Below, one piece after another: positions 1 through 29,338 of a stretch of DNA of 29,338 nucleotides. Numbering within the stretch: position 1 is the first letter of the stretch; every line of letters starts with the position of its first letter. The stretch comes from a virus. Under the pieces are notes generated by a model. It had not been told where the DNA came from. It made no database searches and saw only the letters and a list, made by a program, of their open reading frames with translations. Location of the stretch: positions 1 to 29,338 of the IMG/VR virus record IMGVR_UViG_3300020573_000151, one strand, 5' to 3'. The position numbers and the translations under genes are program-made.

Positions 1-779
1 ATATCATGGGCGCCCGAAATATCTCTAGCGAACCAAGGTGTCTTATTCATCATCGCTTCTAATAAAACCAGTCCAAATCCATCATCATAAGAGTTCATAA
101 TATATGCATCGGCATTTGCCATCGCCTGATATACTTCGTCTTTTGTTAATCCGAAAAAGACTTTGACTTTATCCGTCTGTTTAGGCATTAGTTCTTGATT
201 ACAATAACCGTATAGATGTAATTCTGCATTGTGTATATCAGAAGATTCAAAAGCGGCAGCCAATGGTTTCATACCTTTGTGAGTAGAAAACCCTCCTGCG
301 GAAACAAAAATCTTCTTATCGCTTGAAAGAGATTTAGTCTTAATGATTCCTTCATGTCTTATGCCGTATCTTATTCGTCGTGCTTTCTTAATCACATTAT
401 GTTTTTTAATGTGATTGATTTCATCCGTCATTCCGTATCCTATAAAACGATGCGAATGAAGTCCTAGCATACATATATCCGTTTCGCTAGGCTTTATGAT
501 AAGATAAAGAACAGGAGATGAAATTCTACGACCGTTTAGATGAACAATGTTTTGATAATAAACATCTCCTCCATGAACGACTATTAAATCCCAGGGATCA
601 GCAAGTCTTTGATAATCGCTTGTAACTTTGACATTATTATAATCACCTTTATGCGTTTCTGCTAATACAGTAACATCGTGACCACGAGCAAGAAGACCTT
701 CGGCCATATTCTGGACATTAATCTCACTGCCTCCTGGATAAGGAGCATATCTATGAACCACAAATAATATATTAGACAT
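1..779 (-). CDS. GT-B (GT4-like) glycosyltransferase, 3' end cut by window
   Basis: Open from ATG 779-777 to the left edge without a stop, so at least 259 residues are present and the C-terminus lies outside the window. The product starts MSNILFVVHRYAPYPGGSE, the typical N-terminal Rossmann strand and glycine-rich loop of GT4-type retaining glycosyltransferases. Later it shows KIFVSAGGFSTHKGMKPL (start of the second Rossmann domain) and, near the cut, GFGLVLLEAM, which fits the family's E-x7-E donor-binding region. The family transfers a sugar from a nucleotide-sugar donor; substrate unknown. Its ATG overlaps the gmd stop by one base (TAATG), so it is co-transcribed and probably translationally coupled with the fucose-type genes upstream. 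It probably acts on the same glycan. Confidence 0.85.
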   Translation of the reverse strand, partial: MSNILFVVHRYAPYPGGSEINVQNMAEGLLARGHDVTVLAETHKGDYNNVKVTSDYQRLADPWDLIVVHGGDVYYQNIVHLNGRRISSPVLYLIIKPSETDICMLGLHSHRFIGYGMTDEINHIKKHNVIKKARRIRYGIRHEGIIKTKSLSSDKKIFVSAGGFSTHKGMKPLAAAFESSDIHNAELHLYGYCNQELMPKQTDKVKVFFGLTKDEVYQAMANADAYIMNSYDDGFGLVLLEAMMNKTPWFARDISGAHD

Positions 780-1795
780 TACTCACCTTTTTCATTAGCA
801 CACATATCTTCAATTAGAGATTCAAAATCATATTCTGGTCTCCAACTCAGGTTATTACGAATCTTAGACGAGTCTCCTAAGAGGATCTGAACTTCGGCGG
901 GACGATAAAAATAAGGATCAACGTTGATAACAGGAACATTCTTTTTACGATCAATTCCTATTTCATATATTCCTTTATTCTGCCACACAATATCCATATC
1001 ATAATGTTTACCTGTAATCTCAATAAACTCTCTAACTGTATGTAGTTCTCCTGTAGAGACAACATAATCATCAGGATTATCATGCTGTAACATCATATAC
1101 ATGGCTTTCACATAATCTTTAGCGTGTCCCCAATCTCTCTGTGAATCCAAATTACCCATAGATACAATAGACTGTTTTCCAAGTGCTACTCTTTTTAAGC
1201 CATGTGTAATCTTACGAGTAACAAAATTAATACCTCTACGAGGACTCTCATGGTTGAAAAGTATTCCACTACAGTTAAACATGTCATATGATTCACGATA
1301 ATTAACTGTCATCCAGTGCGCCGCTAGTTTAGCACAACCATATGGCGAACGAGGATAAAAAGGAGTCGTTTCTTTCTGAGGTGTCTCCTGAACCAAACCA
1401 AAAAGTTCGGATGTAGATGCTTGATAAAATTTAGGATTTCCACCTTTTATCTTTATCTTACGTAACGCTTCAAGAATACCAGTTGTTCCTACTGCAATAC
1501 ATTCCATAGTATATTCAGGAATGTCAAATGAAACTCTAACATCCGACTGTGCTGCTATATTATATGTTTCATCTGGATTTATATCCAGAATATTATCAAT
1601 AACAGAAGAAGGTGATGTCAGATCGTTATATACGAGTGTTAGATTTCGATTGTCTCTGATACTTTCAATATTCTTTAAGTTAGGCACAGATGATCTACGG
1701 ACAAAACCGTAGACCTCATATCCTTTCTCTAGTAGTAGCTCTGCAAGATATGATCCATCTTGACCAGTAATTCCTGTTATAATAGCTTTCTTCAT
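779..1795 (-). CDS. gmd: GDP-mannose 4,6-dehydratase
   Basis: 338 aa short-chain dehydrogenase/reductase that converts GDP-D-mannose to GDP-4-keto-6-deoxymannose, the first step to GDP-fucose, GDP-rhamnose or GDP-perosamine. The NAD(P)-binding motif GITGQDGSYLAE is at residues 8-19. Catalytic Thr128 and Glu130 lie in ASTSELFG and the Tyr152-x3-Lys156 pair in SPYGCAK. NHESPRRG (180-187) and RPAEVQILLGD are family signatures. The length fits the usual 340-375 aa. A GTG at 1807 is in frame, but ATG 1795 is preferred because GGAG lies 6-7 nt upstream of it and it sits one base after the stop of the GT10 gene. No epimerase/reductase (fcl) is seen in this window, so the end sugar is undecided. The adjacent GT10 gene favours GDP-fucose. 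Confidence 0.95.
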   Translation of the reverse strand: MKKAIITGITGQDGSYLAELLLEKGYEVYGFVRRSSVPNLKNIESIRDNRNLTLVYNDLTSPSSVIDNILDINPDETYNIAAQSDVRVSFDIPEYTMECIAVGTTGILEALRKIKIKGGNPKFYQASTSELFGLVQETPQKETTPFYPRSPYGCAKLAAHWMTVNYRESYDMFNCSGILFNHESPRRGINFVTRKITHGLKRVALGKQSIVSMGNLDSQRDWGHAKDYVKAMYMMLQHDNPDDYVVSTGELHTVREFIEITGKHYDMDIVWQNKGIYEIGIDRKKNVPVINVDPYFYRPAEVQILLGDSSKIRNNLSWRPEYDFESLIEDMCANEKGE

Positions 1796-1796
1796 A

Positions 1797-2675
1797 TCAA
1801 TCTCCACATACGAACGCTTCCCACCAGGCGCTAAGATTATTCATACTGGTATAACAGTTAGGAACATCATTCTTAAAGGCGGGCTGACTAATAATATCTA
1901 GATACTCTTTTTTGCCGGCGGTCGAGTCTAGATGTCTGATATAGTCTACTAGTTTGTTGAAATCACCATGATCCGATGCATTGATAAAGGCACGTGTATT
2001 GAAATCTCTTTCAACTGTTGGTGATCCCCAATAGATTGGCATAGTCTTTACCTGTAGAGCATTCAATATCTTTTCGGTTACATAGCCAGGATATGAACTA
2101 TTCTCGAAACAAATGTTGAACCGATATCTATCCAAAAACATCAACTTGTGAACTAGTTTATCTCTTGGTAAAACATAGCCAACGTTATTATAATGAGGAC
2201 CTGCGGAGTTGACCTGCTTATAATCATTGATGAAATGAAATGCTTTGTTTCTCATTTCTTGATTAGGATTAGATACAACGAAAGAACAAAATCCTCTGGT
2301 ATCATATTCTATTTCATAATCATGATTCAGATGAACCAACTGATAATAGTCTTTGGTCCATCCTTCGGTGACCGCACCCCACATATCAATCGCATAAAGA
2401 GGTAGACGATAATGGCGAGAACTATTCTCATGGTCAAAGGTCATAGCAAACTGACACTCACCCCATGGTGGTCTAACATTCTCGCCAGTATAAAAGACCT
2501 TAGTGACTTCTGGTCCGAATCTACGGTGATTATGTCCATAGACTCCTTCACCATAGATTAGATACTCTGGATTTTCATCGTCACGAACAATCTGAAATCT
2601 ACGACCCAGTGCCTCGGTAAAGAAGTTTATAGCCGTAGAGAATGTATCAGAAAATCCTAGTCGTAAAATCTTCAT
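1797..2675 (-). CDS. GT10 alpha-1,3-fucosyltransferase-like protein
   Basis: 292 aa. Two GT10 hallmarks are visible: FYTGENVRP (residues 61-69), the F-x-x-G-E-N-x-R-P type motif, and the C-terminal signature NICFENSS...YVTEKILNAL...PIYWGSP (about 187-218), which binds GDP-fucose in characterised enzymes. No signal peptide or membrane anchor is seen, so it should work in the cytoplasm on nucleotide-sugar and a lipid-linked or protein/DNA-linked acceptor. It lies directly upstream of gmd, which starts the route to its expected donor. Its ATG overlaps the methyltransferase stop by 1 nt (TAATG). GT10 enzymes are best known from Helicobacter Lewis antigens and eukaryotes. Acceptor and linkage cannot be read from the sequence. 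Confidence 0.85.
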   Translation of the reverse strand: MKILRLGFSDTFSTAINFFTEALGRRFQIVRDDENPEYLIYGEGVYGHNHRRFGPEVTKVFYTGENVRPPWGECQFAMTFDHENSSRHYRLPLYAIDMWGAVTEGWTKDYYQLVHLNHDYEIEYDTRGFCSFVVSNPNQEMRNKAFHFINDYKQVNSAGPHYNNVGYVLPRDKLVHKLMFLDRYRFNICFENSSYPGYVTEKILNALQVKTMPIYWGSPTVERDFNTRAFINASDHGDFNKLVDYIRHLDSTAGKKEYLDIISQPAFKNDVPNCYTSMNNLSAWWEAFVCGD

Positions 2676-3259
2676 TACTTGTACCAGAAGAAAGTGGAGT
2701 TGGTAGATAGATTGATAGGTGAAGTAATCTTGTGCTTGTCTCTGAAATCATTCACAGCACGATAAACAGCATCGATAGAACTATAATCGTGTCCACAAAA
2801 GAAACCACCTGGCTTTAGAAATGGATAGTATGCCTCACAGTCAGCTAGTGTCGCTTCGTATGAATGATCGCCATCAACAAAGATAAAGTCAACTAGTGTA
2901 TCAGTGAAGTTACTTGCTGCCTCTGTGGATGTTTCTCTAATCATCCTAACCCGATCACCATATGGCTCTAGGTTCTTCTTGGCAGCATCCATAAATCTAT
3001 CAACATCATTCTGTGTAATCTCACCATTCCAATCCTGATACGCCTTGTAAGGATCAATAGTAAAGATACGCTGAATGTTTGGACACTTCTCTAGCAGATA
3101 AGCGGTAGACTCGGCACGACAGGTACCAATCTCAATACCGGTAACATTCTCGCCAAGTCGTTTGATATAGGGAGCAAGTCCTTTTGTAGAAACCCAATCA
3201 TAGGGCCACTTGCTACCCAGTTCCTCAATAGTCATAAAGTCTTCGTCAGTTAGCGCCAT
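2675..3259 (-). CDS. class I SAM-dependent methyltransferase (Methyltransf_24-like)
   Basis: 194 aa from ATG 3259. A TTG further upstream at 3271 is less likely because GAGG lies 6 nt before the ATG. GIEIGTCRAESTAYLLE is motif I (SAM binding) and IFTIDPY the following acidic strand. DFIFVDGDHSYEATLADCEAYY followed by FLKPGGFFCGHDY is the motif typical of the small Rossmann methyltransferases that accompany glycosyltransferases and decorate sugars. It overlaps the upstream GT gene by 14 nt and is linked to the GT10 gene by a 1-nt overlap, so it belongs to the glycan operon. Likely role: O- or N-methylation of a sugar in the glycan built by its neighbours; acceptor unknown. Confidence 0.8.
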   Translation of the reverse strand: MALTDEDFMTIEELGSKWPYDWVSTKGLAPYIKRLGENVTGIEIGTCRAESTAYLLEKCPNIQRIFTIDPYKAYQDWNGEITQNDVDRFMDAAKKNLEPYGDRVRMIRETSTEAASNFTDTLVDFIFVDGDHSYEATLADCEAYYPFLKPGGFFCGHDYSSIDAVYRAVNDFRDKHKITSPINLSTNSTFFWYK

Positions 3260-4157
3260 AGTTTTCCTCAATCATCTTTTTCCATTCGGGAACACGATCC
3301 CATTGGTGTAGAACTGTAATCGGTTTATCCGTCCAACATACTTTATTATCTATGACAGTATATTCTAAGTCATTTATAAAGTCAATCTTCATATTAGGAT
3401 TTCTAATATATTCTTCTCCGATACCACCAGAACCAGCCTTGATGGCATTCATAGATGTTCCTGCGTGAAGCACCCATGCACAAGCGGGACTGGAAAAGTA
3501 TGTAGAAAAACTATATACTTCCAAATTTAGAATGATGTTTAGTGCCGCCTGATCAGGACCACCACCACCTTCGACATGAGGATTTAGACCACGACAGATA
3601 AGCCAAATGTTCTGACACAAATCACTTATAGCATTCAACTCACCAGCAATAACACCAGCACAGTAAATAGGAAGATCCTTATGCTTTTCGTAGAAGTATT
3701 CACCAAAGGCTGTCTTGATATTGTTCTTTCCCCATGGTTCATTTTCATATGTTAGATTTTCAGAACCAACGAGAATGTTTGCGTCATGGATAAAGTATTC
3801 ATCTAACCATGTTGTTGGATTAGTCTGAAACACAACATCTCTAACATCGGTGATGATAACTCTATTCACGTCATCTGGAGTTTGAAGCATAGAAAGAAAA
3901 TGATGGATATACATGAACCTATCCACCATGATGTTGCTTTTGTTCTCAAACACAAAACCTTTAGTTTCATCATACTCGCTACAACCGATCAACATAAACT
4001 GTTTCTCGGTAAGTTTCTTTGCTGTAGCAGCATCCATATTATAAACGATTAGTGCCTTGTATCCGTCGAAACCAGATTGCTCAATGGAGTTTGACCAATA
4101 CTTTATCTTGTCCCAGTCGTAGTTATCTACTACGCCAACTATCAAATCTTTTGCCAC
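3246..4157 (-). CDS. GT-A-like nucleotide-diphospho-sugar transferase
   Basis: 303 aa with a GTG start (4157-4155) preceded by a very strong ribosome site GGAGGAA at 9 nt; no earlier or nearby ATG is in frame. VIITDVRDVVFQTNP (about residues 98-112) is the acidic D-x-R-D metal/donor site seen in GT-A transferases of the group with the DTRDV-F-Q motif. YCAGVIAGE and a GGGGPDQAALN segment follow; the latter often marks the acceptor side (D-Q-x-x-h-N). It overlaps the upstream GT2 gene by 16 nt. It should add one sugar in the same pathway; donor and acceptor are unknown. Confidence 0.7.
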   Translation of the reverse strand: MAKDLIVGVVDNYDWDKIKYWSNSIEQSGFDGYKALIVYNMDAATAKKLTEKQFMLIGCSEYDETKGFVFENKSNIMVDRFMYIHHFLSMLQTPDDVNRVIITDVRDVVFQTNPTTWLDEYFIHDANILVGSENLTYENEPWGKNNIKTAFGEYFYEKHKDLPIYCAGVIAGELNAISDLCQNIWLICRGLNPHVEGGGGPDQAALNIILNLEVYSFSTYFSSPACAWVLHAGTSMNAIKAGSGGIGEEYIRNPNMKIDFINDLEYTVIDNKVCWTDKPITVLHQWDRVPEWKKMIEENYGAN

Positions 4158-4888
4158 GGATATCTTCCTCCATAATATTGCTCTTGTGTTTTGTTACCTT
4201 CGATGAAAAACTGTTCTGTCACCGAGTTAGGATTGCCATCTAAACGATAGCAAAGACTATGCTTGCCATTCGTATCATACTTAGCATGGTCTTTTACCGC
4301 ATAGAGGAAGTGTCTATCACCACCCCATCCTGTATGCCAGAAGTGACATGTTTTCTGGATAAACTCTCGCTTGAAACAGAACGAAGATGTATCTATTAGA
4401 AACTGCGGACCATGTGGTGAACTCCGAGACATAAAGATTGGCCACTTGCCTAGACTTTCACAGTTGTCATTACAACGGAAGCGGCGATCAGGAGAATAGA
4501 TTTGACGGAGTGAATAAGCGAAGTCAAGGTCCTTTTCTTCAATAGTCTTGACTAGCGTTTCAACATGGTCTCGTTCATACCAGTTGTCTTCGTCTAGAAA
4601 TAGAATGTAATCTGAATTGATTAGATGTGGATAGGCAGCATAGATGCGATGACCGTAGAAGTTGCCACCTGTCTTGCCTGTGTTCTCTGGCGAGACAACC
4701 ATTTTTGTGTTATCATCAAGAGTGGGAATATGTTTAGATGCTTCTTTCCAATATCCAGGACCATCAATTACAATTAGATGCTGACAATTATATGTCTGAT
4801 TTCTTACAGACTCAATAGCATCTTTTAGTTTTGGAGAACCAATAGTAGGCGTGATTACAGTTACAGGCTTTTCGATCACTAGCTTCAT
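4142..4888 (-). CDS. GT2-family glycosyltransferase
   Basis: 248 aa. PVTVITPTIGSPKLKDAIESV at the N-terminus is the first strand and helix of GT2 enzymes. LIVIDGPGYW and LFLDEDNWYERDHVETLV (about residues 114-131) give the DxD-like metal and nucleotide-sugar site. GGDRHF near residue 195 resembles the acceptor-side catalytic region. The start ATG 4888 has GAGG 7 nt upstream. It is the first gene of the six-gene glycan operon running to the left edge (GT2, GT-A, methyltransferase, GT10, gmd, GT4). The 62-nt gap before it holds a possible hairpin rather than a recognisable promoter, so it probably also depends on read-through from the Hsp20 promoter. Confidence 0.85.
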   Translation of the reverse strand: MKLVIEKPVTVITPTIGSPKLKDAIESVRNQTYNCQHLIVIDGPGYWKEASKHIPTLDDNTKMVVSPENTGKTGGNFYGHRIYAAYPHLINSDYILFLDEDNWYERDHVETLVKTIEEKDLDFAYSLRQIYSPDRRFRCNDNCESLGKWPIFMSRSSPHGPQFLIDTSSFCFKREFIQKTCHFWHTGWGGDRHFLYAVKDHAKYDTNGKHSLCYRLDGNPNSVTEQFFIEGNKTQEQYYGGRYPWQKI

Positions 4889-4911
4889 AATATAACCTCA
4901 TAAAGAGAAGA

Positions 4912-4940
4912 CAGGGACTTGCGTAAGCAGAGGCCCCTGC
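4912..4940 (-). terminator. possible hairpin between hsp20 and the glycan operon
   Basis: Immediately after the hsp20 stop the minus strand reads GCAGG-GGCC-UCUGC (a short stem with one G.U pair) and, alternatively, CAGGG...CCCUG closing a 18-nt loop, followed by the pyrimidine stretch UCUUCUCUUU. It may be a weak terminator or a processing site; no clean U-tract is present. The two pairings exclude each other. Confidence 0.35.
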
Positions 4941-4950
4941 CGTGTTATTC

Positions 4951-5490
4951 TTATTTAGTCTTTGGTGTTAGAGCATCTGTCCAACTTTTTACGCCTTCGG
5001 TCAGAAATTGCTTCGTTGCTTCCTGAACACCAAACGGATCAAGAATGTCAATCTTCTTGGCCTTATTCTCTTCTGGAACAAAACGCTCCAAGAAAATCTT
5101 TAGCATACCATTGGCAAGTTCCGCATTCTTGACTTCGACCTTATCAGCAATGGTGAACTTCCGAGTGAAAGCACGATTAGCAATTCCTTTGTGAAGGTAG
5201 TCGCCTTCCTCTGCCTCAGTGCTTCCTGTAATAGACAGGACATCATTCTTTAGTTCGATATCAAGGTTATGCTTACCAAAACCAGCAACAGCCATTTCGA
5301 TCACATAATGTTCCTCATCAATCTTCTTTACATTGTATGGAGGATAAGATGGAATCTTTGGAACATATTCATTTGCCTCGGCGATTTGCTGGAGCACCCG
5401 ATCAAAGCCGATAGCGCCCTTTGAAATGTCGTTAGCAAATGTGAAAGGATCAAACCAGAAACGGTCTGTGGAACGATTATTATTACCCAT
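4951..5490 (-). CDS. hsp20: small heat-shock protein, Hsp20/IbpA-like
   Basis: 179 aa with an alpha-crystallin domain at about residues 45-150. NVKKIDEEHYVIEMAVAGF leads into LDIELKNDVLSITG, and AELANGMLKIFLER gives the conserved A-x-x-x-G-x-L core. A C-terminal extension of about 30 residues lacks an obvious I-x-I motif. ATP-independent holdases of this kind are a recurrent accessory gene in T4-like cyanophages and relatives, where they may protect capsid or tail assembly. It has its own sigma70-like promoter (5549-5578), a 10-bp hairpin at the expected mRNA 5' end and a good AGGAG site 6 nt before ATG 5490. It is therefore the best-controlled gene of this region. Confidence 0.93.
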   Translation of the reverse strand: MGNNNRSTDRFWFDPFTFANDISKGAIGFDRVLQQIAEANEYVPKIPSYPPYNVKKIDEEHYVIEMAVAGFGKHNLDIELKNDVLSITGSTEAEEGDYLHKGIANRAFTRKFTIADKVEVKNAELANGMLKIFLERFVPEENKAKKIDILDPFGVQEATKQFLTEGVKSWTDALTPKTK

Positions 5491-5520
5491 GTGTTTCTCC
5501 TATAGTTAGCGAGAAGTAAG

Positions 5521-5544
5521 GAACGATACCTCTTGGTATCATTC
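5521..5544 (-). promoter_or_regulatory. 5'-UTR hairpin of hsp20 mRNA
   Basis: As minus-strand RNA, GAAUGAUACC (5544-5535), loop AAGA, GGUAUCGUUC (5530-5521) form a 10-bp stem. It includes one G.U pair that would be a C/A mismatch on the opposite strand, so it fits the hsp20 transcript. It sits at the expected transcription start, the position of stabilising 5' hairpins. It does not cover the ribosome site. Confidence 0.7.
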
Positions 5545-5545
5545 T

Positions 5546-5591
5546 AGTATTATATAGTAAACTTTATGCGGTTGTCAAGATGTATAATACT
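5546..5591. repeat. 9-bp inverted repeat spanning the hsp20 promoter
   Basis: AGTATTATA (5546-5554) and TATAATACT (5583-5591) are perfect inverted copies 28 nt apart. One copy is the -10 element, the other lies upstream of the -35. It could be an operator with two half-sites, or a by-product of two AT-rich -10-like sequences. Confidence 0.5.
5549..5578 (-). promoter_or_regulatory. sigma70-like promoter of hsp20
   Basis: On the minus strand TTGACA (5578-5573), 18-nt spacer, TATAAT (5554-5549); alternatively TATATA with a 16-nt spacer. The -35 lies in the last codons of the PAAR-like gene. The match to host vegetative sigma consensus is perfect in both hexamers. Confidence 0.85.
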
Positions 5592-6120
5592 CGGAAAAGG
5601 TAAATGTTCTTCCTGTATTGGCGCTTGTGACAGTTGATCCTGGTCCAATACCTGTTTGCGAAGTCATGTTATTCATAACCAAAACACCTTGACCACCACC
5701 TTGATTTGCTACTCTGGATACTTGACCCATGACTTGCGAACCAATCTGCATAATCTCACCGACACCTGGTATACCAGACATACCAAAAGAACCTAGTCCA
5801 CCACCGAAGGAACCTAATCCACCATATGCAGTAACTTTATTAGAACCTCCAGCAGGCGTAGGCAATCCCTCAACATGTGTTAGTAAAGGATTGACCATAT
5901 CAGGAGCGCCTTGATCCATCAAAGAAACAATCATCGGTATACCTTGTACCAAAATTTTTTGTGGTGATAAAGATATCAATGCTCCAAGATTCATATGACT
6001 GTTTAGTGTTCCCTGAACAGCTACTAGCAAGTTATCAGCGAGAACTTTTGTATTTAATCCTGTGTCAACCGTTACGGCTCCACACAATCTAGGATCTGTT
6101 ACTCTATGAACTTTTGGCAT
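5575..6120 (-). CDS. PAAR-like spike-tip protein with Gly-rich tail
   Basis: 181 aa. The first 90 residues look like PAAR repeats: MPKVHRVTDPRLCGAV, then repeated short beta-hairpins with L-V-A-V-Q-G, SHMNLGALISLSP and ILVQGIPMIVSLMDQGAPD. These match the R-x-x-D...H-x-x-G...P-x-x-V-x-V-x-G pattern of the cone that caps tail spikes (T4 gp5.4, VgrG tips). T4 gp5.4 is about half this size. The extra C-terminal half is glycine- and serine-rich (GGLGSFGGGLGSFG around residues 100-115), then helical, so it may carry an extension or effector-like domain. It overlaps the dUTPase gene by 17 nt. A weak ribosome site (GAGGA at about 13 nt) suggests coupling. Confidence 0.65.
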   Translation of the reverse strand: MPKVHRVTDPRLCGAVTVDTGLNTKVLADNLLVAVQGTLNSHMNLGALISLSPQKILVQGIPMIVSLMDQGAPDMVNPLLTHVEGLPTPAGGSNKVTAYGGLGSFGGGLGSFGMSGIPGVGEIMQIGSQVMGQVSRVANQGGGQGVLVMNNMTSQTGIGPGSTVTSANTGRTFTFSEYYTS

Positions 6121-6724
6121 TAGTTTTAGGTCGTCCTCTTCCCCTCTTTGGGGCTTCGTTTATTTTTCTCATTTCTACAACTTGTAACTGTGGAATATTT
6201 ATCACAACTGTATCACCTTCGTCTTGAATACCTGTTGATCCCATACCACCGACACGACTTGTCTTTACCCCAGGTCGTGCTGCGGTTTCTACAATAGAAT
6301 AAGTTTCGTCTTTGATTAGTTCGGCCTGTGCGATACGATCACCTGTATGAATGTTGATGGCATTGTCGGAGATATTCCAAATAAGAACCATCAATTCTTC
6401 TACATAGTCTGAATCAATAACGCCTTCGGCATTAGCCAGAACAAGACCTTGCTTTAGTGATAGACCTGACCGGGCGTGAACACGGACAGAATAACCTTCG
6501 GGAATGTCCAGAATGAGACCTGTGGGAACCATAATCCTATCACCAGGCTGAATGCTAATCATACCACTCATAGGGCGAGTAAAGGCTTTATTGCTTCGTG
6601 AAAAGCCTTTATACTCTACCTTACCGGCACTCTGAAACTGTAAATCAAAGCAGGCAGAACCTTCGGTCTGCTTCTTTGGAATCTGATTATAAGGATGCGT
6701 TTTCCAAATTTTCAACTGTGTCAT
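6104..6724 (-). CDS. dut: dUTPase with C-terminal AT-hook
   Basis: 206 aa trimeric-type dUTP diphosphatase: dUTP to dUMP plus PPi, keeping uracil out of DNA and feeding dTMP synthesis. Motif 1 is GSACFDLQF (22-30), motif 2 HARSGLSLKQG (83-93), motif 3 GVIDSDYVEE (101-110), motif 4 GDRIAQAEL (128-136) and motif 5 RVGGMGSTG (157-165). In motif 5 Met replaces the usual Phe that stacks on uracil. About 40 residues follow, ending KRGRGRPKTNAKSS. GRGRPK (195-200) is a textbook AT-hook minor-groove DNA-binding motif and is not part of ordinary dUTPases. The gene lies next to RegA in the replication cluster, 15 nt downstream of it. Confidence 0.92.
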   Translation of the reverse strand: MTQLKIWKTHPYNQIPKKQTEGSACFDLQFQSAGKVEYKGFSRSNKAFTRPMSGMISIQPGDRIMVPTGLILDIPEGYSVRVHARSGLSLKQGLVLANAEGVIDSDYVEELMVLIWNISDNAINIHTGDRIAQAELIKDETYSIVETAARPGVKTSRVGGMGSTGIQDEGDTVVINIPQLQVVEMRKINEAPKRGRGRPKTNAKSS

Positions 6725-6739
6725 AATAAACTCACTTTC

Positions 6740-7150
6740 TTATTCTGTTTCGTGTCTCTTTTTACCTAGAGAATACTTGGCAACCAGATTCCACTCTGGC
6801 TTCTCCATGTATGAAATGATTTTGATTCTATTGAGAGGTGTTAGAGGTTCTTTACTCTTGTCTGGGTCGACCAGAGTTACTAGTTCCCACTCTGCTAGTA
6901 GATTGGCAATCGTATTACGACGACCACGATCCTCTTCCGAGAAGTCTGTTGGTTTGCCATCTAGCATAAACATTTCTTTGAAATGTACCAAGTAGTAACG
7001 ACCCTGCTTATGTAGAATATGACAAGACTGGTATAGAGTCTTATCTTTCTTTGATGCCACGCCAATTCTGGTTAGCGTCTCCTTCACCTTCAAAAAGGCT
7101 TGTGGGTCAGGAAGCCTTACTTCCACGAAGTCTTCTAGATTTGCTGTCAT
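6740..7150 (-). CDS. regA: RegA translational repressor
   Basis: 136 aa, slightly longer than T4 RegA (122). It shares the near-identical blocks FLKVKETLTRIG (19-30), LYQSCHILHKQGRYYLVHFKEM (39-60) and the C-terminal WNLVAKYSLG. RegA binds ribosome sites of phage early mRNAs and represses their translation. The position, directly after the clamp-loader genes, is that of T4 (44-62-regA). It overlaps the gp62 gene by 44 nt. The ATG at 7150 has AGGTGG at 5-6 nt. A GTG eight codons later aligns better with the T4 start and cannot be excluded. Confidence 0.95.
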   Translation of the reverse strand: MTANLEDFVEVRLPDPQAFLKVKETLTRIGVASKKDKTLYQSCHILHKQGRYYLVHFKEMFMLDGKPTDFSEEDRGRRNTIANLLAEWELVTLVDPDKSKEPLTPLNRIKIISYMEKPEWNLVAKYSLGKKRHETE

Positions 7151-7523
7151 TTAAGCCACCTTTATTGAGTTTCTTCTTTATAGTTTCAATCTGGGTAGCG
7201 TCTAGCAGAACCAAAGCCTCTTTTGCCTTTTCGTTGGAGTAGTTATAATACTCCTTCACAGCTTCCAGGTTTTCAATGGTTTCACGCTTCTCCCATTTAC
7301 GAAAAGGGCGCTTATACCCTCTAATGCTATTTAGCAAAAACTGATATTGCATGTTAGCAGGAAGACTTGGATACTGGTTCATTTCGTTGGCTTGTAAAAC
7401 GCAATCGTAGTGAAACGAGATTGCCCGGTTCACTACGAAAGCAGAATAGTCCTTGTCATTCTCAAGGACATGATTTTTGGTATAGAGAATAGATGGTATA
7501 ATGTCCTTGAATAGATCGCTCAT
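7107..7523 (-). CDS. 62: clamp loader small subunit (gp62-like)
   Basis: 138 aa, called mainly from position between gp44 and RegA plus weak sequence likeness to T4 gp62 (187 aa): the N-terminal LFKDI, the KDYSAFVVNRAIS block, MNQYPSLPANMQYQFLL and RGYKRPFRKW blocks. It would form the gp44(4)-gp62(1) complex that loads the sliding clamp. It lacks the last approximately 50 residues of T4 gp62, and its 3' end is shared with the start of regA in another frame. Start ATG overlaps the gp44 stop (ATGA). Confidence 0.82.
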   Translation of the reverse strand: MSDLFKDIIPSILYTKNHVLENDKDYSAFVVNRAISFHYDCVLQANEMNQYPSLPANMQYQFLLNSIRGYKRPFRKWEKRETIENLEAVKEYYNYSNEKAKEALVLLDATQIETIKKKLNKGGLNDSKSRRLRGSKAS

Positions 7524-8458
7524 TTTACCTCACACTCAATCATGATTTCAGTTAGACAAGCAACCAGATTTAGTTCTTGGTCAGCAACAAACGCTGCCTG
7601 ATACTGATACTTTGCCAGTGTAACAACAGCGGCAGGTATTGTTTCTGGCTTTAGATACTCATACAGGTTATCATACACGGAACGATAAATGCGTGATGGA
7701 TCAATGTCAGAGTTTAGCACAACCCACTTACGCATAGCGGTAAAGTCTTTACCCTTTAGTGCTTTGATTAGATCGTCAAGGCTGCGAACGCTGTCAAGTT
7801 GAGCAGCAAGACCAGCATCAATGCTTCCAGAAACAGAATACCGTTGTAGTTCATTGAGAGTCCTACGATAGTCTGGAAAATACTTTTCAACAACCTTGAC
7901 AAGGACTTGCTTATCATATTCAACACCTTCATCATTTAGGATTTGCTGTAGCCGCTTGAACATCTTCGAGGCCATGGAAGGTCTCTCGGTATTCTTCAAG
8001 GTAAAGTCAACGACGGAACATCTAGAATGAATAGCGTCTTTGATCTTTGCCTTGAAGTTACATGTGAAAATGAAAGAACAGTTGGACGAAAACTTTTCAA
8101 TAACGCCTCTAAGAGCATCTTGCGTATCTGGTGTAAGACCGTCGGCTTCGTCTAGAATGATAACCTTACGACCACCAGTTAGCGATACGGTTGACGCATA
8201 ACCCACAACCTTAGTTCTTAGAACATCGATACCTCTTTCTTCTGAGGAGTTGATGAAAAGATAGTTACAACCGATTTCATCACACATTGCCATAGCGGCT
8301 GTAGTTTTACCACAGCCAGCAGGACCTGATAGGAGAAGATTTGGAATCTCTCCGTCTTTTACATACTGTAGAAACGTTTTCTTGATGCGGTCAGGAAGAA
8401 CGCAATCCTCAACTTTGTGAGGACGATACTTCTCAACCCATAGAAATTCTTCACTCAT
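7520..8458 (-). CDS. 44: clamp loader large subunit, AAA+ ATPase (gp44-like)
   Basis: 312 aa (T4 gp44 319 aa). WVEKYRPHKVEDCVLP is the N-terminal signature of RFC-type loaders. Walker A GPAGCGKT is at 45-52, Walker B ILDEADG near 104-110, and SRC (arginine finger motif) near 145. The C-terminal collar helices are intact. It loads the gp45 clamp onto DNA and works with gp62, whose gene overlaps it by 4 nt. Its start is in turn coupled (4-nt overlap) to the 52-aa membrane-protein gene upstream. Confidence 0.96.
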   Translation of the reverse strand: MSEEFLWVEKYRPHKVEDCVLPDRIKKTFLQYVKDGEIPNLLLSGPAGCGKTTAAMAMCDEIGCNYLFINSSEERGIDVLRTKVVGYASTVSLTGGRKVIILDEADGLTPDTQDALRGVIEKFSSNCSFIFTCNFKAKIKDAIHSRCSVVDFTLKNTERPSMASKMFKRLQQILNDEGVEYDKQVLVKVVEKYFPDYRRTLNELQRYSVSGSIDAGLAAQLDSVRSLDDLIKALKGKDFTAMRKWVVLNSDIDPSRIYRSVYDNLYEYLKPETIPAAVVTLAKYQYQAAFVADQELNLVACLTEIMIECEVK

Positions 8459-8613
8459 TCATTGTCCTCATATCGCATAGCATTCATATACATTATAATA
8501 GAGATTAGAAGGAAAGGCAACCAATGATTGATATCGTTGTGATCAACAATCCAAAAATACATTGCCAAGATAAAGTCTATTGCTCCCATAATCTCAAAGA
8601 TTAGTGCCATCAT
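8455..8613 (-). CDS. small two-helix membrane protein, 52 aa
   Basis: Read directly: MMALIFEIMGAIDFILAMYF at the start, then WIVDHNDINHW and LPFLLISIIMYMNAM, ending RYEDNE. Two hydrophobic helices (about 3-23 and 31-46) flank a short polar loop DHNDINH, so a hairpin inner-membrane protein is likely. Both ends are coupled: its ATG overlaps the stop of the DsbA-like gene (ATGA) and its stop overlaps the gp44 start (ATGA). That argues strongly for a real gene. No function recognised. Confidence 0.75.
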   Translation of the reverse strand: MMALIFEIMGAIDFILAMYFWIVDHNDINHWLPFLLISIIMYMNAMRYEDNE

Positions 8614-8906
8614 GGTCCTGTCTTCCTCAAAACTTCATCATAGAAGGATTCAAACTGATTGTTCTCTTCCACTTCATCATTGAAGTTGGCCTTGAAATAT
8701 ACCTTGGCGAGACGACGGATCATCTTCTTATCAACACCGAGTTTATCAAATGTCTCGTTGATAATCTCCTTCTGGAGATCACGCTCGGCACCAACACGGG
8801 TCATGGAGTCATTCATCTCCATGATTGCCTTGCGAAGCACCTTCTTGTCTTCTGGAGAAAGAGCCTCAACAGAAGTAGTCGCACTATTATGACCGATCAT
8901 ACCCAT
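8610..8906 (-). CDS. dsbA: DsbA-like late-transcription accessory dsDNA-binding protein
   Basis: 98 aa (T4 DsbA 89 aa). The C-terminal half, LGVDKKMIRRLAKVYFKANF followed by EVEENNQFESFYDEVL, lines up with T4 DsbA LGVDGKMFNRLLALYHKDN...EVVELYDTVF. T4 DsbA binds DNA near late promoters and aids gp55/gp33-dependent transcription. Start ATG 8906 overlaps the upstream stop (TAATG) and has GAGGTGG before it. It lies close to gp45, which is also needed for late transcription. Confidence 0.82.
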   Translation of the reverse strand: MGMIGHNSATTSVEALSPEDKKVLRKAIMEMNDSMTRVGAERDLQKEIINETFDKLGVDKKMIRRLAKVYFKANFNDEVEENNQFESFYDEVLRKTGP

Positions 8907-9064
8907 TAGTCCACCTCAATGATTGCCGAAGGATTTACACAATTGTTGGCGACAGGAACACCGCCAGCATCAAGACATTTCTTATTCCACTTTGTATCCA
9001 TGATGATTAGATAGACCATCAAAATCGTCACTAGAGCCATAGGAACAAAAAAGAAACACTTCAT
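8906..9064 (-). CDS. small membrane protein, 52 aa, paralog A
   Basis: The start is taken at ATG 9064 (TAATG overlap with the preceding gene, GGAG 8 nt upstream) rather than an in-frame ATG 36 nt earlier. One N-terminal hydrophobic helix (about residues 3-23) is followed by a short polar tail with C30-L-DAGGVPV-ANN-C42-VNPSAIIE. It is the same length as, and clearly homologous to, the gene directly upstream (9064-9222), with both cysteines at identical positions. The tail, with a possible disulfide, is probably on the periplasmic side. Function unknown; small envelope proteins of this size in T4-like phages include lysis and superinfection-exclusion factors, but nothing here proves either. 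Confidence 0.85.
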   Translation of the reverse strand: MKCFFFVPMALVTILMVYLIIMDTKWNKKCLDAGGVPVANNCVNPSAIIEVD

Positions 9065-9222
9065 TACTTTGTCTCCACGATTGCCGAAGGATTGATACAA
9101 GTGGTTCCTACTAGAACGCCACCAGCATCTTTACATTCCTCTTCCACAACGCCAGCTCCATAAAACAAAACGAATATGAATGTGACAACGACACCTGCCA
9201 AGAAGTATAGAAATGATTTCAT
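9064..9222 (-). CDS. small membrane protein, 52 aa, paralog B
   Basis: Read directly: starts MKSFLYFLAGVVVTFIFVLF (one membrane helix), then YGAGVVEEE-C30-K-DAGGVLVGTT-C42-INPSAIVETK. Start ATG 9222 overlaps the clamp-gene stop (TAATG), with GGAG 8 nt upstream lying inside the clamp gene. Its stop overlaps the start of paralog A in the same way. A single N-terminal anchor with a compact two-cysteine tail is the likely fold. Function unknown. Confidence 0.85.
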   Translation of the reverse strand: MKSFLYFLAGVVVTFIFVLFYGAGVVEEECKDAGGVLVGTTCINPSAIVETK

Positions 9223-9875
9223 TACTTTGTCTCCAGTGCGATGAAATACTTTAGATTACCATTAGCATTCACAAACTTAGCAAAAGCACCTGCCTGAATC
9301 TCAACATTGTAATCATCAGGAAGCAACTTTAGATTTTCGGTCTTGAATGTGGCTGTGAAGTCTGAACCAGCATAGTCGCCAATCTTCATAACACCATCGT
9401 TAGATGTGTCGTTTGCCTTCTCATGAATCTTGAGAAGCAAAGTGCCTTCCTTGCCGACAACAGAAAGATTAGGTAGATTGATCATGGTTGCTACCTTTAG
9501 AAGTTTCTGTGAAGTAGCACTTGGTAGAGAGAACTTTGTGGTGATATCCTTGAGAACAAGTTCCTTATCTGGAGGAGTGATAACAAGATTGGTAGAACAA
9601 CCACGATAGAAAACTGATAGTTCACCATCATTTAGAACAACCAGATTATCACCAAATGAGATATCAGGATTCTTTAGAGTGGTAACGATACCTAGAAACT
9701 GATTTAGATCATAGATGCCAAACTCCTGCGGAATGTTATCTTCTAGAATCGCTTCCACAAGAATAGACTTTTCAGGTGAGATTGTTTTCTGAACTGTTCC
9801 TGCCTTTAGAACGACTCCGCTATTGATGGATGCGAAGTTCTTTAGAACGGAAAGGGTATTTTCACTTAGCTTCAT
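9222..9875 (-). CDS. 45: sliding clamp, DNA polymerase processivity factor (gp45-like)
   Basis: 217 aa (T4 gp45 228 aa). MKLSENTLSVLKNFASIN and the GVVLKAG, ILVEAILEDNIPQEFGIYDLNQFLGIV blocks match the N-terminal clamp domain of T4-type gp45; a second clamp-fold half follows. It forms the trimeric ring that tethers DNA polymerase and, in T4, activates late transcription with gp33/gp55. It has its own promoter (9904-9932) in the end of the dNMP kinase gene, and an AGGAG site before ATG 9875. Confidence 0.93.
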   Translation of the reverse strand: MKLSENTLSVLKNFASINSGVVLKAGTVQKTISPEKSILVEAILEDNIPQEFGIYDLNQFLGIVTTLKNPDISFGDNLVVLNDGELSVFYRGCSTNLVITPPDKELVLKDITTKFSLPSATSQKLLKVATMINLPNLSVVGKEGTLLLKIHEKANDTSNDGVMKIGDYAGSDFTATFKTENLKLLPDDYNVEIQAGAFAKFVNANGNLKYFIALETK

Positions 9876-9887
9876 TATATGCTCCTG

Positions 9888-10481
9888 TTAGAGTGTATGC
9901 ATCATTTTATATTCTTTTTCGAGACCTGTCAAGAGGTCTGAAACGCACATTTTCAGTTCATCAATGTTCTTATCATTATGAATAGTCCTGTCCGGTTCAT
10001 ATGAGTTCCATGCTGTCTCTGAAATATGCATCGTGGAAAGTTGTTCAGGCGTAGGATCTTCTCCACGTTTGACACGAACAAGGACACCACCGGCACTCCG
10101 AACGAAATCAATTTCATTAGGAAAACGAACGTCGGATATAACCACGTCTTGATATCCAGCAATGCGTTTCTCTAATGCGGCAATCCAAATGTTATCCGCA
10201 ATACCATGACGACATGCTTCGGTACCCATCTTCTGGAGAATGAGACGAGGAGTCACCTCATATCCAAACTTATGTGACCACCAAGGGTCAACCCTTTCAC
10301 GAAATGCTCTTGATGCGTTTGAGTCTCCTTCTAGTAGACCACGAGGCCATAGAAAGATAGATGCAACTGCATCCTTCAATGCGTCAGCAAAAGCAAACTG
10401 GTGATATCCATGGTGTCTCACAAGAATATCACCAACCGTGCCCTTGCCGGATCCAATGTACCCAACAAGACCTATGATCAT
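9888..10481 (-). CDS. 1: deoxynucleoside monophosphate kinase (gp1-like)
   Basis: 197 aa P-loop kinase. GYIGSGKGT (7-15) is the P-loop. FADALKDAVASIFLWPRGLLEGD, RVDPWWS and TPRLILQKMGTE are characteristic of phage dNMP kinases of the T4 gp1 family, and DVVISDVRFPNEIDFV is the Walker B-like strand. It phosphorylates dNMPs (in T4, dTMP, dGMP and hydroxymethyl-dCMP) to dNDPs for DNA synthesis. Start ATG overlaps the upstream GT stop (ATGA). Its last codons contain the clamp promoter. Confidence 0.9.
   Translation of the reverse strand: MIIGLVGYIGSGKGTVGDILVRHHGYHQFAFADALKDAVASIFLWPRGLLEGDSNASRAFRERVDPWWSHKFGYEVTPRLILQKMGTEACRHGIADNIWIAALEKRIAGYQDVVISDVRFPNEIDFVRSAGGVLVRVKRGEDPTPEQLSTMHISETAWNSYEPDRTIHNDKNIDELKMCVSDLLTGLEKEYKMMHTL
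9904..9932 (-). promoter_or_regulatory. sigma70-like promoter of the clamp gene
   Basis: Minus strand TTGACA (9932-9927), 17-nt spacer, TAAAAT (9909-9904). It lies inside the end of the dNMP kinase gene and would drive clamp, the small membrane proteins, DsbA-like, gp44, gp62 and regA. Confidence 0.8.
9922..9939. promoter_or_regulatory. inverted repeat over the clamp -35 box
   Basis: AGACCT (9922-9927), 6-nt centre, AGGTCT (9934-9939): a perfect 6-bp dyad centred on the -35 hexamer. It is an operator candidate; it also codes for the kinase C-terminus, so the dyad is not free of coding constraint. Confidence 0.5.
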
Positions 10482-11284
10482 CGTAGATTACCACTCAATG
10501 CTGCGACCGCTGGTAGATCACCTTGGAAGCCATATGTACCGACGTGGGTTGTCTTCATCCATGGACATAGCCAAACATGAAAGCCAATCTCACGGGCATA
10601 CTGACAGAACATATAATCTTCCGAAAGATAACGATGTGACTTTGGATCAATAACAGTATCAAAGAAAGCATGAATGTATCTTGAACCATCAAAGTTAGCC
10701 TGACCAACGTGATCTGGCTTATAATGAAGGTGTGGATATTCTTCCTGAAACTTATCAAAAACTTCACGCTTGACCATCATGAAGCCTGTTCCAATCTCCA
10801 TAACCTCAACAGGTTCCGTTACTCTAAAAGATGTTGTACCAGGAACCGGATTGAAAACGAAATCGCCAGTAATCTGATCTAGATCACCTGGATTGAACTT
10901 CTCGTTATCAACATTACGCTTTACAGCATTCACAATGTTTGACCAGTTGATTGACTTCTTTGGATATGGACCACCGATAATGTCACGGTCTAATGCCAAT
11001 AGAGCAAGAATGTCCTGTGGATTATACTGAATATCGGAGTCGATGAATAGTAGGTGAGTGCAGCCTGATCTTAGAAACTCGTCAACCAGATAGTTTCTAG
11101 CACGGGTGATTAGCGACTCATTAAAGATAAAAGAAAAGCGGCACTCGATGCCATACTGAATACATGTGGCTTGAAGGTCTAAACAAGCCTTAGCATAAAG
11201 TCCAAAACACTGACCGCCGTAACATGGGGTGGCAACGAATATTCTTTTCTTTCTTAGGTCTTCACTTGAAATTTTGATTTCCAT
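10478..11284 (-). CDS. GT-A fold glycosyltransferase
   Basis: 268 aa from ATG 11284, chosen over two upstream in-frame ATGs because GGAG lies 6-7 nt before it. RIFVATPCYGG is the first strand, THLLFIDSDIQY (around 85-96) the DxD metal site. LSEDYMFCQYAREIGF (about 222-237) is the E-D acceptor/catalytic region typical of phage GT-A transferases. It sits alone in the replication block, coupled by ATGA overlap to the dNMP kinase gene. That makes modification of nucleotides or DNA as plausible as surface-glycan work. Donor and acceptor unknown. Confidence 0.75.
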   Translation of the reverse strand: MEIKISSEDLRKKRIFVATPCYGGQCFGLYAKACLDLQATCIQYGIECRFSFIFNESLITRARNYLVDEFLRSGCTHLLFIDSDIQYNPQDILALLALDRDIIGGPYPKKSINWSNIVNAVKRNVDNEKFNPGDLDQITGDFVFNPVPGTTSFRVTEPVEVMEIGTGFMMVKREVFDKFQEEYPHLHYKPDHVGQANFDGSRYIHAFFDTVIDPKSHRYLSEDYMFCQYAREIGFHVWLCPWMKTTHVGTYGFQGDLPAVAALSGNLR

Positions 11285-11301
11285 ATTGTTCTCCATACAC
11301 G

Positions 11302-11335
11302 AATAGCGCAGGAGCAACTAAGCCCCTACGCTATT
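11302..11335 (-). promoter_or_regulatory. strong RNA hairpin before the GT gene
   Basis: Minus-strand RNA AAUAGCGUAGGGGC, loop UUAGUU, GCUCCUGCGCUAUU: a 14-bp stem with two G.U pairs that exist only on the minus strand. It lies between the small winged-helix gene stop (11356) and the GT ribosome site. A TATAAT (11341-11336) adjoins its 5' side with no good -35. There is no U-tract, so a 5'-UTR structure, attenuator or processing site fits better than a simple terminator. Confidence 0.65.
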
Positions 11336-11355
11336 ATATAGTTTAGTTTTTCGTA

Positions 11356-11577
11356 TTAGCCAGCAAAGCGATAGAAAGCAGTGCGGCGACCGTCTACGTC
11401 ACGATAGTTTGTATAGATTGTGTAATACTCACGAAGATCATAAACACGCTTGGAAACATTCTCACGAGGAACACGGGCTAGTGAAGCAACCTTATCGGCA
11501 GTAACACCAGCACCAGTGTTATACTTGCGAAGAACGTTCTCAATCTTCTCAATCTGAGACTTACGATTAGTAGCCAT
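11356..11577 (-). CDS. small winged-helix-like DNA-binding protein candidate, 73 aa
   Basis: The start is ATG 11577 with GGAG 9 nt before it; an ATG 15 nt upstream would place the ribosome site inside the gene. The pattern fits a small winged helix: SQIEKIENVLRKY (helix 1), VTADKVASLARVP (helix 2), RENVSKRVYDLREYY (recognition helix) and a beta wing YTNYRDVDGRRTAFYRF. It is basic, with no extra domain. It follows the MoxR gene, and its leader carries interlocked inverted repeats, so autoregulation or control of the MoxR/VWA genes is possible. Fold assignment is by pattern only. Confidence 0.65.
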   Translation of the reverse strand: MATNRKSQIEKIENVLRKYNTGAGVTADKVASLARVPRENVSKRVYDLREYYTIYTNYRDVDGRRTAFYRFAG

Positions 11578-11602
11578 TATATATTTCTCCATTCAAAGTT
11601 TT

Positions 11603-11653
11603 TGATGCTGGTGGTCGTGAAAGGAAAGGACCCGTGTATAACCACCAGCATCA
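11603..11653 (-). promoter_or_regulatory. leader inverted repeat A (13 bp)
   Basis: TGATGCTGGTGGT (11603-11615) and ACCACCAGCATCA (11641-11653) pair perfectly over 13 bp around a 25-nt loop. In the transcript of the winged-helix gene this is a strong 5'-UTR hairpin ending 25 nt before the start codon. Its loop carries CUUUCCUUUCACG, and its second arm shares a base with repeat B. Confidence 0.8.
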
Positions 11654-11669
11654 TTTTATTATACACGGG
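11631..11669 (-). promoter_or_regulatory. leader inverted repeat B (11 bp), interlocked with A
   Basis: CCCGTGTATAA (11631-11641) and TTATACACGGG (11659-11669) pair perfectly over 11 bp. One arm lies in the loop of repeat A and one outside it, so the two hairpins interlock (order B'-A'-B-A in RNA). They exclude each other or form a pseudoknot. The upstream arm contains the only good -10 hexamer here, so B may instead be an operator. Confidence 0.8.
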
Positions 11670-11687
11670 CATTCATTATAGAGTCAC
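11658..11687 (-). promoter_or_regulatory. weak promoter candidate for the winged-helix gene
   Basis: Minus strand GTGACT (11687-11682), 18-nt spacer, TATAAT (11663-11658). The -10 is perfect, the -35 matches four of six. A second TATAAT at 11680-11675 has no acceptable -35. If used, transcription would start near 11651 and lose one arm of repeat B. Confidence 0.4.
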
Positions 11688-11700
11688 AGCCATGCGACTC
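11681..11700 (-). terminator. hairpin after the MoxR-like gene
   Basis: Minus-strand RNA GAGUCGCA-UGGC-UGUGACUC: an 8-bp stem (one G.U) with a 4-nt loop, 35 nt beyond the MoxR stop. It is followed by UAUAAUG rather than a U-tract, so termination would be weak. It may separate MoxR from the next leader or be processed. Confidence 0.5.
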
Positions 11701-11734
11701 CGTTTTTGTCTATCTGTAAACCGTATTCATCTAT

Positions 11735-12958
11735 TCAGAAAGCAACTTCCTCACCAGTGATGGTTGCTTCCGGTTGCGGAACAGGTTGCGGATCAACGGT
11801 TTCATCGACTTTCTTATAGAGTTCCATAAACGCATTCTTAGTATCCACATCAAAGCGGTTGAGACAAAGTTCTATAGCCTTCATACGGTTCTGATTAAAG
11901 ATGGCAAATGCCTCGCAGATATGAACCAGACGGCGAGTGGAGATGATTTCAGACAAGGCACCTTCATAGAAGGACTTGCGAATAACATCTGCCCAAGTCA
12001 CCAACTTCTCAACAAATTCGGCACTCTCGATACCAGAAGCACCAAGAACATTGTTGAGGATTTTGGTTTCAATCTTAGTCGAAGGATATTCCTGTTCCAT
12101 CGTGATAGAGAAACGCTCAAGGAACGCTTCGTTCATAACGTTGGTGCCGATAAAGCGACCATCGTCGGAACCCTTACCCTTGGTATTCGCCGTAGCAATA
12201 ACGTTGAAACCATTTTCAGGATGGACAAGACGGTTAATCTTTTTGAGATAAACAGACTTGCCTTCGAGAACAGGCTGGAGACACATTAGCTTATTGGAGC
12301 CAAGGTCAACTTCGTCCAGAAGAAGAATAGCACCACGCTGCATGGCAACAATAACAGGACCATCCTGCCAGACAGTAGCACCATCGACAAGGCGGAAACC
12401 ACCAATAAGATCATCTTCGTCGGTTTCAATAGTAATATTGACACGGACGCACTCACGCTTTTCAACGGCACAAACCTGTTCGACCATCATCGTCTTACCG
12501 TTACCAGAAAGACCAGTAACGTAAGCAGGATAAAACTTCTTAGACTTGATGATAGAACGAACATCGCTAAAGTTACCGAACGGCACATAGCCATTCGCCT
12601 TTTCAGGCACTAGCGAAACCTCGGCAGAAGCAGAAGTGGAAGCCGCAGCCATAGCAATCGTAGAGGAAGGAGCCATAGCAACAACGGACTCAACAACAGG
12701 AATATCAGACTGGATCTTAGCAGTCTTACGAGGAGCAACCGTCTTTTCAGCAACGGGAGCAAGATTTACACCGTGATCGGTCAAAGCATAAACACCACGA
12801 CCAACACGGAGAGAGGGATCTTTCACAAGCCAAGCAGGATAAATACCATACTTTTCGTGAATGGTCAAAATTTGCTGACGGGTGATTTCACGAATGGCAC
12901 CAAACTCAAAGCGGACCTTGTCCAGAAACACAGAACGGTTATCGGTAGATTTAGCCAT
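11735..12958 (-). CDS. MoxR/CobS-like AAA+ ATPase
   Basis: 407 aa. The N-terminal 60 residues hold a small helical/wing module (REITRQQILTIHEKYGIYPAWL, RVGRGVYAL), then a Pro/Ala/Val-rich linker (70-120). The AAA+ core has Walker A GLSGNGKT (149-156), Walker B ILLLDEVD (211-218), sensor ATANTKGKG and the arginine-rich LERFSI segment of the CbbQ/NorQ/CobS group. Such ATPases remodel a client with a partner VWA protein; the partner gene is directly upstream here. Phage copies are often labelled cobalt chelatase CobS, but no cobalamin genes are seen, so that reaction is doubtful. It has its own consensus promoter (12996-13024), and its ribosome block is repeated before the VWA gene. Confidence 0.88.
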   Translation of the reverse strand: MAKSTDNRSVFLDKVRFEFGAIREITRQQILTIHEKYGIYPAWLVKDPSLRVGRGVYALTDHGVNLAPVAEKTVAPRKTAKIQSDIPVVESVVAMAPSSTIAMAAASTSASAEVSLVPEKANGYVPFGNFSDVRSIIKSKKFYPAYVTGLSGNGKTMMVEQVCAVEKRECVRVNITIETDEDDLIGGFRLVDGATVWQDGPVIVAMQRGAILLLDEVDLGSNKLMCLQPVLEGKSVYLKKINRLVHPENGFNVIATANTKGKGSDDGRFIGTNVMNEAFLERFSITMEQEYPSTKIETKILNNVLGASGIESAEFVEKLVTWADVIRKSFYEGALSEIISTRRLVHICEAFAIFNQNRMKAIELCLNRFDVDTKNAFMELYKKVDETVDPQPVPQPEATITGEEVAF

Positions 12959-12965
12959 ATCGAAA

Positions 12966-12984
12966 CTTTCCTTTCACGATTTTC
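12966..12984 (-). promoter_or_regulatory. MoxR ribosome-site block shared with the VWA gene
   Basis: GAAAATCGTGAAAGGA on the minus strand (12984-12969) is a 16-nt exact copy of the block before the VWA gene (15286-15271). TCGTGAAAGGAAAG (12979-12966) is also the exact complement of the loop of leader repeat A at 11615-11628. Confidence 0.75.
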
Positions 12985-12995
12985 GATTATGATGT

Positions 12996-13024
12996 ATTAT
13001 ACCACAAGGAAGGGATCTTGTCAA
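12996..13024 (-). promoter_or_regulatory. consensus sigma70-like promoter of the MoxR gene
   Basis: Minus strand TTGACA (13024-13019), 17-nt spacer, TATAAT (13001-12996): both hexamers and spacing are perfect. Confidence 0.92.
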
Positions 13025-13033
13025 CCCCTTCCT
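13007..13033. promoter_or_regulatory. inverted repeat around the MoxR -35 box
   Basis: AGGAAGGG (13007-13014), 11-nt centre, CCCTTCCT (13026-13033): a perfect 8-bp dyad with the -35 hexamer in its centre. It could be an operator, or the terminator stem of the VWA gene 13 nt upstream, though no U-tract follows. Confidence 0.6.
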
Positions 13034-13045
13034 AAGTCTTTGATT

Positions 13046-15265
13046 TTACGCAATCTTCTTGGACTGTTGCGTAACGTTATTGATGAACTGACGCAGAAGG
13101 ACACGATTGATGGACTTTTTAGCGGCAAACTTGGAGAATGCCTTGGCCATGGATTTCGTGGACTTTGTATTGTCGATTTCCAATTCGTTCTCCGTTTCAC
13201 GAAGAACATTGGAATTGATCACATAATATTCATCATAACCTTCATTCTTGACTGGATAGAACTTGTTTTCTTTCCAGAACTTGACAACCTTTTCGACGTA
13301 GTGATAGTTGGTACCATCATTCATACCAAAGCGAGACAAGAACCGTTTGATGTTGGAATCAGACAGAAAGAAACCAATCAGATTACAATCAGTCTGATCC
13401 TTTAGCATCTTTAGAAACTTGTTAGTGGTGTTTGCACCATCACCCCAACCGTAAAGGCTGATATCGTAAGTCTTACCAGAAGACTTATCAACATACTTAT
13501 ACATAACCTTACGACCAGGTTGAACACCGGTACAATTTTTGATACCACCAAGACCGTTTGACTCACCATCGGTAAGGAAAATAGTGTTGACGATTTCCAA
13601 CTTATGTTTGGCACGGAAGTCGTTGATAATCTTAGGAGCAAGAATAACTGCCTCATTGAGAGGCGTGCCACCGAGACCATCAGTATAAAGACGACTATGA
13701 CCACCAACCATAGAAAGAAACGTCATAGCCTCGTTTAGTTCCGCAAGAGTCATCTTGGAAGATAGAAACTGGCGAAGCACCACGTTACCAAGACCAATAA
13801 CATTCTCTTTACCAAGATAAGAGAATGGATTTTCAGCACCAGAATCCTTGAAGGCATACACCTCGAACGGCACTTGGATCTGCTTACAAAACAGAACCAG
13901 AGTAAACAACTGCCGAAGAGTATACTTCAGGTTTCTATCCATAGAACCAGACCAATCAAGAAACATGATAAAGCCATGGTTCTTGCCTTCCGGCACTGTA
14001 GTCAACCGACGGAAGATATCATCATTGAACTTGTAAGAGTGGAGTTTATTAGTGTCAATAACACCAGTCTTAGCCACAGAAATGCGAGAATACATTTCCG
14101 CAGCCTTGCGCTGCTCAAACTCTTTTACAAGAAACGAAATGCTATCTTTTTCTTTTTGACGCCACTGGTTGAAAGCGGCACGACCTTCTTCAAAGGTCTT
14201 CTTAGAAAAGTGTCCGTAGTAACCAGCGCCAACCAGACGACGCCAATCACTAAGAACTCGCTTATAATCGTGAATAGCCTTGTCCCAGTTTACATCAGGA
14301 AGGGTGACATAGACATAATCGGTATTATCGTCTTTGACTAGTTCCTGAACTTTTTCTTCCCAAACACGGTCAGTATAAGACTCGGGAGCCTTGATTTCAT
14401 CGGAACTGGCACCAGCACCATCAGAGGTATTACCAGAACCATTATCACCGATATCACCTTCGCCCTTTACAGCGTCGGATTTACCTTCACCTTCGTCACC
14501 TTCACCGTCTTCGGCATCTTCTTCGGAATCATCACCATCAAGGTCACCATCCCAATCGTCAGCATCATCGGAAAAATCGTCAATGTCATAGGAGTCTCCT
14601 TTGTCTCCATCTTCGCTTTCGCCAAGACCGAGGTCGTTATGAATATCGTTTTCAATCTTATCTTTACAAAAACGATACACCTTCTCGGCAACTTCCACAA
14701 CCTCTGCGAAAGTTTCAATATTTTCAATCTGCTTTAGAAGCACTCGCTCTTCGGGAGTAAACTCAATATTGAGATTGATGTTACCACCCTTGAAGTAGAC
14801 ATTGACACGGTCGATAAAGTTCATAGAATTGATATCACGACCCTTCGTGCCGAAGAAGTCACGGTCAATAAGTTCTTTATAACCAGCGAGATAGTTACGA
14901 CGAAGACCAGGATAACGGCGCTTCTGGCGCTTGTCAATACGGACATCTTCGATAACATTAACGAAGCCCTGGACGGTGCGCTTTAGCTGATCGCTAACTT
15001 CGGAACCGAATACACGATTAGCAATATCCTCATATGCCTTTTTATACTCTTCGCCTGAAGGCGTATCAATAGCATGAGCCGTTTCGTGACCGATAAGCAA
15101 ATGCTCAAGATCCTGCGAAATATCATGCCACATAGGCAGCATAAGAACACGGTTCTTGAGGTCGAACATAGCGGTTTTGATACCGCTCTTATGCTGAACA
15201 GTAATGTTCTCGGTCGCCAACAGCTTGGCAAGAAGCGAGTTGGAATTTACGGTCATTGCGGTCAT
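13046..15265 (-). CDS. VWA-domain protein with HExxH motif (CobT-like partner of MoxR ATPase)
   Basis: 739 aa. The N-terminal domain contains LLIGHETAHAID, with HETAH at 60-64, a zinc-metallopeptidase HExxH motif. Downstream FVNVIEDVRIDKRQKRR (101-117) could give the third ligand (E106). Residues 215-290 are an acidic, Gly/Ser-rich linker. The C-terminal VWA domain has the MIDAS motif DWSGSM (437-442), GGTPL (532-536) and TDG (565-567). The layout resembles CobT and DUF2201-type VWA proteins that pair with MoxR ATPases. Whether the HExxH is active cannot be told. It has its own TTGACA-N17-TATACT promoter and AAAGGA 6 nt before the ATG, and lies directly upstream of its presumed ATPase partner. 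Confidence 0.85.
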   Translation of the reverse strand: MTAMTVNSNSLLAKLLATENITVQHKSGIKTAMFDLKNRVLMLPMWHDISQDLEHLLIGHETAHAIDTPSGEEYKKAYEDIANRVFGSEVSDQLKRTVQGFVNVIEDVRIDKRQKRRYPGLRRNYLAGYKELIDRDFFGTKGRDINSMNFIDRVNVYFKGGNINLNIEFTPEERVLLKQIENIETFAEVVEVAEKVYRFCKDKIENDIHNDLGLGESEDGDKGDSYDIDDFSDDADDWDGDLDGDDSEEDAEDGEGDEGEGKSDAVKGEGDIGDNGSGNTSDGAGASSDEIKAPESYTDRVWEEKVQELVKDDNTDYVYVTLPDVNWDKAIHDYKRVLSDWRRLVGAGYYGHFSKKTFEEGRAAFNQWRQKEKDSISFLVKEFEQRKAAEMYSRISVAKTGVIDTNKLHSYKFNDDIFRRLTTVPEGKNHGFIMFLDWSGSMDRNLKYTLRQLFTLVLFCKQIQVPFEVYAFKDSGAENPFSYLGKENVIGLGNVVLRQFLSSKMTLAELNEAMTFLSMVGGHSRLYTDGLGGTPLNEAVILAPKIINDFRAKHKLEIVNTIFLTDGESNGLGGIKNCTGVQPGRKVMYKYVDKSSGKTYDISLYGWGDGANTTNKFLKMLKDQTDCNLIGFFLSDSNIKRFLSRFGMNDGTNYHYVEKVVKFWKENKFYPVKNEGYDEYYVINSNVLRETENELEIDNTKSTKSMAKAFSKFAAKKSINRVLLRQFINNVTQQSKKIA

Positions 15266-15270
15266 AGTGT

Positions 15271-15286
15271 TCCTTTCACGATTTTC
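15271..15286 (-). promoter_or_regulatory. VWA ribosome-site block (copy of MoxR block)
   Basis: GAAAATCGTGAAAGGA, 16 nt identical to 12984-12969, including the Shine-Dalgarno. Both copies stand between promoter and start codon, 6-11 nt before the ATG. Flanking sequences differ, so the block itself seems conserved, perhaps for shared translational control. Confidence 0.75.
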
Positions 15287-15289
15287 ACA

Positions 15290-15318
15290 AGTATAGCAAA
15301 ACCGGTCGCATTTGTCAA
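15290..15318 (-). promoter_or_regulatory. sigma70-like promoter of the VWA gene
   Basis: Minus strand TTGACA (15318-15313), 17-nt spacer, TATACT (15295-15290). Confidence 0.88.
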
Positions 15319-15338
15319 GTCATAACAAAAACAACGAC

Positions 15339-15473
15339 TTATGAGGTCATTGTCTTGATGAGTTTGTAAACAACGTATGCCAGAAATGGAAATAATGCCA
15401 AGTGGATGATATGTTCCCATTGTGATTGTAAACTGTAGAAATCAAAATAATGTGCGGTAGGCGTAAATGTCAC
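15339..15473 (-). CDS. small membrane protein, 44 aa, GTG start
   Basis: Read directly: starts (V/M)TFTPTAHYFDFYSLQSQW, then HIIHLALFPFLAYVVYKLI as one membrane helix, ending KTMTS. The GTG lies 4 nt after the stop of the upstream glycosyltransferase gene, with GAGG 8 nt before it, so translation by re-initiation is plausible. No homolog recognised. It is the last gene before the VWA promoter. Confidence 0.65.
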   Translation of the reverse strand: MTFTPTAHYFDFYSLQSQWEHIIHLALFPFLAYVVYKLIKTMTS

Positions 15474-15477
15474 GATG

Positions 15478-16380
15478 TTATCCTCTAAAGTTAGTTTCCA
15501 GTCTCATACCGTAGTTATTGATTCCTTTCGGTATCACAACATCTTTCTTGTAAATGAGTTGGTTCTTTTTGAACGGTGAATAATCCACATAATGATGCCA
15601 GCGTCCATACTTGAACACCATTCTAGCAACATCTGGGTGTAAGTCAACCAACATTTTTGATTTGTTCCAAGTGCCTTCTGGATTCAGTTGTCCGTCACGC
15701 CACTTTTCCTTATCAAGATCGCCTTCGACATGATAAAACTCTTGTGTATTACCACCTTTGACAGTTTGTGTGGCACATTTACCTTGCATGAAGGCATTGA
15801 ACTGAATGGTGCAATCACCATCTTTCAATACACGAAGGCAAATATCTGTATCTTCGTTATAACGACCACGCCAACGATGCTCACAATCGTTGCGGATCAA
15901 TAGAGTTGAATAGATACGGGTGTTAGCAACGAAAGGAGGATACTTGCTATTAGGCGCAATAAAGAACCGATATTGAAAGCCAGAGATAGGAACATTCTCA
16001 TAACGATCAACAAACTCTTCCGCAGCACGAAAGATGGCACCAGACTCCACACGAATACGCTTGTTTCTATGAAGACGATAAAAGTCTGAAATGTTATCGT
16101 CTAGAACCCAATGTGCCTTGGCACCAATAGAGATAGAATGATCCCATGCCCAGTTTCTGGCACGACCAGGACCATCACCATGATTAGAGAAAGGAGCCAC
16201 AAGGAGAGTAACGTAAGGACGAATGCCAAAATGATCTAAGGCATATTCGTAGTTTTCTTCGTCTTGTGGCTCAATCACAATAGAATGTGGCACCTTCATT
16301 CTCGCCAGAGACTTGGAGGTGATCATACTTTCATGTCTGCCTTTAGAAACAATATAAACAGGATAAATTGGATTAGTCAT
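15478..16380 (-). CDS. glycosyltransferase, TET/JBP-associated (TAGT)-like
   Basis: 300 aa GT-A fold. PVYIVSKGRHESMITSKSL is the N-terminal nucleotide-binding part and HWVLDDNISDF (about 90-100) the DxD-like site. RGRYNEDTDICLRVLKDGDC (about 170-189) is the acceptor/catalytic region, followed by TVKGGNT and a C-terminal LHPDVARMVFKYGRWHHYVDY-F-N-L block. That combination recalls the phage TAGT family, proposed to glycosylate oxidised pyrimidines in DNA. The family call is from memory of these motifs. It is preceded by an FkbM methyltransferase one base away, so a sugar-plus-methyl modification is likely. A surface-glycan role is the alternative. Confidence 0.65.
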   Translation of the reverse strand: MTNPIYPVYIVSKGRHESMITSKSLARMKVPHSIVIEPQDEENYEYALDHFGIRPYVTLLVAPFSNHGDGPGRARNWAWDHSISIGAKAHWVLDDNISDFYRLHRNKRIRVESGAIFRAAEEFVDRYENVPISGFQYRFFIAPNSKYPPFVANTRIYSTLLIRNDCEHRWRGRYNEDTDICLRVLKDGDCTIQFNAFMQGKCATQTVKGGNTQEFYHVEGDLDKEKWRDGQLNPEGTWNKSKMLVDLHPDVARMVFKYGRWHHYVDYSPFKKNQLIYKKDVVIPKGINNYGMRLETNFRG

Positions 16381-16381
16381 T

Positions 16382-17071
16382 TTACTTCACACAATAAACA
16401 ATGTTCACCCAGGCAGCCTTAGTGTCGGCTCTAGCAGTCACAGAACTAAAGTGTCCTCGGAGCAAATCTAAAATCTCATTATACTTTTCATGTGTATCAA
16501 TATCATTCAAATGAGCATGATGAAATTCCATAATGAACTCTCTTACACCATCAAAGGTCTTTAGTGCCTTCAAGCATTCATACTCACCACCTTCAATATC
16601 CATCTTGATAATGGTTGGACGGTAATCTTCTATCACTTTGTTGATGTTGATACAAGGTACCTGTGTCACATCTCTACCTCGCTTATGAATTAGAGAATGA
16701 GCGCCCTTGTTCTTTTTGACATTGATAGAAAACTCTCTTGTAGGATCATCATTACCAATAACAGCTAGATTATACAACTCATAACGAGATTTGTCAAATT
16801 CATTCAGTTCCATGTTGCGACAAGCTAGTTCATAGTTCTCCGCATCGGCTTCATATGAATAAACTTTCTTAGCACCTTTCTTGAGAGCAAAGGCAGTGAA
16901 CATACCAATATTCAAACCAAAATCTAGAATAACATCGTCACTGGTAATCTTCAATTTGTTGTATTCGCCAGAGAAAACTTCCTTGACAACAAAAGCATCG
17001 GACGTGCCTTTTCTAACAAATGCTTTTACATCTTTAAAGGTAACTTCTTCAATAATATCTTCACTACTCAT
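16382..17071 (-). CDS. FkbM-family SAM-dependent methyltransferase
   Basis: 229 aa from ATG 17071 (GGAGG 7 nt upstream and TAATG overlap; an in-frame ATG at 17089 is less likely). ILDFGLNIGMFTAFALKKGA is motif I, VYSYEADAENYELACRNMELN the second strand. IIKMDIEGGEYECLKAL (about residues 160-176) is the FkbM signature. FkbM enzymes methylate hydroxyls, often on sugars. The gene is joined to the glycosyltransferase gene downstream by a single base, so the two probably work on one product. Confidence 0.88.
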   Translation of the reverse strand: MSSEDIIEEVTFKDVKAFVRKGTSDAFVVKEVFSGEYNKLKITSDDVILDFGLNIGMFTAFALKKGAKKVYSYEADAENYELACRNMELNEFDKSRYELYNLAVIGNDDPTREFSINVKKNKGAHSLIHKRGRDVTQVPCININKVIEDYRPTIIKMDIEGGEYECLKALKTFDGVREFIMEFHHAHLNDIDTHEKYNEILDLLRGHFSSVTARADTKAAWVNIVYCVK

Positions 17072-17409
17072 TACTCGTCCTCCACCCATCTCAATAGACT
17101 GTTAGCTTCTCTATCTAGCTTAGGATGCCAAATGCTCTTTGTCTTCTCAGATAGGTTCTGACCGATTAGAGTGGCAAACTCCTCATAATCTTCTTTGGTG
17201 CGAAAAGATACAATAATTCTTTTGTATGGAGGATTATCTTCCTGAACAAACTCAGGCATGCCTACCCAATGTTTCTTCCATAACTTTTCTTCAATATCTC
17301 TAACAGCTTCTTCACCAAGAAAGGCGCTTAGAGTGCCGTCTTCAAACTCTTTTACATCCAAACAGTTTTCATATTGTGTAGTTTCATCAATCTTTGGTTT
17401 CTTCGCCAT
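17071..17409 (-). CDS. conserved phage-type domain protein, 112 aa, function unknown
   Basis: Start ATG 17409 has GGAG 6 nt upstream and overlaps the previous gene by 23 nt. The core WVGMPEFVQEDNPPYKRIIVSF, then DYEEFATLIGQ and KTKSIWHP, resembles a small alpha/beta domain found in phage proteins and next to ParB-like or DNA-modification proteins (W-x-G-M-P-E-F ... GQ-x-x-x-x-KTKS-x-W-x-P). No catalytic residues can be assigned. It stands upstream of the FkbM and TAGT-like genes in the same operon. Confidence 0.6.
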   Translation of the reverse strand: MAKKPKIDETTQYENCLDVKEFEDGTLSAFLGEEAVRDIEEKLWKKHWVGMPEFVQEDNPPYKRIIVSFRTKEDYEEFATLIGQNLSEKTKSIWHPKLDREANSLLRWVEDE

Positions 17410-17620
17410 TCTCTACTCCATAAAGCAATTCAAATGCTCCTTCCGGAAATGTCTTACCAGGTTCCTGACCAACCAATGTTACAACTCCTGCCACACTTAG
17501 CATCTTATCTATAACATATGTCTCACCAAAAAGCAAGTCACGATTTACATATAGAAAATCCTTTTTCACTCTTACAACATCGCCAGACTTGAACGGCGAA
17601 AAGTTCTCTCTCACTTCCAT
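17387..17620 (-). CDS. small protein, probable SH3-like beta barrel, 77 aa
   Basis: FKSGDVVRVKKDFLYVNRDLLFGETYVIDKML then GVVTLVGQEPGKTFPEGAFELLY reads as a five-strand SH3/KOW-type barrel (G-D-x-V-x-V opening strand, aromatic closing strand). The end is acidic. The start ATG lies within the last codons of the 59-aa gene upstream (10-nt overlap). Function unknown; such barrels often bind nucleic acid or protein tails. Confidence 0.6.
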   Translation of the reverse strand: MEVRENFSPFKSGDVVRVKKDFLYVNRDLLFGETYVIDKMLSVAGVVTLVGQEPGKTFPEGAFELLYGVENGEETKD

Positions 17621-17790
17621 CTTTCCTTAATCTCTTTTACTCTTTCTTCCAGATATCCACGGATGATCGTCATTTCATTTGTTTGTTCGCAATTCACTTT
17701 AATGTGATTGCGTAATTCAAAATCAAAGGCAGTCATCAACATCCAATCGTGTGAATATGAATGTGTTTTGTGTGGATCAGTTTTTTCCAT
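17611..17790 (-). CDS. small hypothetical protein, 59 aa
   Basis: Read directly: starts MEKTDPHKTHSYSHDWMLMT, later AFDFELRNHIKVNCEQTNEM and a basic helix GYLEERVKEIKERWK. Start ATG 17790 has GGAG 8 nt upstream; the stop overlaps the next gene. Histidine-rich at the N-terminus, helical at the C-terminus. No family recognised. Confidence 0.7.
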   Translation of the reverse strand: MEKTDPHKTHSYSHDWMLMTAFDFELRNHIKVNCEQTNEMTIIRGYLEERVKEIKERWK

Positions 17791-17884
17791 ACTGTTTACT
17801 CCAGAGATAGTTGTTTAGATATACAACGAATGTTGCCACTCGATCCATAAACCAACTATTCCAGAACCAATGATTGTATCTCAT
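17777..17884 (-). CDS. very small aromatic-rich protein, 35 aa
   Basis: Read directly: starts MRYNHWFWNSWFMDRVATFV, ending WSKQYGKN. The ATG overlaps the stop of the membrane-protein gene (ATGA), AAAGGA lies 8 nt before it, and it overlaps the following gene by 14 nt. It fills a gap that would otherwise be unusually large for this genome. It is rich in Trp/Tyr/Phe and may lie at the membrane surface. No family recognised. Confidence 0.5.
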   Translation of the reverse strand: MRYNHWFWNSWFMDRVATFVVYLNNYLWSKQYGKN

Positions 17885-18114
17885 AGAATGATTCCTTTTG
17901 ATACCAGGCCAGTAACATAAATGACACTAATGACTGCCTGAATAACCATTAGTGACTTTTTCTTCCACATATATCCTACAGCAAACCATCCGATGTTACC
18001 TACAAACTGAACAGCAAGGTTTAGAGGATACACATTCCAAGCAGTTAAAACGGCGCCAATGATAACCAGTGCCGTTGAAGTCCATTCTAGAAAGAACTCA
18101 TAGTCAAATTTCAT
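17881..18114 (-). CDS. three-helix membrane protein, 77 aa
   Basis: Three hydrophobic segments: EWTSTALVIIGAVLTAW (about 10-26), NLAVQFVGNIGWFAVGYMW (about 32-50) and MVIQAVISVIYVTGLVS (about 56-72), separated by N-x-x-P and KKKS. The lysines between helices 2 and 3 suggest that loop is cytoplasmic. It overlaps the end of the 2OG oxygenase gene by 11 nt. The size and layout faintly recall half-transporters of the SemiSWEET/PQ-loop type, but no PQ motif is present. Function unknown. Confidence 0.7.
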   Translation of the reverse strand: MKFDYEFFLEWTSTALVIIGAVLTAWNVYPLNLAVQFVGNIGWFAVGYMWKKKSLMVIQAVISVIYVTGLVSKGIIL

Positions 18115-18694
18115 CTAATCTTTTTCCTTCCACAGCGTCAACAAGTTCCAATCCAATAACATACTTATCACTAGCACTCTTGTTTGATGTGGTCCAATGA
18201 TCTAAAGTTGATTGGAAAATAATAACGTCGCCTTGCTGCATGAATACATTATACTCACCATATTCAGGAATGTCAATGACTAGATCACCTGCGTTGTCTT
18301 CCCTCTTGATATAGTAAAGCATATCGATTATTATCTTTTTATCATCATTTAGATATCTGTGATTATGTATGCCAACAAACGTATCAGGAGGATATCTATT
18401 AGCCCACATTCCAGCAATACGAACATCCGATTCCATCACAGACACGCTTGTAAGATACTCTCTCATATTTTGTTTGATGAATGAAAGGAAATCTATAAAC
18501 TCTGTCCATTCATACAATCTTTTACCACTATCATCTTTGTTATGGAACGAACAGCAACCATTCTCGATGAACTGTGGAAGATTGTTAGGTTGTCTTGTTA
18601 TATATTCAAGTCTATTAGAAACATCTGCAAAGAGTTTATCTGTATTCGGATAAACAGTTCTCAATATTTTTGTTGTTCCTATTTCATGTATCAT
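18104..18694 (-). CDS. 2OG-Fe(II) oxygenase-like protein
   Basis: 196 aa from ATG 18694, which overlaps the methyltransferase stop (ATGA); an upstream TTG is less likely. The C-terminal half shows the double-stranded beta-helix pattern of the 2OG-FeII_Oxy_5 group: VGIHNHRYLND (first metal His), MLYYIKREDNAGDLVI, then GDVIIFQSTLDHWTTSN (second metal His) and SDKYVIGLELV. Here the usual 2OG-binding Arg appears to be Lys (K in DKYVIG). Related genes are common in T4-like cyanophages. The substrate is unknown; near sugar and DNA-modification type genes, hydroxylation of a base, sugar or protein are all possible. A conventional H-x-D cannot be named with confidence. Confidence 0.68.
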   Translation of the reverse strand: MIHEIGTTKILRTVYPNTDKLFADVSNRLEYITRQPNNLPQFIENGCCSFHNKDDSGKRLYEWTEFIDFLSFIKQNMREYLTSVSVMESDVRIAGMWANRYPPDTFVGIHNHRYLNDDKKIIIDMLYYIKREDNAGDLVIDIPEYGEYNVFMQQGDVIIFQSTLDHWTTSNKSASDKYVIGLELVDAVEGKRLDEI

Positions 18695-19344
18695 CGTAAA
18701 ACTAGCCAATATCGTCTATAATGATTGACTTCACCATAATGCTGTGAGTTGTTCACGTTGTTTTGATTCCAACTGTAATGATGATTATCTCTAACATCGG
18801 TTGTTAGCCAATGTCCTATAGAATCTAACTCAAGAATATCAAAACGAAGAAACTTGCATCCTAGATTAGTTAAATGTTCTTCTATACCTTCTTCCGTCAG
18901 TGAAGGATTATCACATTCATAAGGTCCATATATCGGATGTTTCAAACTAGGCGAAGGATGAACAGCGGATTCTAATATCATTGTATTAGAATGTTTTAAA
19001 GCGCATTCTAAGTCTTGCTGCCAATTTTCTACATGATACAGAACACCGATATGTAGAATCAAATCAAATGTTGCTAGTAAATCATAAGATTCATTTTGAT
19101 TGATTCTACAAACTTTGGGAGAAAAGTTCATATCTCTTAATCTATTAACTATGCTTTCGAGGTGTTCGTTTCTAACATCTGTGAACGTAACATCAGCACC
19201 AAGTTTCAATAGCTCAATACCGATGTCACCGTGTGCTGAACCAAGTTCTAATACTGTCTTGCCTTTGAACCAACTTTTACCAAAAATGTCAATGAGTCTT
19301 TTGACTCTCTTGTTAGTCCAATCTTCATAGAACAGATGTTTCAT
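18691..19344 (-). CDS. class I SAM-dependent methyltransferase
   Basis: 217 aa from ATG 19344. KTVLELGSAHGDIGIELLKLGADVTFTDV (about 29-57) contains motif I and the acidic strand-2 end. FDLILHIGVLYHV is motif IV and post-motif of small-molecule or sugar methyltransferases (UbiE/Tam-like fold). The ribosome site is weak (GGGATGG), and the start lies inside the tiny gene upstream, so coupling is likely. It overlaps the 2OG oxygenase start by 4 nt, which argues for a common pathway. Substrate unknown. Confidence 0.8.
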   Translation of the reverse strand: MKHLFYEDWTNKRVKRLIDIFGKSWFKGKTVLELGSAHGDIGIELLKLGADVTFTDVRNEHLESIVNRLRDMNFSPKVCRINQNESYDLLATFDLILHIGVLYHVENWQQDLECALKHSNTMILESAVHPSPSLKHPIYGPYECDNPSLTEEGIEEHLTNLGCKFLRFDILELDSIGHWLTTDVRDNHHYSWNQNNVNNSQHYGEVNHYRRYWLVLR

Positions 19345-19429
19345 CAACCCATCCCATTTGAGAGAGACCTGTCCATAGGTTATCTAGATTGTAAGTCTGA
19401 TAACCGTATTTGATATCATTCAGGATCAT
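19325..19429 (-). CDS. possible very small protein, 34 aa
   Basis: Read directly: starts MILNDIKYGYQTYNLDNLW, ending GLSQMGWVDETSVL. It overlaps the stop of the gene upstream by 14 nt and the methyltransferase start by 20 nt, filling the gap between them. GGAG stands 12 nt before the ATG, rather far. The aromatic-rich composition and tight fit support it; its shortness argues for caution. Confidence 0.4.
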   Translation of the reverse strand: MILNDIKYGYQTYNLDNLWTGLSQMGWVDETSVL

Positions 19430-19736
19430 TAGCATTGTCGTCTCCCATCATGCCACGGAAATCAAAGTTTTCGTTCAACTGTGAGTCTTCCATCTTTTGT
19501 GCTAACTTTTGTAATCTTTCACCTAGCTTTTCTAGATTGATAATCATAATAGCATCACGGATCATGCTATTCACATTCTGTCCTGTCTCAAGATCAAGGT
19601 CTTTCATAACTTCTTCCGAAACAGCAAGGCGCTCAGGTGTACCTTCAGGACCTGGAGCCCACACCCATGGAATTTCTCCGCTATCCATCATTCGTTCGGC
19701 TTTCGCCATGGCACGGAGGATTTCTTTGTCTAACAT
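19416..19736 (-). CDS. conserved-looking hypothetical protein, 106 aa
   Basis: Helical N-terminus LDKEILRAMAKAERMMDSGE, a short loop IPWVWAPGPEGTPERLAV, then a coiled-coil-prone segment INLEKLGERLQKLAQKMEDS and an acidic, disordered end DDNANDPE. No family recognised. It has its own promoter, TTGACA-N17-TATGAT, partly inside the end of gp46, and AAAGGA before ATG 19736. It is therefore expressed apart from the nuclease operon and may lead the following accessory operon. Confidence 0.75.
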   Translation of the reverse strand: MLDKEILRAMAKAERMMDSGEIPWVWAPGPEGTPERLAVSEEVMKDLDLETGQNVNSMIRDAIMIINLEKLGERLQKLAQKMEDSQLNENFDFRGMMGDDNANDPE

Positions 19737-19761
19737 ATCTATTCCTTTCAGCTAGACATAC

Positions 19762-19790
19762 ATCATATAACATTATGGTTCTTTTGTCAA
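19762..19790 (-). promoter_or_regulatory. sigma70-like promoter of the 106-aa gene and accessory operon
   Basis: Minus strand TTGACA (19790-19785), 17-nt spacer, TATGAT (19767-19762). The -35 overlaps the last codons of gp46. A bulged dyad GGTTCTT / AAGACC flanks the -35. Confidence 0.82.
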
Positions 19791-21494
19791 GACCGAAAAA
19801 TTCTTTATCTTTTCAAACCTGATAGTTCTCTGGAATCTATCGGTCATTGTATCCTTATGTGAGATAACAAAGATGTTGGTACCTTTGTCACCCATCTCCC
19901 ACATGATTTTGATAAACTCGTCAATGCCTGTGGCGTCCATAGCACGATCAAGGATTTCATCAAACACCAGAATGTTCACGTTCACAGAGTTTTTGAGTTT
20001 TGCTATTTGACGCCATGTTAGCAGAATAGCAAGATCGATTCTTAGTTTCTCTCCTTCGGAGAAGTTTTGATAGGAGAACTCGTCTCGGTATCTTGACTTG
20101 ATAGACTCCTCAAAAGATTCGTTGATGTGAAAGTTGACAAAGAAACCCAGTTTTGCCAAGTATTTGTTGATATGCTTATTGATGATTGGTAGATACTGTT
20201 TAATGATCTTAGTCTTGATTCCACCATCCTTAAGTAGAGTTGTTGCCAAGTCAATATATTGTCTATCATCTAAAAGGGCCTTCTTTTCTTCTTCGAGGGT
20301 GGAAATATCATGTTGGACTGCGGTGAGTTGTCGTTCCGACTCTTGGGTAGTCTTGTCAGATATGGCAAACTCCTCAATCTGTTTAGTGACTTGACTAAGA
20401 TTATTAGCCATATGGTTATAGGAAGTTTTAGCAGATGAAAGATCCATTTTAATCTGATTGATGTTACGGAGAACTTCATCTATCTTCTCGATTTCTGCCA
20501 ATACGCCATCGATTTGGTCAGCAATCTTATTTAGTCCTCTTGATAGTTCACTTGCTTTGGAATCCATCTCCTCAAGTCTATTTTCTTTGAATGAAGCATC
20601 AATGGATTGATGACAAGTCGGACAAGTATCATTCTCGTTTAGAAACTCTACCTCCTTCGTCAGTCTCTCCATGTTACCTTCCATCTTGGCCTTGAGACCA
20701 ATCATTTTAGAATGCTTAGACTTTAGTGGTGTTAGGTCTAGATCATTTTCGGTGGCCTTTTCATAATCGATTTTTAGATTTTCGACCACACATTCTTGCT
20801 TGATGTATTCTTGTTCAAGATCATTCTTCTTTGATTCTAGTTCTCTTAACTTTTCTTCATTATTAGCCTTCAATGAAGCCAAAGTCTGTTCAATATAAGA
20901 CTTGTTCTCTTCCTTGCTTGTTAGAAGCAAACGATTCTTCTCCAAGCCTTCTTTGTTCACCTGTAGTCTATTCTTGATGACAGTGGACATAGCAGAGAAG
21001 ATTTGAATATCCAGTAGGTCCTCAATAACCGAGCGGCGATCATTGGCAGACAACTGCATAAACGGAACGAACGATGCCGAGCCAAGAATAACAACCTGTG
21101 TAAAGGACTTATAGTTCATCCGTAGAATGTTCTTCTCAAGATGCTCCTGATAATCTTTAGCAGCGGCATCTTGATTGACCATCTTATCTTCGCAATAAAT
21201 CTGAAAGACATTCGGCTTGGCGCCACGAATGACCTTATAAAGTTTATTGTTGATGGTAAATTCAATTTCCACAACGCAGTTTTTGTTATTGATGGAGTTT
21301 ACGACATTACCTTTGTTCACCTTACGGAATGGCTTACCGAAAAGAACAAAGCACAGGGCATCAAGCAATGTTGATTTCCCTGCGCCGTTGTGACCCATGA
21401 TAAGGGTGTTCTTATGAGAGTCTAACTCAATCTCGGTAAACACATTTCCAGATGATAGAAAGTTCTTATATCTAATCACATGGAATGTTATCAT
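19773..21494 (-). CDS. 46: recombination endonuclease subunit gp46 (Rad50/SbcC-like ATPase)
   Basis: 573 aa from ATG 21494 (AGGA 8 nt upstream; T4 gp46 560 aa). A longer reading back to 21539 would run into the HNH gene. It starts MITFHVIRYKNFLSSG. Walker A GHNGAGKS is at 34-41, a long coiled coil spans about 180-480 with zinc-hook CPTC at 291-294, and the signature FSEGEKLRIDLAIL and Walker B VNILVFDEILD are near the C-terminus. With gp47 it resects DNA ends for recombination-dependent replication and degrades host DNA. The gp47 gene is separated from it here by ftsH and an HNH gene. Confidence 0.96.
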   Translation of the reverse strand: MITFHVIRYKNFLSSGNVFTEIELDSHKNTLIMGHNGAGKSTLLDALCFVLFGKPFRKVNKGNVVNSINNKNCVVEIEFTINNKLYKVIRGAKPNVFQIYCEDKMVNQDAAAKDYQEHLEKNILRMNYKSFTQVVILGSASFVPFMQLSANDRRSVIEDLLDIQIFSAMSTVIKNRLQVNKEGLEKNRLLLTSKEENKSYIEQTLASLKANNEEKLRELESKKNDLEQEYIKQECVVENLKIDYEKATENDLDLTPLKSKHSKMIGLKAKMEGNMERLTKEVEFLNENDTCPTCHQSIDASFKENRLEEMDSKASELSRGLNKIADQIDGVLAEIEKIDEVLRNINQIKMDLSSAKTSYNHMANNLSQVTKQIEEFAISDKTTQESERQLTAVQHDISTLEEEKKALLDDRQYIDLATTLLKDGGIKTKIIKQYLPIINKHINKYLAKLGFFVNFHINESFEESIKSRYRDEFSYQNFSEGEKLRIDLAILLTWRQIAKLKNSVNVNILVFDEILDRAMDATGIDEFIKIMWEMGDKGTNIFVISHKDTMTDRFQRTIRFEKIKNFSVLTKEP

Positions 21495-21510
21495 ACTAAA
21501 ATTCCTATTC

Positions 21511-21999
21511 TCAATACCACAAATATGTTTTTTCCGCAAACTTTCTTGCTTCTATAGCATCTTCAAGAAAGATAAACTTTCCTAAGTATATTCTTACACC
21601 ATCAACACATATATCTGCTTTCCATCTATTAGATTGTGTATTGAAGGAAACACCAGGATAACCTGAAGTATTATCGTTTCTTATACCTCTATTCTGGCAG
21701 TTTTTCGTATGGGTTGTTATGCGAAGATTAGACCATTTATCATTGCTTCTATTTCTGTCGATGTGATCTACTTCACCATTTGGAAACTCTCCTGTCATAT
21801 ATAAGAAAACCAAATGTGATGAATAGTAACTTTTACCATCTACACAGATTCTACGATACCCTGCGGAACGACCTTGATTTGATATATTTCCTGCTTGCGG
21901 TCTTTTGGTTCCGTTTCTTCGTAACCAGGTCCATTCTCCAGTATCAGAGTCGTAATGAAGCAGTTTCTTGAGATGTTCTTGGGTTAGATAAATAGACAT
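21511..21999 (-). CDS. HNH endonuclease with AP2 DNA-binding domain (homing type)
   Basis: 162 aa from ATG 21999 (AGGAG 9 nt upstream). The N-terminal NUMOD4-like/linker LLHYDSDTGEWTWLRRNG leads into an HNH core: SSHLVFLYMTGEFPNGEVDHIDRNRSNDKWSNLRITT (H, D-H, N). Then SGYPGVSFNTQSNRWKADICVDGVRIYLGKF is an AP2-type DNA-binding fold. This architecture is typical of free-standing phage homing endonucleases. It ends 16 nt before the gp46 start and begins in the gap after ftsH, with a hairpin before its ribosome site. It probably cuts at or near the gp46/ftsH junction of related phages lacking it. Confidence 0.92.
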   Translation of the reverse strand: MSIYLTQEHLKKLLHYDSDTGEWTWLRRNGTKRPQAGNISNQGRSAGYRRICVDGKSYYSSHLVFLYMTGEFPNGEVDHIDRNRSNDKWSNLRITTHTKNCQNRGIRNDNTSGYPGVSFNTQSNRWKADICVDGVRIYLGKFIFLEDAIEARKFAEKTYLWY

Positions 22000-22027
22000 A
22001 GGCTGGCGCTCCTGTTTAGCGTTAGAG

Positions 22028-22056
22028 TAGGCAGGTGCTGGTAACACCGTGGCCTA
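22028..22056 (-). promoter_or_regulatory. hairpin between ftsH and the HNH gene
   Basis: TAGGC-A-GGTG, 7-nt loop, CACC-GTG-GCCTA: two stems (5 and 4 bp) with an internal loop, 16 nt after the ftsH stop and about 15 nt before the HNH ribosome site. No U-tract follows on the minus strand. Leader hairpins before homing-endonuclease genes of T4-like phages are known to limit their translation. Confidence 0.5.
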
Positions 22057-22071
22057 CATCTATTTAGCATT

Positions 22072-23862
22072 TTAGAACTCTCTAGTAGGTTGTTTTCCTT
22101 TTAGTAAGTCCTTGATTTCGTCTCCGGTCAATGTCTCGTATGTTAGCAGACCCTGTGCTAATGTGTCAAGTTCTTTTTTCTTTTCTTCTAGAATACGGCG
22201 AGCAGTATGATATCCATCTTCAACAAAACGCTTGATTTCCTCATCGACCACTCGCTGTGTTTTTTCAGCAATCTTAGGAGTATGGAACATATCCGCATTA
22301 GGTGTTGTGTATGCCATTCTACCTAATGACGGAGAAAAACCATACTCGGTAACCATAGCACGGGCGAGTTGCGTTGCTTGCTGAATATCACCAGAGGCTC
22401 CAGAAGAAACCCTATCCTGACCAAAGATCATTTCTTCTGCTACACGACCACCCATTGCCATTGCTAGTTGGGCAATCATTTCATCATAGTGTAGTGAGAT
22501 GCGGTCACGATCTGGAAGAGACTGAACCATGCCTAGCGCACGACCACGTGGAATGATTGTTGCCTTGTGAATAGGAGTTGAACCTGGCATATTGAGAGAA
22601 ACAAGAGCATGACCAGCCTCATGATAGGCAGTCATCTTCTTTTCTTCGTCAGATAGCAATAGCGTTCTATGCTCGGCGCCCATTAAAATCTTATCACGGG
22701 CATCCTCGAACTCTTGTCCAGTAACAATACGCTTTGACCGACGAGCAGCCAGAAGTGCCGCTTCATTGACAAGATTAGCTAGGTCAGCACCAGAGAAACC
22801 TGGTGTTCCCTTGGCAACTGTCTTTAGATCAACGTCAGGACCGATTGGAACTTTGCGAGTGTGAACTTTCAAAATCTTTTCACGACCAACAAAGTCTGGA
22901 TTAGGTACCTGAACCTGTCTATCAAAACGACCAGGACGAGTTAGTGCCTTGTCTAGAACGTCTACACGATTGGTAGCAGCAATGACGATAACACCAGCAT
23001 TATCATTGAAGCCATCCATCTCAACTAACATGGCGTTTAGTGTCTGGTCTCTTTCATCGTTACCAGAGATGCCGTTTGCTCTTGAACGACCGACGGCATC
23101 GATTTCGTCAATGAAGATAATACAAGGAGCATTCTTCTTGGCTTGCTCAAACATGTCTCGGACACGACTAGCACCAACACCAACGAACATTTCAACGAAG
23201 TCAGAACCAGAAATGCTAAAGAAAGGCACGCCTGCCTCACCAGCGACCGCTCTTGCTAGTAGAGTTTTACCAGTGCCTGGAGGACCAACAAGCAAAACGC
23301 CTCTTGGAATCTTACCACCAAGACGCTCGAACTTTTGCGGATCCTGTAGAAACTCTACAACTTCCTGTAAGTCTTCTTTTGCCTGATCAACACCAGCAAC
23401 ATCTTCGAAGGTCTTGGTACCTGATGTTTCTGTTAGCAACTTGGCCTTAGACTTACCAAAACTCATAGGACCACCCATACCACCACCTTGACGGCGTGAT
23501 AGGAAAATCCATAGACCGAAGAAGAATACAACAGGCAATAGATTTAGAAATAGCGTGGTCCAGAAAGAAGCCTCAGGGCTATCCGACTTGACCGTAATGA
23601 CTACGTTATGTTCTTCTAACTTAGGCATTAGATTAGATAGAGAGGCGACATAGGTAGTAAATGCTCTATTGTCAATCTTGTAATGTCCTGTGATTTCATT
23701 ACTATTGATCGTAACGTCATGGACATTGTTGCGAGTAACTTGACTCATAAAATCTGAATATGTGATTTCGTTCGCAGCGTTGCGGCCTCTTGATTCCATA
23801 GAGAAAGCAAAAAGCACCAGACCAACGATTATGAACGCAATCCATGGAATGTGTTTCTTCAT
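22072..23862 (-). CDS. ftsH: FtsH-like membrane AAA+ zinc metalloprotease
   Basis: 596 aa, nearly full bacterial length (E. coli 644). Membrane helices lie at about 5-22 and 99-121 around a periplasmic domain. Walker A GPPGTGKT (193-200), pore loop MFVGVG (225-230), Walker B IIFIDEID (248-255) and second region of homology RPGRFDR (309-315) are intact. The zinc site HEAGH (414-418) and Asp492 in [11 protein letters not shown] are also present. All catalytic parts are present, so it should be an active protease. The C-terminal coiled-coil end is short. FtsH degrades membrane and regulatory proteins; in a phage it could turn over host envelope proteins, repressors or sigma factors. It starts 11 nt after the gp47 stop with AGGA 9 nt before ATG 23862. 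A host-derived gene is the obvious origin. Confidence 0.97.
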
Positions 23863-23873
23863 ATCATAGTTTC

Positions 23874-24950
23874 CTATACTGTTTCAACCTGTAAGGCTTC
23901 GTTATATACATCAATCATAAAGTTTTTCATCTTACCACTATCCAGAGGCAATGTCAACCCATCAATATATTTTCTGAGGATCGTTACTGTATCTTCTGCC
24001 TCATCGATTTCTTCCGCATCTTCACTATCTAGTAAAACGCTAGGATCTTCCACAATCTGAATATCCAGCGGGCCTGCTTTATAGATAGAATCAAAAAGCA
24101 AGTCAAAAGCATATGGATTGCTTTTGTTTACGACAACCAACTTTACATAGGTGTCTTTATACTTGCTAAAGTCTGTGTTCTGAATCTTCTCAATGATTTC
24201 GGGATTAGCCACATCATCATATTTGGCAATGCGGAACATCTTATGTGGATTCTGAATGAACTCTAGTTTCTTGTTCCTACTATCCAGCGTAGAAAATCCT
24301 CTAGGGTCTCCGTAATCGTGCCAAGTATACTCACCAAAGGCCCCAATATAAGTAATATTACCAACAGTGCTACGGTGGTGATAGTGACCTGAGTATACAG
24401 CGTCAAAGTTCTCAAATAGTTTGCGATCCAGTCCATGGTCCGATATAAGTCCTCTATGCATAGTAAAGCCGTTCAACTCAAGGTGACCCATGAGAATAGA
24501 TGCTTTGGGATGTTTGATTGCTTCTAATGCTTCCTCACGGTTAGAGTCCGTGATCCATGGCATTATTTGAATATCAAGGCCGTCAATGTTAATAACCCGA
24601 GGTACAGAATGAGTATGAATATACCTATACTTTCCTGCGACCAGTTCATCTAACGCATTAACCTCGTGCGTATCCTTGTAATAAGAGTCATGATTGCCTT
24701 GTATAATGTGAGTTTCAATTCCTCTCTCCTCTAGTGGCTCAAAGAAATCTTCCCGCAATCTCTTGGCGGACATAAAGTTCACATACTTGCGACGATCATA
24801 GATATCACCAAGATGGATGACATGCTTGATGTTATTAGCATCGATGTAATCAAAGAACCACTTCCAACACTTCTTTTGATAAGCCTGAAAGGCAGGATTA
24901 TCGTTTCTGATACCAGCGTGAGTATCAGTAGGCATCGCAATCTTTACCAT
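23874..24950 (-). CDS. 47: recombination endonuclease subunit gp47 (Mre11/SbcD-like)
   Basis: 358 aa (T4 gp47 339). Metallophosphoesterase motifs are in order: TDTHAG (8-13), HLGDIYDRRK (46-55), IQGNHDS (about 98-104), LMGHLE and SGHYHHR. These hold all metal-binding Asp/His/Asn. The C-terminal acidic stretch LDSEDAEEIDEAED precedes the gp46-binding end. It is the nuclease partner of gp46. It is first in the operon, with the promoter 45-73 nt upstream; the ribosome site is weak (GGAA). Confidence 0.95.
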   Translation of the reverse strand: MVKIAMPTDTHAGIRNDNPAFQAYQKKCWKWFFDYIDANNIKHVIHLGDIYDRRKYVNFMSAKRLREDFFEPLEERGIETHIIQGNHDSYYKDTHEVNALDELVAGKYRYIHTHSVPRVINIDGLDIQIMPWITDSNREEALEAIKHPKASILMGHLELNGFTMHRGLISDHGLDRKLFENFDAVYSGHYHHRSTVGNITYIGAFGEYTWHDYGDPRGFSTLDSRNKKLEFIQNPHKMFRIAKYDDVANPEIIEKIQNTDFSKYKDTYVKLVVVNKSNPYAFDLLFDSIYKAGPLDIQIVEDPSVLLDSEDAEEIDEAEDTVTILRKYIDGLTLPLDSGKMKNFMIDVYNEALQVETV

Positions 24951-24994
24951 CGTCTAAACCATTCCCAAAAGTCTAAAAGTATATTCTTGGATAC

Positions 24995-25023
24995 AGTATA
25001 CACCAGAAAAATGATTTCGTCAA
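24995..25023 (-). promoter_or_regulatory. sigma70-like promoter of the gp47-ftsH-HNH-gp46 operon
   Basis: Minus strand TTGACG (25023-25018), 17-nt spacer, TATACT (25000-24995); it lies just past the stop of the 60-aa gene. Confidence 0.78.
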
Positions 25024-25202
25024 TCCTCTCGGGTAGCCATTTTATACGTTTCAATCTCTGATTCCCTTAGCCATCCCAAAGTTGCCATCCGCTTCATGAT
25101 CTTTTCTTTGTCTTGTGGATTGATAGGAACAGGTTCTACTATCTTATCGCAAAACCATTCTATGTTCTGGTCAATCTCCTTGACGAAATCATCTATATCC
25201 AT
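25020..25202 (-). CDS. small hypothetical protein, 60 aa
   Basis: Acidic N-terminal helix MDIDDFVKEIDQNIEWFCDK, then IVEPVPINPQDKEKIMKRMATLGWL, ending TREDsmall polar tail. Start ATG 25202 overlaps the stop of the upstream gene (TAATG). Its last codons overlap the gp47 promoter -35. No family recognised; position between gp55 and gp47 matches the cluster of small genes there in other T4-like phages. Confidence 0.75.
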   Translation of the reverse strand: MDIDDFVKEIDQNIEWFCDKIVEPVPINPQDKEKIMKRMATLGWLRESEIETYKMATRED

Positions 25203-25408
25203 TACCGCTGCCCCTTCTTATATCGAGGTGGTCGAACGGTACCCATCTCAACATCATATTCCATGATAGCTTTCTCACAGGCACGTTTGATGGATTCTAA
25301 TCTCATACGATAGTTACCACGAACATGCACCCGTTCTTTCTTGTCATTTAGATTCGTTATTAGTGTCTGCACCTGGAACGGCACATCGAACTTCGTCTCT
25401 TCCTTCAT
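25202..25408 (-). CDS. small basic hypothetical protein, 68 aa
   Basis: The start is taken at ATG 25408 because AGGAG lies 6 nt before it; the ATG two codons earlier directly abuts that site. Starts MKEETKFDVPFQVQTLITNL, then KKERVHVRGNYRMRLESIKRAC and an amphipathic helix, ending PPRYKKGQR. It overlaps the acidic 3' end of gp55 by 65 nt in another frame. Basic composition suggests nucleic-acid or RNA-polymerase contact, but no family is recognised. Confidence 0.72.
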   Translation of the reverse strand: MKEETKFDVPFQVQTLITNLNDKKERVHVRGNYRMRLESIKRACEKAIMEYDVEMGTVRPPRYKKGQR

Positions 25409-25961
25409 CTTCATCTCCTACGAACTTCTCTAGTCCTTCTTTAGTCAGTTTTCTCTTTTCCTTCTTGGCAAGTTCTCTTGCCTCAAAGTTTTTGATGAAC
25501 TCGTTTAGATTATCATACATCGTTGTGGAAATCAAGTGGTTGTCATCGCCGTCAACCATCAAATCCGCATCGTTGGTATATAACACGCTTTCTTGGAACT
25601 TCTTATACATTATATATCTATTCTTTTCCTCTTTAGAGATGCGTCTATGGAAAGCATAGTAAATAATTTGTGTGAAGTATGCGAAAGGATTTTGACTGAT
25701 ATCAGGATTGAAGTTGTCGAAGTATAGGAAGCAGTTCTCTAATGCGTCCGACTTCATTTCATCAATAAAGGAATAGTTCATGAACCTTGGCTTGCGTGCT
25801 AGATTCTCGGTAATCAACCATATACATTTGCCGCAGTATTCAGTGACACGTGGCTTTTCGAGCCCTGCCTCCTTAGCATCGGCGCATCTCTTTTTATAAT
25901 CCAGAATGTCTTCCAGAAACTTTTGGTTATCTACATAATGATTTGTTTTCTTTTTTGTCAA
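25344..25961 (-). CDS. 55: late transcription sigma factor (gp55-like)
   Basis: 205 aa (T4 gp55 185). The pattern NHYVDNQKFLEDILDYK, then ITENLARKPRFMNYSF, DEMKSDALENCFLYFDNFNPDI and NPFAYFTQIIYYAFHRRISKEEK matches T4 gp55 (N-K-E-L-L, [26 protein letters not shown]). This is the sigma region 2-like part that recognises late promoters with gp33 and the gp45 clamp. The start is set at TTG 25961: GGAG lies 7 nt before it and it overlaps the previous stop as TTGA. An ATG 27 nt upstream has no ribosome site. The C-terminus is acidic. Confidence 0.92.
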   Translation of the reverse strand: MTKKKTNHYVDNQKFLEDILDYKKRCADAKEAGLEKPRVTEYCGKCIWLITENLARKPRFMNYSFIDEMKSDALENCFLYFDNFNPDISQNPFAYFTQIIYYAFHRRISKEEKNRYIMYKKFQESVLYTNDADLMVDGDDNHLISTTMYDNLNEFIKNFEARELAKKEKRKLTKEGLEKFVGDEDEGRDEVRCAVPGADTNNESK

Positions 25962-26713
25962 TTTTGATCTCCAAATCCGAAAGGACATCCAGACTTTCTT
26001 TTATCATTTCTGTGTAATAGCTTGTTTACTGCTTTCCAACCAGAATAGTAAGATGTCGAATGTCTAAACATATTATCATACTCAAATCTAGAAATCAAGT
26101 GATTTTTTACTTTCAGCCTTTTATCCGATAGAGGAATGATATGAACTAGAGGCTGACCAACAGGAACAGTGTATTCTGCGACCTCATTTGGAATCATTAT
26201 ATTGACATTAGTATATCCATTGAGTCTATAGTCCACGACTCCAGGAACAACTCTAAAGTTATAGTCTTCCATGGACCACATAGCACCATTGAAATGGAAC
26301 TTGATGCCTTGTTTCTCACGGAAGATCCAAGGACTTGTTAGTTTTAGATGATAGAAGTTTCTGAAACCTTCGCCTAACTGAAAACGAGGATGCTCGGAAG
26401 GTTTATCTCCACTGGAATGCATATACTTGAAACCATTATCGACAGATATCTGAAGTCTTAGATCGCACCAGTTTTCGAGAATGGCGCCTCGCTTATATAA
26501 CTCAATAAAGCCATAGCAGCTTTTCATTGTTAGTGATTTGCGAGGAGGTGAGAAGTATTTCCAATCGTATGACAATCGACCTGAATCTAGATTTTTCCAC
26601 CAATCGGGCGCTGCCTTTGCCGCTGAAACAATAGGAGTCAACTCATAGATATGACCCATATAGGTAAAGCAGTCAAGATGTATCACCGGTGTTCGATGAA
26701 AAAAACTAAACAT
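25958..26713 (-). CDS. conserved phage protein of unknown function, 251 aa
   Basis: From ATG 26713 (a GTG nine bases earlier is possible). It opens HLDCFTYMGHIYELTPIVSA, then APDWWKNL and KSCYGFIELYKRGAILENWCDL. The pattern P-x-W-W-K...K-x-C-x-G...G-x-x-x-x-x-W-x-D/C-D recurs in uncharacterised proteins of T4-like marine phages. The middle is beta-rich (VPGVVDYRLNGYTNVNIMIP, VPVGQPLVHIIPL), as in a jelly-roll or cupin-like fold. No catalytic motif is assigned. It lies just upstream of gp55 with a TTGA overlap, and its own upstream gap holds a promoter on the other strand. Confidence 0.65.
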   Translation of the reverse strand: MFSFFHRTPVIHLDCFTYMGHIYELTPIVSAAKAAPDWWKNLDSGRLSYDWKYFSPPRKSLTMKSCYGFIELYKRGAILENWCDLRLQISVDNGFKYMHSSGDKPSEHPRFQLGEGFRNFYHLKLTSPWIFREKQGIKFHFNGAMWSMEDYNFRVVPGVVDYRLNGYTNVNIMIPNEVAEYTVPVGQPLVHIIPLSDKRLKVKNHLISRFEYDNMFRHSTSYYSGWKAVNKLLHRNDKRKSGCPFGFGDQN

Positions 26714-26740
26714 TTTTATCACTTTCTGTCATTTTAGGGG

Positions 26741-26769
26741 TTGACAAGGTTTTGAAACATGGGTATAAT
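26741..26769 (+). promoter_or_regulatory. perfect sigma70 promoter on the plus strand
   Basis: TTGACA (26741-26746), 17-nt spacer, TATAAT (26764-26769) on the strand opposite to every gene here. Transcription would start near 26776 and run into the 3' end of the minus-strand gene at 26849. Confidence 0.88.
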
Positions 26770-26860
26770 ATGCTTTGCATTAACACCACTGCTATAGAAA
26801 TTCAAACAAAATGCAGTAGTCGAGCGAAGCGAGACAGTTGCGAAGCAACTACTTAGCAGT
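26770..26860 (+). ncRNA. candidate small structured or antisense RNA
   Basis: Downstream of the plus-strand promoter, a non-coding gap carries ATGC-ttt-GCAT, two GCGAAGC mini-hairpin cores (26824-26830 and 26840-26846) and the stem AGTTGC-GAA-GCAACT (26836-26850). It also has ACTGCT (26788-26793), which can pair with either GCAGT at 26813 or AGCAGT at 26855. No clear U-tract terminator is seen, so its 3' end is unknown. It would be antisense to the end of the 99-aa gene. The only plus-strand ORF (28 codons from 26770) starts before the expected RNA 5' end. Confidence 0.45.
26836..26850 (-). terminator. hairpin at the end of the 99-aa gene
   Basis: AGTTGC-TTC-GCAACT, a perfect 6-bp stem with a 3-nt loop, starting in the stop codon on the minus strand. 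No immediate U-tract follows (GCATTTTGTTTG comes 20 nt later). It may terminate or block transcription from either strand. Confidence 0.5.
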
Positions 26861-27148
26861 AACACCTGGTTCCGTTAGCATTAGCAATTTGTCTATCTGC
26901 TTTTTAAGCACAGGTCCGCGGTCAGGCCACTTGATGATAGGCTGATCGGAATTCTTAGCAAGGTTCTGTAGAAGTGGAAGATAAATCTTGCGGACCGCTT
27001 CCAGTCTTTTCTTGAGGTCTGCTATTTCATCCGAAACAGGTGCTATCGCTTCCGCTACTATATCATCTTCATTTCCAAATGTAAAGCCGAAATCATCCAC
27101 TAGGTCTGCGTCATCTAGTGTAAGATACTCGTTTGTATTAGCAGGCAT
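26849..27148 (-). CDS. conserved phage protein next to uvsW, 99 aa
   Basis: Acidic start (DDADLVDDFGF), then a coiled-coil-prone helix EIADLKKRLEAVRKIYLPLLQNL and the C-terminal block PIIKWPDRGPVLKKQIDKLLMLT. The K/Y-I-x-W-P-x-R motif followed by a helix recurs in short proteins near recombination genes of T4-like phages, function unknown. ATG 27148 overlaps the stop of the upstream gene (TAATG). Plus-strand transcription from 26741 would collide with its 3' end. Confidence 0.7.
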   Translation of the reverse strand: MPANTNEYLTLDDADLVDDFGFTFGNEDDIVAEAIAPVSDEIADLKKRLEAVRKIYLPLLQNLAKNSDQPIIKWPDRGPVLKKQIDKLLMLTEPGVTAK

Positions 27149-27540
27149 TAGTGAAGTGTCCTCTTAGTTAAAATGTCTTGCAGATTTTCCACAAAAGATT
27201 CCTCTTCTGGTTCAGGAGCAGGTTCTTTCTTTACTGAAACTAAATCTGTTACATTCTCCCAATAGTATTTATTCATCGTCTCAGAGACGTTGCTAACGAG
27301 CAATACGTCCTCGGCATGAATGGTGAACTCTTGATGTTCACATATTCTAGGAAAGACCCATGGTAGAAACGATACCGAAAGATATCCTACATGGGTTGTA
27401 TGTGAGTAATAGACTTTCAGAGGATTGTATAGCATATAAAGAATACCATCTTCATCCTCCATTTCTATCACATCGGCTATAATATCATCACCGTTGGTTA
27501 GTCTAACTAACTTAGCAATAGGGTAATCATCTTCCATCAT
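27148..27540 (-). CDS. possible Sm-like (LSm-type) small protein, 130 aa
   Basis: KLVRLTNGDDIIADVIEMEDEDGILYMLYNPLKVYY reads like an Sm1-type motif: a short helix, then strands with L-x-N-G-D-x-I-x-A-x-V, as in Sm/LSm beta barrels found in T4-like marine phages. Then FTIHAEDVLLVSNVSETMNKYY closes the barrel. The end is Pro/Glu-rich and disordered. RNA binding would be the family expectation; it is inferred only. Two adjacent ATGs (27540, 27537) are possible; the first overlaps the uvsW stop (ATGA). Confidence 0.6.
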   Translation of the reverse strand: MMEDDYPIAKLVRLTNGDDIIADVIEMEDEDGILYMLYNPLKVYYSHTTHVGYLSVSFLPWVFPRICEHQEFTIHAEDVLLVSNVSETMNKYYWENVTDLVSVKKEPAPEPEEESFVENLQDILTKRTLH

Positions 27541-29009
27541 CTCACCATGCTTATTTTATATATTTTGAATTTGAATTGTTCTTCGTTGTATGTCTTGATT
27601 CTTTCGAAGAAGTGTTTGAGAGTAAAGTTCTCTCTGGACTTCCAGCTAAAGTCGTCGGCAATATCATAGAGGGTGGCGGATTTCTTTGTGTCACTAACCC
27701 GAAGGCCTCTACCGATTGATTGTAGGTTACGAATCTTGGACTTGGAAGGAGATGCAAATATGACGTTATCGAGGGCCACGATATTAGTGCCAGTGCTAAG
27801 AACACCAACGGAGCCAACAATAATGGCAGATTGCTCGCTTTCAACGATTCTACGAATTTGTTCTCTGTCTTCGACATCTGTTCCTCCATGTATAAAGAAG
27901 ACCTTTCGTCCTTCTTTGGCTTTTTCTTTTAGCATGTCATACAAAACCTTACCATGCTTATCAACATAGTTGAATAGCAAAAGCGTATTGCCTTCCAATG
28001 ACAATGCTAGATTACAAACAAACTTGTTCCTATCCTTATTAGATACAATATAATCAATCTCGGATTTGTAGTCCGCAGATTTCATATACTTACATTCTTC
28101 CTCACTATACTTTAGCAACAGGCATTTGATTGTCAGTTCCGCCAGTTGCTTCTTCTTCATTAGTTCGGCAGAGGTTGTTGCTTTGTAAATCTGACCGAAC
28201 AAACCAATCAACTGCCATTCATGCGTCTTGGAACCTGATAGTGTTCCTGTAACACCAACTCTGTATTGTGCTTTAGTGCATTTGCTAACAATCTCTGTTA
28301 GAGACTTTGCTTGCGCCTGATGAACTTCGTCACAGATAACATAATCAAACTGTTCGAAATATTCTTTAGGCATTCTTTGAAGTGATTGCCATGTGGATAT
28401 GACAATAGGCTTTTTAGAAACTTTGTCCTTGCCTGAATAGACACGATGACAATACTTCTCCATGTCTTTACCATTCTTTACAGAATAGTCGTCAAAGTCA
28501 GAATACATCTGTTCTACAAGAGCCGATCTAGGAACGATTAGTAGTCCTCGCTTACCTTGCTTAAGGAGATAATTACATAGAAGATATAGCAAGAGAGACT
28601 TGCCGCTACCAGTAGGAGAAAGAACAATTCTACGTTTGGATCGTATGACATGAACGAATGATAAAATTTGATAATCTCTGGGATAATGCTTAGGATTGAG
28701 TCCATCAATATATTCCTTTGCCTCTTCTACTGAAAAGGAGTTGTCTAGGTCTTCGTCTTTATACTCATAGGTATAACCACGGTCTGTTGCCCACTTGATT
28801 ACCTGTGGTGCTAGACCACGATAGATTTGTCTGGATTGTGGATTGAACATTCTTAGATATCCATCCCATAGTCTTTGTCTATAAGATGGAATAAACTGAA
28901 AGCCAGGTGGACGAAACGAAAAAGCGTCTCTAAGTTCCCATGCGACCGATTCGTCACATTGGATCTTGATATAAGATTCGTCGTGGTTGTAGATTATCAA
29001 ATGAGTCAT
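27537..29009 (-). CDS. uvsW: UvsW-like SF2 helicase
   Basis: 490 aa (T4 UvsW 502). The N-terminal DNA-binding region has SVAWELRDAFSFRPPGF and RLWDGYLRMF, as in T4. Motif I SPTGSGKS is at 131-138, motif II DEVH near 228, motif III VTGTLSG near 255, and motif VI QSIGRGLR near 443. UvsW unwinds R-loops and migrates branched DNA, switching phage replication from origin- to recombination-dependent. Start ATG overlaps the uvsY stop (TAATG). Confidence 0.96.
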   Translation of the reverse strand: MTHLIIYNHDESYIKIQCDESVAWELRDAFSFRPPGFQFIPSYRQRLWDGYLRMFNPQSRQIYRGLAPQVIKWATDRGYTYEYKDEDLDNSFSVEEAKEYIDGLNPKHYPRDYQILSFVHVIRSKRRIVLSPTGSGKSLLLYLLCNYLLKQGKRGLLIVPRSALVEQMYSDFDDYSVKNGKDMEKYCHRVYSGKDKVSKKPIVISTWQSLQRMPKEYFEQFDYVICDEVHQAQAKSLTEIVSKCTKAQYRVGVTGTLSGSKTHEWQLIGLFGQIYKATTSAELMKKKQLAELTIKCLLLKYSEEECKYMKSADYKSEIDYIVSNKDRNKFVCNLALSLEGNTLLLFNYVDKHGKVLYDMLKEKAKEGRKVFFIHGGTDVEDREQIRRIVESEQSAIIVGSVGVLSTGTNIVALDNVIFASPSKSKIRNLQSIGRGLRVSDTKKSATLYDIADDFSWKSRENFTLKHFFERIKTYNEEQFKFKIYKISMVR

Positions 29010-29338
29010 TATTTACCGGATGTGAGTTGTAGATACTTTACATAGTTTCCGAGATCCCACGTTCTGGAGTGTAGCGACTTTAGAACATTCTCGCAGTATG
29101 CCACAATTTCTTCGTGTGCGATCTTCTTGAGCAACAGTTTATTTAGTTCTCTGTCAGTCTCAAGTTTTCTGGCAACCTGTGGGTTAGTGAGAACATGCTG
29201 ACACGGCTCCCAACCATATTCATCAAGGTCTTCTTTAGCCATATGGCCCTGATAGTATTCCTCACGAAGGCCTTTCATGATCTTGTAGTCGGCTTCCATC
29301 TTTCTTGCCAAATGTCTATGGTGAGACATAACATTTAG
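29009..29338 (-). CDS. uvsY: UvsY-like recombination mediator, 5' end cut by window
   Basis: The frame stays open to the right edge: codons before the in-frame ATG 29329 read L-N-V, and the sequence LNVMSHHRHLARKME lines up with T4 NNVMLYSKWLNKHSS, so that ATG is internal. About 109 residues are visible; T4 UvsY has 137. EEYYQGHM matches the T4 YYSGRGD region, and the C-terminal CENVLKSLHSR...YVKYLQLTSGK matches T4 FCSGALDAIKSR...MRAFEAGK. UvsY loads UvsX recombinase onto gp32-coated ssDNA. Its place just before uvsW supports the call. Confidence 0.78.
   Translation of the reverse strand, partial: LNVMSHHRHLARKMEADYKIMKGLREEYYQGHMAKEDLDEYGWEPCQHVLTNPQVARKLETDRELNKLLLKKIAHEEIVAYCENVLKSLHSRTWDLGNYVKYLQLTSGK

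Follow-up and report, generated by a model that had tools for sequence, protein, structure and literature searches.

An H-type pseudoknot, most likely a post-transcriptional control element, predicted in the leader of a winged-helix gene of T4-like phages

The window, the whole 29,338-nt stretch analysed here (positions 1 to 29,338 of the IMG/VR virus record IMGVR_UViG_3300020573_000151), belongs to a T4-like phage, with PHROGs matches to a RegA-type repressor, clamp, clamp loader, late sigma factor, helicase and Hsp20. On its minus strand, a gene encoding a 73-aa protein (11356-11577) follows a MoxR gene. The product has no significant Pfam or PHROG family, and its predicted fold is a winged helix (pLDDT 85.6), in agreement with the winged-helix-like character first assigned to it from the DNA letters. 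Between the stop codon of MoxR (11735) and the start ATG of the 73-aa gene (11577) lie the two perfect inverted repeats of the original prediction, A (13 bp) and B (11 bp), which were found exactly where they had been placed and together span 11603-11669.

All features of the leader lie on the minus strand. Repeat B, here stem S1, has its 5' arm at 11659-11669 (CCCGUGUAUAA in RNA) and its 3' arm at 11631-11641 (UUAUACACGGG), and repeat A, stem S2, has its 5' arm at 11641-11653 (UGAUGCUGGUGGU) and its 3' arm at 11603-11615 (ACCACCAGCAUCA). The arms are thus ordered B'-A'-B-A on the coding strand, with the single base 11641 common to both repeats; 13 bp for A requires assigning this base to A, as one base cannot pair in both stems simultaneously. 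Loop 1 comprises 5 nt (11654-11658) and loop 3 comprises 15 nt (11616-11630, UCCUUUCCUUUCACG), and the Shine-Dalgarno GGAG (11587-11590) lies 12 nt downstream of S2. A sigma-70-like promoter (11658-11687, GTGACT-18-TATAAT), scoring 10 of 12, is embedded in the structure: the TATAAT earlier noticed in one arm of B is its -10 (11663-11658), which overlaps the S1 5' arm, and GTGACT lies 18 bases upstream. Upstream of the repeats is an additional hairpin, P0 (11681-11700, GAGUCGCA-UGGC-UGUGACUC), which was absent from the original prediction and whose arms (11693-11700 and 11681-11688) form 8 pairs, one of them G-U.

A strict topology scan gave a single hit in the 29-kb window and 0.0 in dinucleotide-model shuffles, showing that the B'-A'-B-A arrangement is not due to chance. 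The same scan of two near-complete phage genomes returned the element plus 1 and 3 further matches, three of these four being inside open reading frames and the remaining one being short. In searches of Rfam, the leader had no match at gathering cut-offs and only chance-level matches at E-values up to 5, and the relatives' loci gave nothing but tRNA, for an insert in loop 3.

Searches with the MoxR and winged-helix proteins yielded 99 distinct leaders of the same winged-helix gene, which share a common topology but are nearly unrelated in sequence. Among 50 non-redundant leaders, 36 contain a strict H-type pseudoknot, against 0.22 expected from dinucleotide shuffles, and in none of the 36 did any shuffle equal the observed score. 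On this comparative evidence, the element would be classed as an H-type pseudoknot in an mRNA leader. The S1 5' arms are diverse, each with its own complement (GCTCCACAGTGG, CAGATACTATGG, TCCATCAAGGTG, ATACCGAGAATGG, AGTGATTGATTGGT and CCCGTGTATAA). In many of the other 14 leaders, the knot is present but has irregular pairs, an S1 that is short or a loop 3 that holds a tRNA-like insert; about a quarter of the leaders are without the strict form, and L190, L191 and L193 seem to have lost the knot.

The comparison with related phages that was proposed along with the original prediction was strongly positive for both stems. In an alignment of the window's subgroup (25 relatives), built without structure information, 96.5% of the cells of the two stems pair and 12 of the 23 pairs have changed on both sides, the covariation counts, like the G-U counts given below, coming from leaders that are kin and hence from non-independent events. 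Neither value was equalled in 500 shuffles, and shifting the pairing partners along the alignment lowers pairing to 28-44%. By stem, 99.6% of cells are paired in S1, with double-sided changes in 5 of 11 pairs, and 93.7% in S2, with double-sided changes in 7 of 12 pairs. These patterns suggest that the knot is kept by structure and not by sequence, and that the interlocked repeats are a real, apparently undescribed gene-control element. P0 analogues also covary in many relatives (L055, L049, L063 and L127, as well as L353 from phage Melnitz), with G-U pairs on the coding strand, and in many relatives P0 falls inside the spacer between the -35 and the -10 of the promoter. Among the unpaired stretches of the subgroup, loop 3 (UCCUUUCCUUUCACG in the window) is conserved best, although flanked by variable stems, and may be a protein site.

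The winged-helix gene occurs in exactly one copy in 17 of 18 related phage records scanned and is absent from one. The knot stays beside this gene when extra sequence intervenes after MoxR (L012-L016), and it persists in loci with tRNA-Arg genes instead of MoxR ahead of the gene (L100/L272 and L274; L273 by eye, with G-U pairs). In L299, the distant relative found in another context is preceded by a knot that differs but has this topology too. From its position in these sequences, the element appears to travel with the winged-helix gene to other genomic places. Among isolated phages, no homologue with two window-type proteins was found; cyanophage CobS loci gave a MoxR match only, and searches of bacterial genomes found none. 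The cultured phages HTVC008M, Melnitz and Mosig carry more distant relatives of the winged-helix protein, with different leaders. Inspection of the leaders of these three phages and of DLP6 revealed no clear copy of the knot, that of Melnitz having a spacer hairpin and, by eye, only a weak knot. In HTVC008M (L352, 2065-2214), the gap between CobS and S21 has a strong hairpin and a tRNA-Gly(ACC), and a stem closed by TAATGTA/TACATTA would lie immediately ahead of the start codon of S21.

The position of the promoter divides the transcripts of this leader into two predicted classes. A sigma-70 promoter scoring at least 9.5 of 12 is present in 33 of 54 leaders (1.3% of shuffles), with a perfect TTGACA-17-TATAAT in many relatives, and in most promoter-bearing leaders no more than about 4 nt separate the end of the -10 from the start of S1. 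The predicted start cuts S1 down to 5-9 bp in most relatives, where it lies within the 5' arm of this stem; in the window's subgroup it falls at the S2 5' arm (about 11651 here), so that the S1 5' arm is lost. The full knot is therefore expected only in transcripts read through from MoxR. A start site downstream of 11650 that removes one arm of B, with no protein binding the B dyad, had been named as refuting the original prediction, and its start-site part applies in part: the predicted start removes the B 5' arm from the promoter's own transcripts, and B is present in read-through RNA only. Between the -10 and the predicted +1 lie 6 nt that, despite differing sequences, are paired in 121 of 132 cells, which points to selection on the read-through RNA; this pairing requires these nucleotides to function either as read-through RNA or, with lower likelihood, as DNA. 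A separate observation is that AAGAATAC or a similar sequence lies directly upstream of S1 in L008, L020, L133, L178, L144 and others, with and without a promoter.

The original prediction preferred a two-state RNA switch, in which hairpins A and B alternate co-transcriptionally or upon ligand binding, and regarded a full pseudoknot as strained by a 5-nt connector. The connector is indeed tight for a 13-bp stem, and in the knot the pairing of A is probably limited to its junction-side half. The family as a whole favours the knot. In most relatives, B has 10-15 bp and mostly -11 to -25 kcal/mol, while A has 5-8 bp and -3 to -9 kcal/mol alone, so that A could not displace B; mutually exclusive stems of comparable stability are thus not a feature of the family as a whole, and A has no obvious role in most relatives except as the second stem of the knot. 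Loop 2 usually measures 0-1 nt, a length that fits the coaxially stacked stems of a pseudoknot, and neither hairpin hides or frees the Shine-Dalgarno. Judged from these sequences, the pseudoknot would be the common design of the family and an A/B switch is implausible there. In the window's subgroup, A is lengthened to 11-14 bp (-14 to -22 kcal/mol, against -12 to -16 for B) and can match or displace B, making competition between them possible; the nested fold of lowest energy for the read-through leader has A without B, a type of prediction that cannot display knots. Overall, we consider the switch improbable. The repeats might also act in DNA, with B, or B and A together, as a palindromic repressor site over the promoter, perhaps for the winged-helix product itself. 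B does bracket the -10 and the start region, the gene product is a predicted winged helix, and B reads CCYGTGTATAA with few changes inside the window's subgroup, where the comparison of repeat and protein conservation is neutral. Across the family, however, the repeats are almost completely different between phages even though the recognition helix KRxxDLR is conserved; moreover, the spacing between the arms is variable and the stems persist in leaders without a recognisable promoter. A further distinction comes from irregular pairs, since G-U on the coding strand is A-C on the other strand. With a helix search that penalised the two equally, the G-U:A-C ratios were 20:3 in S1, 8:2 in S2 and 16:4 in P0 (some chance stems included in the last), again among kindred leaders, while an initial search under stricter settings returned 20:8 and 5:1. 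Although the B mismatches of the window's subgroup alone fail to separate RNA from DNA and the leaders with a tRNA-like insert show both mismatch kinds, selection appears to act on the coding-strand RNA. The operator, raised originally as the alternative for B, is consequently weak and highly unlikely.

A terminator would also act in RNA: S1 with a pyrimidine-rich loop 3 would halt transcription that enters from MoxR, RNA begun at the embedded promoter, with the S1 5' arm partly or wholly missing, would escape, and S2 would be an extra 5' hairpin. The predicted +1 inside or past the S1 5' arm suits this scheme, and five of six MoxR loci without a following winged-helix gene have a canonical terminator instead (two are identical here). 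As in an intrinsic terminator, a stable hairpin is followed by a raised T content, if weakly so (3.6 versus 2.3 in the 8 nt after S1), and five or more T occur in those 8 nt in 10 of 43 leaders, against a background of 5.5%. Most leaders, however, including those with a perfect S1, are without a real U-tract (CCAACAAA, CTTAAACC and CATCCCAC), and a terminator scan of the window calls none here. The second, interlocked stem, which covaries and whose conservation a terminator leaves unexplained, is a further difference, and termination is thus an unlikely function. Two other candidates were rejected. A leader peptide, suggested here by an ATG at the A 5' arm opening a 25-codon frame that ends TAATG at the start codon, is contradicted by single-base loop 3 indels that break the frame (L004 and L229) and by L017, which has no such ATG. 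For sequestration of the Shine-Dalgarno by a stem or by loop 3, no consistent pairing was seen.

We therefore favour, with a probability of about 0.7, an H-type RNA pseudoknot that is most likely a cis-acting post-transcriptional control element of the winged-helix gene. The precedent for this reading is the pseudoknot in the leader of T4 gene 32, which is bound by the gene's product to repress translation (PMC535899, PMC3014915). By analogy, a protein may recognise the folded knot, which would end about 12 nt before the Shine-Dalgarno, by its shape and so limit ribosome loading, the simplest candidate being the gene's own basic winged-helix product; alternatively, the knot may protect the 5' end of the message. 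Translational control would have to be indirect, as the ribosome site lies inside neither stem. Among these proposals, binding by the gene's own product is put tentatively at somewhat short of even odds, some other ligand or role is possible, and protection of the 5' end is rather unlikely. For transcripts from the embedded promoter, the predicted start lies within the 5' arm of B in most relatives and at that of A in the window's phage, and such RNAs may form either a knot of reduced length or simply hairpin A at their 5' terminus.

The knots of gene 32 in T4, T2 and RB69 resemble the present element in that they are of the H-type, lie upstream of the ribosome site and belong, in a T4-like phage, to the leader of a gene whose protein is of a nucleic-acid-binding type (PMC3014915, PMC535899). 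The two are nevertheless analogous and not homologous. The gene and the protein fold differ, with a 73-aa winged helix here instead of a single-strand binding protein; S1 here is mostly 10-15 bp; the knot-to-Shine-Dalgarno gap is about 5-18 nt, whereas in T4 more than 40 nt of less structured RNA intervene; hardly any sequence is conserved across the present family; and a promoter is embedded in the stem. In Escherichia coli, the S15 pseudoknot involves the ribosome-binding site, whereas the Shine-Dalgarno is outside both stems here, and the proteins are unrelated. The likeness is that the rpsO (S15) pseudoknot lies in the translational operator of a self-controlled gene (as cited in PMC3014915). 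The present element is a second, independent and apparently widespread candidate leader pseudoknot in T4-like aquatic phages, distinguished by unusually strong covariation and a start-site-dependent design.

In eight leaders (L039, L040, L041, L044, L046, L219, L231 and L239), loop 3 is replaced by a 72-75-nt tRNA-like element with an encoded CCA, whose acceptor stem varies compensatorily (GCGGAG/CTCCGC and GCGAAG/CTTCGC). One of these inserts is above the Rfam tRNA cut-off. The anticodon loop is not a regular 7-nt loop, so that ARAGORN assigns no amino acid where it finds the insert at all. In a broader and doubtful scheme, one DNA segment, in which promoter and pseudoknot overlap, would give two leader RNAs, with a complete knot in read-through transcripts and a cut one in those from the promoter, the winged-helix protein, although of a DNA-binding type of fold, would recognise the knot by shape whatever its sequence and control its own mRNA in just one transcript class, and the tRNA-like loop would let tRNA-processing enzymes cut the knot in some phages. 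In a distant branch (L275 and L284), a covarying palindrome surrounds the -10 (GTTTTAAG/CTTAAAAC versus GTTCTAAG/CTTAGAAC) and is followed by a covarying hairpin.
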